Part shown: piece by piece, positions 1 to 64,000 of the stretch
Position numbering within the stretch: position 1 is the stretch's first letter
Layout of the letters: each line of letters begins with the position of its first letter
From: Fundidesulfovibrio putealis DSM 16056
Lineage (GTDB): Bacteria; Desulfobacterota; Desulfovibrionia; Desulfovibrionales; Desulfovibrionaceae
Length of the DNA stretch: 64,000 nucleotides
Direction of reading: 5' to 3'
Assembly: GCF_000429325.1 (NCBI RefSeq)
Contig: NZ_AUBQ01000003.1
Span: 310,001 to 374,000 of the forward strand
Notes under the pieces: model-generated
What the model saw: only the letters and a program-made list of their open reading frames with translations
The model's database searches: none
What the model was told of the DNA's origin: nothing
Program-made: the position numbers and the translations under genes

Positions 1-653
1 GTGGCGAGGAACCAGAAGCGCAGCAAAGTGACCACGCCAATGCCAATCATGATAGCCGTGAGCAGGTTCTCCTTCTTCTTGAAGCCGAACCGTCCCTTGC
101 TGTCGATGACGCCCCATTTGATCATGATGCGGTAGAAGCCGATGCCGACGTGCAGCTCCACCATGGGCAGGAGCACCAGGTAGAAGAGCATCCACCAGCC
201 GCCCTGGATGCGGGCTGCGGACTTCTGCGCGGTGATGGGCAGGTCGGTGAGGACAACCCACATGTGGATGGAGCCCATGATCAGGATGATCATGGCCGTG
301 ACGGCCTGAACCACCCACAGCCAGGTGTCGGCGTGGCGCATGCGCTTGGCGTTCTGCAGCATGAGCCCCTGTTCCTTGGAGGCGAAGGGGATCTTGCGGG
401 CGGCCAGCACGAAGTGGGTGAGGAAGATGGCGAAGATCGCCGGACCACCCAGCTGGGCCATGCCGGTGGCCTCGAAGAAGTGACCGATGGCGTTCATGAC
501 GCCGGGGCCGATGATGACGCTTGAAACCAGGAACAGGTGCGCCCACATGAACATGATCAGGAAAGCGCCGGACAGCATCTGGCACCAGTCCAGATAGGCC
601 GAGCACTTGCAGCTGGTCATGGGTTTGTGGGTGGCGATGGACGGGATCGACAT
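1..653 (-). CDS. frdC: Fumarate reductase cytochrome b subunit (partial)
   Basis: Membrane anchor of a Wolinella-type quinol:fumarate reductase; it binds two b hemes and passes electrons between menaquinone and FrdAB. The gene runs off the left edge: 217 codons are present, and the C-terminus and any frdA/frdB lie outside. Hydrophobic helices carry histidines in MWAHLFLV, AIGHFFE, LTHFVLA, SIHMWVV and VELHVGIG, which fits the family's heme-ligand pattern. The ATG at 653 has GGAGG five bases upstream. It lies 87 bases after dctA on the same strand, so fumarate uptake and reduction are probably one transcript. A succinate dehydrogenase role cannot be excluded from this subunit alone. Confidence 0.88.
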   Translation of the reverse strand, partial: MSIPSIATHKPMTSCKCSAYLDWCQMLSGAFLIMFMWAHLFLVSSVIIGPGVMNAIGHFFEATGMAQLGGPAIFAIFLTHFVLAARKIPFASKEQGLMLQNAKRMRHADTWLWVVQAVTAMIILIMGSIHMWVVLTDLPITAQKSAARIQGGWWMLFYLVLLPMVELHVGIGFYRIMIKWGVIDSKGRFGFKKKENLLTAIMIGIGVVTLLRFWFLA

Positions 654-693
654 TACATCCTCCGGGTCTGTGTGGAACTGTCCGTCAGAGCGG

Positions 694-718
694 GGCGGGC
701 GTGTCTGGTCCGCCCGCC
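694..718. other. GC-only hairpin between dctA and frdC
   Basis: Eight-base arms GGCGGGCG (694-701) and CGCCCGCC (711-718) flank a nine-base loop in the 87-base space between dctA and frdC. There is no T-run on the minus strand, so it is not a standard terminator. It could set the dctA to frdC transcript ratio by partial termination or RNA processing; this is inference. Confidence 0.4.
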
Positions 719-740
719 GCCGCTGTTGCCGGTTTTGTAC

Positions 741-2108
741 TTATGCCTTGTCCGTGGGGCAGACGCCGCCATTGGTGACGGACTTGCCTTCGGCCAGCAT
801 CTCTTCGGGATCGTCGGCGAAGTCGCCTGAGAGGTCGCCTGCCAGCACGCACTGGAGCTTGCGTTCGTCCAGCGCGCCTTCCCACTTGGCGATGACCAGG
901 GTGGCCACGCCGTTGCCGATCAGGTTGGTGATGGCGCGGGCTTCGGACATGAAGCGGTCAACGCCAAGGAGCAGGGTCAGCGAGGCCAGCGGGATGGAAC
1001 CCACCGAGCCCAGGGTGGCGGCCAGGGTGATGAAGCCGCCGCCGGTGACTGCCGCAGCGCCCTTGGAGGTGAGCAGCAGGATGAACATCATGTACAGCTG
1101 GTCGGCCATGGTCAGCGGGGTGTTGGTGGCCTGGGCCAGGAACACGGCGGCCATGGTCAGGTAGATGCAGGTGCCGTCCAGGTTGAAGGAGTAGCCCATG
1201 GGCAGGCACAGGCCGACCACGGACTGGTTGGCTCCGGCGTTCTCCAGCTTGGCCATCATGCGGGGCAGGGCCGCCTCGGAGGAGGAGGTGCCGAGCACCA
1301 GGAGGATCTCCTCGGAGATGTACTTGAGGTACTTCCACAGGGAGAAGCCGGCCATCTTGCAGACCGCCCACAACACCACGAAGATGAACAGGGCGCAGGT
1401 CAGGTAGACGTCGAGCATCAGCCTGCCCAGCGCCATGAGGGCGTCACCCCCCTGGGTGGACACCACCACGGCCATGGCCCCGAATGCGCCGAACGGCGCG
1501 AAGTACATCACATAATGGACTACTTTGAACATGCCTCGCGCGAATTCATCAATGAATGTCGTTACGTTGCGTGCGCGGTCTCCCAGGGCGGAAAGGCCCG
1601 TGCCGAAGAGGATGGAGAAGAAGAGCACCTGCAGGATGTCGCCCTTGGAGAAGGCGCCGACGACCGAGTCAGGCACGATGTTGGTGAGGAAATCGACCGT
1701 GGAGAGCTTCTTGGTCTCGCCTGCGTAGGCTTGCACCTTTTTCACGCCGGCAGCGTCGGCCTGCATCTTGGCCGCGTAGTCGTCCAAGCCGACGCCGGGC
1801 TTGGTGACGTTGACCACGGCCAGGCCGATGGCCAGGGCGAACAGGGTCATGGTCCAGAAATACAGCATGGCCTTCAGGCCCACGCGGCCGACCTTGCCCA
1901 TGTCGCCCATTTTGGCGATGCCGGTGACGACCGTACAGAAAATGATGGGTGCGATGACCATCTTGACCATCTTGATAAAGGTCTTGGCCAGTGGCTCGAG
2001 ACCGGAGGCGAATGCCTTTGTCTGCGGAATGAAGCCGATGATGATACCGGCGGCGATGCCGAAAAGAACCCAGAAATACAACGTCTTGTAAATTTTCTTC
2101 CCTGCCAT
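741..2108 (-). CDS. dctA: DctA-family C4-dicarboxylate symporter
   Basis: Inner-membrane cation-coupled importer of fumarate, malate and succinate (DAACS family, glutamate-symporter fold). The 455-residue length is usual for DctA. Family hallmarks are the serine-rich reentrant motif LGTSSSEAALPRM, the substrate/cation motif GYSFNLDGT in the next helix, and the late segment SKGAAAVTGGGFITLAATL. The ATG at 2108 follows a GGAGAGGAAA ribosome-binding site. A sigma54 promoter lies about 200 bases upstream, with palindromic activator sites beyond it. The neighbouring frdC implies that imported fumarate serves as electron acceptor. Confidence 0.94.
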   Translation of the reverse strand: MAGKKIYKTLYFWVLFGIAAGIIIGFIPQTKAFASGLEPLAKTFIKMVKMVIAPIIFCTVVTGIAKMGDMGKVGRVGLKAMLYFWTMTLFALAIGLAVVNVTKPGVGLDDYAAKMQADAAGVKKVQAYAGETKKLSTVDFLTNIVPDSVVGAFSKGDILQVLFFSILFGTGLSALGDRARNVTTFIDEFARGMFKVVHYVMYFAPFGAFGAMAVVVSTQGGDALMALGRLMLDVYLTCALFIFVVLWAVCKMAGFSLWKYLKYISEEILLVLGTSSSEAALPRMMAKLENAGANQSVVGLCLPMGYSFNLDGTCIYLTMAAVFLAQATNTPLTMADQLYMMFILLLTSKGAAAVTGGGFITLAATLGSVGSIPLASLTLLLGVDRFMSEARAITNLIGNGVATLVIAKWEGALDERKLQCVLAGDLSGDFADDPEEMLAEGKSVTNGGVCPTDKA

Positions 2109-2303
2109 TTTCCTCTCCTCGATCGCGCTGCGTTAAGTAAAACGATTCATGCGGACCTTGCCGCAGTGGTCCGGTGCGGCTCCGGCTGCTCACGGTGCTG
2201 GCTTGCCGCTGCCTCCTTCTCAATTGCCGACCTGGGAGAGCGGTCGGGTTGGATGTTTCTATTGGTATCGGAAAGCTAACATGCTTTAAGCTCCCCCCGT
2301 AAA

Positions 2304-2319
2304 GGCAATTTGCGTGCCA
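2304..2319 (-). promoter_or_regulatory. Sigma54 (-24/-12) promoter for dctA-frdC
   Basis: On the minus strand the sequence TGGCACGCAAATTGCC matches the RpoN consensus TGGCACG-N4-TTGC(A/T) at every fixed position except the last base. GG and GC are correctly ten bases apart. Transcription toward dctA would leave a leader of roughly 185 bases. The adjacent sigma54 activator gene and the palindromes at 2416-2475 support the call. Confidence 0.85.
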
Positions 2320-2415
2320 CTTGCCCAGAACGGTGCGAAATAGGTGAATGATATTGAATTAAGAGGCTTTGGCGAGCGGATAATGCAGCGAGGCGGAAAA
2401 TGCGCCGGGGCAAAG

Positions 2416-2475
2416 GTGTGGCAAAATGTGTGGCGTGGCGCCACACATGTGTGGCGTGCGCCACAGGTGCGCCAC
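2416..2475. promoter_or_regulatory. Clustered palindromic upstream activator sites
   Basis: Five TGTGGC or GCCAC half sites occur within 60 bases: GTGTGGC at 2416-2422, GTGTGGC/GCCACAC at 2428-2434 and 2440-2446, TGTGGC/GCCACA at 2450-2455 and 2460-2465, and GCCAC at 2471-2475. GTGGCGCCAC (2435-2444) is itself a perfect palindrome. The cluster sits about 110-170 bases upstream of the -12 element, the normal distance for enhancer sites of sigma54 activators. The rest of the 559-base gap 2109-2667 shows only the promoter and the leader. Confidence 0.75.
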
Positions 2476-2667
2476 GGTGACATGCGGCACAGGGGAGCCC
2501 GTGGCGCAAGGGCCGGATGAAATGTCCCGAGGATTCGGGATGTTGGCTTGAAGAAAGGCGGAGGCGTCAAACCGGGGCAGGCCGGGATGCGGGCTGGGGC
2601 GCGGCTGCGCCATGAACGGGTAGTCCTCAGCCGGGTCAGGGCGAGGGCGGAGCGCTGGCGTGGCGCG

Positions 2668-5925
<3,258 letters not shown>

Positions 5926-6228
5926 GACGCAACCTCCGCGCCGCATTGGTTACGACGCCGGACGCGCCGTGGCAAGAGCCTTTGACATCCGGCGCGGCCT
6001 GAGTCACTTCTTCGGGTCATGAAGCATGCCGATTTATCTGGGAAAACCGCCGCGCTGGGGATCGCATGTGGCTGGAGGCGACCCTGGACGCCCGCAGCGT
6101 CGCCCCGGTGCTGCTGCCCCAGGGCGAATTCCCGCTGATACTGTCGGGGGCGTCGGGAACGACTTCTCCGTGCGCTTCACGCAACGGCCCGTTCCGCTTT
6201 TTGATTCGATAAAGGACTGGAGGTAGTC
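5926..6228. other. Divergent intergenic region
   Basis: Separates the leftward sigma54 activator from the rightward MscS gene and should hold both promoters. No sigma54 or clear -35/-10 pair was recognised. A 48-codon ATG frame (6066-6212) exists but lacks a ribosome-binding site and any recognisable feature, so it is not called. Confidence 0.5.
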
Positions 6229-8721
6229 ATGGCGCGTCTGCGTGTTCTCGCCCTGCTCGGGTTCGTCCTGCTGGCCGCAGGCTCGGCGCAGGCCCTCGCG
6301 GCCGATTCGCCCCTGGTCAATCCCGGCGTCCCGGCGTCCTCCCCTGACAGCCTGGCCTGGAGGGAGGTGCTCAAGGGCATCGACAGGGACCTGGACAGGC
6401 GGGCCGCCGAAGTGGCGGAAGTGCGCCGCGACATGCCCGCGCTCCTGGAGCAGGCCAAGGCCTATCTGGCCCGGATGGACAACCACCTGAGCCAGGTGCT
6501 CATCATCGGCGGCGTGGCGGGCCGGACCCCCTGGGCCATGCGCAGCCTCCGGGCTCATTACCAGAGCATGGAGATCGCCCTGGAGCGCGAGGCGGGCATG
6601 CTGCGCCTGACCCGCGAGCACCTGGACAGGATCAAGCAGGAGAACGCCACGCTGCGCGAAATTAAGCGCAAAGGCCCCGAGAACGCTTACAACGACGCCA
6701 CCGTGGCCGCCCTGGATGAACCCACGCGAAAGATGGCGGCCATCAAGTTGGAAGTGGACGACCTCAAGGCGAACATCGACGGAGTGCTCCAGATGTTCGC
6801 CGACCTGGAGGAGAACGTCCGCGAGGCCAACCGCGATTTTCTCGAAGACTACATCGACATATTCAAGGAGCATTTCTTCAGCACCAGCCGCCCCCCGCTG
6901 GACGTCTACGGCCTCAAGCTGCTGGAGAGCCGCGCCGTGGAATGGGCGGGGGACTTCCCCCGATTCATCGGCCCGGTCCTGGCCTGGACCAAATGGGCCG
7001 ACTTGGCGATCGTGGGCCTGCCCGCCTGGCTGGTGGTCCTGTTCGGGGGGAGCTGGCTGGTCCGCCGCCTGGGCAGTACGGACTCGGGAGCGCTGATTGC
7101 CTGCGGGTCCGCACCGGAAAATCCTGATGCGGAGTCCGCCGCGACTGGCGATACTGACGAGTCGGTCCAGGCCGCGCCGCAGCACGCGCCCGACCCCGGA
7201 GCCCCGCCGCCGGACATCCTCAGGGCTGGCTGGGCCATGCTGTCATTTGGCGTGGTGTTCTTCGTGGTGTCCTGGTTTGTGCCTTTCACGGCCAACCACG
7301 TCCTGAACCTGCTGCTGGTCAGCGTGGCCGTGGCGGGCGGCGCGCTGCTGGTGCGCCGCCGCCTGGAGCCGGGGCTTTTGGACTTCTTCCTGCTTATTTA
7401 CTGCCTGGGAACGTTGCTGGACATCCTGGGCACTCCGGCGGAGGTGATCTGCGTGGCCTGGATTCCGGTGATGGCCTTGGCCGCCTGGAACCGCTGGCGC
7501 AACGGCTGCCGCAGGGCGGCCTGGGTCTTCGGCGCGCTCGGGGGCATATCCCTTTTGGGGATGGGGCCCCAGGCGGTGGTGCTGTCACAGGCTTGGTTCC
7601 TCATGCACCTGACCAGGGGGACGGTGCGCGCCATGCGGGCGTCCATGGCTGGAAGGGGCGCGGCCTGGCTGCGCTACGGGTACCCTCTGGCGGTAACGAT
7701 CCTGTCCGTAGCCTACCTGGCCTGGCTCCTGATGTTCATGGGCGGGCCGGGGTTCGTGGACTACGTGTTCACGCTGGAGCTGGCCCTGGGGCCTGCGAAG
7801 CTGTCCCTGGACGCGATTGCGGCCATGGTCGTCCTGTTCTTCGCGGCCAGGCTGGGCCTGGTCTGGCTGGGGATATCCCTGGAGAGGGCCAGCTACGACG
7901 GCAGGAAGCTGGACCCTGCCCTCTCGCACACCCTGTCCACGCTGGCCTCGTACGCGGTCTGGCTCAGCTACCTGCTGGCCGCCCTGCACATCCTGGGGGT
8001 GCCGCTCACCGGCCTGACCTGGATCGCCTCCGGCCTCTCGGTGGGCGTGGGCTTCGGCCTGAAGGACATCATCAGCAACTTCATGTCCGGTCTCATCATC
8101 CTGTTCGGCGGGTCCATCAAGAAGGGCGACGTGGTCCAGACCGGCAAGACCCTTGGCGAGGTCACGGCGGTGTCCGTGCGCAACACCACCGTGCGCACCA
8201 TGGACAACTCCATGGTCATCATCCCCAACTCCAGCTTCCTCAAGGGCGAGATCATCAACTGGAGCTACCAGGACAAGCGCATCCGCCTGACCATCCCCGT
8301 GAGCGTGGCCCCCGGCACCAAGGTCAAGAAGGTGCGCAAGATCCTCTTGGGCGTGGCCGGGAAGCACGAGAGGGTGCTGAAGGATCCGGCCCCGTCCGTG
8401 TTCATGCGCCAATTCGGCAGGATGGGCCTGGATTTCGAACTCTACGTCTGGATCGAGGATTTCCGCGACAAGTTCACGGTGGAGTCCGACCTGGCTTCCG
8501 CCATCGACCAGCAGCTCCAGGAGAACAAGATCACCGTGGCCTTCCAGGGCGTGAAGGTGAAGTACAAGCCCAAAGGCACCGAGGAGGCCCAGCGCGAGGC
8601 GGCCCGCGAGGCCCTGCGCGAGAAGCGCCGCACCGTGTTCGCCATGGTGCGCCCCCTGCGTCAGGTGCACATGCGGGCCAAATGGGGCGTGCCCGTGAAG
8701 ATCGTCCCGCCTGCCGAGTAG
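6229..8721 (+). CDS. Large MscS-family mechanosensitive channel
   Basis: Inner-membrane channel thought to open on membrane tension during hypoosmotic shock. The 830-residue chain is far longer than plain MscS (about 290). It has a signal peptide (1-25, ending AQALA), a helical, charged periplasmic domain (about 30-235, coiled-coil-like), some ten hydrophobic segments, then the MscS core from about residue 595. The pore helix is GVGFGLKDIISNFMSGL, followed by the beta domain with IPNSSFLKGEIINWSY and a C-terminal alpha/beta domain. This layout resembles the MscK/YbdG-type large paralogues. A charged tail follows the core. The ATG has TGGAGG upstream. It is probably monocistronic. Confidence 0.88.
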   Translation: MARLRVLALLGFVLLAAGSAQALAADSPLVNPGVPASSPDSLAWREVLKGIDRDLDRRAAEVAEVRRDMPALLEQAKAYLARMDNHLSQVLIIGGVAGRTPWAMRSLRAHYQSMEIALEREAGMLRLTREHLDRIKQENATLREIKRKGPENAYNDATVAALDEPTRKMAAIKLEVDDLKANIDGVLQMFADLEENVREANRDFLEDYIDIFKEHFFSTSRPPLDVYGLKLLESRAVEWAGDFPRFIGPVLAWTKWADLAIVGLPAWLVVLFGGSWLVRRLGSTDSGALIACGSAPENPDAESAATGDTDESVQAAPQHAPDPGAPPPDILRAGWAMLSFGVVFFVVSWFVPFTANHVLNLLLVSVAVAGGALLVRRRLEPGLLDFFLLIYCLGTLLDILGTPAEVICVAWIPVMALAAWNRWRNGCRRAAWVFGALGGISLLGMGPQAVVLSQAWFLMHLTRGTVRAMRASMAGRGAAWLRYGYPLAVTILSVAYLAWLLMFMGGPGFVDYVFTLELALGPAKLSLDAIAAMVVLFFAARLGLVWLGISLERASYDGRKLDPALSHTLSTLASYAVWLSYLLAALHILGVPLTGLTWIASGLSVGVGFGLKDIISNFMSGLIILFGGSIKKGDVVQTGKTLGEVTAVSVRNTTVRTMDNSMVIIPNSSFLKGEIINWSYQDKRIRLTIPVSVAPGTKVKKVRKILLGVAGKHERVLKDPAPSVFMRQFGRMGLDFELYVWIEDFRDKFTVESDLASAIDQQLQENKITVAFQGVKVKYKPKGTEEAQREAAREALREKRRTVFAMVRPLRQVHMRAKWGVPVKIVPPAE

Positions 8722-8831
8722 GGCGCGGGTCTCAGGCTCACGCTTCGCGGTGTGCGGTTTTGCCCGATTTCGACCGGGCTCGCCGCGCGGCGCGGATGGC
8801 GCTTTTAAAAAAAAATCCGCTCTATTCTTCC

Positions 8832-8855
8832 GGGGCCTGTAACCGAAACGGCCCC
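8832..8855. other. GGGGCC/GGCCCC hairpin upstream of ECF sigma gene
   Basis: Six-base GC arms (8832-8837 and 8850-8855) with a twelve-base loop. No T-run follows. It lies in the leader or promoter region of the ECF operon and may be an operator or a leader structure. Confidence 0.3.
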
Positions 8856-8864
8856 AAGTCACGA

Positions 8865-8879
8865 CCTCCCAATCGGAGG
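8865..8879 (+). promoter_or_regulatory. Ribosome-binding site inside a small hairpin
   Basis: CCTCC (8865-8869) can pair with GGAGG (8875-8879), which is the Shine-Dalgarno sequence for the GTG start at 8885. The five-base loop CAATC closes the stem. Pairing would hide the ribosome-binding site and reduce sigma-factor translation unless melted. Confidence 0.4.
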
Positions 8880-8884
8880 CACAT

Positions 8885-9481
8885 GTGGGCACGACCCGCT
8901 CTGACGACGCGCAGGCCGTGCGGCGCGTCCTGGCTGGCGACACGGACGCGTTCGAGGTGCTGGTGCGCGCGCATCAGGAGCATCTGTTTCGGCTGTTGTC
9001 GCGCCATCTGCCCCATGCCGAGGTGGCCGAGGCCGCCCAGGAGGCGCTCCTGGACGCCTACCAGAGCCTCGCCAAGCTGCGCGATCCCGAGCGGTTCAAG
9101 TCCTGGCTGTCGGCCATTGCGCTGCGGCGCTCCGCCGACTTCTGGCGGGAGAAATCCCGGCGCGCCGAACACGGCGTGGACTTCTCCAGCCCCGAGGACA
9201 TGGCCTGGCTGGAAGATGCGATGCAGGAGGACTCCTCCAGCCGTTTCGAGGAGCTCACCCGCCGCCAGGAGGCCTCCCGGCTGGTGGAAGCCCTGATGGA
9301 GGGCCTCTCGCCCGAGGACCGCATCGCCGTGGAGCTTTTTTACGCCGAGGAATACGGCGTTGCCGAGATAGCCGAGATGCTGGGATGGGGCGAATCGAAG
9401 GTGAAGGTGCGCCTGCACCGCGCCCGCAAGAAAATGGCCCGCAAGTACGAGAGCGTGCACGGGCGGGGAGAGAAACCATGA
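8885..9481 (+). CDS. ECF-type RNA polymerase sigma factor
   Basis: Group 4 sigma factor of 198 residues directing transcription of a small stress regulon. The sigma2 region covers about 10-75 (FEVLVRAHQEHLFRLL, then AQEALLDAYQSLAKL), and the sigma4 region about 130-190 (LSPEDRIAVELFYAEEYGVAEIAEMLGW then SKVKVRLHRARKKM). The start is GTG, six bases after GGAGG; the ATG two bases earlier is out of frame. The stop overlaps the next start (ATGA), so sigma factor and membrane partner are translationally coupled. The layout matches an ECF factor held by a cognate membrane anti-sigma factor. Confidence 0.93.
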   Translation: MGTTRSDDAQAVRRVLAGDTDAFEVLVRAHQEHLFRLLSRHLPHAEVAEAAQEALLDAYQSLAKLRDPERFKSWLSAIALRRSADFWREKSRRAEHGVDFSSPEDMAWLEDAMQEDSSSRFEELTRRQEASRLVEALMEGLSPEDRIAVELFYAEEYGVAEIAEMLGWGESKVKVRLHRARKKMARKYESVHGRGEKP

Positions 9482-9756
9482 ACGGGACTATGGACAGGAT
9501 TTGCGCCGGGGTGGTGGCCGCCAGGGGGCAGGTTGCCGTGCCGCCGGGTTTTGCCGGACGGGTGATGGCCCACGTGCGCGAGCGGGCAGAGGCCGCGCTG
9601 GATGGCTGGTTCATGAGCCGGGTGGCCATGCCGCTCATGGCCGGAGGCGGGGTCGCCTCGCTCGGGTTCGGGCTGGCCTGGATGTGGCTGTGGCAGGCAG
9701 GCGCGCTGACCGAGGCATCCTTCCTGCTGACCGGCGACCTGCTGGCCGGATTTTAA
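9478..9756 (+). CDS. Small membrane protein, probable anti-sigma factor
   Basis: A 92-residue protein with a short cytoplasmic N-terminal half (residues 1-48) and two hydrophobic stretches (about 49-72 and 80-91). It starts within the stop of the ECF sigma gene, the normal place for an anti-sigma factor. Small size and a single cytoplasmic segment recall CnrY-like anti-sigma factors; there is no HxxxCxxC zinc motif, so it is not a ZAS-type protein. No sequence family was recognised, and function is inferred from context and topology. Confidence 0.6.
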   Translation: MNGTMDRICAGVVAARGQVAVPPGFAGRVMAHVRERAEAALDGWFMSRVAMPLMAGGGVASLGFGLAWMWLWQAGALTEASFLLTGDLLAGF

Positions 9757-9771
9757 GACGGAGGCGACGCC

Positions 9772-10158
9772 ATGAACAAACGCAAGCTCATCCTGGCTGG
9801 CATCGGCATCTTTCTGGCCGGAGTCCTGGCCGGAGGCGCGGGCATGGGCTTGTTCGCCAAGCTCAGGCTGGCTCCCCTGACGCGCATGGACAAGGTCGGG
9901 CCTTCCGGGTTTTTCATGGAACGCATGGATTCCGCGCTCAAGCTGTCGCCCGGCCAGCGCGAGGCCATCCGCCCCATCATCGAGGACGTGCTGGCCAAGG
10001 TGCGCGAGGTGCGCGAGCCCTGCATGCCCGCCGAGCAAAAGGCCCTGAGCGAGGGCGCGGTCCGCATCAGGGAGCACCTGGACCCCGAGCAGCAGGAGAA
10101 GTTCACTCGTTTCATCGAAAAGGCCATGGAGCGCCGCAAGCGTCTTCTGGGCCACTAG
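9772..10158 (+). CDS. CpxP/Spy/ZraP-like periplasmic sensor or chaperone
   Basis: A 128-residue protein with an N-terminal membrane segment (residues 5-26) and a helical, charged periplasmic domain. Two LTxxQ-type repeats are visible as LSPGQREAI and LDPEQQEKF, the signature of the CpxP/Spy and heavy-metal-sensor (CnrX/ZraP) group. In metal-responsive systems such a protein senses ligand in the periplasm and controls the anti-sigma factor. Fifteen bases separate it from the probable anti-sigma gene, making a three-gene operon. One cysteine (REPCMP) could bind metal. The actual signal is unknown. Confidence 0.7.
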   Translation: MNKRKLILAGIGIFLAGVLAGGAGMGLFAKLRLAPLTRMDKVGPSGFFMERMDSALKLSPGQREAIRPIIEDVLAKVREVREPCMPAEQKALSEGAVRIREHLDPEQQEKFTRFIEKAMERRKRLLGH

Positions 10159-10368
10159 TGCAGCGTCCCTGAAGATCATGTTGATGGTTTTCAGCGATAA
10201 AAACCAATGTGGGACTAGTATCCTCGAATCAAAGAACCATTTGTTTTAAGGACGCCACACAAGAAGGCCGCGTCGGCTTCGCTGGAGATATCAAAGCTGG
10301 ATTTGACGGACGCCTGATTTTTCGTCACCATCGCCGAAAGATCAAATCCTCGAATCTGGCGGTCGTTC

Positions 10369-11262
10369 ATGCCTCATCTTCCCGTTTTCTCCACCATCGG
10401 CCAGGGCATGGCCCTGTTCGGCCTGAACATAGGCAGGCTGATGAAGTGGGGAGTGATCCCCACGCTCCTCAGCCTCGCCGCCCTCGGTGCGGCCCTGGGC
10501 CTCGGGCTCCTGATGCAACCGGATGAGCAGGGCGGCGTGCCCTGGTGGTGGGCCGGATTCATTCCGGCGGTATTTTTCTCCATCCTCGCCTGGGTTCCCT
10601 ACGGCATGCGCATCAACCAGTTGGCCGTGACCGGACGGGTGGAGCCGGGCGGCTACGTGGGGATGATGTTCACCCAGGCCGCCCTGTGGTACTTCGCCTA
10701 CGGACTGCTGGTGGGGCTCATCCAGCTGGGCGGGGCGCTCATATCCGCCATACCCGTGATCCTGGTGCTGATGAACAAGGGACAGGCCGGGGCGGATGCG
10801 CGCGTGGCCCTGGCGGGGCTTGCGACCATGGCCCTGCTGCTGGTGTTTTTCATCATGACCTCGCCCCTCAATCTGATCTATGCGGCGGCTTCCGTGGAGC
10901 GCGAGCCCTCCCTGGGCAAGGCCTACAACCTGGGCGCGCACAGCAAGCTGCGCCTTTTCTTCTGCGTGGTGCTCACGGGGCTGCTGTTTGGCATTCTGCA
11001 GCAAGGCGTGGAGTGGATCGCCTCGTCGATCGGCGGCAGGTTCTCGGAGCACGGCAAGCTGCTCTTCGCCCCGGTGCTGGTCCTGGTGTGGTTCTTCAGC
11101 TATGTGACCGCCGCTGCGGTGCCCGCCGTGGCCTACCGCATCCTCTCCGGCCTGCCGGACCCCCGCGAACCCGCCGTGGACGGCCAACCTCTTACGGTCC
11201 GGGAGCCTGAGCCCGCTTCCCCGGAGCCCGCGCCCGGACGGACCGGTGACGACGGACAATAA
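10369..11262 (+). CDS. Polytopic membrane protein, paralogue 1 of 3
   Basis: A 297-residue inner-membrane protein with about six predicted transmembrane segments and a Pro/Glu-rich cytoplasmic tail (about 258-297). It has no catalytic motif. Length and topology resemble DUF4013- or GPDPase-membrane-domain-like proteins, but no family is asserted. The next two genes have a similar layout: amphipathic N-terminus, hydrophobic pair, an Arg-rich short loop (here YGMRINQL), then a four-helix block. The three are packed with no gaps and look cotranscribed. An 11-base direct repeat ATCCTCGAATC lies upstream at 10220 and 10346. Confidence 0.65.
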   Translation: MPHLPVFSTIGQGMALFGLNIGRLMKWGVIPTLLSLAALGAALGLGLLMQPDEQGGVPWWWAGFIPAVFFSILAWVPYGMRINQLAVTGRVEPGGYVGMMFTQAALWYFAYGLLVGLIQLGGALISAIPVILVLMNKGQAGADARVALAGLATMALLLVFFIMTSPLNLIYAAASVEREPSLGKAYNLGAHSKLRLFFCVVLTGLLFGILQQGVEWIASSIGGRFSEHGKLLFAPVLVLVWFFSYVTAAAVPAVAYRILSGLPDPREPAVDGQPLTVREPEPASPEPAPGRTGDDGQ

Positions 11263-11272
11263 GGAGTTTGCA

Positions 11273-12133
11273 ATGCAGTCGGGCGAACAGGCTCCCTGGC
11301 GGTTTTCGCCCATTGATGTGGTGGCGGAGAGCGTGGCCTTCGTGGCCGCCCATCTTCCGCTCATCGCAACATGGTCCGCAGCGCCTCTGCTGTACGGGCT
11401 GGCCTTCCAGTTTTTCCTGCCGTCAGGCGGAGGCGAGGGGCGCACGGTGCTCCTGCCCGCGCTGCTGCTCATGGCCTTCATCCTGCTGTGGATCCGGGTC
11501 CCCATGGAGCTGCGCCTGTACCGCAAGCTCTTGTTGGACGAATCTCCGAAACATTTCTACGGATTGCAGCTTATCGACGGGCGCAGCTGGCGCTACGTCT
11601 GGGCGTATCTGCGCGTGATCGGTCTGTTCCTGGCCACCTTCGGGCCGGGCGTGCTCATGGTCGCCTCGCTGGCCGCACCGCTGCTCAAGGGCAGCCTAGC
11701 CCAGGGGGAATCCCCGGACCAGTTGACCTCGCTTGTTTCCGTGGCGGGGGCGTTCCTGCTCCTGGGCGTCCTGTACGTGATGCTCGCGCCCAGGGTGATC
11801 CTGCTGTTCCCCGACGTGGCCATGGGGGGGCAGGGCAGGCTGTTCGGGCCTGGAGCCTTGGGCGAGCTCGGCAAGGCGGCCCGTTGGCGCATGGTGGCCG
11901 TGATGGCCATGATCTGGGCTCCGGAACATACCCTGAACCTGCTCGGCTACATTGGCGGCGACTGGGAGGCCTGGAAGGAAATCTCGCAGATGTGGTGGTT
12001 CTCCCTGTTCATGTACCTGCTGGGCTTCGCCACCATGATCGTTTCAGTTGTGGCGGGCGGGGTGATGTACCGGCGGCTGCGCGCGGGCATCCCGGCCATG
12101 TCGCGCGTGGAGACGCGCGAAGAGGACGAGTGA
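11273..12133 (+). CDS. Polytopic membrane protein, paralogue 2 of 3
   Basis: A 286-residue membrane protein with about six hydrophobic segments and the loop ELRLYRKLLLDES after the first pair, matching the equivalent loops of the flanking genes. The ATG at 11273 is preferred because AAGGAG precedes it by seven bases; an upstream in-frame ATG at 11246 lies inside the previous gene. Its stop overlaps the GTG of the next gene (GTGA). Function is unknown; conserved packing with its paralogues suggests a membrane complex or sequential duplicates. Confidence 0.65.
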   Translation: MQSGEQAPWRFSPIDVVAESVAFVAAHLPLIATWSAAPLLYGLAFQFFLPSGGGEGRTVLLPALLLMAFILLWIRVPMELRLYRKLLLDESPKHFYGLQLIDGRSWRYVWAYLRVIGLFLATFGPGVLMVASLAAPLLKGSLAQGESPDQLTSLVSVAGAFLLLGVLYVMLAPRVILLFPDVAMGGQGRLFGPGALGELGKAARWRMVAVMAMIWAPEHTLNLLGYIGGDWEAWKEISQMWWFSLFMYLLGFATMIVSVVAGGVMYRRLRAGIPAMSRVETREEDE

Positions 12134-12957
12134 GCCACACCCAGCGGACCCTCCCGGTGTTCGGTGTGGTCGCCGAGGCGCTGACCCTGGCGGCGCGCCA
12201 CACCGGAAAACTCCTGCTGTGGGTGTCGCCCCTGGCCCTGACCGGGCTCGCGGCGGTGGGGCTTCTGGCCATTGGGCCTGAGTCCGCTGCGCTGTCCCTG
12301 GCCGTCCAGGCCGGATTCGCCCTGGTGCTGGTGGTGTACTGGTCAGCGTTCTCGGTGCGGGTGCACCGCCTGATCCTGCTGCCAACCTCCGGCCCGAACT
12401 CTGCCCCAGGCTCCAGGCCGGACGATGGCCCGAATTCAGGTCCGGGCGACGGCCTGGGTGATGAACGCTCGCGGGACCTGCCGGGCAGCGTCCGCCGGAG
12501 CGTCGGGGGCCTTCTGCTGCTGGGCCTGCTGGCCGTGCTGCCCACGGTCTGCGGCCTGTACCTGGGCGGGCTCATCATGGACGCCGGGTTGCCGGGTCTT
12601 CTGGGACCCATCGCGGCCTTCACCGTGCCGTATTTCGGGCTTCTGGCCTTGCTTGGCAAGCGCCAGCTTCTTTACCTCACGGACATCTCGCTCAACGGGC
12701 ACGCCTCCTGGAAGGACGCCACGGCCATGGGCCGGGGGTTCGGCTTGCGTCTGGCCGGGGTGAACATGGTCTCCGGCCTGTTCATCCTGGGAGTGAGCGT
12801 GTTCTCCGGGTGGATGATCGGCAACTCCTTCGTCAACGCCCCGCAGGGGCTGCTGGAATTTCTGACCATCGTGGTGGGCCTTCCCGCCCAGCTCGGCTTC
12901 TTCGCCTGCCTTCAGGCCGCCTGTTATGGGCGGCTTCGTCTTCCTTCCGCTTCCTGA
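12130..12957 (+). CDS. Polytopic membrane protein, paralogue 3 of 3
   Basis: Begins with GTG overlapping the preceding TGA and encodes 275 residues. Two hydrophobic segments are followed by the loop SVRVHRLILLPTSG, then a hydrophilic Gly/Pro/Asp/Ser linker (about 85-118) built of imperfect repeats of a GPNSGPGD-like unit, then four more hydrophobic segments. The linker is absent from the two upstream paralogues. No known family or motif was recognised. It is the last gene of the operon; the next gene begins beyond a palindrome and is of a different kind. Confidence 0.65.
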   Translation: MSHTQRTLPVFGVVAEALTLAARHTGKLLLWVSPLALTGLAAVGLLAIGPESAALSLAVQAGFALVLVVYWSAFSVRVHRLILLPTSGPNSAPGSRPDDGPNSGPGDGLGDERSRDLPGSVRRSVGGLLLLGLLAVLPTVCGLYLGGLIMDAGLPGLLGPIAAFTVPYFGLLALLGKRQLLYLTDISLNGHASWKDATAMGRGFGLRLAGVNMVSGLFILGVSVFSGWMIGNSFVNAPQGLLEFLTIVVGLPAQLGFFACLQAACYGRLRLPSAS

Positions 12958-13025
12958 TCCACTCCGTCTGCGCCTCTCCCCGACCACCCTTGGCCTGATT
13001 ATTTTCGATTTTTTTCATCTATTTT

Positions 13026-13045
13026 CCCACATAGCGCTATGTGGG
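13026..13045. promoter_or_regulatory. Perfect 20-bp palindrome before the tail-fibre operon
   Basis: CCCACATAGCGCTATGTGGG reads identically on both strands with no spacer. No T-run follows on the plus strand, so it does not look like an intrinsic terminator. It sits about 55 bases before the collar-protein start, where a dimeric repressor of the operon would bind. The short sequence TTGTTACGCG lies between it and the start. Confidence 0.55.
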
Positions 13046-13098
13046 GTGAAATCAATCGGTCTCTGCGTATTGTTACGCGCACCTGGCAAGGAGAGACC

Positions 13099-13842
13099 AT
13101 GGCCTATACACGTTCGACAGTCATCGATGCAACGCCCTCGGGGGATTCGGTCAAGCAGGCGGTCCTGGACCTGGACGCCGACCTGACCGGAGCCTTCAAC
13201 GGGCTCAACCAGCTTCAGGCCGCCCTGGCCCTGAAGATCAACCAGTCCGAGTTCGACCAGCCCGGGGGCGTTCCCCGCCTGGACAGCTCGGGCAAAATCC
13301 TCACGACCCAGCTGCCCGGCACCGGAGCCGACATGCCTCTGGGCATGATCGCCGCTTTCGGCCTGGAGACGCTGCCCGCCGACGCCAACTGGCTGGAGTG
13401 CAACGGCGCGGAGCTGCTGATTGCCGATTACCAGGCCCTCTACGGGGTCATCGGCAACGCCTTTGGTCTGGGAAACGCGGGTTACTTCAAGCTGCCGGAT
13501 CTTCGCGGCGAGTTCCTTCGCGGCTGGGACCACGGACGCGGCAGGGACCCCGACGCCGCCGCGCGCACGCGTGGCGACCACGTGGGCTCCACACAGAACG
13601 ACATCATCGAGAAGCACATGCACCCCATCGGCGGGGCCGTGGGCACCGGGGGCGGAGGGACCGGCGTGGTGGACTGCCAAGCCTGGGATAACAGCTTCTA
13701 CAATTACTACACGGCCGACTTCAACCACGCCACGGACAAGAACCTCGGCTCCCTGGACGACTACTCCCAGACCGCGCCCGCGCGCGGCTCCGAGACTCGT
13801 CCGGTGAACACCGCAGTCATGTACTGCATCAAATGGAGATAA
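13099..13842 (+). CDS. Phage tail collar-domain protein
   Basis: A 247-residue tail-fibre-type protein. The N-terminal part (about 1-75) includes a coiled stretch with FNGLNQLQAALALKINQ. The collar domain (about 80-170) has PLGMIAAFG, WLECNGAELLIADYQALYGVIG and LPDLRGEFLRGWDHG, typical of the Tail Collar family. The ending ETRPVNTAVMYCIKWR is also typical of fibre proteins. The ATG at 13099 follows AAGGAG; an in-frame ATG at 13039 overlaps the palindrome and has no ribosome-binding site. It is the first gene of a nine-gene tail-fibre-like operon that has no capsid, sheath, tube or lysis genes around it. Confidence 0.88.
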   Translation: MAYTRSTVIDATPSGDSVKQAVLDLDADLTGAFNGLNQLQAALALKINQSEFDQPGGVPRLDSSGKILTTQLPGTGADMPLGMIAAFGLETLPADANWLECNGAELLIADYQALYGVIGNAFGLGNAGYFKLPDLRGEFLRGWDHGRGRDPDAAARTRGDHVGSTQNDIIEKHMHPIGGAVGTGGGGTGVVDCQAWDNSFYNYYTADFNHATDKNLGSLDDYSQTAPARGSETRPVNTAVMYCIKWR

Positions 13843-13846
13843 TGTT

Positions 13847-14374
13847 GTGATCTTATATTGTTTCGACGAATCAGGGGGCTACACCGGCCCCGTTTCCCCG
13901 GCCCTGTCCCCGGCCCGGCCTTTCGTGAACGGCCAGCCCAACTACCTGCGCCCGGCCCGCACCACGGATCAGGCTCCTCCCCAGGCCGACTCCCACCAGG
14001 TTCCCGTGTTCGACGGCGCGTCCTGGAGCCTGGTCGAAGACCATCGGGGCACGGTGGTCTTCGACACGTCCACCCGCGAACCCCGAACCGTGAAGAGCCT
14101 TGGGCCGCTGCCCGAAGGCTGCGTGCCGGACGCGCCCCCCTCGGCGCTGCACGTCTGGTCCGGCGGGCAGTGGCGCGAGGACGAAGCCCTGCTCCTGGCG
14201 GCCGCCCGCCGCGAGCGCAACGCCCGCATCGCCGCCTGCGACTGGACCCAGCTGCCCGACGCACCCTTCAGCGCCACCCGCAAGCTGGCCTGGGCCGAGT
14301 ACCGCCAGGCCCTGCGCGATTATCCTTCCGGCTGGACCAAGGCCAAACCCTGGCCCCAGCCCCCGCAGGAGTAA
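13847..14374 (+). CDS. Tail fibre assembly/chaperone-like protein
   Basis: A 175-residue protein with a GTG start five bases after the collar gene and a GGAG upstream. The C-terminal third (RRERNARIAACDWTQLPDA, then RKLAWAEYRQALRDYP) matches the short motif found at the end of phage tail assembly chaperones and fibre-assembly proteins. The N-terminal half is Pro-rich and variable. The likely role is folding or attachment of the fibre proteins encoded beside it. Confidence 0.7.
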   Translation: MILYCFDESGGYTGPVSPALSPARPFVNGQPNYLRPARTTDQAPPQADSHQVPVFDGASWSLVEDHRGTVVFDTSTREPRTVKSLGPLPEGCVPDAPPSALHVWSGGQWREDEALLLAAARRERNARIAACDWTQLPDAPFSATRKLAWAEYRQALRDYPSGWTKAKPWPQPPQE

Positions 14375-14378
14375 GCCC

Positions 14379-14711
14379 ATGGCCTACAGATACGACCTCA
14401 AGATCGACCAGGGCGCGACCCTGGTCCTGGAAATCGAGTGCCACAACGACCTGGGCCAGCCCATGGACCTGACCGGATACACGGCCCAGGCCCAGGTGCG
14501 CTACCGCCACTCGGACGCGGGTCCGGCGGCTGTGTTCAGCGCCACGCTGAACGAAACGCCGGGGCTGGTGTCCCTGAGCCTGGGCGCGGCCCAGACAGCC
14601 GCCCTGGCCAAGCCTTTCGGCGTCTGGGACTGCGAACTGACCGGCCCCGGCGGCGTGGTGCAGCGACTGGCCGAGGGCAAGGTCTCCATCTCCCCGGAGG
14701 TGACCAGATGA
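14379..14711 (+). CDS. Small beta-rich tail-associated protein
   Basis: A 110-residue protein that starts MAYRYDLKIDQGATL and includes the segment MDLTGYTAQAQVRY. The pattern of a short polar lead, a hydrophobic beta strand and a DLTGYTA-type motif is seen in small proteins found beside phage fibre genes. A specific family is not claimed. Four bases separate it from the preceding gene, and its stop overlaps the next start (ATGA), so it belongs to the fibre operon. Confidence 0.6.
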   Translation: MAYRYDLKIDQGATLVLEIECHNDLGQPMDLTGYTAQAQVRYRHSDAGPAAVFSATLNETPGLVSLSLGAAQTAALAKPFGVWDCELTGPGGVVQRLAEGKVSISPEVTR

Positions 14712-15508
14712 GCGTCTCCGTGAAGAGGATCGTGCTCAGGACCCCTGCGGCAGTGGGCAGCCTGGGGCAGTTCAGCGCCCTGGACCGCTGCCGCGACTAC
14801 GCAGCAGACACCGCCGACGCCCTGCTGGCCGCCCAGGCCTCCCAGACCCTGGCCCAGGGGGCGGCCAACGTGGCCGTGGCCGCCAGGGACGTGGCTCTGG
14901 CCGCAGCCGGGGGCGTGAAGGTTACGGCTGCCGATGCGGTCATCTCCGATCTGGACACCAGTCTCAGCGTGGCCGCCCCCCTGGAGAAGAGCGTGCTCTC
15001 GCCGGGCGGCGACGAACGGCTGCGCCTGAGTGTCTCCGAGATGGCCCCCGCCGGGCCGGAGCAGAGCGGCGCGCCGGGCGTGGTCCCGGCTCCCCAGGCC
15101 GGGGACGACCGCAAGTACCTGCGCGGCGACGCCACCTGGCAGACCCTGGACCGGAACACCGTGGGCATGGCCAACGTGGAGGACACCTGGACCCTGCTTC
15201 CGGGCGAGGTCTCCATGGTTTCGGCAACCCAGGCCGCTCTGCCTGGAGACTGTCTGGCCCTGGCGTTGCCGGGCGGCTCACCCGGACGGGCCGTCAGGCC
15301 GGATGAGCCGCAGGGCGCGACCGGGTTCGTGGCAGCCGCCGTGTACGACGCGGCCAACACCCGCACCCTGATCACCGTGGAAGGCTTCGCCTTCACGCCC
15401 CAGTGCACCCGGCTCCAGCTCGGGCAGGACCCCAGGAACGCGCCCTCGGCCTCGTCGGCCGGGTCCGACCTGTACCTGGCAAATATCTTTAACTATCTTA
15501 GCTACTAG
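14708..15508 (+). CDS. Tail-fibre-like structural protein, unknown family
   Basis: A 266-residue protein starting in an ATGA overlap. Residues about 20-75 are Ala-rich and helical (AADTADALLAAQASQTLAQG), a trimeric coiled-coil-like shaft. About 110-150 has the fibre-linker style KYLRGDATWQTLD. The C-terminal half is beta-rich (VYDAANTRTLITVEGFAF). Alternating coiled-coil, linker and beta head suggest a fibre or head-binding subunit. No specific family was recognised. Confidence 0.55.
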   Translation: MSVSVKRIVLRTPAAVGSLGQFSALDRCRDYAADTADALLAAQASQTLAQGAANVAVAARDVALAAAGGVKVTAADAVISDLDTSLSVAAPLEKSVLSPGGDERLRLSVSEMAPAGPEQSGAPGVVPAPQAGDDRKYLRGDATWQTLDRNTVGMANVEDTWTLLPGEVSMVSATQAALPGDCLALALPGGSPGRAVRPDEPQGATGFVAAAVYDAANTRTLITVEGFAFTPQCTRLQLGQDPRNAPSASSAGSDLYLANIFNYLSY

Positions 15509-15517
15509 GAGAATATC

Positions 15518-15913
15518 ATGGCTTCTCATCCCGCATTTCCTTCCACGCCTCCGATTTCGGCTGGCGTCACGATCACCAGCGCCGACAACGGTGCCTGGAA
15601 ACAGATTGTCGGCTCTCCCGCTGACGGCTCCGGCGTGCTGGTCGGGCGGCTGCGCGCCGTCAGCGACGACACGGCGGGCGTAAGCCTCGTCGCCGCCCGC
15701 AACATCGGCGGAACCTACTACCGCATCGGCTGCGTCACCGTGCCTGCAGGCGCGGGCAACAGCGCGGGCGTGGCCTGGAAGGACCTCCTGGCAGACCTGA
15801 ACCTGGGCGAATCCCTGGCCCTGGCTCCGTCCGAGGGACTGTACGTCATGCCCGTGACCAACGTCACCGCAGCCAAAACCCTCTGGCTGCACCTTGAAGG
15901 TGCGCCTCTCTAG
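15518..15913 (+). CDS. Hypothetical protein in tail-fibre operon
   Basis: A 131-residue beta-strand-rich protein with Thr, Val and Gly content typical of small virion decoration or fibre proteins. The ATG follows AGGAG. It has no signal peptide, cysteine pair or known motif. Nine bases separate it from both neighbours' coding ends, consistent with one transcript. Function is unassigned; a capping or connector role next to the adhesins is inference. Confidence 0.55.
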   Translation: MASHPAFPSTPPISAGVTITSADNGAWKQIVGSPADGSGVLVGRLRAVSDDTAGVSLVAARNIGGTYYRIGCVTVPAGAGNSAGVAWKDLLADLNLGESLALAPSEGLYVMPVTNVTAAKTLWLHLEGAPL

Positions 15914-15922
15914 GAGGACGGC

Positions 15923-17128
15923 ATGAGTCTGTATTCATACAAACAAAACGGGACCGGGGCCGTGCAGCCCTGGTCCCAGGCCGTCACCCTGGCCGAGGCA
16001 GGCAAAGGCTGCGACGGATTGTTCGGCCTCTACGACTCGCTGGGCGACAAAACCCTGGTGGGGGCGAACACCATCTCGACGCTGCTCGACGGCCCGGAGA
16101 AGGTCGTGCGCTACGGGGCGCTGACGCTGGGCGACGGGACGACCCCGACCAGCCTCACGGCGGCGAACCGTTGCAAGGGGCTTGTCATTCTGTGCGACTC
16201 GCTGACGGTGAAGGCCAACGCCACGCTGCACATGACCGGAAAGGGACCGAAACTCTGGGTCAGTGACGATCCGTTATTTCCGCTGGCCGACTTCAGGATC
16301 CCAAACCAAGTTGTCTTGCTCTCGGATAAGATGTCCTTGGGCCAGGCGTTCTCTGTCATCAAAGGCGAGGGGCTTGCCCTTTGGGATCAGGGGGTGTGGA
16401 GCCCTGTGTATCCTGGCCTTCTGGGCTTCACCCTGGCCATCGCCCAGGCAGGGGTTCTCGCCCTTGCCATGGCCGGGAATGGTGGGGCTGGAGCAATATA
16501 CTCTCAATCCATCTACAACGTGAACAACACAGCCGTTGGCGTGGTGGGGGGGGCCGGCACTCAGGGGTGTTGTGGTGGCGGTGGCAGTGGCGGATCATAT
16601 GCTGTAAACCCCGACGCCCGCAGCGCATGTGGACGTCCAGGTTCCATCTATACCGGCGGAGGTGGCGGCGGTGGCGGCATGGGCAACAATCACCCTTACC
16701 TCGCCACGCCCAATAACTTCGTGCCTAACTTCCCTTGCTACTCCTATGGTCTTGGCGCGTACTCAACGAACCCGTCCTGGCCCGTAGGTGGTGGTGCTGG
16801 CACTCCCTTCGGGGCCGGGGTTTATGGGGGTGGCGATGGAGGCAATGGCGTAGGCGGTCGGCTGATTGTCATCTGCCGCAGCGCTGTCACCGTCCAGTCA
16901 GGCGGAAAGATCGAGGCTAATGGAATGCCGGGCGGTTCTTCGACGTATTGTGGCGGTGGCGGGTCTGGCGGCGGCGCTGTCTTCCTCATTGCTCCCACGG
17001 CCGGAAGTCTTGCCAATGCAGGAACAATCCAGGCTGCCGGTGGCGCTGGTGGGGTTGCGAACCCAGTTGGCGGCGCAGGCGGGGCAGGCTCCGTGGTCAC
17101 GAAAACCTTCAGCGACATGGGGTGGTAG
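15923..17128 (+). CDS. Glycine-rich tail-tip adhesin-like protein, copy 1
   Basis: A 401-residue protein, first of three tandem paralogues. The N-terminal domain (about 1-190) begins MSLYSYK and contains STLLDGPEKVVRYGALTL and RCKGLVILCDSLTV, shared with the next two genes. The C-terminal half holds long Gly-rich runs (GGGGSGG, GGGGGGGGMG, GGAGGAG) and ends SVVTKTFSDMGW. Such runs are known to form polyglycine-II helix bundles in receptor-binding adhesins of T-even phages. Receptor binding is inferred. The start has GGAGG upstream. Confidence 0.6.
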   Translation: MSLYSYKQNGTGAVQPWSQAVTLAEAGKGCDGLFGLYDSLGDKTLVGANTISTLLDGPEKVVRYGALTLGDGTTPTSLTAANRCKGLVILCDSLTVKANATLHMTGKGPKLWVSDDPLFPLADFRIPNQVVLLSDKMSLGQAFSVIKGEGLALWDQGVWSPVYPGLLGFTLAIAQAGVLALAMAGNGGAGAIYSQSIYNVNNTAVGVVGGAGTQGCCGGGGSGGSYAVNPDARSACGRPGSIYTGGGGGGGGMGNNHPYLATPNNFVPNFPCYSYGLGAYSTNPSWPVGGGAGTPFGAGVYGGGDGGNGVGGRLIVICRSAVTVQSGGKIEANGMPGGSSTYCGGGGSGGGAVFLIAPTAGSLANAGTIQAAGGAGGVANPVGGAGGAGSVVTKTFSDMGW

Positions 17129-17177
17129 CATGAGCCTGTACTCATTGAAGGCATCGCAAGGCGGCATGCAGCCCTGG
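17117..17177 (+). repeat. 61-bp direct repeat, first copy
   Basis: Spans the stop of copy 1 and the start of copy 2. It differs from 18312-18372 at only two positions that I can see. The two copies are 1195 bases apart, exactly one gene plus spacer, so recombination between them would remove or duplicate one adhesin gene in register. Confidence 0.8.
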
Positions 17178-18323
17178 TCGGAGATGTTGTCTTTTGGCGG
17201 GAACATTCGCGACTTTTATGAGTCCCATGGCGACGTGGTGATATCAACACCCACGCAGATTTTTACGTTGCTGGACGGCCCAGAGCGGGTGGTGCGCTAC
17301 GGAGCACTCACGGTGTCCTCTACGCTTACCGCCTCGCAGCGCTGCAAGGGCCTGACCATCATCTGCGACTCGCTCACGGTACAAAACGGCGGAAACATCC
17401 ATATGACCGCGAAGGGGCCGAAGGTCGTAAGCAATGACGATCTGTTTTTTCCTTTCAGCGATTACAGGATTCCCGACCAGATAATCCTCTCCTCCGGCCT
17501 CGTTTCCAAGAAACAGGCGCTGGAGGTCATCAAGGCCAAGGGACTTGTTCCTTGGGATCAGGGGACTTGGCAGCCGGTTTGTTCCTTGCTGTACGGGTTC
17601 AATCTCTCCATCTCACAACCAGGACAGACTATATTGGCGCAGGCTGCCGGATGCGGAAGCGGTTCGGCTCAGCAGGTGTATAATACGTACGCCAACGGGG
17701 CGACCGGCGTGGCCGGAGTGAACGGAGGGTGCGGCTCCGGGGGACATGGCGGGCTCCAAGCGAGAACCGACGTGTCCGGGTACTACGCATCACACGGAAA
17801 ACCTGGAGCGGGAAACCCCTACGGGGGCGGCAACGGGTCAAGTGGACTGTCGGCCGGGAATGGATACGGAAACGTCAGTGACGACATATCCGTCCCGGCC
17901 TCCTGGCTGTTGTACTCCTGGAAGGTTCCCGCCGCCACGGGGGCAGGCGCAGGTGGTGCCGGGGTGAATCCCGCCACGCAGACCACAGCGCCTTGGGGCG
18001 GTTCGCTGCCCGGAGCAGGAGGCGACGGTGTCGGCGGCAGGCTCACCATCATTTGTTTCGGGTCGGTGAACGTCCATAGCGGTGGGAAGATCGAGTCAAA
18101 CGGGATGCCCGGCGGAGCGGCATCGGGCACAACCTACGGCACCGGCGGTGGTGGATCCGGCGGCGGGTGTGTCGTGGTCATCACCCCGACAGCGGGGCAT
18201 TATGCCAACGCGGGCACTGTTCAGGCCGCGGGGGGTGCAGGCGGCGTTGGGCCATACGGCAGCGGCGGCGCAGGCGGCGCTGGCTCCGTTGTCACGAAAA
18301 CCTTCGCACAGATGGGGTGGTAG
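17130..18323 (+). CDS. Glycine-rich tail-tip adhesin-like protein, copy 2
   Basis: A 397-residue paralogue of its neighbours, starting one base after the previous stop (TAGC then ATG). It shares the head (LLDGPERVVRYGALTV, RCKGLTIICDSLTV), the late strand GVGGRLTIICFGSVNV followed by HSGGKIESNGMPGG, and the ending GAGSVVTKTFAQMGW. The central loops differ from copy 1 in length and sequence, as expected if that part meets a variable receptor. Its first 60 bases are almost identical to those of copy 3, so the gene is bounded by direct repeats. Confidence 0.6.
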   Translation: MSLYSLKASQGGMQPWSEMLSFGGNIRDFYESHGDVVISTPTQIFTLLDGPERVVRYGALTVSSTLTASQRCKGLTIICDSLTVQNGGNIHMTAKGPKVVSNDDLFFPFSDYRIPDQIILSSGLVSKKQALEVIKAKGLVPWDQGTWQPVCSLLYGFNLSISQPGQTILAQAAGCGSGSAQQVYNTYANGATGVAGVNGGCGSGGHGGLQARTDVSGYYASHGKPGAGNPYGGGNGSSGLSAGNGYGNVSDDISVPASWLLYSWKVPAATGAGAGGAGVNPATQTTAPWGGSLPGAGGDGVGGRLTIICFGSVNVHSGGKIESNGMPGGAASGTTYGTGGGGSGGGCVVVITPTAGHYANAGTVQAAGGAGGVGPYGSGGAGGAGSVVTKTFAQMGW

Positions 18324-18372
18324 CATGAGCCTGTACTCTTTGAAGGCATCGCAAGGCAGCATGCAGCCCTGG
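18312..18372 (+). repeat. 61-bp direct repeat, second copy
   Basis: Spans the stop of copy 2 and the start of copy 3 and partners the repeat at 17117-17177. It contains the ribosome-binding context, the TAGC spacer and the first codons MSLYSLKASQG. Confidence 0.8.
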
Positions 18373-19452
18373 ATCAACACCCTCGCCGTGGGCAAGGGCA
18401 TCTTCGATTATTACGACACGCTTGGAGACGTGACATCCATGTCTGCGATGAGTGTCCCCTCCTTCCTCGACGGACCTGGGACCGTTGTCCGGTACAACAA
18501 CCTCACCCTGTCCCACCTTCTCACGACAACGAATCGTTGCCGGTCTTTGACCGTCCTTGTGGACGGCAGCCTGACCATAAATTCCGGGGGAGGGATAAGC
18601 ATGACAGCTCGTGGTGCGCGGGGACATGCAGGCTTTGGACTGTATGATATCTACATCCCGAGTGAAATGACGCTGTCTTCCAAGGTGATTTCCCTGGATG
18701 ATGCGCTGACGTACGTCAGAAATAACGGCATCGATGTCGCTGATCGCTGGTTCTGGGATGAGTGGTCGAAGTACGCTGGCGTATCCGCTGCGTTCAGTCA
18801 GGGCACGGCGCTTGCGCTGATGCACGCTTCCGGCTGCGGCGCATCATTGGGCTTCGCGTCGATCCAGTCGGTCACCTCCGGCTCGACTGGCGTCGCAGGC
18901 GTCAACGGTGGAACCGGGTCAGGGGGCCGGGGCGGGATATACGCGCCTGGGAGCCATCTCCACTACGTTGGCAAAACCGGTGCGGGGTCGCCCTGGGGTG
19001 GCGGCGCAGGCCAGGGTGGGGGGTACTCGATGACCAACGCGGCTCACTTCCCAGACCGCAGCCCCTCTGGAGACGCAGGAGGGGATGGCTCCACGGATAA
19101 CCGGGGGGCGTCTGGCGGCGGCGCCGGGAACCCTGGCGGCGTCGGCCAGTATGGGGGCAGCAATGGCGGCGACGGCTCAGGTGGCGTCCTCAAGGTCATT
19201 GTGAAGGGATCGGTCACGATCAATTCTGGCGGCGTCGTCCAGGCGGACGGCATGCCTGGTGGCAGTGGGGGCTTTGCCGCAGGAGGAAGCTCTGGCGGTG
19301 GGCATGTCTCGCTGATCTACGGCGGAGCACTGGTGAACAACGGAACCATCCGTGCCAGCGGTGGGGCGTCGGCATCCTCTGCTGGCGCTGCAGGCGGCGC
19401 TGGCGGCGCAGGCTCCGTGGTAACGAAAACATTCACACAAATGGGATGGTAG
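18325..19452 (+). CDS. Glycine-rich tail-tip adhesin-like protein, copy 3
   Basis: A 375-residue paralogue that starts MSLYSLKASQGSMQPW, nearly identical to copy 2 for the first dozen residues, then diverges. It keeps FLDGPGTVVRYNNLTL, RCRSLTVLVDGSLTI, a Gly-rich middle (GGGAGQGGG) and the ending SVVTKTFTQMGW. The middle section around 120-260 is the least conserved. The stop is followed after four bases by the next gene. Tandem copies with conserved ends and variable middles suggest alternative or combined receptor specificities. Confidence 0.6.
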   Translation: MSLYSLKASQGSMQPWINTLAVGKGIFDYYDTLGDVTSMSAMSVPSFLDGPGTVVRYNNLTLSHLLTTTNRCRSLTVLVDGSLTINSGGGISMTARGARGHAGFGLYDIYIPSEMTLSSKVISLDDALTYVRNNGIDVADRWFWDEWSKYAGVSAAFSQGTALALMHASGCGASLGFASIQSVTSGSTGVAGVNGGTGSGGRGGIYAPGSHLHYVGKTGAGSPWGGGAGQGGGYSMTNAAHFPDRSPSGDAGGDGSTDNRGASGGGAGNPGGVGQYGGSNGGDGSGGVLKVIVKGSVTINSGGVVQADGMPGGSGGFAAGGSSGGGHVSLIYGGALVNNGTIRASGGASASSAGAAGGAGGAGSVVTKTFTQMGW

Positions 19453-19456
19453 AATA

Positions 19457-19978
19457 ATGAATATCGTTCTTCTTCACAGCGCGCAGGTGGAAGCCTCGCG
19501 CGCCATCGTCTCGGAACTCGGCGGCGAGCCCGCCGGAAACGACGCAACCATAACCCACGAGGGGCGAGAGGTGCGCGTCATCTCCAAGCACGCCCTGGCC
19601 GTGGCCGCGTGTCCGAACTTCAGCGCCTATCCGGCCATCGTGGTCCAGGACGGCGAGACCGTGCGGGTGAAGTCTCCCGTGGAATCCTGGGCCGAGTGCC
19701 TGGACTTCGCGGACAATCCGCCGCAGCCCGAGCCGCCGGTCCCGGCCCGGAAGATCGAGCACACCAAGCTTGAATTCCTGGCCCTGTTCACCGACGAGGA
19801 GAAAATCAGCCTCAAGGCCCTGGAGGGCACAGACCCCACCGTGGCCCTGTTCTGGGAGGAGTATCGCACGGCGGATTCCATCCGCCTGGACGACCCGCGC
19901 ACCATCCGGGCCGTGGAGTACCTGGCCGCCCAGGGCTACATCCCGGCGGAGCGCAAGGCCGCAATCCTGGGGCAGTAA
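19457..19978 (+). CDS. Last gene of tail-fibre operon, unknown
   Basis: A 173-residue protein with an N-terminal alpha/beta domain (1-85, starting MNIVLLHSAQVEASRAIV) and a C-terminal helical segment (about 100-173) with EFLALFTDEEKISLKAL and DPRTIRAVEYLAAQGYI. The helical part resembles phage proteins that accompany fibre genes and handle assembly, but no family is certain. A strong terminator follows, closing the operon. Confidence 0.55.
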   Translation: MNIVLLHSAQVEASRAIVSELGGEPAGNDATITHEGREVRVISKHALAVAACPNFSAYPAIVVQDGETVRVKSPVESWAECLDFADNPPQPEPPVPARKIEHTKLEFLALFTDEEKISLKALEGTDPTVALFWEEYRTADSIRLDDPRTIRAVEYLAAQGYIPAERKAAILGQ

Positions 19979-20009
19979 CGAGGCGAGGGCAAAGCCGCGC
20001 GCCAGAGCG

Positions 20010-20048
20010 AACCGGCCCGGCCCGCACCTGCGGACCGGGCCGGTTTTT
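20010..20048 (+). terminator. Intrinsic terminator of the tail-fibre operon
   Basis: Arms AACCGGCCCGG (20010-20020) and CCGGGCCGGTT (20035-20045) form a perfect 11-bp stem, followed by a T-run. On the minus strand no T-run follows, so it serves the rightward operon only. Confidence 0.88.
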
Positions 20049-20065
20049 GCGTCTCAGGGCTCGCG

Positions 20066-21280
20066 CTAACCGGCGAGCTCCGCGACCTTGTCCGCGAGCA
20101 CGGGGGCCAGGGCCGTGGAGCTTGTGAAGGCTGGCGAGATGGCGTTCAGCACGTGCAGCTCGCTATCCCCTGCCTCGCTCAGGAAATCCATGACCAGGGC
20201 GTTCTTTTCCAGGTCCACCAATTGCGGGCGGATGCCCGCCTTGGGGCTTGGCAGCACGTCCTCGGGAGTGATCCCGTCCAGCAGCCTGGCAGCGTCCGCG
20301 AAGAAGTGCCGGAACAGGTACTTGCGCGGCTCGCTCAGGGCGACGCTGCGGAAGGTGGGGTTGGTGGCGAAGAGCACGGCGTCGCGCCAGAGAATCTCCG
20401 GGGCCTCGGCGTCCAGGCCGCGCAGCACGCCGTAGTTCTCGCGCCCGAAGGCCGGAATGGCCGTGGGGCCGATGTACACGTCGCCGCTTACCGAGCGTGT
20501 GAAGTGAATCCCCAGAAACGGCGTGGCCGGGTCCGGCACGGGGTAGATGCTGCCCCGCACCAGATGCGCCGCCTCGGGCCGCAGCTTGCGGTAGATGCCC
20601 TTGAAGGGGACCAGCACGTAGCGTTTGCCGCAGCCGAAGGCGTGGGCCAGGCGGTCGGCGTGGGCTCCTGCCGCGTTGACCAGCACGGAGTATTCGACCG
20701 GCCCAGCGCTGGTGGACAGGGTGCGCGTCACGGCACTTCCGGACTGCTGGGCCGGGCCAATGGCCTGCACGCCGAAACGAAACTGCGCCCGGCCTCCGTC
20801 TTCCAGCTCCTGGCGCAGGCTGGCCAGGATGGCCTTGGGCTCCACCACAGCGGTCAGGGGCGAGTGGATGGCCTTGTCCACGGTGCGGGCCCGTGGTTCG
20901 ATGGCGCGCAGCTCGCCCGCGTCGATAAGGCGCACCAGGGCTCCGGCGCTTTGGGCGCGTTCGAAAAGGGCCTGGAGGATGGGCAGCTCGGCGGGCGAGC
21001 GCGCCACGATCACCTTGCCGGATTCCAGTATGGGCAGGCCCCGCTCCAGGCAGTAGGCCCGCATGAGCCTGTTGCCCTCCAGGCAGGTGGCCGCCCTGGC
21101 GCTGCCGGGGGCGTAGTAGATGCCCGCGTGCAGCACTCCGGAATTTCGCCCCGAGGCGTGCCTGCCCGGAGCGTCCTCCTTGTCCAGAATGAGGACCCGC
21201 GCGCCCCTGCCGGTCAGCTCGCGGGCCAGAGTCAGGCCGACGATGCCCGCACCCGCGATGACGATGTCTGCATGCTTCAT
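20066..21280 (-). CDS. lhgO: L-2-hydroxyglutarate oxidase (FAD)
   Basis: FAD-dependent oxidoreductase of the DAO family that oxidises L-2-hydroxyglutarate to 2-oxoglutarate, passing electrons to quinone or oxygen. The 404 residues begin with the dinucleotide-binding fold DIVIAGAGIVGLTLARELT and DKE at its end. The stretch ASGRNSGVLHAGIYY is the LhgO signature, and the segment GKRYVLVPFKGIYRK is also typical. The ATG at 21280 is the only sensible start. The gene appears monocistronic and convergent with the tail-fibre operon. A broader 2-hydroxyacid substrate range is possible. Confidence 0.85.
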   Translation of the reverse strand: MKHADIVIAGAGIVGLTLARELTGRGARVLILDKEDAPGRHASGRNSGVLHAGIYYAPGSARAATCLEGNRLMRAYCLERGLPILESGKVIVARSPAELPILQALFERAQSAGALVRLIDAGELRAIEPRARTVDKAIHSPLTAVVEPKAILASLRQELEDGGRAQFRFGVQAIGPAQQSGSAVTRTLSTSAGPVEYSVLVNAAGAHADRLAHAFGCGKRYVLVPFKGIYRKLRPEAAHLVRGSIYPVPDPATPFLGIHFTRSVSGDVYIGPTAIPAFGRENYGVLRGLDAEAPEILWRDAVLFATNPTFRSVALSEPRKYLFRHFFADAARLLDGITPEDVLPSPKAGIRPQLVDLEKNALVMDFLSEAGDSELHVLNAISPAFTSSTALAPVLADKVAELAG

Positions 21281-21367
21281 GCGTCAAGTATTCGTGTTTC
21301 GCGGGAAAACGCAAGACAGGGCCGAAGGGTATTCCCGCCAGGGGCCGGGCTGTGTTACGGCTCGGCC

Positions 21368-24300
21368 ATGCCCTTGAAATCCAGGCGTGATCGCAAGCAC
21401 AAGGCGGACTCGAAGCACAGGCCCACGTCCGGCCTGCGCCGGAAAACGCAAGCTTCAGGACGGCCTCCAGGAAGCGCCACGGGGGGCCTGCCTGACTGGC
21501 TGGCCGCGCACCACGCGATGCGTTCTGCCCTGCGCGCGCTGGGCGTAGCCCTGTTGGCTGCCTTCCACGGAGTCCTGCTCCTGTGGCTTGTCGGCTCGGT
21601 GCTTGCGCCGCAGGTGGCGGGCCGCTATCTCGCGCGGGAAGCTTCCACGGCGCTTGGCCGGGAGATCCGCCTGGAGTCCCTGCGGGTGAACCCTTTCACC
21701 CTGGAAATTGCCGCGACGAACCTGACGGTCCTGGACCGCGACGGCGGCGAGCTGGCCGGGTTCGCCCGCCTGGAGGTGAACGTCGGGCCGTCCATGCTCC
21801 TGGGCGGACGGTTCACGGTGCAACGCTTCCTGCTGGACAACCCCCGGCTGCGCCTCGCGCGCGACTCCACGGGCCGTCTGGACATCGCCGACCTGCTGCC
21901 CCAGGCCAAAGCGCCCGACCCTCAGGTCCAGGGTTCGGAAGACGTTTCCCCTCCGCCGCGCACCTTCGTGCTACTCCCGCCGGGCCTGCGTTTCTCCTTG
22001 ACCGACGTGCGCATCGTGGGCGGATCGGTGTCCTTCGACGACGCCCTGACCGGCACCCGCCAGGAGCTCAAGGACCTGCACTTCTCCATCGAGGCCCTGA
22101 CCAGCGAGCAGCCCGGCCTGCACGAGGTCTTCAGCAGCGGCGGCCTGCTGAATGAATCGAACCTGACCCTCACCGTGAAGGCGGATCTGACCGGGGAAAA
22201 TCCCGAGGCCGAGGCCCGCCTGAGCCTGAAGGACGTGGTCTTCAGGCACTACACGCCCTACCTGCTGGCCCTGAAGCGGCCCCTGGACCTCACCGTTGGC
22301 GAGGTGGGCGTGTGGACCCGGCTGCGCTTTCCGGCCAGGGGGCAGGCTTGGGCGCTGCCCCGCGTCGAGGGCAACGCCAAGGTCTCCGGCGTGGGGCTGG
22401 GCGGCGGGGACGAGCGCGTGGCGGGCTTCGAGACCCTGGAGGTGCAGGGTGCCGGTCTGGACATGGAAACCGGCGCGGTGCGCGTGGAGCGCGTGGTGCT
22501 GGACGCGCCCCAGGTCCGCGTGACCCGCGACGAGGCGGGGATCATCGACCTGCTCTCTCTTCTGGAAATGAGCGGCGAAAAGGAAGGCCTCTCCGTCCGT
22601 ACCGGGGTGGCCCCGGACGTGCAGGTAGGAGAGGCCGTCATTCGCGGCGGGCAGGCGCACCTGAAGGACGAGGGCCTGGAGCTGGCCCTGGCCCTGGAGG
22701 GCCTTACGGCCCGCCTGCAAAACCTCGACCTGAAATCTGGCACGTTCGGTTCGCTCCGGCTGGATACCGGAGGCGACCGCTTCAAGCGCCTGACTCTGGA
22801 CGCCAAGGGCTCATATGCTCCGGTGAACCTGACGGTCGCTGGGTCCATGGAGGACGCGGACCTGTCGCGCCCCATGCCCACGCTCAAGCGCCTGCTGCCG
22901 CGCCTGGGGCTTGCCGGGATGGCCTCCTGGAAGGTCGCTGGCACCCTGTCCGACTCGGAAGGGCGTGTGCTTCCCCGGCTGAAGGCCGATCTGGAGGTGC
23001 GAAACCTCAAGGCTCTGGTCGAGGGTCAGGCCGAGCCGCTCCTGGCTGCCGGAGCCGTGCAGGTGTCCGGCGTGGAGCCGGATTTTACCGCCAACCGGGT
23101 GCGCGTCGCGCAGGTGTCGCTCTCAGGCGGCGGGGCGAGCCTCTCGCGCGGAGACAAGGGAGGGTTCGCGGCCCTGGCGGCGTTTGGGGGCCAGGCCCGG
23201 CCAGACAAGGACACGGGCACAGGCCCGCCCTGGAGCGCGACCATAGGCAGGACGCATCTCTCCGGCTTCGCCCTGGAGTACCGCGACGCCGTATCCGGCG
23301 CGCAGATCCTGGCGGACCTGGACGACCTGGCGCTCGGGGAGTTCACCCCTGGCCAGGACAAGCCGTTGACGCTTACGGCCAAGGGCAGCCTGAACAAGCA
23401 GGCCCCCTTCGACGTATCGGGGGAGGTCCGCCCTGGGGGGCCGTCGCTGGCCGTCAGGATCGCCGCCTCGCAGCTGCCCCTGGCGGAGCTCGCCCGTCTG
23501 GGCTCCGGGATGCCGGGAGACGCCGGGGCCTTGCTGTCCGGGCTGTCCGGGCAGGGCGCAATCACGGGGGAGCTGAAGGCCTCGCTCGGCAAGGACGGAC
23601 TGGCCGGATCGTTCACGGGCGACGCCTCGCTTGTCGGCTTCAGGCTGTCGCGCCCCGGCCAGGACGCGCCGTGGGCCTCGCTTGCTGGTTTGTCGCTCAC
23701 CGGGACCTCGGCGACGCTCTCCCCGCTGGCCCTGAAGGCCGCGAGCCTCACCCTGGATCAGCCGTATGTGAGCCTGACTTTGGACAAGAGCGGCAGGCCC
23801 GTGCCGCCCTGGAGCACGGCTATGCCGGGCGCTGCTGGCTCAACAGAAACCGGGGAAACTGGGGGAACTGGGGCGAGCGCGCCGGACACTTCCGGCAAGG
23901 GGGCGTTGTCCTACGCCCTGGACACGCTGGCCATACGCGGCGGAAAGCTGGACTTCACGGCCCAGGGCTTCGACCCTCCGCTCAATTCGCACCTCTCCGA
24001 CGTGGACGTGACGCTCTCGGGCATGCACTCCGGCCAGCCCGCCAGACTGGCCGTGGCCATGACCGTGGGCCACTCCGGCAAGCTGAAGGCCGATGGGCAG
24101 GCAGGCTGGGTGTCGGACGCGCCCATGCTGGACCTCAAGGCCACGCTTGAAAACATGGAGCTGGGCGAGCTGTCCCAGGTGAGCCAGCAGCTTACGGGCT
24201 TCCCCCTCACGCGGGGCAGGCTCGGGCTCACGCTGGATTACAAGGCAGCCGGGAAGAAGCTCGACCTCAGGAACAAGATCGTGGTGGTGGGCATCCAGCT

Positions 24301-25027
24301 GGGCCGCAAGACCGCGCCTCCGGGCGGCAAGGACGTCCCCCTGGACCTGGCCGTGAGCCTCCTCTCCGACGCCAGGGGAGTCATCGACCTGGACATCCCC
24401 ATCAAGGGCACAATGGATCAGGCCAAGGCCGACCTGAGCGACGTGATCTCCACGGCCATGGCCGGGGCGTTCGCCAGAATCCTGTTCTCGCCCCTGGCCT
24501 TCCTCAACGTCCAGGGCTCGGGACAGACGGCCCCCGTGGCCTTCGCGCCGGGTCTGGCCGATCTCTCGGCACAGGGGCAGAAGACCCTGTCCTCGCTGGC
24601 CTCGGCCATCACGGCCCGCCCGCGCCTGAGCCTGGAGATCATGGCCTATGTCGATCCTGCAGCCGAGGCGTCGGCCCTGGGCGCTGTCCTGGCCGCAAGG
24701 TCACAGGCGGCGAAAACCGCCGCCCAGGCTGCTCAGGCCGGGCAGGCCGGAGAACCAGGCAAGAACAAGCCTCCGGCCAAAAAGCCGCCTGCCCCGCAGG
24801 CGCAGTCGCCCGTTCCCGAGGCTTCGGGCCAGAGCGCGCCCGCGCAACCCACCCAGGCCGACTGGGCCGACCTCGCGCTTGCGCGCCAGAACGCGGTGCG
24901 CGAGTATCTGGTCACGCAGGCCAAATTCTCGCCGGAGCGCATCTTCCCCATCACCGGAGATTTCCGCAGCCCGCCCCAGCTTCAGGGGCAGCCCGGCCAC
25001 AGGGCCGAGGTGCGGCTGCGCTACTGA
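21368..25027 (+). CDS. DUF748 / AsmA-like envelope protein with OmpA-like tail
   Basis: A 1219-residue envelope protein. It has a basic cytoplasmic lead (1-50), one transmembrane helix (about 55-85, LGVALLAAFHGVLLLWLVG), then a long repeat-rich beta region with AsmA/DUF748 features such as LGREIRLESLRVNPFTLEI and PLDLAVSLLSDARGVIDLDIPIKG. The C-terminus (about 1055-1219) looks like an OmpA-type peptidoglycan-binding fold split by an Ala/Pro/Lys-rich insert. AsmA-like proteins are thought to bridge inner and outer membrane and move phospholipid. The start is uncertain because no good ribosome-binding site precedes 21368. It lies divergently from lhgO. Confidence 0.8.
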   Translation: MPLKSRRDRKHKADSKHRPTSGLRRKTQASGRPPGSATGGLPDWLAAHHAMRSALRALGVALLAAFHGVLLLWLVGSVLAPQVAGRYLAREASTALGREIRLESLRVNPFTLEIAATNLTVLDRDGGELAGFARLEVNVGPSMLLGGRFTVQRFLLDNPRLRLARDSTGRLDIADLLPQAKAPDPQVQGSEDVSPPPRTFVLLPPGLRFSLTDVRIVGGSVSFDDALTGTRQELKDLHFSIEALTSEQPGLHEVFSSGGLLNESNLTLTVKADLTGENPEAEARLSLKDVVFRHYTPYLLALKRPLDLTVGEVGVWTRLRFPARGQAWALPRVEGNAKVSGVGLGGGDERVAGFETLEVQGAGLDMETGAVRVERVVLDAPQVRVTRDEAGIIDLLSLLEMSGEKEGLSVRTGVAPDVQVGEAVIRGGQAHLKDEGLELALALEGLTARLQNLDLKSGTFGSLRLDTGGDRFKRLTLDAKGSYAPVNLTVAGSMEDADLSRPMPTLKRLLPRLGLAGMASWKVAGTLSDSEGRVLPRLKADLEVRNLKALVEGQAEPLLAAGAVQVSGVEPDFTANRVRVAQVSLSGGGASLSRGDKGGFAALAAFGGQARPDKDTGTGPPWSATIGRTHLSGFALEYRDAVSGAQILADLDDLALGEFTPGQDKPLTLTAKGSLNKQAPFDVSGEVRPGGPSLAVRIAASQLPLAELARLGSGMPGDAGALLSGLSGQGAITGELKASLGKDGLAGSFTGDASLVGFRLSRPGQDAPWASLAGLSLTGTSATLSPLALKAASLTLDQPYVSLTLDKSGRPVPPWSTAMPGAAGSTETGETGGTGASAPDTSGKGALSYALDTLAIRGGKLDFTAQGFDPPLNSHLSDVDVTLSGMHSGQPARLAVAMTVGHSGKLKADGQAGWVSDAPMLDLKATLENMELGELSQVSQQLTGFPLTRGRLGLTLDYKAAGKKLDLRNKIVVVGIQLGRKTAPPGGKDVPLDLAVSLLSDARGVIDLDIPIKGTMDQAKADLSDVISTAMAGAFARILFSPLAFLNVQGSGQTAPVAFAPGLADLSAQGQKTLSSLASAITARPRLSLEIMAYVDPAAEASALGAVLAARSQAAKTAAQAAQAGQAGEPGKNKPPAKKPPAPQAQSPVPEASGQSAPAQPTQADWADLALARQNAVREYLVTQAKFSPERIFPITGDFRSPPQLQGQPGHRAEVRLRY

Positions 25028-25236
25028 GCCTAAAACGAATCCTTGCCGCCCGAAATATATCGGCCGAAGGGTTCTGAATCCCTTGTCAAGAGGGAATTCT
25101 CCAGGCTACTTGTTTCAACCATGGATACTATTCCAGCCGAGTATGATGATTCGGCAGCACGAGAGCTTCGGAAACGCGCGGAGGCATGCCTGTCGTCCGG
25201 CGTCCGCGCCATGATTTCTCCCGTGGTATATCTCCC

Positions 25237-28128
25237 ATGACGTTCCAAGCCTCCTCCCACGGTGGAGATGGCCGCACCGTTTCGCTCCGGCTGGCCCTGA
25301 CCCTGCCTTTCGTGGTGCTCATCCTGGTCAGCTGCGGCCTTATCGGCTGGTTTTCCCTGAACAACGGGCGCTTGGCCGTATTCGACGTGGCCGAACAACT
25401 TCGGGAGGAGGTGCTCAGGCGGGTCGAGGAGAATCTGGCCCGCTTCCTGGCCATTCCCCACGAGATTAATGCCGCCAACGCCCAGGCTCTGGCTTCGGGC
25501 GTGCTGGACATGGAAGACGCGGCCAACCGGCAGCGCTATTTTTACGGCGTGGTGTCCACGCACCCCATGATCGCCTATTCGTTCTTCGGGGCTCCCGACG
25601 GAGAGTTCAACGGGGCCAGATGGTCTCCCGCAGGCGACGTGGAGCTCATCCATGCGGGCCGCGACACCGGCGGCGCGTCCACCTACCACGCGGCCTCTCC
25701 CGTGGGCGTCCCGCTGGAGTTCCGGGCCGCGTTCAAGAATTTCGATCCCAGGGCCCGCCCCTGGTACAAGGCAGGCGTGCAGGCGGGCGGGCCGGTCTGG
25801 AGCGAAGTCTACCGGCATTTCGTGCTGAAGGACCTGACGCTTACCGCCTCCCTTCCGGTGTATGACGCCAAGGGCGCGCTGCTGGGCGTGTTCGGCGTGG
25901 ACTACGCCCTGACCAACCTCCACCGCTTCCTTCAGGGCATCACCGTGGGGCGCACCGGCGAGGTGTTCCTGCTGGAGCGAAACGGCGACCTCCTGGCCGC
26001 CGCGTCCACGCCGCCCGCCGGATATCTGTTGGAACAAGACGGCGTATTCACCCGCGTCAAGGCCACCCAGTCCGGGCTGCCCAGGATCGCCGCCGCCACC
26101 CGAAGCCTGGAGGCCCAGCCTGGCGGGCTCGCGGGGATCAGCGAGGACCAGACCCTGGAGTTCGACATGGGCGGCCAGCCGCAGTTCCTCCAGGTTTCCT
26201 CCTTCAACGACGGACGCGGCATCGACTGGCTGGTGGTGGCCGTCGCGCCCCAGAGCGATTTCCTGGGCCGCATCGACGCCAACACCCGCCAGACCATGGC
26301 CATGATCGGGCTGGCCGTTCTGCTGGCCGCGATAGCGGGCGTGCTCATGGCCACAAGGCTGACCATACCCGTGGAGCGTCTGGCCCAGGCCACGCAGGGG
26401 CTTTCCAGGGGCCGCTGGGACCAGGACATTGCCATTCCCAAAACCCGCGAACTCAGGCGTCTGGCTTTGGCGTTCAAGGCCATGGCCGGGCAGCTCAAAA
26501 CCTCCTTCGACCAGCTCGAGGCCACCAACGCGGTCATCGCGGAGCAGAACCGGACCCTGGAGCTGCGCGTGGAAAGCCGCACGGCGGAACTCAACCACCT
26601 GAACGAGCGCCTGCGTGCCATGTTCGAGGCCATCCCCGGCTTCATCCACGTCATCGACAAGGATTTCAACGTGGTGGACATTTGCGACAAGATGCTCAAT
26701 GCCGTGAACCTCTCGCGCGAGCAGGTGTTGGGGCGCAAATGCCACGAGGTGTTCCACGGTCTGAGCACCATCTGCGGCCATTGCCCGCTCAATGATGAGG
26801 CGAACCGGCACAGGCCCGTGGCGGTGCCGCTTGAGCCTCTGGAAGGCAAGCCACCCTGGGATTCCATGATGGCCTACTCATCGCCCATCCTCGACTCCCA
26901 GGGCTCTGTCTGGGGCTACATCGAGTGCCTCATGGACGTGAGCGAGCTCAAGACAGCCAAGGAGCAGGCGGACGCCGCCAACAGGGCCAAGTCGCAATTC
27001 CTGGCCAACATGAGCCACGAGCTGAGGACCCCCATGAACGGCATCCTCGGGGTGCTGCAACTGCTCCAGTCCACACGCCTGGACGACGAGCAGACGGAAT
27101 TCGTGGAAGCCGGGCTGGTGGCGCTGAAAAATCTGCTCAACCTGATAAACGACATCCTGGACCTCTCCAAGGTGGAGGCCGGGAAGCTGGACATCCTCGA
27201 GTCCCGGTTCGAGCTCAGGGAGCTGTGCGACTCCATGGCCAGCATCTTCAAGGACCAGTTCGACCGCAAGGGCGTGTCCCTGGCCTTCGACATCGAACCC
27301 GGCGTTCCGCAGGTCGTCCAGGCCGACGTCACCCGGCTCAGGCAGGTTCTCTTCAATCTGGTGGGCAACGCCATCAAGTTCACCGAAAAGGGCCGGGTAG
27401 ACATCCGCATCAAGGCAGCCGGAGAGGAGCAGGGCAGGCTGAGGCTCCTGTTCTCGGTGTCCGACACGGGCATCGGCATTCCCGCCGACCGTCTCTCCGG
27501 CCTGTTCCAGCCCTTCGCGCAGATCGACGGCAGCCTCACGCGCAGGCACCAGGGCACCGGGCTCGGGCTGTCCATCGTCAAACGGCTGGTGGAGCTCATG
27601 GGCGGGACGGTTACCATTGAGAGTGAATTCGGACGCGGGGTAACCATCCGCTTCGACATCCTGGTGGGCGTGGCGCCGCAGCAGTCCGGGCCGTGGCTTT
27701 CGTCCCCGGAGCCGGTGCCTTCGGCTCCGTCCGGGCAGCGTCGCGCCCTGAAGATCCTGCTGGTGGAAGACGAGGCCATCAACAGGATGACCATGGCCCG
27801 CCTCCTGACCAAACGCGGGCATGAGGTGGTCACGGCGGAAAGCGGGGGAGCCGCCCTGGAGCTTCTGTCCAGGGACCGCTTCGACTGCGTCTTCATGGAC
27901 ATGCAGATGCCGGACATGGACGGCGTCGCCGTGACCAGGATGATCCGCTCGGCGGACGGCTCGTCCTTCGACCCGCACATCCACATCATTGCGCACACCG
28001 CCCACGCCATGGCGGGCGACAGGGAGAGGTTCCTCGAAGCCGGGCTGGACGGTTATCTCTCCAAGCCCGTGGAGGTGGAGGCCCTGGACAGGACGCTCGA
28101 GAAGGTCATGCAGGGCAGGAAGGCCTGA
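25237..28128 (+). CDS. Hybrid sensor histidine kinase (Cache-HAMP-PAS-HisKA-HATPase-REC)
   Basis: Inner-membrane hybrid kinase of about 963 residues. The order is a transmembrane helix (about 15-35), an extracytoplasmic double-Cache sensor with RPWYKAGVQAGGPVWSEVY, a second helix near 335-360, HAMP, a PAS with the Cys motif TICGHCPL, the H-box FLANMSHELRTPMNGI, the N-box LFNLVGNAIKF, G-boxes, and a receiver with FMDMQMPDMDG. No output gene is adjacent, so the phosphate presumably goes to a distant partner. The ATG at 25237 lacks a clear ribosome-binding site; an in-frame ATG at 25186 has GGAGG only one base away, too close. Either could be used. Confidence 0.88.
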   Translation: MTFQASSHGGDGRTVSLRLALTLPFVVLILVSCGLIGWFSLNNGRLAVFDVAEQLREEVLRRVEENLARFLAIPHEINAANAQALASGVLDMEDAANRQRYFYGVVSTHPMIAYSFFGAPDGEFNGARWSPAGDVELIHAGRDTGGASTYHAASPVGVPLEFRAAFKNFDPRARPWYKAGVQAGGPVWSEVYRHFVLKDLTLTASLPVYDAKGALLGVFGVDYALTNLHRFLQGITVGRTGEVFLLERNGDLLAAASTPPAGYLLEQDGVFTRVKATQSGLPRIAAATRSLEAQPGGLAGISEDQTLEFDMGGQPQFLQVSSFNDGRGIDWLVVAVAPQSDFLGRIDANTRQTMAMIGLAVLLAAIAGVLMATRLTIPVERLAQATQGLSRGRWDQDIAIPKTRELRRLALAFKAMAGQLKTSFDQLEATNAVIAEQNRTLELRVESRTAELNHLNERLRAMFEAIPGFIHVIDKDFNVVDICDKMLNAVNLSREQVLGRKCHEVFHGLSTICGHCPLNDEANRHRPVAVPLEPLEGKPPWDSMMAYSSPILDSQGSVWGYIECLMDVSELKTAKEQADAANRAKSQFLANMSHELRTPMNGILGVLQLLQSTRLDDEQTEFVEAGLVALKNLLNLINDILDLSKVEAGKLDILESRFELRELCDSMASIFKDQFDRKGVSLAFDIEPGVPQVVQADVTRLRQVLFNLVGNAIKFTEKGRVDIRIKAAGEEQGRLRLLFSVSDTGIGIPADRLSGLFQPFAQIDGSLTRRHQGTGLGLSIVKRLVELMGGTVTIESEFGRGVTIRFDILVGVAPQQSGPWLSSPEPVPSAPSGQRRALKILLVEDEAINRMTMARLLTKRGHEVVTAESGGAALELLSRDRFDCVFMDMQMPDMDGVAVTRMIRSADGSSFDPHIHIIAHTAHAMAGDRERFLEAGLDGYLSKPVEVEALDRTLEKVMQGRKA

Positions 28129-28184
28129 CCGTACAGGATCATCCGCCCCGTTGCCGTCGGCCCGCGAGTTTGGTAGCACGAACC

Positions 28185-30191
28185 ATGGCCCCTCTGGTGT
28201 ATTCCTTCGCCGTGTTCGATGCCTGCCTGGTGCGTCTGCACGCCCGCCCCCTGGACCAGCTGTTCGCCCTGGCCGCGCGGGTGCTGCCGGGGACTTCCGG
28301 CAGGCCCGGCTGCGGCCCTGCCGGGCGCGAGGACCAGCACGAGTTCGTGCGCATGCGCCTGCGCGCCGAGGAGGAGGCCCGCGACGGCCCCGGCCTGGAG
28401 GCCGCGAGCCTTGGCCGGGTCTACGAACGCTTCCCCCGCCACAATCCCTGGGACCTGGACCCCGAGACCCTTTTCGCCACCGAGCTTGAAATGGCCCTGG
28501 CCGGAGCGCGCCCCGTGCCCAGGGTGCTGGAGCGGGTGCGGGGCCACATCCGCCGGGGCGAGCGCGTGGTCTACCTGACGGATTCCATCCTGCCCGGTCC
28601 GTCCCTCAGGAGGCTCCTGGAGAGCCACGGCTTCGCGGGCGAGGTGTACGCCGCCGGGGAGCTCGGCAAGCGCAAGGGCACCGGGTCGCTGTATCTGCAC
28701 ATGCTGGCCGCAGAGTCCTTGGACGCCGCACAGCTCAGGCACGTGGGGTCCGACCCTGTTCTTGACGCCAAAGTCCCAAAATCGCTGGGCATCCATGTTG
28801 ATCCCATCGCCGACGTGCGCTTCACCGGACACGAGGAGCGCCTGCTCAGCCAGCAGCGGGCCTGCGCTCCCGAAGCCTCGCGCGTGGTGGCTGCCTCCCG
28901 GCTGGCCCGCCTTGGCGGCGAACCGTCAGAGCCCCTGGCCCAGGTGCGCTCCCTGGCCGCTTCCGTGGCCGCTCCGGCCCTGACCGCGTTCACGGCCTGG
29001 GCCATGACCGACGCCGCTCGCCGGGGCGTGGAACGGCTGTATTTCCTGGCCCGCGAAGGCCAGGTGCTGGCGCGCCTGGCCCAGGTGCTGCGCCCGGTGA
29101 TCGGCGGGCCGGAGCCGCGCTACCTCATGGGGTCGCTGGCGGCCTGGACCGCCCCGCTGCTCTCGGGCCTTTCGCGCACAGACCTGGACTGGCTGGCCGC
29201 CGAGGGGCAGTCGCGCCGCCCGGCGGACCTGCTGGCCCGGCTCGCGCTCACCCCTGAAGAGCTTCTGGGCGCGTCCGGGCGCAGCATGCCCGCGCTGCTC
29301 TCCGAAAAGCCCCTGGGGGACGAGGACCTTTCTGCCCTGTGGGATCTTCTGGAGACCCCGGGGTCGCGAAAACTCCTGGCCGCAAAGGCCTCACGCTCCG
29401 GGGAGATGCTGCTGGACTATCTGGCCAAGGAAGGCGCGCTTGAAGGTCCGGCCCTGGCCGTGGCCGACATGGGCTGGACCCTCTCCACCCAGCGCGCCCT
29501 CAAGATGGTGCTGGCCGAGCGGGGCATCGGGGTGGAGGGCTGGTATTTCGGGCTGGCCAGCTCCAGGCTCGGGCGCATGGAGGCCGGACCGCACCACGCC
29601 CTGTTCATGGAGCGGGCGGCGCAGGCCCTGCCCGGCTCCATCGAGAGCGTGCTGTTCCGCAACGCCCTGCTCATGGAGCGCGCCTTCACCAGGGGCGACC
29701 ACGGGCGGGTGCTGGGGTTTGAGCGCTCTTCGGGAGGCGTGCGCCCGGTGCTCGGGCCGGAACCACCTGGCGTGGACTTCGCGCGGGAGATCCAGGAGAC
29801 GGCCCTGGCCTTTGCCCGCACCCTGGCCGGGGGCGGCTGGGGAGAGGAGACCTTCACGGCCTTGCAGGAGACCTCGCGCGAGTCCCTGCGCCTGTTCCTG
29901 CTGGAGCCGGACAACGCCCAGGCCCGCGCCGTGGCCTCGCTGCCGGGTCTGGATGTTCCGGGCGACGCTGATGGCAAGGAGGCAAAGGTCGTTTTGCGCC
30001 GCATCGGCCTGCTGGACGTGGTCCGGGCCTGGCTCGGCGGTGCGGGGCTGCGTCTGGCCCCCCGCAAGCCGCCCCGCTGGATCGAAGGGTCGGCGGCGCT
30101 CTCGGCCGCGTGGCTGCGTCCCTACCTGCGCAGGCCCCGGCTCATGTCGCTCTTGCGTGAGCACTTCTCGCAGGCCCGGCAGGAGCAGTGA
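28185..30191 (+). CDS. Large HAD-like protein of surface-glycan loci (degenerate)
   Basis: A 668-residue cytoplasmic protein resembling the predicted HAD-superfamily group COG5610, found with polysaccharide genes. The first HAD motif, usually SFDVFDTLL, here reads SFAVFDACLVR: the nucleophile aspartate is alanine, so phosphatase chemistry is unlikely. The segment ERVVYLTDSILPGPSLRRLL corresponds to the second HAD motif. A long C-terminal part (about 270-668) has no recognised domain. The ATG at 28185 is preferred to a TTG at 28170. Its TGA directly abuts the stop of the convergent FkbM gene (TGATCA), leaving no spacer. Neighbours point to glycan assembly. Confidence 0.65.
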   Translation: MAPLVYSFAVFDACLVRLHARPLDQLFALAARVLPGTSGRPGCGPAGREDQHEFVRMRLRAEEEARDGPGLEAASLGRVYERFPRHNPWDLDPETLFATELEMALAGARPVPRVLERVRGHIRRGERVVYLTDSILPGPSLRRLLESHGFAGEVYAAGELGKRKGTGSLYLHMLAAESLDAAQLRHVGSDPVLDAKVPKSLGIHVDPIADVRFTGHEERLLSQQRACAPEASRVVAASRLARLGGEPSEPLAQVRSLAASVAAPALTAFTAWAMTDAARRGVERLYFLAREGQVLARLAQVLRPVIGGPEPRYLMGSLAAWTAPLLSGLSRTDLDWLAAEGQSRRPADLLARLALTPEELLGASGRSMPALLSEKPLGDEDLSALWDLLETPGSRKLLAAKASRSGEMLLDYLAKEGALEGPALAVADMGWTLSTQRALKMVLAERGIGVEGWYFGLASSRLGRMEAGPHHALFMERAAQALPGSIESVLFRNALLMERAFTRGDHGRVLGFERSSGGVRPVLGPEPPGVDFAREIQETALAFARTLAGGGWGEETFTALQETSRESLRLFLLEPDNAQARAVASLPGLDVPGDADGKEAKVVLRRIGLLDVVRAWLGGAGLRLAPRKPPRWIEGSAALSAAWLRPYLRRPRLMSLLREHFSQARQEQ

Positions 30192-31250
30192 TCACGCCCG
30201 GCAGTAGAGCACCGTGTCCAGGTGGTCCGGGGAGTGATGCCCCACGTACAGCCGGTACTCCGGCACAAGTTCCCTGACGAAAAGCGGCAGCTCCCACAGA
30301 TCCTGGAACTGGTGGTACAGGCAGATCTGGAGCCTGGGGCGAAAGCGCCGGATGGTCTCTCTCGCGCCTTGCAGCGCGGCCAGTTCCGCGCCCTCGATGT
30401 CCAGCTTGATGAGGTCCAGCCTGTCGATGCCCTCCCGCTTCACGAAACTGTCCAGGGTGAGGGCCTCCACCTGCACGCTCCCCTGGCCTACCCGATTCCC
30501 GTGCGACATGGCGAAGGACTCGAAGAAGGACACCTGCCCGTCCTGGTTCCACAGGGCGGCCCGCACCGGGTGCACGCCCGCGCAGTCCAGGCCGTCCGCG
30601 CAGGCTTGCAGGTGCGCGAAGGATTCGGGCGTGGGTTCGAAGCAGTGGATGTTCCCCTGCGGCCCGGCAGCCTTCAGGAACAGGGCCAGGGTGTCCCCGG
30701 ATGCCGCGCCGCCGTCGACGATGGCATCACCCGCCTGCGCCCTGACCTGCGGATGGGCGTACATGGGGTAGGGGCTCAATGCCGGAAACGGCGTGCCGTA
30801 GAAGCGGAAACGCAGGACGTCGGCGTAGACGCGCCGCGATTCTTCGTCCGCCAGGGAGGCGAGCACCTGCTCGAAGTCCCCGGCGCGTTCGCGCAGAAGG
30901 CGCAGGGGAGGGCGCTCGGCCAGCGCGTCCTGGTAGATGTCGTCAAAGCCCATGGCTGTAAGCTGTGCAAATATTTCCTGCCGGGCGAAGCTGCAAATCA
31001 GCACGGGGAGGTCCGGCGAGTGCGCCCGGAGCGCCTCCGGCGAGATGACCGGCAGGCCGTCCATCACGGTCCCCTGGCGGCAGGGGTTGTTGTCCACGAA
31101 GCATTCCACGCGGATGTTCATGGCTTCGAGCCGCTGCCTGCACCGCCTGCCGCGCTGGCCCGTGCCGAACACGGCGAAGCTTCCGGGCAGCTCCTGCTCG
31201 AAGGGGTTGAAGGGCCTTGGCGTGGCTCGGGCCGTAATGAAGCTCTGCAT
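30192..31250 (-). CDS. FkbM-family methyltransferase
   Basis: A 352-residue SAM-dependent methyltransferase that likely O-methylates a sugar. The N-terminal part (about 25-110) is a Rossmann-like domain with FAVFGTGQRGRRC, typical of glycan-locus FkbM proteins. The catalytic domain (about 165-340) has AIVDGGAASGDTLALFL, IHCFEPTPESF and the FkbM strand LDLIKLDIEGAELAALQGA. The ATG at 31250 has GGAG upstream. It lies next to the Maf-like gene on the same strand, 160 bases apart, and is convergent with the HAD-like gene. The substrate is unknown. Confidence 0.85.
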   Translation of the reverse strand: MQSFITARATPRPFNPFEQELPGSFAVFGTGQRGRRCRQRLEAMNIRVECFVDNNPCRQGTVMDGLPVISPEALRAHSPDLPVLICSFARQEIFAQLTAMGFDDIYQDALAERPPLRLLRERAGDFEQVLASLADEESRRVYADVLRFRFYGTPFPALSPYPMYAHPQVRAQAGDAIVDGGAASGDTLALFLKAAGPQGNIHCFEPTPESFAHLQACADGLDCAGVHPVRAALWNQDGQVSFFESFAMSHGNRVGQGSVQVEALTLDSFVKREGIDRLDLIKLDIEGAELAALQGARETIRRFRPRLQICLYHQFQDLWELPLFVRELVPEYRLYVGHHSPDHLDTVLYCRA

Positions 31251-31410
31251 GGCCGACTCCGGAGGGAAACATTGGCTTGTGGGATGACGCCCGGTGCGGA
31301 AAGCAATTGCCGTGCCGGAACAGGGGGTTGGACTCCTGTCCGGCTGTGCCGGGCCTGGGGCGGAGCCGCGGGTCGCACGGGCCGGAGCGTGAGCCGTACG
31401 CGGACCGGGT

Positions 31411-33210
31411 TCAACCCGGCTGGACTTTGCTGGCTCTCTGGTGCTGATCCCGCAGGATTTTCAGCAGCGCCGCGCACATGGCGTCCATGGCCTCCAGGAA
31501 ATATCTGGCCGCTTCCATTCGCTCGCCGTCGCCTGCGCCCTGGAAATAGGCCGCGTGGAAGCGGGCGTTGTCGAAGTCCCCGAAGCGCTGCAGCATGAAC
31601 GACGTGTTGTCCTTGTCGCTGCCCGCGATGAAGGCGTCCGCCGCTCTCAGGTCCGCTCCAGCCTGGCGCGCGTCGAGCTGTTTGTTCTTCCAGCGCAGCA
31701 TCTCCTGGCGGATGTAATCGAGCACCCGGTCGCGCCTGCCGGTCAGGTCGCTTGTGCCGATGGCCGCGAGCTTCCCGGCCAGTCCGGGGACTTCGGGCAG
31801 CGCCGGGTCGGGGTCGAAGACGATGCCCGGTCCCTTGAGGATGCTCGCCGCGCATAGATTCACCACGGTGAGCCCGGCCTGGCGGATGCGGTCCGCGAAC
31901 CACTGGGCGGCGTCGAAGAAGTTGAGCGTGGTGAACATGGGGCTGCCGTCCGCCGCCGTGACCGGATACAGCTCGGGCCAGCGGCGGGTGAGGGCAAGCT
32001 CCGTGACGCCCGAGGCGTGGGCCTCATGCTGGCTGCCGCGCGCGTAGTTCATGGCCAGGGGATCGGGCGAGGAGAGCTGCACGCCCGCCAGCACCGCCCT
32101 GGCGCAGCCCAGGTACTCGGCCAGGGCGAAGGCTGTGGTGATCACCGACCCGTGCAGCAGCAGCGAGGCCCGCTTGGGGAAGGGCTGGCCGGGGAAATTG
32201 CCGAAGAAGTACGTGCGGCCAAAACACGGCCCGCCCGCTTCCGCGCTTCCTGTCGTGGACAGGCAGTGGGCCGCAAGCCGGGTGCCCGGCAGCGGCGGCA
32301 GGCCCGCCAGGGTGGGCTCGGAGTCGGTGGAGGTGTCGTTTATCACCACGAAGTCCGGGGTGATGCCCGCGCGCAGCAGGGGCTTCACCGCGCTGTTCAC
32401 GGCGATGAGCACGGCCCGGTCGCGGTTGGCGCGGATGAATCCCAGGCTGTCGGCCAGGGCAGGCCCGGCAGCGGCCAGGATGGCCGTGTGCCCGGACAAA
32501 GAGCCCAGAAGGTCCTGGAGCACGCCCCCGGTCAGGCAGGGGGTCAGGTTCTCGTAGAGGTGCTTCAGGCGGTCGTAGACGTAGTCGCGCGTCATGGCGC
32601 GCAGCGGCAGGCCCCGGATGGTGTCCTGACTGTCCAGGCTGTAGATGACGTTGCGGTAGTAGAACAGCTCGATCAGCTCTTCCACGCGGCGCACGTAGCC
32701 GGGCATGGCCGCGGCCAGCTCCGGGATTGCGAAGAACAGCGGGTAGCCAAGGTTGCACATGGCCTCGGGCAGCATGGACAGGAGCGGCACGGCGAGCTGA
32801 TCCGGGTCGCCGCCCACGAAGAACACGCCCCGGTTGGCCAGCTCCCAGGGTTTGACCCCGTCGAGGTATTCGCGCAGCCGGTCGAGGTCCGGCTCGAACA
32901 CCAGGCAGACCCCTTCGCTGCGCGCAAGCGCGGCGTCCAGCTCCGGGGTGTTTCGCGCGCCGATGAACACCAGGAAGCGGGTGCGCGCCTTGGCCTGATC
33001 CAGGGTGGTCCCGGCGGGCGGCGTGGCAAAGACCTCGGGCCCGGCGCCCCCGGCGAAGGGCCGCGCCAGATCGGGCCTGCAATAGTCCCACAGGGCGTTG
33101 TGATGATGGTAGGCGTGGTGCGCGCTCTCCGGATCATCCTGTACGGCGGGCAGGCTCTCTGCGCTCATGGCCAGAAGGCCCAGCTCCTGGAAGACGATCA
33201 GCGATTTCAT
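31411..33210 (-). CDS. Maf/DUF115 motility-associated glycosyltransferase
   Basis: A 599-residue protein of the motility accessory factor group. Members transfer nonulosonic acids to flagellin or are needed for flagellin glycosylation. The DUF115 core (about 210-400) shows AILAAAGPALADSLGFI, AVLIAVNSAVKPLLRAGI and PDFVVINDTSTDSE. A further domain continues to the Lys/Gln-rich C-terminus. The start at 33210 has no convincing ribosome-binding site; an in-frame ATG at 33168 is an alternative. With the divergent GT2 and radical SAM genes it forms a probable flagellin or surface-glycan island. Confidence 0.8.
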   Translation of the reverse strand: MKSLIVFQELGLLAMSAESLPAVQDDPESAHHAYHHHNALWDYCRPDLARPFAGGAGPEVFATPPAGTTLDQAKARTRFLVFIGARNTPELDAALARSEGVCLVFEPDLDRLREYLDGVKPWELANRGVFFVGGDPDQLAVPLLSMLPEAMCNLGYPLFFAIPELAAAMPGYVRRVEELIELFYYRNVIYSLDSQDTIRGLPLRAMTRDYVYDRLKHLYENLTPCLTGGVLQDLLGSLSGHTAILAAAGPALADSLGFIRANRDRAVLIAVNSAVKPLLRAGITPDFVVINDTSTDSEPTLAGLPPLPGTRLAAHCLSTTGSAEAGGPCFGRTYFFGNFPGQPFPKRASLLLHGSVITTAFALAEYLGCARAVLAGVQLSSPDPLAMNYARGSQHEAHASGVTELALTRRWPELYPVTAADGSPMFTTLNFFDAAQWFADRIRQAGLTVVNLCAASILKGPGIVFDPDPALPEVPGLAGKLAAIGTSDLTGRRDRVLDYIRQEMLRWKNKQLDARQAGADLRAADAFIAGSDKDNTSFMLQRFGDFDNARFHAAYFQGAGDGERMEAARYFLEAMDAMCAALLKILRDQHQRASKVQPG

Positions 33211-33260
33211 TTCGCGAGCCTATCCCATGGCTCCCTCGGAAGGCAACCGATTGCCTTGCG

Positions 33261-33275
33261 GGAGTGCTTCTTGCA
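33261..33275 (+). promoter_or_regulatory. Candidate sigma54 promoter for GT2-radical SAM operon
   Basis: GG (33261-33262) and GC (33273-33274) are ten bases apart, with TTGCA at the -12 side. The -24 side is poor. It lies in the 130-base divergent gap, next to a hairpin AAGGCAA/TTGCCTT (33240-33257). Weak evidence. Confidence 0.25.
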
Positions 33276-33340
33276 ATATGCCGGGAACGCGGCGGATTTT
33301 GCCGCGCCCCGACCAGAACCCGAACCCCAGGCGGAGACGC

Positions 33341-34150
33341 ATGAAAGCATCGGTTGTGGTGCCGACCTTCAACCAGGCAAAATATCTGGCGGCATGCCTG
33401 GACTCCCTGTGGTTCCAGGATCACACGGACCTGGAGATCATCGTGGTGAACGACGGCTCCACCGACGACACCCAGGCCGTGCTGGCGGATTATCAGCGCC
33501 GTCTGGAGTCGGACAGCGTCTCCTTCGCCAGCTTCTACGAACCGGACACCGACGTGCTTAAGCGCGTGCATCATCCGCGCTATCCCTCGGCTGGGCGCGC
33601 GCTCACGGTCATCACCCACCCGGAGAACCGAGGGCTGGCTGCAGCCTTGAACACGGGATTCGCGGCCTGCGCGGGCGAGGCCTGCACCTACGTGCCCTCG
33701 GACGACTGGTGCATGCCGCACATGATCTCAACGCTCGCGCGGGCGCTCGAAGCCACCCCGGCGGATTTCGCCTTTGCTGACATGCTCATCGTGGACGACG
33801 CCTTCCGGGTGGTCAGGCGTTTCGATCTGCCGGAATACAGCTTCCGCCGCTCCTTCGCGGACTGGTACCTGTGCGGGGACGCCAAGCTCTACCGCCGCGC
33901 GCTGCATGAGCGTCACGGCTTCTACGACGAAGCGCTCCTGGCGCACGACCACGACCTGTTTCTGCGCTTCGCCATGGGCGGCGCGCGCTTCACCCACGTG
34001 TCGCAGGCGCTGTTCGCCAAGCGCGACCACGCCGGGGGGCGCGAGGTGCACATCCACGCGCCGCAGAACTGGCAGCGCCTGATAAACGAATCCAAGGCCC
34101 TGGTGCTAAAGGCGCGGGCGCACCTGGACGAGACGGAGGGCAGAGCGTGA
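33341..34150 (+). CDS. Family 2 glycosyltransferase
   Basis: A 269-residue cytoplasmic inverting glycosyltransferase with a GT-A fold. The N-terminus ASVVVPTFNQAKYLAACLDSL and the nucleotide-binding strand LEIIVVNDGSTDDT are classic. A second acidic patch (TYVPSDDW) stands for the metal-binding DxD. A loop of about 30 residues between NDGSTDDT and NRGLAAALNTG (DSVSFASFYEPDTDVLKRVH) is longer than usual. The ATG at 33341 has GGCGGAG upstream. Its stop overlaps the GTG start of the radical SAM gene, so the two are coupled. Donor and acceptor sugars are unknown. Confidence 0.88.
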   Translation: MKASVVVPTFNQAKYLAACLDSLWFQDHTDLEIIVVNDGSTDDTQAVLADYQRRLESDSVSFASFYEPDTDVLKRVHHPRYPSAGRALTVITHPENRGLAAALNTGFAACAGEACTYVPSDDWCMPHMISTLARALEATPADFAFADMLIVDDAFRVVRRFDLPEYSFRRSFADWYLCGDAKLYRRALHERHGFYDEALLAHDHDLFLRFAMGGARFTHVSQALFAKRDHAGGREVHIHAPQNWQRLINESKALVLKARAHLDETEGRA

Positions 34151-35430
34151 CCAGCCCCGATTCCTCAAAAGCGGCTCAGGCCGAAAAGCCAGCCGGAAAC
34201 GGCGGCGTGGCAACCGAAACGCCAGACCATTACCTGCACCAGCCCGGCGCGCCCGCCCGCAGCGGCGTCCTGGACCTGGGGCTCAAGTGCGTGCACTCCT
34301 GCCGCTTCTGCTACTACTCCTTCTTTGAGGGCTCGGAAGACCAGTTCGCGCCGCTTCGCAAGGCCGGGCTGCGCGCCACGGCGGACTGCAAGGAGATCCT
34401 GCGCCTGTTCAAGGAGCAGGGTTTCAAGCGCTTCGACGTCACCGGGGGCGAACCCACCCTGCACGAGGACCTGGCCGAGATCATCCGCTACGCCCACGAC
34501 GAGCTTGGCCTGTCCTCGCGGGTCATCACCCTGGGGCAGCTTCTGGGCAAGCCCGGAAAGCGTTGCGCCAAGTATCTGCTGGACGACCTGCTGGATGCCG
34601 GATTGTCGGATTTTCTCTTCTCCCTGCACGCAGTGGACGAGGCCGTGTTCAAGGACTTCACCGGAGGAAGCTTCGAGCGCCTGCGCCGGGTGATGAGCCA
34701 TCTGGACCGCGAGGGCATCCAGTACGGGGCCAACTCCGTGGTGTTTCGGGGCAACACCCCAATGCTTGAGGACATCGCCCGCGTCAGCAGCGACCACGGC
34801 GTGTTCCAGCACAACTTCATCCTGTTCAACGCCTACCACGCCTGGTCCGGCTCGGCCAAGGCCGCAGGCGTGCAGGAGTCCTACCGGGCCATCGAGCCCA
34901 GACTCTCGCGGGCCGTGGAGATACTCACGCGTGCGGGCGTGGCCGTGAACATCCGCTACGCGCCGCTGTGCGCCTTTCCGGAGCTGCGCAGGCACGTGGT
35001 CGGCGTGATGGGCCAGCAGTTCGACCCCTACGAGTGGCGAAACCGGGCCTGCAACCCGGACCGCGAACCGGCCTACTGCGCCCAGGCCGTGGAGCTGCCG
35101 CCGGACGGCGTGAGGCCGCCGCACGTGTATGTGCCCCTGGAAGAGACGCTGGAGAACGGCGTGAGGCTGATCGGGCGGCGAGGCGAAGCCTTCACGGTGT
35201 TCGCAGAAGCCTGCGGCGGATGCGCGGCGCGCGGGGCCTGCGACGGCCTGAATCGGGGGTACCTGGAACTCTACGGCGACGGGGAGCTGCGGCCGTTCGC
35301 GTCCCTGGAGACGCGCGGGCCGCTGCTTCAGGACCGCCTGGACTACCAGCGGGCCTTCGTGGTGAAGCTCGGCCAGAAGGCGGACATGAGGGGGCTGATC
35401 GCCCAGGCCGGGGGCGGCGGGCAGGGGTGA
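34147..35430 (+). CDS. Radical SAM enzyme with C-terminal Cys cluster
   Basis: A 427-residue radical SAM protein starting with GTG in a GTGA overlap. The [4Fe-4S]-SAM motif is C48-x3-C52-x2-C55 (CVHSCRFCYY), followed by the glycine motif DVTGGEPTLHEDL. A C-terminal set CGGCAARGAC near residue 360 suggests an auxiliary cluster or SPASM-like partial domain. Translational coupling to a GT2 glycosyltransferase suggests modification of a sugar or of the glycosylated product. The exact reaction is not deducible. It ends before a bidirectional terminator. Confidence 0.85.
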   Translation: MTSPDSSKAAQAEKPAGNGGVATETPDHYLHQPGAPARSGVLDLGLKCVHSCRFCYYSFFEGSEDQFAPLRKAGLRATADCKEILRLFKEQGFKRFDVTGGEPTLHEDLAEIIRYAHDELGLSSRVITLGQLLGKPGKRCAKYLLDDLLDAGLSDFLFSLHAVDEAVFKDFTGGSFERLRRVMSHLDREGIQYGANSVVFRGNTPMLEDIARVSSDHGVFQHNFILFNAYHAWSGSAKAAGVQESYRAIEPRLSRAVEILTRAGVAVNIRYAPLCAFPELRRHVVGVMGQQFDPYEWRNRACNPDREPAYCAQAVELPPDGVRPPHVYVPLEETLENGVRLIGRRGEAFTVFAEACGGCAARGACDGLNRGYLELYGDGELRPFASLETRGPLLQDRLDYQRAFVVKLGQKADMRGLIAQAGGGGQG

Positions 35431-35464
35431 TTTCGAGACGGGATGTACATGGAGAATGAACTAA

Positions 35465-35488
35465 AAAGGGGGGCTTTCGCCCCCCTTT
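35465..35488. terminator. Bidirectional terminator between radical SAM gene and secA
   Basis: AAAGGGGGGC (35465-35474) and GCCCCCCTTT (35479-35488) form a ten-base stem around TTTC. On the minus strand a run of five T follows, giving a strong secA terminator; on the plus strand the TTT is shorter. Confidence 0.85.
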
Positions 35489-35508
35489 CAATATCGCGTC
35501 AGTAGCCG

Positions 35509-38022
<2,514 letters not shown>

Positions 38023-38039
38023 TGTGTCTCCTTGAGGGT

Positions 38040-38072
38040 GGGGCGATGGCCCCAGGCCCGGCTCAGCCGGGC
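38040..38072. other. Twin hairpins across the glcF stop and secA leader
   Basis: GCCCGGCT/AGCCGGGC (38056-38072) contains the TGA stop of the iron-sulfur gene at its tip, and GGGGC/GCCCC (38040-38053) follows before the secA ribosome-binding site. No T-run is present. They may attenuate or process read-through into secA. Confidence 0.4.
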
Positions 38073-39304
38073 GAGCGCAGCGTAGTGTCCTGCGCCGTAT
38101 CTATAATTTCCAGCCAGTGTCCTACGCCGACCCCTTGGGGCGCGTTGGCGCGCAGCTGTATGACGCAACCGGAGCATCCGGTGAGTATCTGCTCGCCGGG
38201 GCGCGGTCCATAAAATTCCATGCAGCTTCGGGCCACCTGGTCAGATAACTCCGGGGCGGAGAGCTTGAGCGATCCGCCGAAGCCGCAGCACAGGTTCTTT
38301 CTGGTGCGGGCCACCAGCCTGTCGCCAAGCACCGTCTTCAGAAAATCCAGGTCCTGGCCGCCGCCCGCGCCGTGGCAGGGGGCATGGTAGTGGATTTTGT
38401 CGGGCGCGACGGGCAGAAATTCGTACTCCACCCGCGAGGCCAGGGTGGAAAAGGGAACAAGCCCCGCAAGCCAGAGGTCCTGCTCGCCGGGCTGCCAGCC
38501 CAGATCGCGCGCGGCGTAGGCGCGCAGGCCGCAGCGGCAGGTGGCGCAGAAGCTCATGAGCTCCGGGCGCCCGGCCTCGCGCCATGCCTGGATGTTGTGC
38601 AGCTGCATGCCGCGCTGGGCGTCCATGAGGCCCGCGTGGCCGAGCGTGCAGCCGCAGCAGGCGAAGTCGGGCTGCGGGAGCACCGTGAACCCAAGGCCGG
38701 ACAGCAGGGCCGAGGCGGTCCGGGTCCAGTGGGGCTGCACGTGGGACCCGACACAGCCGGGGAAGAGTACGGCTTTGCGGCCCATCCCGCAAGCATCGAA
38801 GCGCACGGGCCTGAGCCAGGGTTCGAGCCGCGCGCGCTGGTCCATGGCCGCTAGCCCGCTTATGGCCGCGTAGTTCCGGGCGAAGCGGGGCGCGAAGCGC
38901 GTCAGGGTGACCATGAGCGGCCAGAGCACCCCGGCCTTCTCCACCCAAGTGCGCCACAGGCGCGATTCCAGGTTCGGATGCGCGGCCTTCAGGCCCGACA
39001 GCAGGTCCGGCGCGCAGAGCTTCATGGGGCAGGCCTTCTCGCACTTGCCGCAGGAGAGGCACTTTCCGGCCAGCTCCACCACGGCCTTCTCCGCCAGTTC
39101 GGGGGATGCCTGCCCGGCCAGGGACGTAAGCTGCTGGGCCAGGAAGAACTTGGCCTTGGGCGAGAGCTCCTCGCGCCCCGTGGCCGCGAACAGCGGGCAG
39201 ACCTCCAGGCATTTGCCGCACAGGATGCAGGGGGAGGGCTTGGCTTTGGGGCCGTCCGGGCTGTGGTCGCAGTGCAGGCCGCCCGGCTTGTTCGTAAGGT
39301 CCAT
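38063..39304 (-). CDS. D-lactate/glycolate dehydrogenase iron-sulfur subunit
   Basis: A 413-residue GlcF/LutA-like electron-transfer subunit. Two [4Fe-4S] motifs lie at the N-terminus ([12 protein letters not shown] and [12 protein letters not shown]), followed by two CCG domains ([12 protein letters not shown] and [11 protein letters not shown]) that bind further clusters. It takes electrons from the FAD subunit (next gene upstream on the same strand) and passes them to the quinone pool or a membrane complex. In Desulfovibrio this pair oxidises D-lactate. A palindrome lies 73 bases upstream, so it may have its own promoter. A glycolate substrate remains possible. Confidence 0.88.
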
Positions 39305-39376
39305 CAGGGGAAACGTCCTCGAAAATCGTCAAGGCAGTTTACACGGCTGGTCAGGGAGAACCAACCATTGAAGTAT

Positions 39377-39396
39377 GAAAACATGTTCATGTTTTC
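39377..39396. promoter_or_regulatory. GAAAACATG/CATGTTTTC palindrome, likely operator
   Basis: Nine-base arms with a two-base spacer in the gap between the FAD and iron-sulfur subunit genes. The short spacer favours a dimeric regulator site over an RNA hairpin. It lies upstream of the iron-sulfur gene and may bind a GntR-type lactate regulator; this is inference. Confidence 0.45.
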
Positions 39397-39409
39397 CTGG
39401 GGCGCAACG

Positions 39410-40792
39410 CTAGTACGCCTTTCCGGGGTTCATGATGCCGTGCGGGTCCAGCGCGAACTTTACGGCCTGCATGGCCGCCACGGCCTCGGGGCCGCGCATG
39501 CGCGAAAGCCAGGCCAGCTTGGTGAGCCCCACGCCGTGCTCGCCGGAGATGGTCCCGCCAAGCGCGATGGTCATCTCCAGCACGGCCTGCTTGGCGTCCA
39601 GGGCGCGGCGGGCCTGATCGGCGTCCGAGGCGTCGTGCATGATGTTCACGTGCAGGTTGCCGTCGCCCAGGTGCCCGAAGGCCAGGATGGTCAAGGACAG
39701 CCCGCGCCCGATCTCCCGGATGCGGCGCACGGCCTCCCCCACGGAGCCGCGTGGCACGGCGATGTCGTCCGAGAGCTTGTCCGGCCCGTACTGGTAGGCC
39801 CCCTGGTTGATCTGGCGGCGTGGCTCCCACAGGGCTTCCTCGTCCTGCGGGGTGCGCGCCTTCTGCAAAAATGCCGGGCGCAGGGGCTCCACGGCGCGCA
39901 GCAGGCGGGACAGATCCGCCCGGACCGCCTCCTCGGAGCCGTCGATGGCCAGCAGAAGCGCCGCCTTGGAGCCGTCCGGCCAGGGCGTGGGGCCGAGCTT
40001 GCCCAGGGCGAACAGCACCTCGGCGGGCAGAAACTCCAGGGCCGTGGGCAGGATTCCCGCGGCGAACACGGCCTTGGCCGCGCCGATGGCCGCTTCCTCG
40101 GAGGCGAACACCGCCAGGAGCGAGGCGCTGGCCTCGGGCAGGGGGATGAGCTTCAGCGTGGCCTGGGTGATGAGCGCAAGCGTGCCCTCGGAGCCCACCA
40201 GCAGGCGCGTGAGGTCGAGCCCCGCCACGTCCTTGTGGCAGCGCGAGCCTGTTCGCAGCACGCTGCCGCCGGGCAGGACCGCCGTCAGGCCAAGCACCCA
40301 GTCGCGGGTGGTGCCGTACTTCACGGCGCGCATGCCCCCGGCGTTCTGGGCCAGGTTGCCGCCGATACTGGAGAAGCGCGCGCTGGCCGGGTCCGGCGCG
40401 TAGAGGAGCCCCTGGGCCTTGCAGGCGTCCTGGAGGTCCCCGGTGGCTACGCCGGGCTGACACACGCACAGGAAATCGTCGGTGGAGATGTCCAGGATGC
40501 GATTCAGGCGCGAGGTGCTGACCACGATGCCGGGCGCGAGCGGCACGCAGCCGCCCACCACGTTGGTGCCGCGCCCGCGCGGATAAATGGGCACGCGCTC
40601 CAGGTGCGCGAGCTTCAGAAGCTCGGCGGCCTGTTCGGTGCTCTCCGGGCGCACCACGGCGGCGGGGCTTGCGTGTTTGCGGCTGGCGTCCGCGCCGAAA
40701 ACGGCTGTCTCTTCCGGCGAGACGAGCAGGGCGTCGCCGGGAAACAGCGCCTCCAGGGCGCGCAGGACTGAGGGGGGGAGTGCCGGTTTCAT
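39410..40792 (-). CDS. FAD-linked D-lactate/glycolate dehydrogenase
   Basis: A 460-residue VAO/GlcD-family flavoprotein. The PCMH FAD-binding domain covers about 35-215, with PRGRGTNVVGGCVPL and SSIGGNLAQNAGGMRAVKYG. The substrate domain includes FGHLGDGNLHVNIM and the C-terminal motif GTISGEHGVGLTK with the catalytic histidine region. It oxidises D-lactate (or glycolate) and feeds the iron-sulfur partner. The ATG at 40792 has only a weak upstream site. Fourteen bases separate it from the upstream disulfide-reductase-like gene, suggesting one operon. Confidence 0.88.
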   Translation of the reverse strand: MKPALPPSVLRALEALFPGDALLVSPEETAVFGADASRKHASPAAVVRPESTEQAAELLKLAHLERVPIYPRGRGTNVVGGCVPLAPGIVVSTSRLNRILDISTDDFLCVCQPGVATGDLQDACKAQGLLYAPDPASARFSSIGGNLAQNAGGMRAVKYGTTRDWVLGLTAVLPGGSVLRTGSRCHKDVAGLDLTRLLVGSEGTLALITQATLKLIPLPEASASLLAVFASEEAAIGAAKAVFAAGILPTALEFLPAEVLFALGKLGPTPWPDGSKAALLLAIDGSEEAVRADLSRLLRAVEPLRPAFLQKARTPQDEEALWEPRRQINQGAYQYGPDKLSDDIAVPRGSVGEAVRRIREIGRGLSLTILAFGHLGDGNLHVNIMHDASDADQARRALDAKQAVLEMTIALGGTISGEHGVGLTKLAWLSRMRGPEAVAAMQAVKFALDPHGIMNPGKAY

Positions 40793-40806
40793 GTGGTGCG
40801 TGGAAC

Positions 40807-42150
40807 CTACCCCAGCATGTAGCGCAGGGTGTACCCGAAGGACGGGTATGCCCAAACCATGTCCATGATTTGGGCAACGGTCAAGCCCTGGCGCATGCAC
40901 AGGGCCGCCACGTTGACCACCTCCTCGGCGTCCTCGCCCAGGTAGTGCAGGCCCAGGAGCCTCCCGCTGGCGGGCTCCAGGACGGCCTTGTAGCCGCCGT
41001 GGCTTTCGCCCAGGCGGGTCAGCTCCGACCAGGTGAGCCCGATGGCGGTCTTCACCTCGTAGGCGATCCCCTTGGCTTTGGCATCTTCCTCGGTCAGGCC
41101 CACTCCTGCCAGTGTGGGGTGAGTGAACGTCGCGCTGGGTATGATGGAATAATCGGGCTTTCGGTGGTCGCCGCGCAGGATATTGGCGGCCACGATGCGC
41201 CCCTCCATAACCGCAGTGGGCGTCAGCTGGTAGCGCCCTGCCGCGTCGCCTGCTGCGTAGACGCGCTGGTTGGTGGTCTTCAGGTATTCGTCCAGCACCA
41301 GCTGGCCGCCCTGGGTGGAGATCTCGGCTGCGGCGGGGTCCAGGCCGTCCAGGTCGGGCACGCGGCCCGCCCCGTGGACCACGAGGTCCGCCAGTACGGA
41401 CTGTTCGCCGCCTGGGCCCAGGCGCAAGAGCAGGCCGCCTGCGGTGCGCTCGATGGAGTGGGGCGGCGCATTGTACAGCACGTCCACCCCCAGTTGCGAG
41501 GTGGCCGTGCACAGCTGGCGGACCAGATCGATCTCGAAGCGCTTGAGGCAGCGCTCCCCGCGCACGGCCACGGTGGCCTTGGCCCCGGCGATGGCCGCGA
41601 TGTGGGAGAACTCCATGGAGATGAAGCCGCCGCCGATGAAGGCGATGCGCGCGGGCAGCTCCTTCAGGTTCAGGAAGTCGTCGCTGGTGGACACGAGGTC
41701 CGCGCCGGGAAAGTTAAGGGCGCGCGGGCGCGAACCCGTGGCGATGATGATGTGCGAGGCTTCCAGCGTCTCGCCGTCCACCTGTACGGAGTCGCGCCCG
41801 GTGAAACGCGCGCGTCCGTAGTAGAGGTCGATGCCGGACATCTCATAGGAGGCCTCGGCGCGGGGCGGCACGCTGTCCACATAGCGCTGCTTGAGGGCGG
41901 CCAGGGTGGGCCAGTGGATGGACACGGCCCCCTGCACGCCGTTCTGGGCCTGCATGTCGCGAATGCGGGCCACGGCGTGGGCGGTCTCGGCCAGCACCTT
42001 CTTGGGCTCGCAGCCGCGCAGGGCGCAGGTGCCGCCGAAGTCGCCGCCCTCGATCATGGCCACGGTGCGGCCCTCGGCCTTGAGGGCCCGCGCGACCGTT
42101 CCCCCGGCAGCGCCGGAACCGATGACGACGGCGTCGTAACGAGTGGACAT
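40807..42150 (-). CDS. Disulfide reductase-like FAD/NAD(P) oxidoreductase, atypical
   Basis: A 447-residue relative of dihydrolipoamide dehydrogenase and glutathione reductase. The FAD motif is VVIGSGAAGGTVARAL, the redox pair C42-x4-C47 (CALRGC) follows, and the NAD(P) fold has IAFIGGGFISMEFSHIAA. The dimerisation domain ends AYPSFGYTLRYMLG, where classical enzymes have the catalytic His-Glu (HPTxxE). With tyrosine in place of histidine, a standard dithiol mechanism is unlikely. The ATG at 42150 has AGGAGG. Coupling to the D-lactate dehydrogenase suggests electron transfer or redox balance in lactate oxidation. Substrate unknown. Confidence 0.8.
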   Translation of the reverse strand: MSTRYDAVVIGSGAAGGTVARALKAEGRTVAMIEGGDFGGTCALRGCEPKKVLAETAHAVARIRDMQAQNGVQGAVSIHWPTLAALKQRYVDSVPPRAEASYEMSGIDLYYGRARFTGRDSVQVDGETLEASHIIIATGSRPRALNFPGADLVSTSDDFLNLKELPARIAFIGGGFISMEFSHIAAIAGAKATVAVRGERCLKRFEIDLVRQLCTATSQLGVDVLYNAPPHSIERTAGGLLLRLGPGGEQSVLADLVVHGAGRVPDLDGLDPAAAEISTQGGQLVLDEYLKTTNQRVYAAGDAAGRYQLTPTAVMEGRIVAANILRGDHRKPDYSIIPSATFTHPTLAGVGLTEEDAKAKGIAYEVKTAIGLTWSELTRLGESHGGYKAVLEPASGRLLGLHYLGEDAEEVVNVAALCMRQGLTVAQIMDMVWAYPSFGYTLRYMLG

Positions 42151-42303
42151 GTGGCCTCCTGTGGCGATGGGTGAAGCCCGTATGCTTATGGGATTAGGCC
42201 ACTTTGCGGGTTTGGACAAGCGCGGAGGCGGCTGGCGGGCAGGTGTGTGCATTGCGTGGGTCTGTGGAACCTGGGCGGACTGGATGGGCGGCAATGCTGA
42301 AAA

Positions 42304-42354
42304 GTGAGTTATACTCACGAGGTCGGGATTATTCTTTGTTGCGTGTGACAACAA
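42304..42354. promoter_or_regulatory. Two operator-like palindromes upstream of EF-hand gene
   Basis: GTGAGT/ACTCAC (42304-42318, three-base spacer) and TTGTTG/CAACAA (42336-42354, seven-base spacer) lie in the divergent gap between the oxidoreductase and the EF-hand gene. Both resemble dimer sites for transcription regulators. Confidence 0.4.
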
Positions 42355-42405
42355 TACGTGTGATTGATAGGAAGGCTTACTATACCAGGACCGCCCGAGG
42401 GGGAT

Positions 42406-42705
42406 ATGATGAAGATTCTTGTGATCGCTCTGCTGCTGACTCTGGTGGGTGTTGCGTCGCACGCGCAGTTGAACGGACATTTCGGGGACATGGACGCCAA
42501 CAAGGACAAGAAGGTGACGGCGGACGAGTTCGCCGCGTTCTTCCCCAACTCCAAGCCGGATGACTTCAAGAAGGCCGACGCCAACGGCGACGGCGGCATC
42601 ACCCATGACGAGTGGCACGACTACAAGGAGAAGAACAAACTCGGACATTTGGACGGCAAGGACCACGACGACAAGGATGTAAAGCCGGGACAGCCGAAGT
42701 CATAG
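42406..42705 (+). CDS. Secreted EF-hand calcium-binding protein
   Basis: A 99-residue small protein with a signal peptide (about 1-20, hydrophobic ILVIALLLTLVGVASHA) and two EF-hand-type loops: DMDANKDKKVTADEF near 28-42 and DANGDGGITHDEW near 58-70. The C-terminus is Lys/Asp rich. It probably binds calcium in the periplasm; the target is unknown. The ATG at 42406 (or 42409) has AGGGGG upstream. It stands alone between leftward genes and ends in its own terminator. Proteins of this type are common but mostly uncharacterised. Confidence 0.78.
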   Translation: MMKILVIALLLTLVGVASHAQLNGHFGDMDANKDKKVTADEFAAFFPNSKPDDFKKADANGDGGITHDEWHDYKEKNKLGHLDGKDHDDKDVKPGQPKS

Positions 42706-42730
42706 GGATTGCTGCGCGGGCAGGTGTGAG

Positions 42731-42768
42731 GGCTGGCGGCGACGCGGGAGCGTCGTTGTCGGCCTTTT
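42731..42768 (+). terminator. Intrinsic terminator after EF-hand gene
   Basis: A 15-bp stem with several G-U pairs (arms 42731-42745 and 42750-42764) around loop GGGA, followed by TTTT. Confidence 0.8.
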
Positions 42769-42843
42769 CTGTTGGCGAGGGGCGGATGTCGAGAGCTTTA
42801 AACTGTATTTGACTCTTCAGGGTGAATGTTGCTCATTTGAGTT

Positions 42844-44076
42844 CTATACCATTCTCAAGTTATCGCCTTGATCTTTGAACCAGTAGATGGCTTGTCTGGC
42901 ACATATTTTTAAAACTTTGCAGAGGCCACCCAGCTCATTTGCTGGGCACTCGAAACCTGTCGGAGTGTATCCCGTCTTTGCGTGTGCTATGTCATTTCTT
43001 GTGGAAACAATAATATTGGAGAGAACGCTTACGGCTTCGTCGCCACGCGACTTTCCAATCTTTTTTGCTGGGAATGGAGGTAGATGATTTAGTATTTCAG
43101 AGAAATCGCAGCAATTAAGTAGGGTTTGCCGGATCGCAGCCTTGTCCTTTCTTAGTGATCTTAATTCGTCAAATGCGTCTTCAAGGTTTTTCACGAATAT
43201 AGAGTTCGGGTGCAATGCGTCGGGGCTATGTAGTTTTAGTAATATTCTTTCGTTTGTTTCTTTGCGGATTACGGTTTGCGAAATGAATTCTATAACCTTT
43301 ACATAGAATAATAGTTGTATTTCAGGGTCGTCCGCATATGCAGCTTTCATGTACAGCGACTGGACTTCGGAAATCCCTTTACCAAGGATTGGTCTCCTAA
43401 TCCGTATCTCGCTGATATCTAACGGTTCGTCATATTCGGGTACTTGGAAAAATTCCGGCCTTGGGTCTGGCTCAAGGGTGAGGTCTAAGCTTGAGTATAA
43501 TTCGAAAAGATACGAATGGGCAATTTTCCGGGCATCCGAAAAAGCGATCGGATTTGAAAAGGATACTTCGACAAAGAACTCTTCCGCTAGGGATGGCGGA
43601 AGGTATTTGTCATAGTGCATGTGCCTCGCGACCATGATATTGAATAAAGTGATTCCCGAAACAATCTTGCACGTTATTTTGTTCCCATTGTCCGTAAATT
43701 CTATAGAAAGGGATTCTTCTGGTGTGTGATAAAAAAGGTGCCCGCAAAGAGGATTTTGGTCGTCGAATATGAGGGCTACCCTGAGGAAAAATCGCCTTGA
43801 AGTGAGACATTCTAGCCCGCCCTCAAGTTTTGCAGTGCTTAACTCTTCTGCGAGATTTCTAATTTGCGCGGTATTGATGTCTATTGTTGTGTCTGCGTAT
43901 GGAAGAGTGAAGCAAAATACAGAGGACTCGTCGATTGTTTCCTCATAATCATCAGGCTCTTTTATGCCGCCCAAGTATGATTCAAGGTCTTCTGATTCAA
44001 AATTGTATTCAGATAGTTTCTCGACGAGTTCTGTCAACTCGTCTGCCAGTGTGCTTGGTGTAAATTGTAAAGGCAT
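42844..44076 (-). CDS. AT-rich gene with HEPN-like RNDIAH motif
   Basis: A 410-residue cytoplasmic protein of unknown family. The base composition is clearly lower in GC than all neighbours (many ATA, TTA, AAT codons), which points to transfer. The N-terminal 230 residues are acidic and mixed alpha/beta with no known motif. The C-terminal part (about 250-400) is helical and carries STRNDIAHAK, an R-x4-H arrangement like the catalytic motif of HEPN ribonucleases in defence and toxin systems. It begins 30 bases after smpB on the same strand and may be cotranscribed. Defence or RNA cleavage is inference. Confidence 0.6.
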   Translation of the reverse strand: MPLQFTPSTLADELTELVEKLSEYNFESEDLESYLGGIKEPDDYEETIDESSVFCFTLPYADTTIDINTAQIRNLAEELSTAKLEGGLECLTSRRFFLRVALIFDDQNPLCGHLFYHTPEESLSIEFTDNGNKITCKIVSGITLFNIMVARHMHYDKYLPPSLAEEFFVEVSFSNPIAFSDARKIAHSYLFELYSSLDLTLEPDPRPEFFQVPEYDEPLDISEIRIRRPILGKGISEVQSLYMKAAYADDPEIQLLFYVKVIEFISQTVIRKETNERILLKLHSPDALHPNSIFVKNLEDAFDELRSLRKDKAAIRQTLLNCCDFSEILNHLPPFPAKKIGKSRGDEAVSVLSNIIVSTRNDIAHAKTGYTPTGFECPANELGGLCKVLKICARQAIYWFKDQGDNLRMV

Positions 44077-44106
44077 TGCAGACCCCTGTCCGGTCGTTCA
44101 GGTGTA

Positions 44107-44577
44107 CTACTTATACCTATCCTTCTCCCTCTTCGCCTCCCGATCCAAATCCCTCTCCTTCAACGCATCTTTCCGGTCATGGACGTTCTTGCCCTTGGCC
44201 AGTCCGATCTCCAGCTTCATCTTGCCGCGCTTCAGATAAATCTTCATCGGCACCACGGTCAGGCCTTTCTGTTCGGTCTTGGCTTTCCAGGTGCGGATCT
44301 GGTGTTCGTGCAGCAGCAGCTTGCGTTCCCTGTCCGGGTCCTGGTCGCTGCTCGCGTTCTCGTACGGGCTGATATGCACTCCGCACAAGAACGCCTCGAA
44401 GTTGCCGCTAAAGCGCACGTAGCCGTCCTTGAAGTTGATCTTGCCGCCGCGCAGGCTTTTGACCTCGGGGCCGGTCAGCACCATGCCCGCCTCCATTGTG
44501 TCCTGGATTTCGTAGTAATGGCGGGCTTTTCTGTTGACGGCGATGATCTTTATGGAGTCGCCAGCGTGTGCACTCAC
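44107..44577 (-). CDS. smpB: SsrA-binding protein SmpB
   Basis: A 156-residue partner of tmRNA in trans-translation, rescuing stalled ribosomes. It has the OB-fold core with NRKARHYYEIQDTMEAGMVLTG, VKSLRGGKINFKDGYVR and the basic C-terminal tail DALKERDLDREAKREKDRYK that enters the mRNA channel. The start is a GTG at 44577 inside the stop of ptsI, with GGAGGG ten bases before. No ssrA gene was seen in the window. The overlap makes it the last core gene of the PTS operon. Confidence 0.95.
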   Translation of the reverse strand: MSAHAGDSIKIIAVNRKARHYYEIQDTMEAGMVLTGPEVKSLRGGKINFKDGYVRFSGNFEAFLCGVHISPYENASSDQDPDRERKLLLHEHQIRTWKAKTEQKGLTVVPMKIYLKRGKMKLEIGLAKGKNVHDRKDALKERDLDREAKREKDRYK

Positions 44578-46361
44578 TGAGAGGGTCCCTCCTCGGAATC
44601 CAGCAGCGAATAGAAGAACGACAGCTGGTCCGGGAATTTCTGGAAGATTGTCTCGCGTACGAGTTGGTTGGTCCGCGCCACGGTGGGGCTGTCCAGCACC
44701 TGTTTCAGGAGCTTCTTGCAGTCGTCCATGGTGGTCTGGCGGATGATGTGCTTGATGGCCGGGATGGTCTGCGGGTTCAGGCTCACGGCGTCTATCTGCA
44801 TGCCCATGAGGATGGGGATGCAGAACGGGTCGGAGGCCATCTCGCCGCAGAGGTTGCACTCTATGCCTGCCTGGTGCGCGGCGTCCACCACGTGCTTGAT
44901 GGAGCGCACCACGGCCGGGTGCAGCGGCTGATACAGATAGGACACGTGCCGGTTGGTGCGGTCGATGCCCAGGGAATACTGGATCAGGTCGTTGGTGCCG
45001 ATGGAGAAGAAGTCCACTTCCTTGGCCATGATCTCGGCGGTCATCACGGCGGAGGGCAGCTCCACCATCATGCCCACGGGCATCTCCGGGTTGTAGGCCA
45101 GCCCGTCCTTGCGCAGCTCCTGTTGGCACTCGCGCAGCAGGTTGATGGACTGCTGAAGCTCTTTCAGGCCGGAGATCATGGGGAACATGATGGAGATGTT
45201 GCCCACCACGGATGCGCGCAGGATGGCCCGTATCTGCGTCTTGAAGAGGCCCTTGTGGCGCAGGCAGAAGCGCACGGCGCGAAGCCCCATGGCCGGGTTC
45301 TGCTCCTCGAGGCGTCCGAAATGCGCCATGAACTTGTCCGCGCCCAGGTCCAGGGTGCGAAGGATCACGCGCCTGGGGGAGAGGATGTCCGCCAGGTCGC
45401 GGTAGTGCTCGAAGAGCTCTTCCTCGGTGGGCAGCACGGTGCGGTTCAGGTAGGTGTACTCGGTGCGGAACAGGCCGATGCCGTCGCCGCCGTTGTCGAT
45501 GACCTGGGCCACCTCTTCGTACAGCTCGATGTTGGCCTTCACCTTGATGCGGTAGCCGTCGATGGTCTCGCCGGGCAGGTGGCAGTTCTTGATGATGCCC
45601 GCGCGGTAGGACTCGAACTGGTACTTGAGGTCGCCGTAGCGGGCCAGCTCGTCCTCGTCGGGCTCCACCAGCACCAGCCCCTTCAGGCCGTCCACGATGA
45701 CCAGGTTGCCGTCCTGCACCACCTCTTCCATGCCTCCGGCGCCCACCACGGCGGGAATGCCCAGCGACTTGGCCAGGATGCCCGCGTGGGAGGTCTTGCC
45801 GCCCTGCACGGTGGCGAAGCCCATGATCTTGTCCACCTGGAGCTCCACGGTGTCGGCGGGGGTCAGGTCGTGGGCCAGCAGCACGGCGCGGCTGCCCAGG
45901 GTCTTGAAGTCCACCTTCTGGCCCATGAGCTGGGCGCGCACGCGGTCGGCCACGAGGCGCACGTCCTGGGCGCGCTCGCGGAAATAGGGGTCGTCCAGGG
46001 CGTTGAAGGCCTCTTCCAGGTCGGCCACGGCCTTCTCCAGCGCCCATTCGGCGTTGATGCGAAGGGTCGTGAGGTGGTTGAGCGCCGAGCCTTGCAGCTT
46101 GGGGTCGCTCATGATCATCAGGTGGGAGTCGATGATCAGGGCGTGGTCCTTCAGTTCAGCGGGCACGCGCTCCCGGATGGCGGCAAGATCGGACTTGGCG
46201 TGGGCGAAGGCGTCCTTGAGGCGTGCGGCCTCCTCCTCCACCAGATCCTCGGCCAGGGCCTGGCGCGGCACCTGCCCGAAGTTGGAGCGGTTGATGAAAT
46301 ATGCCTTGCCGATGGCGATGCCAGCGGAGATCGGGATGCAGGAGAGTGTGGCGAGTGCCAT
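44574..46361 (-). CDS. ptsI: PTS enzyme I
   Basis: A 595-residue phosphoenolpyruvate-protein phosphotransferase that phosphorylates HPr. The active-site histidine is in GGKTSHAGILAKSL. The PEP-binding barrel shows FRTEYTYLNR, MFPMISGLKELQ and the cysteine region ECNLCGEMASDP. The length is standard, and there is no GAF domain, so it is EI rather than EI-Ntr. The ATG at 46361 is ten bases after HPr. With HPr and EIID it forms a mannose-class PTS set, but EIIA, EIIB and EIIC are not in the window, so the role may be regulatory. Confidence 0.96.
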   Translation of the reverse strand: MALATLSCIPISAGIAIGKAYFINRSNFGQVPRQALAEDLVEEEAARLKDAFAHAKSDLAAIRERVPAELKDHALIIDSHLMIMSDPKLQGSALNHLTTLRINAEWALEKAVADLEEAFNALDDPYFRERAQDVRLVADRVRAQLMGQKVDFKTLGSRAVLLAHDLTPADTVELQVDKIMGFATVQGGKTSHAGILAKSLGIPAVVGAGGMEEVVQDGNLVIVDGLKGLVLVEPDEDELARYGDLKYQFESYRAGIIKNCHLPGETIDGYRIKVKANIELYEEVAQVIDNGGDGIGLFRTEYTYLNRTVLPTEEELFEHYRDLADILSPRRVILRTLDLGADKFMAHFGRLEEQNPAMGLRAVRFCLRHKGLFKTQIRAILRASVVGNISIMFPMISGLKELQQSINLLRECQQELRKDGLAYNPEMPVGMMVELPSAVMTAEIMAKEVDFFSIGTNDLIQYSLGIDRTNRHVSYLYQPLHPAVVRSIKHVVDAAHQAGIECNLCGEMASDPFCIPILMGMQIDAVSLNPQTIPAIKHIIRQTTMDDCKKLLKQVLDSPTVARTNQLVRETIFQKFPDQLSFFYSLLDSEEGPSQ

Positions 46362-46371
46362 GATGGTCGCC

Positions 46372-46686
46372 TTACTGGAAACGATTTTTGAACAGGTCGG
46401 CCAGTGCGTCCAGTGCTTCCTGGGCGTCGCAGCCCTGGGCGCGCAGTTCGAGGTTGGCCCCGTTGCCTGCCGCCAGGGTCAGGATGTCCAGGATGGATTT
46501 CGCGTCAACGGTCTGGGTCCCCATGGTGATGGAGACGTCGGACGTGAAGCGCAGGGCCGTCTGGGCCAGCTTGGCCGCCGGGCGCGCGTGCAGACCCTGT
46601 TCGTTCATCACGCAGACCAGACGGACGCAGCAGTCCGGGCTGTCGTCCCGGACGGGCGGAGCGGGGGGGGAATGTATGTCGGGCAT
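46372..46686 (-). CDS. Phosphocarrier protein HPr
   Basis: A 104-residue HPr with a 20-residue extension before the usual start. The phosphorylated histidine lies in QGLHARPAAKLAQ, and the regulatory serine position is kept in DAKSILDILTLAAGNG. It accepts phosphate from enzyme I (next gene) and would donate to an EIIA. The N-terminal extension is Pro/Asp-rich and may be shorter if a downstream ATG (at CVMNEQG) is used, but that would remove the first strand. It lies between EIID and EI, all leftward. Confidence 0.93.
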   Translation of the reverse strand: MPDIHSPPAPPVRDDSPDCCVRLVCVMNEQGLHARPAAKLAQTALRFTSDVSITMGTQTVDAKSILDILTLAAGNGANLELRAQGCDAQEALDALADLFKNRFQ

Positions 46687-46712
46687 TGGGTATCACCGTG
46701 AAAAGCGTTTGA

Positions 46713-47462
46713 TCATACACGAATCCACAGAAAAAACAAACCTGCCGCAATGCCCAGCCCTACCAGCGCTTCCCGGTTGAGCCTGAGCCGTCCCGCCGCG
46801 TATGCCAGACCGATTACCCCCGCCGCTCCGATGGTCCAGGCAGTCGCGGACATGCCTGCAGGCCAGGCCAGCGTCCACAGCATTACCAGCAATGCCGCGT
46901 TCAGCACCTTGAGCCTGCGCCCCCAATTCACCAGATCCCAGGTACGGATACGCGTGAGCGCCGCGAAGCCGTGCTTGTAGCCCAGGATGAACGTACCCAG
47001 CTTGAAGGCGTTCAGCGCCGCGAACATCAGCGCCCCCAGGGCGAAGGCCGCCCAGGTCTGCCCCGCCGTCAGCAGGCAGGCCGTGGCCAGCGCCCAGAAC
47101 ACCGTCAGGCTTCCGCCGAAAAAGGAATCGCCCACGGCAGAGAGCGTGAAGACCACCGTGCTCTTCACCTGATCAAGCATGGTGTCCGGGAACTGTTTGC
47201 GCGCTATGCGCGACTCGAGCGCCAGGAACACTCCCACCAGGAAGGGCGTCCAGAAGGGATGCGTGTTGTAGATTTTTATGTAGCGCGCCCAGGCGCGGCG
47301 GCGCGCGGCAGGGTCAGGATACAGGGCGGTCAGCCCCGGTTCCATGGCCAGGGCCAGCCCGATGGTCTGGAAGCCGCGCGTATTGAAGGCCGCACCCACG
47401 AAATAACAACGCAGATACGTGCGGAGGAGGAGTTTCGTGTCGAGGGCGCCGGGGGTGCTCAT
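46713..47462 (-). CDS. PTS mannose-class EIID component
   Basis: A 249-residue membrane protein. The N-terminal half has the EIID hallmark GAAFNTRGFQTIGLALAMEPGL and IYNTHPFWTPFLVGVFLALE, then VKSTVVFTLSAVGDSFFGGSL. The C-terminal third has several hydrophobic helices. With EIIC it forms the sugar channel of mannose-type PTS. It is slightly shorter than the usual 270-300 residues. No EIIC lies upstream: the next gene is divergent, so this EIID is separated from its normal partners. Confidence 0.9.
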   Translation of the reverse strand: MSTPGALDTKLLLRTYLRCYFVGAAFNTRGFQTIGLALAMEPGLTALYPDPAARRRAWARYIKIYNTHPFWTPFLVGVFLALESRIARKQFPDTMLDQVKSTVVFTLSAVGDSFFGGSLTVFWALATACLLTAGQTWAAFALGALMFAALNAFKLGTFILGYKHGFAALTRIRTWDLVNWGRRLKVLNAALLVMLWTLAWPAGMSATAWTIGAAGVIGLAYAAGRLRLNREALVGLGIAAGLFFLWIRV

Positions 47463-47609
47463 GTGTTTTATTACGGGGCTTTCCCCTGGCCCGTTGTGGC
47501 AAAACCCGGAGGAAATGACAAGCGCGGCCTGGATCGGCTTGCCCTGGAGATGCGGCGGAGTTAAAGACTGTGCGAAACTTACTGTCCGAAGTCATACAGG
47601 AGTCGTTTT

Positions 47610-48419
47610 ATGAGCGGGGGCACCGCCAAATCCGTCAAGGAGGATATCGCCCGAGCGACAGGCTACGCCCGGCGATTCATGGCAGTAAAGGCGCTCCGGG
47701 CCGGGGCCAGCGCCTTCGAGGGCTATGCCTCGAGCACCACCATCATGGGGCGCGCCAAGTTCGAGCTTGAGGTCCTCATGATGGACATGCTGCGGGAACT
47801 GGAACTGGTGCAGGACATCAAGGCCAAGATAAAAGGGCCGTTCAAGTACGCACGGGGCACCGAGGCCAAGTTCGCCCTGGCGCTGTCCGCCCTGGCCATG
47901 CATCTGGAGGCGCAGGAAAGAAAAAAACTGGAAACCCAGGTGCAGGAGCGGCTGGGGCGCATCGCCAACGCCTTCGACAAGGCCCGCGAGAGCCTGCGCG
48001 AGAAAAACCTGCCCTCGGCCCGGCGCATCCTGAACACCGTGTGCGAGCAGAACCCCGCCGAACCCAATATCTATACCAACGCGGCCAAACTGCTGGCCGA
48101 GGCGGGCCTGCACCCGGACGTCTTGAGCTTCGCCGAAAAGGCCATGGAGATAAATCCCAAGGACGCGCAGGCCTTCGCCCTGGCCGTGGAGGCCGCCAAG
48201 CAGATCGGCGAGCTGCCCAAGGCCGAGACGCTCCTGCGCGAGGCGCTCAAGAACTTCGGCGCGCACCCCAAGACGTATGTGTCGCTTGCGCGGGTGCTCT
48301 ACCAGATGGGGCGCTGGGACCAGGCCTACGACGCCGCCCGCGCGGCCTACGACCGCGACAACTCCCTGGCGGAAGCCCGCGAGATCGTGGAACTTACCGA
48401 GAAGCGGGTGATGGGTTAG
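47610..48419 (+). CDS. TPR-repeat protein
   Basis: A 269-residue cytoplasmic helical protein. The N-terminal half (1-130) is basic and helical with no family match. The C-terminal half (about 125-255) has tetratricopeptide-type units, for example SARRILNTVCEQNPAEPNIYTNAAKLL and AYDAARAAYDRDNSLAEAREIVEL, suggesting a protein-interaction role. The ATG at 47610 follows CAGGAG. It is divergent from EIID. The same protein type sits beside the PTS genes in other sulfate reducers as I recall, but this was not checked. Confidence 0.75.
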   Translation: MSGGTAKSVKEDIARATGYARRFMAVKALRAGASAFEGYASSTTIMGRAKFELEVLMMDMLRELELVQDIKAKIKGPFKYARGTEAKFALALSALAMHLEAQERKKLETQVQERLGRIANAFDKARESLREKNLPSARRILNTVCEQNPAEPNIYTNAAKLLAEAGLHPDVLSFAEKAMEINPKDAQAFALAVEAAKQIGELPKAETLLREALKNFGAHPKTYVSLARVLYQMGRWDQAYDAARAAYDRDNSLAEAREIVELTEKRVMG

Positions 48420-48458
48420 TTTGCGGATGTGTTTAGATAGTTAGCGAAGGTGATTGGC

Positions 48459-49142
48459 ATGAATGATAATGCGAATAAACCCATACAATCCCATTGCAAT
48501 AATTGTGGAGGCGTGAGGAATCATTTCCTACTGCACAAGGAGGAGGTTCTGGATAAAGAGGAGGTTGATGAATATAGTTCGTTTGAATATTGGGATTGTT
48601 ATGAGGTGCTTAAATGCTGTGGGTGTGACAAGATTTCAATGCGTCACAGGTCCTCCTTTTCTGAGGATCGCGATGAATTTGGACAGGAGATCATAAGTAC
48701 TACATATTATCCTCCGTCAATGTCAAGGAGAAAGCCCAGGTGGATGGATGATATTTCGTTCTCATTGAATTTTGGGATAGATAATATCAAGGAAATTCTT
48801 GATGAGGTTTATATATGTCTACAAAATGATGCGCCTAGACTCGCTGTGATGGGTGTCCGCTCTCTGGTTGAACATATTATTCTTGAGAAAATAGAAGACA
48901 AAGGGACTTTTTACGAGAATGTCACTGAGTTTGCCCGAGCTGGCTTTATATCGGATATTCAAAAAGATATTATTAAAAGAGCTTTGGACGCCGGGAGTGC
49001 CGTGACGCACCGTGGGTTTAAGCCAGATAAATGGCTTGTTGCTGATGTTGTTGATATCGCAGAAAGTTTGGTTGAAATGCTTTATGTGAATCCGTCACGA
49101 TCTCGTCGCATTGAAAAGAAAACGCCCCCTCGGAAAAAGTAA
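48459..49142 (+). CDS. AT-rich DUF4145-like protein with zinc ribbon
   Basis: A 227-residue protein, low in GC like the gene at 42844-44076 and unlike its neighbours. The N-terminus has a two-CxxC zinc ribbon (CNNCGGVRN near 12 and CCGCDK near 51). The C-terminal domain with APRLAVMGVRSLVEHIILE and AGSAVTHRGFKP matches the DUF4145 pattern, a HEPN-related fold found in defence-island and accessory genes. The ATG at 48459 is preferred; a GTG at 48450 is in frame. Probable recent acquisition, with function unknown. Confidence 0.7.
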   Translation: MNDNANKPIQSHCNNCGGVRNHFLLHKEEVLDKEEVDEYSSFEYWDCYEVLKCCGCDKISMRHRSSFSEDRDEFGQEIISTTYYPPSMSRRKPRWMDDISFSLNFGIDNIKEILDEVYICLQNDAPRLAVMGVRSLVEHIILEKIEDKGTFYENVTEFARAGFISDIQKDIIKRALDAGSAVTHRGFKPDKWLVADVVDIAESLVEMLYVNPSRSRRIEKKTPPRKK

Positions 49143-49182
49143 CCACAGGTTTTGAATCCTTGCGGCAAGTGTGAGCAAACGA

Positions 49183-49223
49183 ACTCCTCGCTGTGCGCAT
49201 TGACTATGCGCACAGCGAGGAGT
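49183..49223. repeat. Perfect 18-bp-arm inverted repeat before toxin-antitoxin genes
   Basis: Arms 49183-49200 and 49206-49223 are exact complements around the loop TGACT. No T-run follows on the plus strand, so termination is doubtful. It lies 32 bases before the antitoxin start, where TA operators usually are, and 41 bases after the DUF4145-like gene. It could be an operator, a cruciform site or the remnant of a small mobile element. Confidence 0.7.
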
Positions 49224-49254
49224 ATTGGGGGTGTGGCTCTCCGGGAGGTGCACC

Positions 49255-49506
49255 ATGCCTCAGACAACGACACGTGTGAACGTAACTCTTCCCGCCGACC
49301 TGCTTCAAGAACTGGAATCCGTGGTCGGCCCCCGCAAAAAAAGCTCCTTCATCGCCCAGGCGATCGAAGAGAGCCTACTTCGGCTGAAGAAGGAACTGCT
49401 CCTTAAAAAGCTTGAGGAGGGGTACGCAGCAACCAGGGAGGAAGGTTTGGCCCTGTGCAAGGAGTTCGAGGCCGCCGACCTGGAAGGTTGGGATGAGGAG
49501 TATTAA
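49255..49506 (+). CDS. Ribbon-helix-helix antitoxin
   Basis: An 83-residue antitoxin. The N-terminal ribbon-helix-helix DNA-binding domain (about 4-42) shows TTRVNVTLPADLLQELE and FIAQAIEESLLRL. The acidic C-terminal tail (FEAADLEGWDEEY) would wrap the toxin and block it. The ATG at 49255 has GGGAGG seven bases upstream. The coding end overlaps the toxin start by 14 bases, as in MazEF-type pairs, so the two are coupled. It probably represses its own operon at the inverted repeat just upstream. Confidence 0.85.
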   Translation: MPQTTTRVNVTLPADLLQELESVVGPRKKSSFIAQAIEESLLRLKKELLLKKLEEGYAATREEGLALCKEFEAADLEGWDEEY

Positions 49507-49840
49507 GCGCGGCGAAATCTGGCTTGCCGCCCTGGACCCCATCATCGGGCGGGAATTGGCGAAAACGCGACCGGTCGTGGTCGTCTCCAACGATGTCGCC
49601 AACCGTCGTTCCGGCGCATCCACGGTGGTTCCCGTCACCTCGCAGAAGCTTGATAACGTTTGGCCCTACGAGGTGTTCCTTCCCTTAGGGGCAGGGGGGC
49701 TCCCCAAGGACTCCAAGGCAAAGGCCGACCAGATCAGAACGCTGGACCAGTCACGGTTCATTCGCAAACTTGGTCAACTCCCCCCGGACTTGGTCGAATC
49801 GATCGAAGGCGCTGTCCTCATTCATCTTGGAATGGACTGA
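49493..49840 (+). CDS. MazF/PemK-type endoribonuclease toxin
   Basis: A 115-residue mRNA interferase of the MazF/PemK family. Hallmarks are the start IKRGEIWLAALDPIIGRELAKTRP, the strand VVVVSNDVANRRS, VVPVTSQ and the late segment KADQIRTLDQSRFIRKLGQL. It cleaves single-stranded RNA at short motifs when free of antitoxin. The ATG at 49493 lies inside the antitoxin gene. The stop is two bases from the convergent ABC permease gene. The sequence looks full length and intact. Confidence 0.9.
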   Translation: MRSIKRGEIWLAALDPIIGRELAKTRPVVVVSNDVANRRSGASTVVPVTSQKLDNVWPYEVFLPLGAGGLPKDSKAKADQIRTLDQSRFIRKLGQLPPDLVESIEGAVLIHLGMD

Positions 49841-49842
49841 AT

Positions 49843-50628
49843 CTACTTGATCAGCCGCACCCGCATGGCCCGCACGGCCATAGGATAGAACACCGCCGTG
49901 AACGCGGCCAGATAGAGCGCATTCCCCACCACGGACCATCCCGCCTGCCCCAGGCTCACGGCGCGGCAGGCCTGCGTCAGGTGGTACAGCGGCAGAAGCT
50001 GCGCCAGCCCCGAAGCCCAGGCCGGGAGCCCGTCCACCGGGAAGAACGCCCCAGAGAACAGGAACATGGGCGTAACGAACAGGAATATCGGCAGGTTGAA
50101 CATGTCGATGGTGGGCGTTATGCCCGTCAGCCACATGGCCACGCTGCCGAACGCCAGCCCTCCCAGTATCGACAGCGGCACCAGCCACAGCCCCTGGGGC
50201 ATGCTGATCAGCCCGAAGGCCCAGATCACCACTCCCATGAGCAGCGTCCCTACCACGGCCTTGGTGGCTCCCCAGAGGATTTCGGCGGTGATCACGTCCT
50301 CGAGCGAGAGCGGCGTGGCCAGCATGGCGTCGAAGCTCTTCTGGTAATACATGCGCACGAACGAGGCGAAGGTGTTCTCGTAGAAGGACTGCCACATCAC
50401 CGACGCCGCGATGAGACCCGGCGCGATGTAGGCGGTGTAGGCCACCTCCTGCCCGCCGACCTTGAGGCTGCCCACCATGGAGCCCAGGCCCGCGCCAAAG
50501 GCCAGGATGTACAGGGCCGGTTCCGCCAGGGGCGGGATGAAGTTCACCTGCCAGGTGCGGCGGTAGACCATGAGGTTTCGCATCCACACCCGCCACAGCC
50601 GCCAGGAAAGATTCGACAAAAAGCTCAT
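49843..50628 (-). CDS. ABC-2 type exporter permease
   Basis: A 261-residue inner-membrane permease with six predicted helices, of the NodJ-like ABC-2 group. Hallmarks are EPALYILAFGAGLG, the loop RMYYQKSFDAMLATPLSLEDV and the stretch MFLFSGAFFPVDGLPAW. The ATG overlaps the stop of the ATPase gene upstream, so the pair is translationally coupled. Substrate unknown: a lipid, polysaccharide or drug-type compound is typical for this group. Confidence 0.9.
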   Translation of the reverse strand: MSFLSNLSWRLWRVWMRNLMVYRRTWQVNFIPPLAEPALYILAFGAGLGSMVGSLKVGGQEVAYTAYIAPGLIAASVMWQSFYENTFASFVRMYYQKSFDAMLATPLSLEDVITAEILWGATKAVVGTLLMGVVIWAFGLISMPQGLWLVPLSILGGLAFGSVAMWLTGITPTIDMFNLPIFLFVTPMFLFSGAFFPVDGLPAWASGLAQLLPLYHLTQACRAVSLGQAGWSVVGNALYLAAFTAVFYPMAVRAMRVRLIK

Positions 50629-51533
50629 TCGCGCAACTCCCTGCCGGTGAGGCGCAGAAACACGTCTTCCAGGCTTGCGGGTCGGGTTACTGATGGGGAT
50701 TCCGGCAGCGACTGGCGCAAGGCCTCCAGCTCGTCGAAGGTGTCCGCGAACACCAGGAGCCTGCGCCCGAAGTCCTCGAAATCATGCCCGGACGCGGCGA
50801 CCCTGTCCCTGGCCTCGTGGCCGGGGTCCATGATCTCCAGCACCGCGCGCCCCGCGTGGGAGGCGATCATCTCGGCGGGAGTGCCGCGCACAAGCCCGCG
50901 CCCGTGGTCCATGATGAGCAGCTCGTCGCAGAGCGTGGCCGCCTCTTCCATGTAGTGGGTGGTGATGAGGATGGTCAGGCCGCCCTGGCGAAGCTCGTGC
51001 AGGCGGTCCCAGAGCAGATGGCGAGACTGGGGATCAAGTCCGGTGGTGGGCTCGTCCAGGATGAGCAGCTCCGGCCTGTTCACCAGCGAGCGCGCAAGCA
51101 TCAAACGCCGGGCCATGCCGCCCGAGAGGTCGCGCACGCCTGCCTTGGCCTTGGCTTCCAGGGCGAAGAAGGAGAGCAGCTCCCCGGCGCGGCGTCTGGC
51201 CTCGGCGCGGGGAATTGCGAAGTACCCGGCGAACACCAGGAGGTTCTGCTCCACGGTGAGGTCCGGGTCCAGGGCGTTGTCCTGCTGGCAGACCCCGATG
51301 CGCGCGCGTATCTCGCGCCAGCGGGTGGCCACGTCCAGGCCGAAAACGGTGAGCTCCCCGCCCGTCTTGGGCGAGAAACCGTACAACATGCGGATGGTGG
51401 AGGTCTTGCCCGCCCCGTTGGGGCCGAGCAGGCCGAAGGCCTGGCCGCGCGTCACGCGCATGTCCAGCCCGTCCACGGCCATGAACCCGCCGAAGTTTTT
51501 GCGAAGGCCCACGGCCTCTATCACTGCGTCCAT
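50625..51533 (-). CDS. ABC-2 exporter ATP-binding protein
   Basis: A 302-residue nucleotide-binding subunit, NodI-like. Walker A is LLGPNGAGKTSTIRML, the Q-loop VCQQDNAL, the signature LSGGMARRL, Walker B LLILDEPTTGLD and the H-loop TTHYMEEA. The C-terminal 70 residues form the usual accessory domain. The ATG at 51533 gives the standard start; an upstream in-frame ATG at 51572 adds 13 residues without a ribosome-binding site. It pairs with the permease gene that overlaps its end. Confidence 0.92.
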   Translation of the reverse strand: MDAVIEAVGLRKNFGGFMAVDGLDMRVTRGQAFGLLGPNGAGKTSTIRMLYGFSPKTGGELTVFGLDVATRWREIRARIGVCQQDNALDPDLTVEQNLLVFAGYFAIPRAEARRRAGELLSFFALEAKAKAGVRDLSGGMARRLMLARSLVNRPELLILDEPTTGLDPQSRHLLWDRLHELRQGGLTILITTHYMEEAATLCDELLIMDHGRGLVRGTPAEMIASHAGRAVLEIMDPGHEARDRVAASGHDFEDFGRRLLVFADTFDELEALRQSLPESPSVTRPASLEDVFLRLTGRELRE

Positions 51534-51731
51534 CCAGACAGCATAGCGCAAGTGTCTGGACTTCGCCAGCACCCGCCGCGTTCATGCGGGACACATACAA
51601 AGCCGTACACCCGCGCCTGCGTACGGGCGAGGCAGGGGCGCGCTCTTCACGAGGCGGATCTCGTCCCGTGATGCATGTCCGCAACTGTATGAGCATCGCC
51701 GGAACAGGCTGAAGAGGGAAGGCGCTCCGTC

Positions 51732-52364
51732 CTAGCGGGGAATGAATTCGTAGGTCCCGGCGGTGGGGTCGCGGTGCACGCGCAGGTCCGCCTCGCCTTG
51801 TTTGCCGATAAACGGCGCGCTGGCCGCCAGCAGCGACTTGAACACGGTTTCGCGCTGGTCCAGGTGGCCGTGGGCCGTGGCCGTCACCTTCCAGAGAGAG
51901 GGAGTCGCGCGTCCGGCGCGGGCGGCGATGGCGTCCACGGCCTCGATGTCCAGCACGAACAGGTGGTCGAGGCCCATGCCCTGATGCGGAACCTCCTCCC
52001 CCACCAGCCCGAAGCGCAGCGTCATGTAGACGTGGGCCGTGTCCCTGGTCTTGGCCTGGGTGAAGCCCTGGCGGACCAGCTCGGCGGCCAGGGCCCGCGA
52101 ATGCAGCACATAGGCGTGGCTTGTGGTATCCTCGTCCTTCTGGCCGGGCAGGATGGCGAACTCGGTGGGCTCGAAGAGTTCCGGGTCGGCCCGGGCCTCC
52201 ACCCGCACCAGGGAGACGTGCGGCGCGCAGCCGCCAACTGCGAAAGCCACGAGCAGCGCGAAAAGCAATGCAGGCAGAACGACCGCTATGTTGCCTGCAT
52301 TGGAATTCGACGGATGCGGATGATCCTTGTAAGTTTTGTTTCCATTTGCCGCAGATAAGCTCAT
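51732..52364 (-). CDS. Lipoprotein, unknown family
   Basis: A 210-residue protein with a hydrophobic segment (about 27-46) ending in the lipobox-like AFAVGGC, so it is probably a membrane-anchored lipoprotein. The mature part is beta/alpha with TAHVYMTLRFGLVGEE and resembles DUF4136-like lipoproteins weakly. The start is uncertain: the ATG at 52364 gives a signal preceded by 25 polar residues, and a longer frame reaches 52478. It is divergent from cheD with a palindrome between. No function can be named. Confidence 0.6.
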   Translation of the reverse strand: MSLSAANGNKTYKDHPHPSNSNAGNIAVVLPALLFALLVAFAVGGCAPHVSLVRVEARADPELFEPTEFAILPGQKDEDTTSHAYVLHSRALAAELVRQGFTQAKTRDTAHVYMTLRFGLVGEEVPHQGMGLDHLFVLDIEAVDAIAARAGRATPSLWKVTATAHGHLDQRETVFKSLLAASAPFIGKQGEADLRVHRDPTAGTYEFIPR

Positions 52365-52458
52365 AAAGACAGTTGGCCCGAAGGGGACGGGCGCGTCAAG
52401 AGCGTTGTCCCTCGCCGGGGATGGTGCTAACAAGCCAAACAGCGTGAAATGATATTTT

Positions 52459-52475
52459 TTCGTAATTTTTACGAA
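52459..52475. promoter_or_regulatory. TTCGTAA/TTACGAA palindrome upstream of cheD
   Basis: Seven-base arms with a TTT spacer in the divergent gap between the lipoprotein gene and cheD. Likely a regulator-binding site; no regulator gene is adjacent. Confidence 0.4.
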
Positions 52476-52518
52476 CATGCGTTGTCAGCCCAGGCCTCCG
52501 CCTCAAGGAGCGGAAACC

Positions 52519-53061
52519 ATGAAGGATATCCGGCACCGCCACCCCGAATGCCAATACGCTTACCTCAAGGTGTCCGAGGGGGGGGTCTATCTGGAGCCGA
52601 CGCTGGCGCTGACGGTCCTGGGCTCGTGCCTGGGGGGCGTGTTCTATTCCCGCGCGAAAAGGATCGGGGCGTTCTTCCACGCCTTCCTGCCCTGCCAGGA
52701 CGACTGGCAGAGCGTGCGGACCTTCACGGTGTACACGTTCGTGGACACGGCCATCGCCCATGTGCTGGATCGGTTCGAGCAGCTGGGCGTGCGTCCGGCC
52801 ACCCTGGAGATAAGCCTGGTGGGCGGAGCCAACGGCCTGGTGGACGAGAACAGCGGCGTGGGCCGCAAGAACGTGGCGGCGGCGCTGGAGACTCTGGGCA
52901 GACGCCGCCTGCATCCGGGCTTCATGGACGTGGGTGGCGATAAGGGCCGCAGAGTCGCCTTTGTCTCGTCTACGGGGGAGTTGCAGGTCACCAAGCTCAC
53001 GGGCATCGCGCCGCAGAAGCTGGACAGGTCGGCCCTGCGAGGACGCGTGACGGCGAAATAG
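52519..53061 (+). CDS. cheD: Chemoreceptor glutamine deamidase CheD
   Basis: A 180-residue chemotaxis enzyme that deamidates receptor glutamines and can bind CheC. The catalytic cysteine is Cys37 in LGSCLGGVF, with histidine 54 in AFFHAFLP. The later segment LVGGANGLVDENSGVGRKN matches the CheD fold. The ATG at 52519 has AAGGAGCGG upstream; an ATG at 52477 would overlap the palindrome region. It stands alone without other che genes. Presence of CheD implies a motile cell with methyl-accepting receptors. Confidence 0.9.
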   Translation: MKDIRHRHPECQYAYLKVSEGGVYLEPTLALTVLGSCLGGVFYSRAKRIGAFFHAFLPCQDDWQSVRTFTVYTFVDTAIAHVLDRFEQLGVRPATLEISLVGGANGLVDENSGVGRKNVAAALETLGRRRLHPGFMDVGGDKGRRVAFVSSTGELQVTKLTGIAPQKLDRSALRGRVTAK

Positions 53062-53165
53062 TCCGCGTCAGGACTCGCCTCCCGGAATTTCTTCCGCAAG
53101 GCGCGCGTGTTCAGATGTCCGCTGGTGGGAACAGGGCGGTTGCCCCGGCAATCGGCGAAGGCTGC

Positions 53166-53573
53166 TCAGCGTTCCTTGACCAGGGCGTCCGTGGAGCGTG
53201 CGTCCTCGATGACGCCGTCGGCGAAGGCGCGCTTGTTGGGGTAGACCATGGCGTCGATGAAGGCTGCCGCGCCGTCCAGGTCTTCGGTGACGTGGATGTG
53301 GACCTGCCTGCCGGAGAGGTGCTCGTTGTTGTGGTGGTGGATCTGGTAATAGATCAGGTAGCGGGTGCGGGTCCTGAAAATCGCGATGGTTTCCAGCAGG
53401 GTCTTGTCCTGCGCGGAGACCTCCAGCGCGTCGCCCTCGGCGTGGTAGAAGCCCAGGAGCCTGCCCCGGAAGGACAGCGTGCGCTCCCCGCGCGCCAGGC
53501 TGTAATTGCGAAGTTTTCCCAGCTTGGTGGAATTGATGTCTTTTTCTTTCAGTGTGCGCAGAAAGCCAAACAT
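53166..53573 (-). CDS. Hypothetical protein
   Basis: A 135-residue protein with a basic N-terminus, then alternating beta strands (RTLSFRGRLLGFYHAEGDAL, RYLIYYQIHHHNNEHLSG, VHIHVTEDLDGA) and an alpha-helical end. The His-rich segment YYQIHHHNNEHL could bind metal or be structural. There is no signal peptide or membrane helix. The ATG at 53573 has GGAG upstream. It is convergent with cheD. No family was recognised, though codon use fits the host, so it is probably a genuine gene. Confidence 0.65.
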   Translation of the reverse strand: MFGFLRTLKEKDINSTKLGKLRNYSLARGERTLSFRGRLLGFYHAEGDALEVSAQDKTLLETIAIFRTRTRYLIYYQIHHHNNEHLSGRQVHIHVTEDLDGAAAFIDAMVYPNKRAFADGVIEDARSTDALVKER

Positions 53574-53643
53574 TGAGATGCTCCGATATGCTCCCGGCAG
53601 GATCGCTTCGGCATCCTGTCAGGGGGAAGCCTTTCTAGCGCGT

Positions 53644-53685
53644 GCGGCCTTTCATGGCAAGGCCGCCCTGGGGCTTGCCAAGCCC
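53644..53685. other. Two hairpins in the leader of a small gene
   Basis: GCGGCCTT/AAGGCCGC (53644-53666, seven-base loop) and GGGCTTG/CAAGCCC (53671-53685) lie between the divergent genes at 53573 and 53729. No T-run follows. They may be leader RNA structures or operators. Confidence 0.35.
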
Positions 53686-53728
53686 GTGCCGATGGGGAAT
53701 TATCGCACGACTTGACTCGGAGAGGACC

Positions 53729-53932
53729 ATGAAGGTTGAAGAAGTCACCAGCACGACGCTGGATGCGCGCATGCACATCGCCGATCGGGCGAACGAGAAT
53801 ATCGCCAAGGCCCAGGCCGACAGCTTCAGGGCTGCGGCTGCCGCGCCGGTGGTCTCCGCCGTTCTGGAGCAGGCGGCGGGAACTCCTGCCGAACAGTCCG
53901 AGAAGGGCCGGATTGTCCGGACCGTGGCCTGA
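53729..53932 (+). CDS. Small acidic/alanine-rich protein, unknown
   Basis: A 67-residue soluble protein rich in Ala and Glu (DRANENIAKAQADSFRAAAAAP), probably helical. The ATG at 53729 is preceded by GGAGAGGACC, a good ribosome-binding site. It has no signal peptide, cysteine or known motif. Codon use suits the genome, and the leader holds two hairpins. Likely a real small gene; function unknown. Confidence 0.5.
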   Translation: MKVEEVTSTTLDARMHIADRANENIAKAQADSFRAAAAAPVVSAVLEQAAGTPAEQSEKGRIVRTVA

Positions 53933-53946
53933 CGCCTCGTGCGGCG

Positions 53947-53978
53947 TCCTCATAATAAACATATACTTGTTATGAGGA
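53947..53978. promoter_or_regulatory. TCCTCATAA/TTATGAGGA inverted repeat before adaptor gene
   Basis: Nine-base perfect arms with a 14-base AT-rich loop, between the small gene and the efflux adaptor. No T-run follows the right arm, so an operator is more likely than a terminator. Confidence 0.45.
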
Positions 53979-54015
53979 TACTTGTTTGAATGTATTGTTT
54001 TCATTTCTGAAGAGC

Positions 54016-55245
54016 ATGTCCTTCACGTGCGCGACATCCGCGCGCATCCCGTACCGACCGTTCCTGTTTCTTCTGCTCGTCCTGGCTGCGTCCTGCGGTT
54101 CCGAGGCGGAGGCCCCGCGCGGCCCCAAGGTCCTGGAGTGGGGCGAGGCCGGGCCGGGCGACGTGGTGCGCGTGGTGGAGGCCCAGGGCGTGATCCGGGC
54201 CAGGGACAAGGCCTTCATCCGGGTGGGCAGCCGCCTGAAGGGCCAGATCCTCAAGATGCACGTGCGCACCGGGGACGTGGTGCGGGCCGGGCAGCTGCTG
54301 GCCGAGCTGGACGACCGCGAACTCCAGACCCAGCGCAGGCAGGCCCAGGCCAGGCTGGACGCCGCACGCAACGAACTGGCCCGCATCGAGGCCCAGAGGC
54401 CCAGGCGCCTGGAAGAGGCCAGGGCCTCCCTGAGCGCGGAGCAGGGCAAGAACGAATACGCCCAGGGACTTAACCGCCGTCGCCAGACCCTGCGCGACTC
54501 CAGCCACATCCCCCAGTCCGACCTGGACCTCGCCCAGCGCGACGCCAAGTCCTCCGCCCAGTCTGTCGTTCAGGGCCGCGCGGTCCTGGGGCGCATCGAG
54601 AAGGAGTTCCAACACGACCAGGAGCGCGCCGCCAAAGCCGTGGACGAGGCCCAGGCAGCCGTGGCCCAGGTGGACGCCTTCCTGTCCATGACCCGCGTGG
54701 AAAGCCCCATGGACGCCATCGTCGGCCAGGTGCTCACCCAGGAGGGGGAGCTGGTTGTGGCCGAGGTGGAGACGGTGAAGATCCTGACGCTCATCGACCC
54801 CAGGCTCCTGGAACTCTGGATCTACATCAACGAGGCCGACGCCGCCGGGGTGCGTCCCGGCATGCCGGTGCGGTTCTTCATGCCCTCGCAGAAGCAGCAG
54901 GTGATGCTGGCCAAGGTGGAGCGCGTCTCGCCCGTGCCCGAACCTGTGGACAAGGTGCTCTACTATCCGGCCGTGGCCCTTCTGGGCGAGCAGGCCGGGC
55001 TGCTCCTGCGACCAGAGATGAACGTGCAGTGCTTCGTGCAGGTGGAGAACCTGACCGGGGTGCTCTCGGTGCCCAACGAGGCCGTGGTGGCCCAGGGCGG
55101 CAAGCGCCGGGTATACGTGGACGACGGGCGCGGCGCAGCGGTCGAGGTGCGGCCGGTGTTCGGGGTGCGCGGCTTGCAGCGCACGCAGGTGCTCTCCGGT
55201 CTGGACGCGGGCGCGCGCGTGGCCGTGAAGTTCGCCGGGCGCTAG
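54016..55245 (+). CDS. Efflux periplasmic adaptor lipoprotein (HlyD/RND family)
   Basis: A 409-residue membrane-fusion protein. The signal ends in the lipobox-like VLAASCGS (about residue 27), predicting a lipid anchor. Lipoyl and barrel domains surround a long coiled-coil hairpin (about 90-205, QRRQAQARLDAARNELARIEAQ), followed by the beta-barrel domain with LWIYINEADAAGVRPGMPV. The ATG at 54016 is preferred to a TTG at 53986. No RND pump, ABC permease or outer-membrane channel gene is adjacent, so its partner is elsewhere. Confidence 0.85.
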   Translation: MSFTCATSARIPYRPFLFLLLVLAASCGSEAEAPRGPKVLEWGEAGPGDVVRVVEAQGVIRARDKAFIRVGSRLKGQILKMHVRTGDVVRAGQLLAELDDRELQTQRRQAQARLDAARNELARIEAQRPRRLEEARASLSAEQGKNEYAQGLNRRRQTLRDSSHIPQSDLDLAQRDAKSSAQSVVQGRAVLGRIEKEFQHDQERAAKAVDEAQAAVAQVDAFLSMTRVESPMDAIVGQVLTQEGELVVAEVETVKILTLIDPRLLELWIYINEADAAGVRPGMPVRFFMPSQKQQVMLAKVERVSPVPEPVDKVLYYPAVALLGEQAGLLLRPEMNVQCFVQVENLTGVLSVPNEAVVAQGGKRRVYVDDGRGAAVEVRPVFGVRGLQRTQVLSGLDAGARVAVKFAGR

Positions 55246-55274
55246 GCCTGGGGCCTCATCACCCTGAGAGTTGG

Positions 55275-55300
55275 GCCGCCCTGGCGGCGGCTGGTGTTTT
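55275..55300 (+). terminator. Possible weak terminator after adaptor gene
   Basis: GCCGCC (55275-55280) and GGCGGC (55286-55291) form a six-base stem, followed by TGGTGTTTT. The T-run is offset from the stem by five bases. Confidence 0.3.
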
Positions 55301-55414
55301 GTGTCAGAATGCCAGCAAGGCCGAGCGACTGGACTCGATCGTCCGACTTGTGCCATGAATTTCTTTTCCCGGTCGTTCGACACGTTCTTGGATTCATAAC
55401 CCGGCGAGGTGACC

Positions 55415-56293
55415 ATGTTCGATTCCCTGGAGAGTGAACAGAAGCGGGCGCTGCGCAAGATGGCCGATCTGCGCAAGAAGCCCCATATTCCGGCCCAGCT
55501 TCTCACTCTGGTGGAAATAGTGATGAATCTGCAGAACGAAGCCCGCGCGAACGCTCCCGCCGTGGAGGCTCCGCGAGAGCTGCTGGCCACCGTGGATCAG
55601 GTGTTGCAAGGTGCGCCCCTGCTGGCGCGCGAAGCTTTCGTCTGCGACAGGGAGCAGGCGGCGGGCATTTACGGACGCCTGACAGAGGCGCTCTCCGGCA
55701 TGGGCGGCCCCATGGCCCAGGCCGCCGGGCTGGTGCGGGAGCAGGGCGACCAGCTGATGCGCGACGCTTTCGACGCCTTCATCAAAAACGACGCGGGCTT
55801 TTTCGCCGAGTTCGCCAAGCGCACCCCCAACGCGCCCAGGACGCTCAACTTTCTGGCCCAGTCCAGCCTGACGCCGGGCATCATGGCCCTGGCCGAGTCC
55901 ATTTCCAAACTGCTGCCGGAAAACCGGACCTGGGATCAGGGAACCTGCCCGCTGTGCGGCAGCCTGCCGTTTCATTCCTCCCTGGTGACCAAGGAAGGCG
56001 TGCGGGTGAACTCCTGCTCCTTCTGCCGGGCCGACTACCGCTCCTTCCGCCTGCAATGCGTTTACTGCCAGGAGCGAGACGCCCAGAAGCTCCCCTTCTT
56101 CACCGCCGACGAGGAGCCAGGCTACCGGGTGGACGCCTGCACCAGTTGCATGGGCTACATCAAGACCACGGATTTCCGCGAATTCGACCGCCCGAGCCTT
56201 CCGGCCCTGGATGATCTGGAGTCGCTGGCCTTGGACATCCTGGCAGTGAAGAAGGGCTTCATCCGGCCTACCGCCTCGGCCTGGGGGTTTTAA
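55415..56293 (+). CDS. fdhE: Formate dehydrogenase accessory protein FdhE
   Basis: A 292-residue FdhE-family protein required for active formate dehydrogenase; it binds the catalytic subunit before export. The N-terminal half is helical (1-160). The C-terminal half has rubredoxin-like CxxC motifs: CPLCG, CSFCR, CVYCQ and CTSCM, which bind iron or zinc. The ATG at 55415 follows GAGG; a GTG at 55409 is in frame. Formate dehydrogenase genes lie at the right edge of the window, about 7 kb away, in the opposite direction. Confidence 0.9.
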   Translation: MFDSLESEQKRALRKMADLRKKPHIPAQLLTLVEIVMNLQNEARANAPAVEAPRELLATVDQVLQGAPLLAREAFVCDREQAAGIYGRLTEALSGMGGPMAQAAGLVREQGDQLMRDAFDAFIKNDAGFFAEFAKRTPNAPRTLNFLAQSSLTPGIMALAESISKLLPENRTWDQGTCPLCGSLPFHSSLVTKEGVRVNSCSFCRADYRSFRLQCVYCQERDAQKLPFFTADEEPGYRVDACTSCMGYIKTTDFREFDRPSLPALDDLESLALDILAVKKGFIRPTASAWGF

Positions 56294-56377
56294 GACTCGC
56301 GAAACCGTCCGGGATGCTTCGGGTATCCCCTTGATGCGCCGGGCCTGCCGGTTTATGTGGTGTGCGAGGATGAAGCC

Positions 56378-57256
56378 ATGATCGAACGTCCAGCCACACC
56401 GCAGGAGACCGGCCTGTCCGGCGCGTTGCACGCAGGAGGCGCGTCAGCCTCCGGAGGGTACTCCGGGCTGTCGGAGTCCGAGGCGCGCGAGCTGGTGGCC
56501 GCCATCTGCCGCGACATCGGGGCCGCCGGATGCCCGCGTTGCCGGGCGGAGAAGGTGTACCGGCTGGGGTCGGGCCGGATGCGCTGCGGCGCGTGCGGCT
56601 ACACCTTCCAGGAGCTCACCGGGCGGTTCATGGGCATCGGCGGGCTGACCTGCGCCAAGTGGCTGGACCTTCTGGCCCTGTTCGCGGAGGAAACCCCGGT
56701 CAAGGAGGCAGCCCAAGCCTTGGGCGTGGCCTACAACACGGTCTACAAGGCCATGGACGCCCTGCGCCTGGCCATCCTGGCCCAGGCCATCGACGCCCGG
56801 CAGATCCGCAAGGCGCTTTCTCCTGGGAGGCCGGGTTCCTGGCCGCCGGTCTTCGGCATCATGGAGAATGAGAACTGGGTGTTCGTGGACCTGGTGCCGG
56901 ATGTGGACGCGGCGGACCTGACGCTTTTCAAACTGCATTTTCGCCTGAAGACCTCGCGGGTGGGCTCGGTTGTCTATACCGGCCCCATGCGGGGGTATCT
57001 GGGGCTGGTGTGCTGCGGCGGGCCGGAGTGGATCACCCAGGCGCTGCGCGCCAAGGACGAGAACATGCCGCTCGATGCGGACGGCGGGTTCTGGGCCTTT
57101 CTGAAAACTCGTCTGGGCCGCCTGCAAGGCGTCTCGGCCGAGAAGTTCCCGCTGTACCTCAAGGAAATGGAATTTCGCTGGAACCACCGCGACCATGACA
57201 TGCAGGACGAACTGACCCGCATCGCCCTGGCGTTCCGCCCCCTCGACGAGTGCTGA
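56378..57256 (+). CDS. Domesticated IS1595/ISXO2-like transposase-derived protein
   Basis: A 292-residue protein with a zinc ribbon (Cys52, 55, 70, 73), a helix-turn-helix-like region (VKEAAQALGVAYNTVYKAMDAL) and a domain resembling the ISXO2-type integrase fold of IS1595 transposases. Alignment by eye places the usual acidic residues at VYTG (normally VYTD), in the region FGIMENEN where the first acidic motif should be, and at DGGFWAFLKTRL (normally xIESFWSLLKR), so the catalytic set looks lost. The end EFRWNHRDHD is kept. The ATG at 56378 has GAGG. No flanking inverted repeats were found. It lies 84 bases after fdhE on the same strand. A DNA-binding regulator role is inferred. Confidence 0.7.
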   Translation: MIERPATPQETGLSGALHAGGASASGGYSGLSESEARELVAAICRDIGAAGCPRCRAEKVYRLGSGRMRCGACGYTFQELTGRFMGIGGLTCAKWLDLLALFAEETPVKEAAQALGVAYNTVYKAMDALRLAILAQAIDARQIRKALSPGRPGSWPPVFGIMENENWVFVDLVPDVDAADLTLFKLHFRLKTSRVGSVVYTGPMRGYLGLVCCGGPEWITQALRAKDENMPLDADGGFWAFLKTRLGRLQGVSAEKFPLYLKEMEFRWNHRDHDMQDELTRIALAFRPLDEC

Positions 57257-57318
57257 GCGCGCCGCGTTTTTCCCCACCCCCGCGCCATCTCTTCAAAATC
57301 ACGACCACTACGAACCCG

Positions 57319-57371
57319 TAAGGGTGTCCAGAGGGCGGAGCCCTTTGGCCGCCGGAGGCCATCTTCCAACA
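57319..57371. repeat. REP-like intergenic repeat element
   Basis: The sequence around 57319-57371 contains two short hairpins (AGGGCGGAGCCCT and GGCCGCCGGAGGCC). This combination is a common dispersed intergenic motif in Desulfovibrio and some other bacteria as I recall; copy number in this genome could not be tested here. Only one copy was seen in the window. Confidence 0.45.
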
Positions 57372-57454
57372 AACACCCCCTCTCGTCCTGGGCTACCCCC
57401 CCATTCTCCTATCCTCACGTTTCAGCCTCACGCCTCACTCCCCCGGCAAAAAAG

Positions 57455-57494
57455 AAAAAACGGCCCATCCTCCCGAAGGAGTGGGCCGTTTCCA
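57455..57494 (-). terminator. Intrinsic terminator of the RRM gene
   Basis: On the minus strand AAACGGCCCA (57483-57492 complement) pairs with the arm near 57460-57469, extended by CTCC/GGAG around loop TTCG, and is followed by a T-rich run. It lies just after the RRM gene. Confidence 0.85.
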
Positions 57495-57536
57495 ATGTGT
57501 TCAAACAGAACAGCGAAGCGCGTTGCGCTTCTCCTG

Positions 57537-57797
57537 TTACCAGCGCTCGCGGCGCTCGCGGGGGCGTGCCTCGTTCACCTTCATGGTGCGGCCGCCGCAG
57601 TCGGCGCCGTTCAGGGCCTGGATGGCCTCGGCGGCGCCGCCGTCCATTTCCACGAAGCCGAAGCCGCGGGGGCGGCCGGTCTCACGGTCGTTGATGAGCT
57701 TCACGGAGTTGACTTGTCCGTAGGCCTCGAACATCTGGCGCACTTGGTCTTCGGAGGCGCTGAAAGGCAGGTTCCCGACGTAAATGTTCGTCACCAT
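57537..57797 (-). CDS. RRM-domain RNA-binding protein
   Basis: An 86-residue single-RRM protein. RNP2 is IYVGNL and RNP1 is RGFGFVEM, with the usual beta-alpha-beta spacing (about 1-78). The basic tail RPRERRERW may bind RNA. Proteins of this type are common in Deltaproteobacteria and Cyanobacteria and are often cold-inducible. The start is either the ATG at 57797 or a TTG at 57803; the AAGGAG sits 11 or 5 bases away, so the TTG has better spacing. An untranslated region of nearly 280 bases separates it from the upstream gene, and a terminator follows it. Confidence 0.92.
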   Translation of the reverse strand: MVTNIYVGNLPFSASEDQVRQMFEAYGQVNSVKLINDRETGRPRGFGFVEMDGGAAEAIQALNGADCGGRTMKVNEARPRERRERW

Positions 57798-58078
57798 ACT
57801 CAAAAATGCTCCTTCAAGAGGTTACCGCAATCGGCCCGGCACCCTGCCTGGCCGTTTCATCCATCACGGCATCGCATTCGCCCCGAAAGAGGCGTCCGCG
57901 ACCAGAAACACGCACTCCGGAACCAGAAAAACGCATTTCAGGATGTTCTCACGCGCCTGGGGGCCTGTCCCCCCCGCCAAAGCGAGGCCCTGCAAGCGCG
58001 AGCGCAACTAAAGGCGGCGGTAGCTGGAATTGAAAGGAGCGTCAATAAAAAAAATAATTATCAAGCGCATTGAGGGGT

Positions 58079-58801
58079 TCAGGAGGATTTCGACCCGAGA
58101 AGCTCGCGCAGGCCGTCCTCTTCGCTGGCGTGCAGGCTGGCCAGCACGGTGAGCCCGGCGGCCTCGAAAACGCGGCGGAAGTTCTGGGGTTTGCAGGCGA
58201 GGGCGGTCTTTCCGCCGCGCGTGGCCTGTTCGTGGATGATGCGCGTGAGCCCTGCGATGCCTGCCCCGTTGATGGAGGCGCATTCGGACACCGTGACCAG
58301 CAGCGGTCCGCCGCGCATGGTGGCGGCCAGTTCCAGCGCCACGTCGTCCAGGCCCGTGGAAAGATTGCCCGCGATGTCCAGCACGCGCACGCCCTCGGTT
58401 TCACGCAGCACCGAGGCGGGCTGGGCCTTTTCGCGCCGGTTGATGCGCTCGTCGGCGCGGCTGAGCGCACCTGCCAGCGCGGGTTGGGAAATGGGCTTGT
58501 CGATGAAGTCGGCGGCCTTCAGGTTGAGAGCGGTCAGGGCCAGATCCACGTCGCCGTGTCCGGTGATGACGATGACTTCGGTGGCCGGGCGGCTGGCTTT
58601 GATGCGCGAGAGCACCTCCATGCCGTCGATGCCGGGCATCTTGATGTCGGTCAGCACGATGGGAAAATCACCGCTTTCGAAGATCTCCAGGCCGCGTTCT
58701 CCTGAATCGGCGGACACCGGGGAGTAGCCCATGGCCTGAAGGAGCAGCTCGAACATGGCCAGCGTGGGCCTTTCGTCGTCGATAACCAGAACCTGTGTCA
58801 T
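58079..58801 (-). CDS. Response regulator with REC and STAS domains
   Basis: A 240-residue regulator. The receiver (1-120) has the acidic pocket Asp8/Asp9, phosphoacceptor Asp52 in VLTDIKMPG, Thr80 and Lys102. The C-terminal domain (about 130-230) is STAS-like (VRVLDIAGNLSTG, then LLVTVSECASINGAGIAGL). In anti-sigma antagonists the loop reads DSSG with a phosphorylatable serine; here it is NGAG, so control by serine phosphorylation is unlikely. There is no DNA-binding domain, so output is by protein binding. The ATG overlaps the kinase stop, so the two are a cognate pair. Confidence 0.85.
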   Translation of the reverse strand: MTQVLVIDDERPTLAMFELLLQAMGYSPVSADSGERGLEIFESGDFPIVLTDIKMPGIDGMEVLSRIKASRPATEVIVITGHGDVDLALTALNLKAADFIDKPISQPALAGALSRADERINRREKAQPASVLRETEGVRVLDIAGNLSTGLDDVALELAATMRGGPLLVTVSECASINGAGIAGLTRIIHEQATRGGKTALACKPQNFRRVFEAAGLTVLASLHASEEDGLRELLGSKSS

Positions 58802-60771
58802 GTTGCCTCGCGTTGAGAGGGCGGAAACAGGAGCTTGAAGGTGGTGCCTTCGCCCACCTCGCTGCCGACCTGAATCTCCCCCCCGTAATCCTTGATGATG
58901 CCGTAGGATATGGCCAGGCCGAGCCCCATCCCCTCACCGGCCCGTTTGGTGGTGAAGAAGGGCTCGAAAATCTTGCGCATGTCCTGGGGGGAAATGCCGC
59001 ATCCCGTGTCCGACACGCTTACGACCACTGAGCCGTCTTCCATGTAGGACCGGATGCCGATTTCCGCCACGTCCCGCTGGGAGGACAGTATTGCATCACG
59101 GGCATTGACCACAAGGTTGAAAAGCACCTGCTCCAGGCGGTTCGAGTGGGCGAGCACCGGGGGCAGGTTCTCGGCCAGGTCGAGCTCCACGGTGATGTTC
59201 TGAAGGGCCAGCTGCTTGCCGATGATGGTGAATACCCCCCGCACGGGCGTGTTGATGTCCACGGCGTCGGGGATGAGCTCGGACTTGCGGCCGAACTCGC
59301 GCAGATGGGAGATGATGCCTGCGGCGCGGTCTACCTGGGCGCTCATCTCGAAGGCCACCTGCTGGAAGCGTTCGCGGGGCAGGTCCAGGTTGTTTTCGGC
59401 GGCCAGTTTCAGGAAGTCGCTGCCCAGCTTGATGGCGTTCAGGGGCTGGTTCAGCTCATGGGCCATGCCCGCGCTCATCTCGCCCAGGGTCTTCATCTTG
59501 CTGGCCTGTATGAGCTGGGCGTCCTTTTCCACAAGCCCGGTCACGTCGGTGGCCGAGAAGATGACCACGTCCTTGCCCCGGTAGTGTGCCATGGTGGCGT
59601 GGATGTCCACGAAGATGCCCTTGCCCCCGCGGGTGACGTGTCCTGCCTTGGCGTACAATACGTGGTCTCCTGGCCCGCCGTCCTGCAGGAAGCGCTGCAC
59701 CCCCACGTAGCTGTCGGGGGGCTCGATGTCGGTGATGGTCATGGAGCCGAACTCGCGCTTGGTATAGCCGTAGAGCTCCTGGGCGCGCGGGTTGGCGTCC
59801 AGGAATCGCCTGGAGGACACGTCCAGCACCAGGAAGGGGTCGGGGTTGGCGTCGAAAAGGGGGCGGTAGCGCTCTTCGGACTCGCGCAGGCGGTGGCGGT
59901 AGAGCTTGATGGACCAGACCATGTTGGCGAAGGCGTCGGCCAGCTGGACCACCTCGTCGCCGCTTCGTTTCCGGTAGAACTTGCAGGGGTCGCAGGTGCG
60001 CGGCGGCAGGTCGCGGTCGGGGCCGAGCTCGTCCAGGTGCCAGCAGGGCAGGTCGGTGTCGCCGTAGGCCGGGCATTCCACGGGGTTCCAGGGGGGGCCT
60101 CCCAGGTCAAGGGGCTGGTCGAGCCTGCCACGGCTGATGGATTCGGCGGCCTTGGTCAGCTTGGAGAGCGGGTTGACCACATAGCCGGAAAGCCCCAGGG
60201 CTATCAGGAAGATGATGACCACCACCAGGGAGATGAAGCCCAAGAATGTCAGACGCAGCTTGCCTACGAGGGTGTCGATGTGGCTCTGCTTGAGGCCGAC
60301 GTGAACCCGGCCAAGAGTGTAGATGCCCTCCTGGATGGGCACGGAGATGTCCACCGCGTCGTAGCCCTCGACGCTGACCGGGCGCGACAGGGACTCCTGG
60401 CTGTCGCTGGGGTTGCGGGTGTCCAGAAGCTCTTTGGGGAACGGGCGGATGAACGTGTGGGCCAGCAGGTGGCCCTCGTTGTCCGTGAGGAAGATGTAGG
60501 CCACCAGGGCTTTGCGTTCGCCAAGCTGCGCGGCGTCGAAGATGAGCGCCACCAGTCCCGGCTGGTCCTTGTCCAGGATGTAGCCGCCGCCGCGCTCGGC
60601 GATGGACTGTGCGATGGCCGTGCCGCGAAGTTCCAGCTCGCGCGAAAGGCTGTTCACCAGGATGCCCCTGGCCAGAAGGGCGATCACTCCGCTTATGAGC
60701 AGCACCACGCCCACGGTAGCCAGGAATATCTTGTTGCGCAGGCTCAGCTTGCGCACACGGGTGAGCATCAT
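58798..60771 (-). CDS. Membrane histidine kinase with Cys-rich HAMP insert
   Basis: A 657-residue sensor kinase. A first helix (about 15-35), a periplasmic sensor (about 36-170) and a second helix (about 175-200) are followed by a HAMP interrupted by an insert with Cys233, Cys243, Cys260 and Cys263 (ECPAY, PCW, CDPC). This recalls the Cys-rich, CW-containing inserts seen in sulfate reducer sensors. A PAS lies near 300-410, then H-box His438 (MAHELNQPLNAI), N-box LFNLVVNARDAI and G-boxes. The insert could bind iron, a cluster or heme, making it a redox sensor. The start at 60771 follows GGAGG. Confidence 0.88.
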   Translation of the reverse strand: MMLTRVRKLSLRNKIFLATVGVVLLISGVIALLARGILVNSLSRELELRGTAIAQSIAERGGGYILDKDQPGLVALIFDAAQLGERKALVAYIFLTDNEGHLLAHTFIRPFPKELLDTRNPSDSQESLSRPVSVEGYDAVDISVPIQEGIYTLGRVHVGLKQSHIDTLVGKLRLTFLGFISLVVVIIFLIALGLSGYVVNPLSKLTKAAESISRGRLDQPLDLGGPPWNPVECPAYGDTDLPCWHLDELGPDRDLPPRTCDPCKFYRKRSGDEVVQLADAFANMVWSIKLYRHRLRESEERYRPLFDANPDPFLVLDVSSRRFLDANPRAQELYGYTKREFGSMTITDIEPPDSYVGVQRFLQDGGPGDHVLYAKAGHVTRGGKGIFVDIHATMAHYRGKDVVIFSATDVTGLVEKDAQLIQASKMKTLGEMSAGMAHELNQPLNAIKLGSDFLKLAAENNLDLPRERFQQVAFEMSAQVDRAAGIISHLREFGRKSELIPDAVDINTPVRGVFTIIGKQLALQNITVELDLAENLPPVLAHSNRLEQVLFNLVVNARDAILSSQRDVAEIGIRSYMEDGSVVVSVSDTGCGISPQDMRKIFEPFFTTKRAGEGMGLGLAISYGIIKDYGGEIQVGSEVGEGTTFKLLFPPSQREAT

Positions 60772-60870
60772 GGCAGCCTCCGCCGGAGGGCGCGCGTCAG
60801 AAGGCCCGCGCCGACGGAGCGCTGCGCGCGGGAACGGGCGCGGGCGTGGAACGGCATCATGGTCGCAGCC

Positions 60871-62142
60871 CTACGGGCAGTTCCGGCTGGCGAAGGGTTT
60901 GGACCAGTCCGTGACCAGCACGAAGCGGCCTTCCTCCAGCTTGGTGAAGTACACACGCTCCAGGCCCTGGTGGTCACCCGGAGCGTAGGCCAGGGTGTTG
61001 GCCAGTCCCAGCGAGTAATCCCTGATGGACTCCACGGAATCGATGAAGCGTTCCCGGTCCAGGTCCGGCCCGGCCCGGCGAAGCCCCTCCACCAGCACCT
61101 TGGCGTTGATGAAGCCTTCCAGGCCAACCGCAGTGGGCGCGTGGCCGGGGAAGGACTGGCGCAACAGATCCTCGTATTCGCGTACGCCCCACAGAAGGGC
61201 GCGGGTTTCCGGCAGGTCCGGCGGGGGCATCACCTGGGAGACCAGCACGCGGGCTTTCTCGCGGGGGCCGAGCATGCGGGCGATCTCCTCAGCGCCCACG
61301 AAGGACACCGCGTAGAAGACCAGCTCAGGGTTTCGCTCCATGGCCAATTGGATGAACTTGGCCGAGGGTGCGGATGTGCCGATGATGACCACTGCCTGGG
61401 CCTTGCTCTCCAGAATCTTGGCAAGCCCCTCTTCCACGTCCATGGTGCCGCGCGCGTAGGAGCCTCTGGCCACCGGGGCCATGCTGTAGCCGCGAAGGGC
61501 CAGCTCCGCGCCTTTCAGGCCGTCGAAGCCGTAGGCGTCGTACTGATAGAACACGCCGATGCGCTCCAGGCCCAGGTCCTCCACCAGGTGCTCAACGGCC
61601 GAGGCCGTCTCCTGGTAGTAGGAGGGGCGGACGTTTATCACGTAGCGCTGGAACGGCACGCGCAGGTCGTAGGCTCCGGTGAAGGCCCCCACCAGCGGGA
61701 TTCTGGCCTCCACCAGCATGGGCAGGATCTTGGTGGTTGTGGGCGTGCCCACGTAGCAGGACAGGGCGAACACCTGGTCCTCGATGATCAGGCGCTGGGT
61801 GTTGTCCACGCAGCGGGGTGGATCGTAGCCGTCGTCGCGGGTGATGAGCGAGATGGTGCGCCCGTGGACGCCGCCGCGCGCGTTGACGTGGGCCAGGTAC
61901 GAGGCTGCCCCGCGCAGGGTCTCCTGACCCAGATAGGCTGCGTGTCCCGAGAGGGGCAGGCTGGCCCCGATGCGGATCTCCGTGGCGCTGACCCCCTGTC
62001 GTCCGGTCTGGGGAGCCGGAGGGGGCGTTGGCTCGCAGGCGGCCAGCAGCGCGGTCAGGCCCGCCAGGAGCGTCAGGAGCAGGAAGCGCAAAAGCCCGCA
62101 GCCGGAACCGTCCCTTGTGGTTCTGTCCTGCCATGCGCTCAT
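60871..62142 (-). CDS. Periplasmic binding lipoprotein, branched-chain-type (orphan)
   Basis: A 423-residue type I periplasmic-binding-fold protein (Peripla_BP_6 / LivJ-like). The signal ends in the lipobox-like ALLAACEP (about residue 36). The ligand-binding core has IRIGASLPLSGHAAYLG, LISVITRDDGYDP-type order and FALSCYVGTPTTTKILP. No ABC permease or ATPase is nearby, and the gene sits between a peroxiredoxin and a histidine kinase. It may present a ligand to the kinase rather than import it, as in binding-protein-dependent two-component sensors. Its ATG overlaps the peroxiredoxin stop (ATGA). Confidence 0.85.
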   Translation of the reverse strand: MSAWQDRTTRDGSGCGLLRFLLLTLLAGLTALLAACEPTPPPAPQTGRQGVSATEIRIGASLPLSGHAAYLGQETLRGAASYLAHVNARGGVHGRTISLITRDDGYDPPRCVDNTQRLIIEDQVFALSCYVGTPTTTKILPMLVEARIPLVGAFTGAYDLRVPFQRYVINVRPSYYQETASAVEHLVEDLGLERIGVFYQYDAYGFDGLKGAELALRGYSMAPVARGSYARGTMDVEEGLAKILESKAQAVVIIGTSAPSAKFIQLAMERNPELVFYAVSFVGAEEIARMLGPREKARVLVSQVMPPPDLPETRALLWGVREYEDLLRQSFPGHAPTAVGLEGFINAKVLVEGLRRAGPDLDRERFIDSVESIRDYSLGLANTLAYAPGDHQGLERVYFTKLEEGRFVLVTDWSKPFASRNCP

Positions 62143-62780
62143 TTCAGACTCGACAGGGCTTGGGACACCTTGCCCAGGTCGGGGCGCAGGTTGATGTCGC
62201 TCACGTCGATGAACCGGATGACGCCTTGCTTGTCGATGATGAAGATGGCCCGCTCGGACGTGCCGTCCGAGCGCAGCACGCCGAACTTTTTGGACAGGCC
62301 GCCGTGTGGCCAGAAGTCCGAGGCCACCGGGAACCACACCCCGCCCATCTCCACAATCCAGGCGTTGAGCGAAGGGATGTTGTCGCAGCTGATGCCGATG
62401 AGCACCGCATCCCTGGATTCGAACACCTCGCGCGCGAAGTTGTAGCCGGGCCACTGGCCGGAGCAGACCGGGGTCCAGGCCGCAGGGATGAAGGAGAGCA
62501 CCACGTTCTTCTTACCCAGGTAGTCGGCCAGGGCCACGCGCTTGCCGTTAATGCCCGGAAGGTCGAAGTCGGGGGCCTTGTCCCCGACCTTGACCGCTAG
62601 TTGGCTGTCCACGGGCTTCAGCTGTCCCGGCTGGTAGATGAGGGCGGTGGGGATGGGAGCTCCCGGAGTTTTTGCGGGCAAGCCCTGGGCGTGCGCCTCC
62701 CAGTGCGGGAGCGCGGCCAGCCCCAGGCAAAGCGTGAGCGCGGCCAAAAAACGCAGGGCGGATGCGGAACCCACGGGCAT
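62139..62780 (-). CDS. Exported peroxiredoxin (AhpC/TSA family)
   Basis: A 213-residue peroxidase with a signal peptide (about 1-31, ending AHA). The AhpC/TSA fold has VGDKAPDFDLPGINGKRV, the peroxidatic cysteine Cys106 in AAWTPVCSGQ, and a second cysteine Cys132 in IGISCDN. The conserved threonine two residues before the Cys is kept (TPVC). It reduces hydrogen peroxide or organic peroxides in the periplasm, drawing electrons from a thiol partner. The ATG at 62780 has AAGGAG. It starts one base after the TlpA-like gene and overlaps the binding protein, so the three are coupled. Confidence 0.9.
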   Translation of the reverse strand: MPVGSASALRFLAALTLCLGLAALPHWEAHAQGLPAKTPGAPIPTALIYQPGQLKPVDSQLAVKVGDKAPDFDLPGINGKRVALADYLGKKNVVLSFIPAAWTPVCSGQWPGYNFAREVFESRDAVLIGISCDNIPSLNAWIVEMGGVWFPVASDFWPHGGLSKKFGVLRSDGTSERAIFIIDKQGVIRFIDVSDINLRPDLGKVSQALSSLK

Positions 62781-62781
62781 C

Positions 62782-63378
62782 TTATTTCTCCTTGGAAAGT
62801 CCGGTCTTCTCCAGGGCGGTGTTCAGGAAGGCCTCGGCCGAGGTGACGCAGCCGAGCTGGGTGTCCACGATGACGAAGCCGTCACCCTGGCGTTTGAGCA
62901 CGTAGTAGAAAGGCGTCCCCACCTGCCCCAGCAGCTTGTAGGCCGCAAAGTCCTGATCAGGGATCAGGGGGAAGGGGGTGGAGAACTTCTCGCGGAACAC
63001 GTTCACCTCGAAGGGGGAGTTGCCCGCGCCCAGCCCCACCAGCCTGATCTTGCCGGAAAGCCCCTTGGACTTGATGAGCGTGTGCATCTTGTTCAGCTCC
63101 GGGGCCTCCTTCTGGCAGAAGGGGCAGTACATGGAGAAGACCACCAGGATGACTGCCTGGGCCTTGGTCTGCTGGAGCGTGAAGGGCTTGCCCCCGGCTC
63201 CCGCGCCGAGTTCCTTGGCTTCCTTTTCCAGGATCGGCCCGGCGAAGGTGACGTCCGGGAAGGTCTGTCCCACGGGCAAAGGCTTCATGTCCGCCGAAGT
63301 GGTGGCGCCGGAGGCGAAAACGTCATGTGACGAGAACAGCAGAAGAATGAGAAGAGGAAGGAAGGCTACGGCTTTCAT
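62782..63378 (-). CDS. TlpA-like periplasmic thioredoxin-fold protein
   Basis: A 198-residue protein with a signal peptide (1-22, ending VFA). The thioredoxin-fold motif is Cys85-Pro-Phe-Cys88 in FSMYCPFCQKEAPELNKMHTLI, with a cis-proline region GTPFYYVL. It is a thiol-disulfide reductase of the TlpA/ResA style and the likely electron donor to the peroxiredoxin next door. The ATG at 63378 is preferred because GAGG lies five bases upstream; an in-frame start at 63441 would lack it. It is the first gene of a leftward operon. Confidence 0.88.
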   Translation of the reverse strand: MKAVAFLPLLILLLFSSHDVFASGATTSADMKPLPVGQTFPDVTFAGPILEKEAKELGAGAGGKPFTLQQTKAQAVILVVFSMYCPFCQKEAPELNKMHTLIKSKGLSGKIRLVGLGAGNSPFEVNVFREKFSTPFPLIPDQDFAAYKLLGQVGTPFYYVLKRQGDGFVIVDTQLGCVTSAEAFLNTALEKTGLSKEK

Positions 63379-63628
63379 TGGGGCCTCACAGGTGTTGTAT
63401 TCGGAAGCATACCTCAGAATAGCGCGAGCTTCCACTTTCAATTGCCGCCGCCGGGAAAAGAAAGCAGGCGGCAGCAGGTTGGCATGGCTGCCGCAGAAAA
63501 TCAGAAACGGCGGACCGGACCCGACCGGTTCCTGTGGTGGGAGGTCCAGTCCCGCTCGGAATCGGTCGGCGTGTCCGGCCCGCCGTCATGTGGAAGAGAA
63601 ACGTCCTGCATTCGATGGGGGGTCGAAA

Positions 63629-63659
63629 ACCCCCGGCCGCCTCCAAGGCGGCCGGGGGT
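63629..63659 (-). terminator. Strong terminator after formate dehydrogenase gene
   Basis: Arms of 13 GC-rich bases (63629-63641 and 63647-63659) around a five-base loop. On the minus strand TTTTC follows, closing the formate dehydrogenase transcript. Confidence 0.88.
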
Positions 63660-63672
63660 GGCCGTTCTCTTG

Positions 63673-64000
63673 CTAGCCCCGCGCCTGGCGCACGGGTCCC
63701 AGCAGTTTGTCCAGGGCGGCGAGGCGGGTATACATCTTGGGCCCGCCAGCATCCGACATGAGGGTTTTGTGGTACAGGTTGGGCGCGTGTTCGGTCAGGA
63801 ACACCACCCGCACCTGGTCATAATCCACCAGCACGGCCTTGGGGTTGGTCTTCTTGAGCTCTTCGAAACGCTTCTTGGCCATGGCCAGCATCTCGTCGCG
63901 CTCTCCGAAGTTCATGGCCCCGGTCGGGCAGGTCTTCACGCAGGCTGGCAACTGACCGGAGAGGACGCGGTCGTTGCACATGTCGCACTTGCTGATGACC
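63673..64000 (-). CDS. Formate dehydrogenase iron-sulfur subunit, C-terminal part (partial)
   Basis: About 108 codons at the right edge, cut at the N-terminal side. The remaining chain has the ferredoxin motifs KCDMCNDR and PACVKTCPTGAMNFG that hold [4Fe-4S] clusters, then a helical tail with VRVVFLTEHAPNLYH. This is the pattern of the beta (FdhB/FdnH-like) subunit of periplasmic formate dehydrogenases in Desulfovibrio. The catalytic alpha subunit should lie upstream, outside the window. fdhE at 55415 would support its maturation. A related molybdopterin oxidoreductase subunit cannot be excluded. Confidence 0.82.
   Translation of the reverse strand, partial: VISKCDMCNDRVLSGQLPACVKTCPTGAMNFGERDEMLAMAKKRFEELKKTNPKAVLVDYDQVRVVFLTEHAPNLYHKTLMSDAGGPKMYTRLAALDKLLGPVRQARG

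Follow-up and report, generated by a model that had tools for sequence, protein, structure and literature searches.

A transposase-derived gene downstream of fdhE

The window, a stretch of 64,000 nucleotides from the genome of Fundidesulfovibrio putealis DSM 16056, carries on its plus strand an fdhE-like gene (55415..56293) followed by a transposase-derived gene (56378..57256), referred to here as HOM. The fdhE-like gene matches PF24860 above the cut-off of that family, and TIGR01562 at 1.1e-18 (67.8 bits vs. a cut-off of 187.65). Its stop codon ends at 56293 and is separated by an 84-base gap from the HOM frame, which is intact, running from the ATG at 56378 to the stop at 57254-57256 and encoding 292 amino acids; a GTG at 56357, also in frame, is an alternative, longer start. 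The first-pass annotation had described an intact gene 84 bases after fdhE on the same strand, and both the frame and the gap are as it gave them. In Pfam, HOM matches the DDE-type family PF12762 (DDE_Tnp_IS1595; 8.9e-9, 36 bits, cut-off 27), with the match beginning only at model position 36. The match to the zinc-ribbon family PF12760 (4.1e-5, 23.9 bits) lies slightly below the cut-off of 25.4, the match to HTH_23 (9.3e-4) is likewise below its cut-off, and the score against the IS1595 equivalog of NCBIfam, NF033547, is 38.4 bits, short of the cut-off of 75. PDB sequence searches returned weak matches only, chiefly to ribosomal zinc ribbons, and the AlphaFold model, built from two sequences, has a mean pLDDT of 37.9. 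A scan of 55240-57520 for promoters and terminators gave nothing exceeding chance.

The fdhAB genes of this genome are located approximately 7-8 kb from HOM, on the opposite strand. Part of fdhB, found by tblastn and genome search and named by eye from its sequence, occupies 63673..63981 of the minus strand, and fdhA lies past the window end (C1:374416-376851). Adjoining fdhB on the minus strand are peroxiredoxin-like and thioredoxin-like genes (62139-63441, named by eye), and a similar pair, of the AhpC-TSA family, follows the HOM homologue of one other locus (L044). Response-regulator, histidine-kinase and periplasmic-binding-protein-like genes, also identified by eye, are found at 58079-62454 on the same strand as fdhB and might constitute a sensing system of the fdh cluster.

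Loss of the catalytic site and retention of the DNA-binding parts

A search of the phylum yielded two full-length relatives with intact motifs (L146 and L149), of which L146 served as the reference for the catalytic motifs: it contains VEVDESYFGG, IVYTD and NGLEGFW and matches PF12762 at 1.4e-38. In the alignment of HOM with L146, all three catalytic acids are gone. The loop that holds the first Asp (DESYFGG...) is deleted at 56813..56842, as the late start of the PF12762 match also indicates; VYTG replaces VYTD at 56972..56983, with loss of the second Asp; and GGFW stands in place of EGFW/ESFW at 57083..57094, with loss of the catalytic Glu. The latter two replacements had been proposed in the first-pass annotation, and the alignment adds the deleted loop to them. 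The annotation had further held that HOM keeps the zinc ribbon, a helix-turn-helix (HTH)-like segment and the EFRWNHR end of ISXO2/IS1595 proteins, which the Pfam matches (below cut-off for the ribbon and the HTH) and the L146 alignment bear out: the ribbon cysteines C52, C55, C70 and C73 are encoded at 56531..56596, the HTH segment (residues 97-126) at 56666..56755, and EFRWNHR at 57170..57190, all, like the altered sites, on the plus strand. By homology, then, the DNA-binding parts of HOM are kept.

The same division was apparent among 96 homologues, that is, the 102 loci described below minus three true transposases (L109, L111 and L112), one duplicate (L052, the same as L003), one sequence extracted out of frame at its start (L099) and one fragment (L102). 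All four zinc-ribbon cysteines are present in 96/96 homologues, and an intact D, D, E in 0/96. Averaged over the homologues, identity to L146 reaches 0.64 for the zinc ribbon, 0.46 for the HTH (L146 residues 75-112) and 0.55 for the C-terminal end, but drops to 0.11 for the first-Asp loop and 0.28 near the Glu. Among the members of one alignment (A1), the zinc-ribbon family is matched by 10/10 and the DDE family by 4/10. The second Asp is kept in 60 of the 96 homologues and a Glu occupies the third column in 4, whereas no DESYFGG-like loop was found in any, the alignment of the first column being loose. In 13 of the 96, an acid of some kind is present in all three aligned catalytic columns, several of these being D/D/D, so that loss of the chemistry is proven for some members of the family at most, and not for all. 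These 13, together with the frequent second Asp, would fit a host nuclease or recombinase that still acts on DNA through a rebuilt active site; domesticated RAYT-type transposases are thought to act on DNA in such a capacity. However, the missing loop throughout the homologues, the lack of all three acids in HOM itself and the failure to find terminal repeats around it (55900-57700) make this explanation highly improbable.

Fixed position and purifying selection

Some inverted repeats occur within 55900-57700, and none with arms of at least 14 bases brackets HOM, in agreement with the earlier statement that terminal repeats are not found. HOM is the sole PF12762 match in its own genome, where near-identical copies were not found and the next best protein match, on another contig, shows 29% identity over 105 residues. 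Many near-identical copies at random positions, which the first-pass annotation had named as evidence to the contrary, were thus not encountered. Among 20 close pairs chosen by hand, dN/dS ranged from 0.04 to 0.37 with a median of about 0.10 (dS exceeded 1.3 in four of them), indicative of purifying selection. In profile searches that may include active-type relatives in their counts, the order contributed 158 matching genomes out of 297 (at 1e-30) and the phylum 25 out of 395 (at 1e-15).

Given the matches in the order and the low dN/dS, we rejected a recent insertion or a pseudogene. A functionless, decaying IS remnant would likewise have lost its catalytic residues and its terminal repeats, but would not be expected to show this distribution, a conserved neighbourhood and low dN/dS, and we assign it a negligible probability. 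Purifying selection combined with conservation through the order supports co-option, as had been suggested for HOM from the first, and the identification of HOM as a domesticated IS1595/ISXO2 transposase is well supported. Its domain order (zinc ribbon, HTH, DDE-type domain), the C-terminal EFR[WYF]NHR and the homology to L146 are those of IS1595/ISXO2 transposases, from which it differs in having no intact DDE, in its fixed position, and in that neither terminal repeats nor near-identical copies were found.

Linkage to formate dehydrogenase genes

We compared the occurrence of HOM and FdhA in 199 genomes of the family. HOM matches at 1e-5 were identified in 130 genomes; of these, 115 were strong, at 3.7e-26 or below, and 15 were weaker; one of the weaker matches (L112), the best in its genome (G168), was a true transposase. 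FdhA (E up to 1e-100) was detected in 157 genomes, including 115/115 of those with a strong homologue, and a strong homologue was present in 0/42 genomes that lack FdhA (Fisher p = 7e-20 for the 199 genomes, with relatedness ignored). Conversely, 42 of the 157 FdhA-bearing genomes have no strong homologue, which implies that HOM is dispensable for formate dehydrogenase as such.

We further examined the surroundings of HOM homologues in 102 loci, for which stretches of mostly ~16 kb were fetched: 80 places in the family hand-picked from a ranked list, 20 from other families of the order, and L003 and L173. The three true transposases had no marker of any kind nearby. For the remaining 99 inactive-type loci (L052, which repeats L003, L099 and L102 being retained in this count), fdh markers were found within the stretch in 85, nrfH within 1.5 kb in 10, and an RND efflux operon in 1; three had none of these (L044, which adjoins moeA, L096 and L219). 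Conservation of the fdhE neighbourhood had been proposed as a check; the gene's neighbourhood is conserved, and chance linkage of HOM with fdh was rejected on the basis of the co-occurrence with FdhA and these neighbourhood counts. Of the 85 fdh loci, 53 have fdhA in the same orientation at 1-4.5 kb downstream of the HOM-type gene, and 48 have a co-oriented fdhE upstream; the fullest layout is fdhE-fdhD-mobA-moaA-gene-small ORF-fdhA-fdhB. In 18 of the 85, fdhA is on the opposite strand, and in the window it is likewise on the other strand, at a distance of ~7 kb; we count this against a regulatory role.

Paralogues beside other operons

In the ten loci with nrfH, the HOM-type copy lies directly upstream of this NapC/NirT-type cytochrome gene and on the same strand (10/10), and nrfH is followed by nrfA in 3 and by a gene for an octahaem HAO-like cytochrome in 7; the neighbours were named by Pfam in four of these loci (PF03264, PF02335 and PF13447). 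The nrf/HAO-type copies are approximately 29-36% identical to HOM (43% in one short match) and bear extra cysteines. The window's own genome contains a distant inactive paralogue (C8:131175-131987, minus strand; L173:7173-7991), which immediately precedes, in the same orientation, an RND efflux operon with outer-membrane efflux and ACR_tran genes. In a tree obtained by quick search, in which long branches were flagged and the window's genus sits on one, six active-type proteins separate from the rest (SH-aLRT 97), nine nrf/HAO copies cluster (98), and so do 16 of 17 copies associated with a second fdh (99); the entries labelled hao_L079, cus_L080 and cus_L081 are fdh loci.

These paralogues bear on the possibility that HOM is a zinc-ribbon protein with an accessory or maturation role, one that aids FdhE, FdhD or the cofactor genes in formate dehydrogenase assembly and reuses the transposase scaffold for protein contacts. 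In many loci the homologues are surrounded by fdhE, fdhD, mobA and moaA genes, which, like the co-occurrence with FdhA, would be compatible with such a role. The role, however, predicts exclusive occurrence with formate dehydrogenase. Contrary to this prediction, members of the family also adjoin nrfHA operons, operons of the HAO-like type and an RND efflux operon, systems that are not known to contain a molybdopterin cofactor. Considering also the retained HTH part and the FdhA-bearing genomes without a strong homologue, we judge a maturation role to be unlikely.

Palindromes near promoters

Two palindromes were considered as candidate operators. In 80 fetched loci (1.30 Mb) plus L003, which L052 repeats, TATGYYA-N4-TRRCATA occurs at 16 sites, all of them upstream of fdhA (10), fdhE (4) or the HOM-type gene (2). 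Across the family, it is found in 66 of 199 genomes (for example, L040, L049, L134 and L138) and is commoner than the reversed control. Among the places listed, the neighbours of 20 sites located away from the fetched loci, judged by eye, resemble genes for tungstate uptake (L134 and L138), aldehyde oxidoreductase-type genes (L126 and L131), fmdE (L127 and L141) and fdhA (L139 and L129), the others having no clear neighbour. One of these sites (L134) belongs to a genome (G008) with neither a HOM-type gene nor FdhA, and another (L129), at fdhA, to a genome that is 72% complete and has no HOM-type gene (G033). We rejected this palindrome as the HOM operator, since genomes that lack a HOM-type gene carry it as well, and since it is also found at further genes of Mo/W-related appearance. 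It is probably the site of a Mo/W regulator, presumably of the TaoR, TunR or ModE type.

The second palindrome, ATATGTRT-N8-AYACATAT, is itself near-perfect. In 297 genomes it was found at only 6 places, in every case between a second-fdh copy and the fdhA that goes with it (L055, L056, L059, L076, L091 and L094). Within this interval, a gene with a LysR-type HTH is present in all five of the six loci that were displayed (PF00126 for L055). Other regulators are equally good or better candidates for both palindromes, and neither is taken as the HOM operator; alignment of flanking sequences within two sets of related genomes revealed no HOM-specific palindrome. The lack of an operator in the loci searched, along with the retained DNA-binding parts, would suit a DNA-binding protein that exerts no specific control, for instance a protein of nucleoid or insulator type that came to reside next to these operons. 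The attachment of the copies to particular operon types argues against this, and we regard it as very unlikely.

A proposed family of local regulators

From the kept DNA-binding parts and the paralogues beside unrelated operons, we infer that HOM and its relatives act as regulators rather than as accessory factors. The adjacent operons share little beyond anaerobic respiration or metal handling, so that local control of the operon is the simplest common role. We therefore favour, with a probability of roughly 0.65, the reading that each of these proteins is a local regulator of transcription devoted to the operon beside it. An IS1595/ISXO2-type transposase would have been domesticated in the order of Desulfovibrio-like bacteria, losing the DDE chemistry and keeping the zinc ribbon and HTH, the parts by which a transposase would recognize the transposon ends, and the remaining scaffold of the catalytic domain. 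Copies would then have settled permanently next to single operons: the principal fdhAB/fdhE cluster, an additional fdhAB, and a pair of nrfHA or HAO-like type; the genome of the window adds the case of the RND efflux operon. Each copy is predicted to bind a nearby promoter and thereby to control that operon; the dead catalytic domain may mediate dimerization or other contacts. A sensor of metal or redox state might be provided by the zinc site or, in the nrf/HAO class, by the additional cysteines. The data show the homology, the lost triad, the conserved linkage and the purifying selection; binding to DNA, the target promoter, the direction of control and any signal are what we infer. For the more far-reaching proposition, that a single IS transposase, through loss of catalysis and repeated duplication, gave rise to dedicated transcription factors across the order, each wired to the adjoining anaerobic respiratory or efflux operon with the zinc/cysteine site as its sensor, we consider the odds to be about even.

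Mobile-element proteins that have been recruited as regulators are already known (PMC8987985; TldR, PMC13418256). TldR resembles the proposed case in that a transposon-encoded nuclease became a transcription factor, but it is phage-encoded and derives from the RNA-guided TnpB lineage, whereas HOM belongs to a DDE-type lineage with a zinc ribbon and HTH. Ner/SfsB and the antitoxin-derived regulators are likewise DNA-binding proteins of mobile elements recruited for host control (PMC8987985), but are Xre-type HTH or RHH proteins and not transposases. PMC10102598 mentions Rajeev 2019 on the regulation of Mo/W genes in related bacteria. Regulators of the TaoR/TunR/ModE type are likely candidates for binding the palindromes found here. 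These regulators control genes for Mo/W enzymes and transport in related bacteria, have DNA-binding domains other than that of HOM, and are not known to contain a transposase core. No description of the HOM family was found in the literature searched, including PMC4215793, PMC10102598, PMC3431258, PMC8987985, PMC4287179, PMC10533852 and PMC8836040, in which subscription papers are thinly covered.

If the regulatory reading is true, a family of bacterial regulators derived from a DDE transposase has been concealed by the annotation 'transposase'. Among the key enzymes of energy metabolism in these bacteria are formate dehydrogenase and nitrite reductase. The control of each copy is known only in part, and a family prone to the automatic label 'transposase' may contain their local regulators. 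It would also add a case of DDE-transposase exaptation in which the steps of domestication are testable, because inactive paralogues accompany different operons and other lineages retain relatives of the active type.

Other features of the fdhA neighbourhood

The uncharacterised, copper-responsive gene Dde_0715, near fdhA (Dde_0717), may or may not be a HOM gene. An IS1595-like transposase gene adjoins genes that look like molybdopterin-binding and aldehyde oxidoreductase genes in one contig (L126 and L176; G031:C3), with a TATGYYA palindrome between them. A pattern search identified a small conserved ORF (~55-80 amino acids) that ends 21-74 bases ahead of fdhA in 45 of 88 loci, for example at L003:8933-9139 (plus strand) and, outside the window, in the window's genus (L114-L119). 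Its motif ..PF.GLGFDL.PV.. resembles FGGLGFDL of the FdhA Tat signal, and LGREIRGR is a frequent ending; the L003 copy had no Pfam match at 0.01. Finally, in six of six aligned genomes of the window's genus (L114-L119), the block GTGTCA.A..N..G.AAG is present approximately 300-420 bases before fdhA, ahead of promoter-like sequence.
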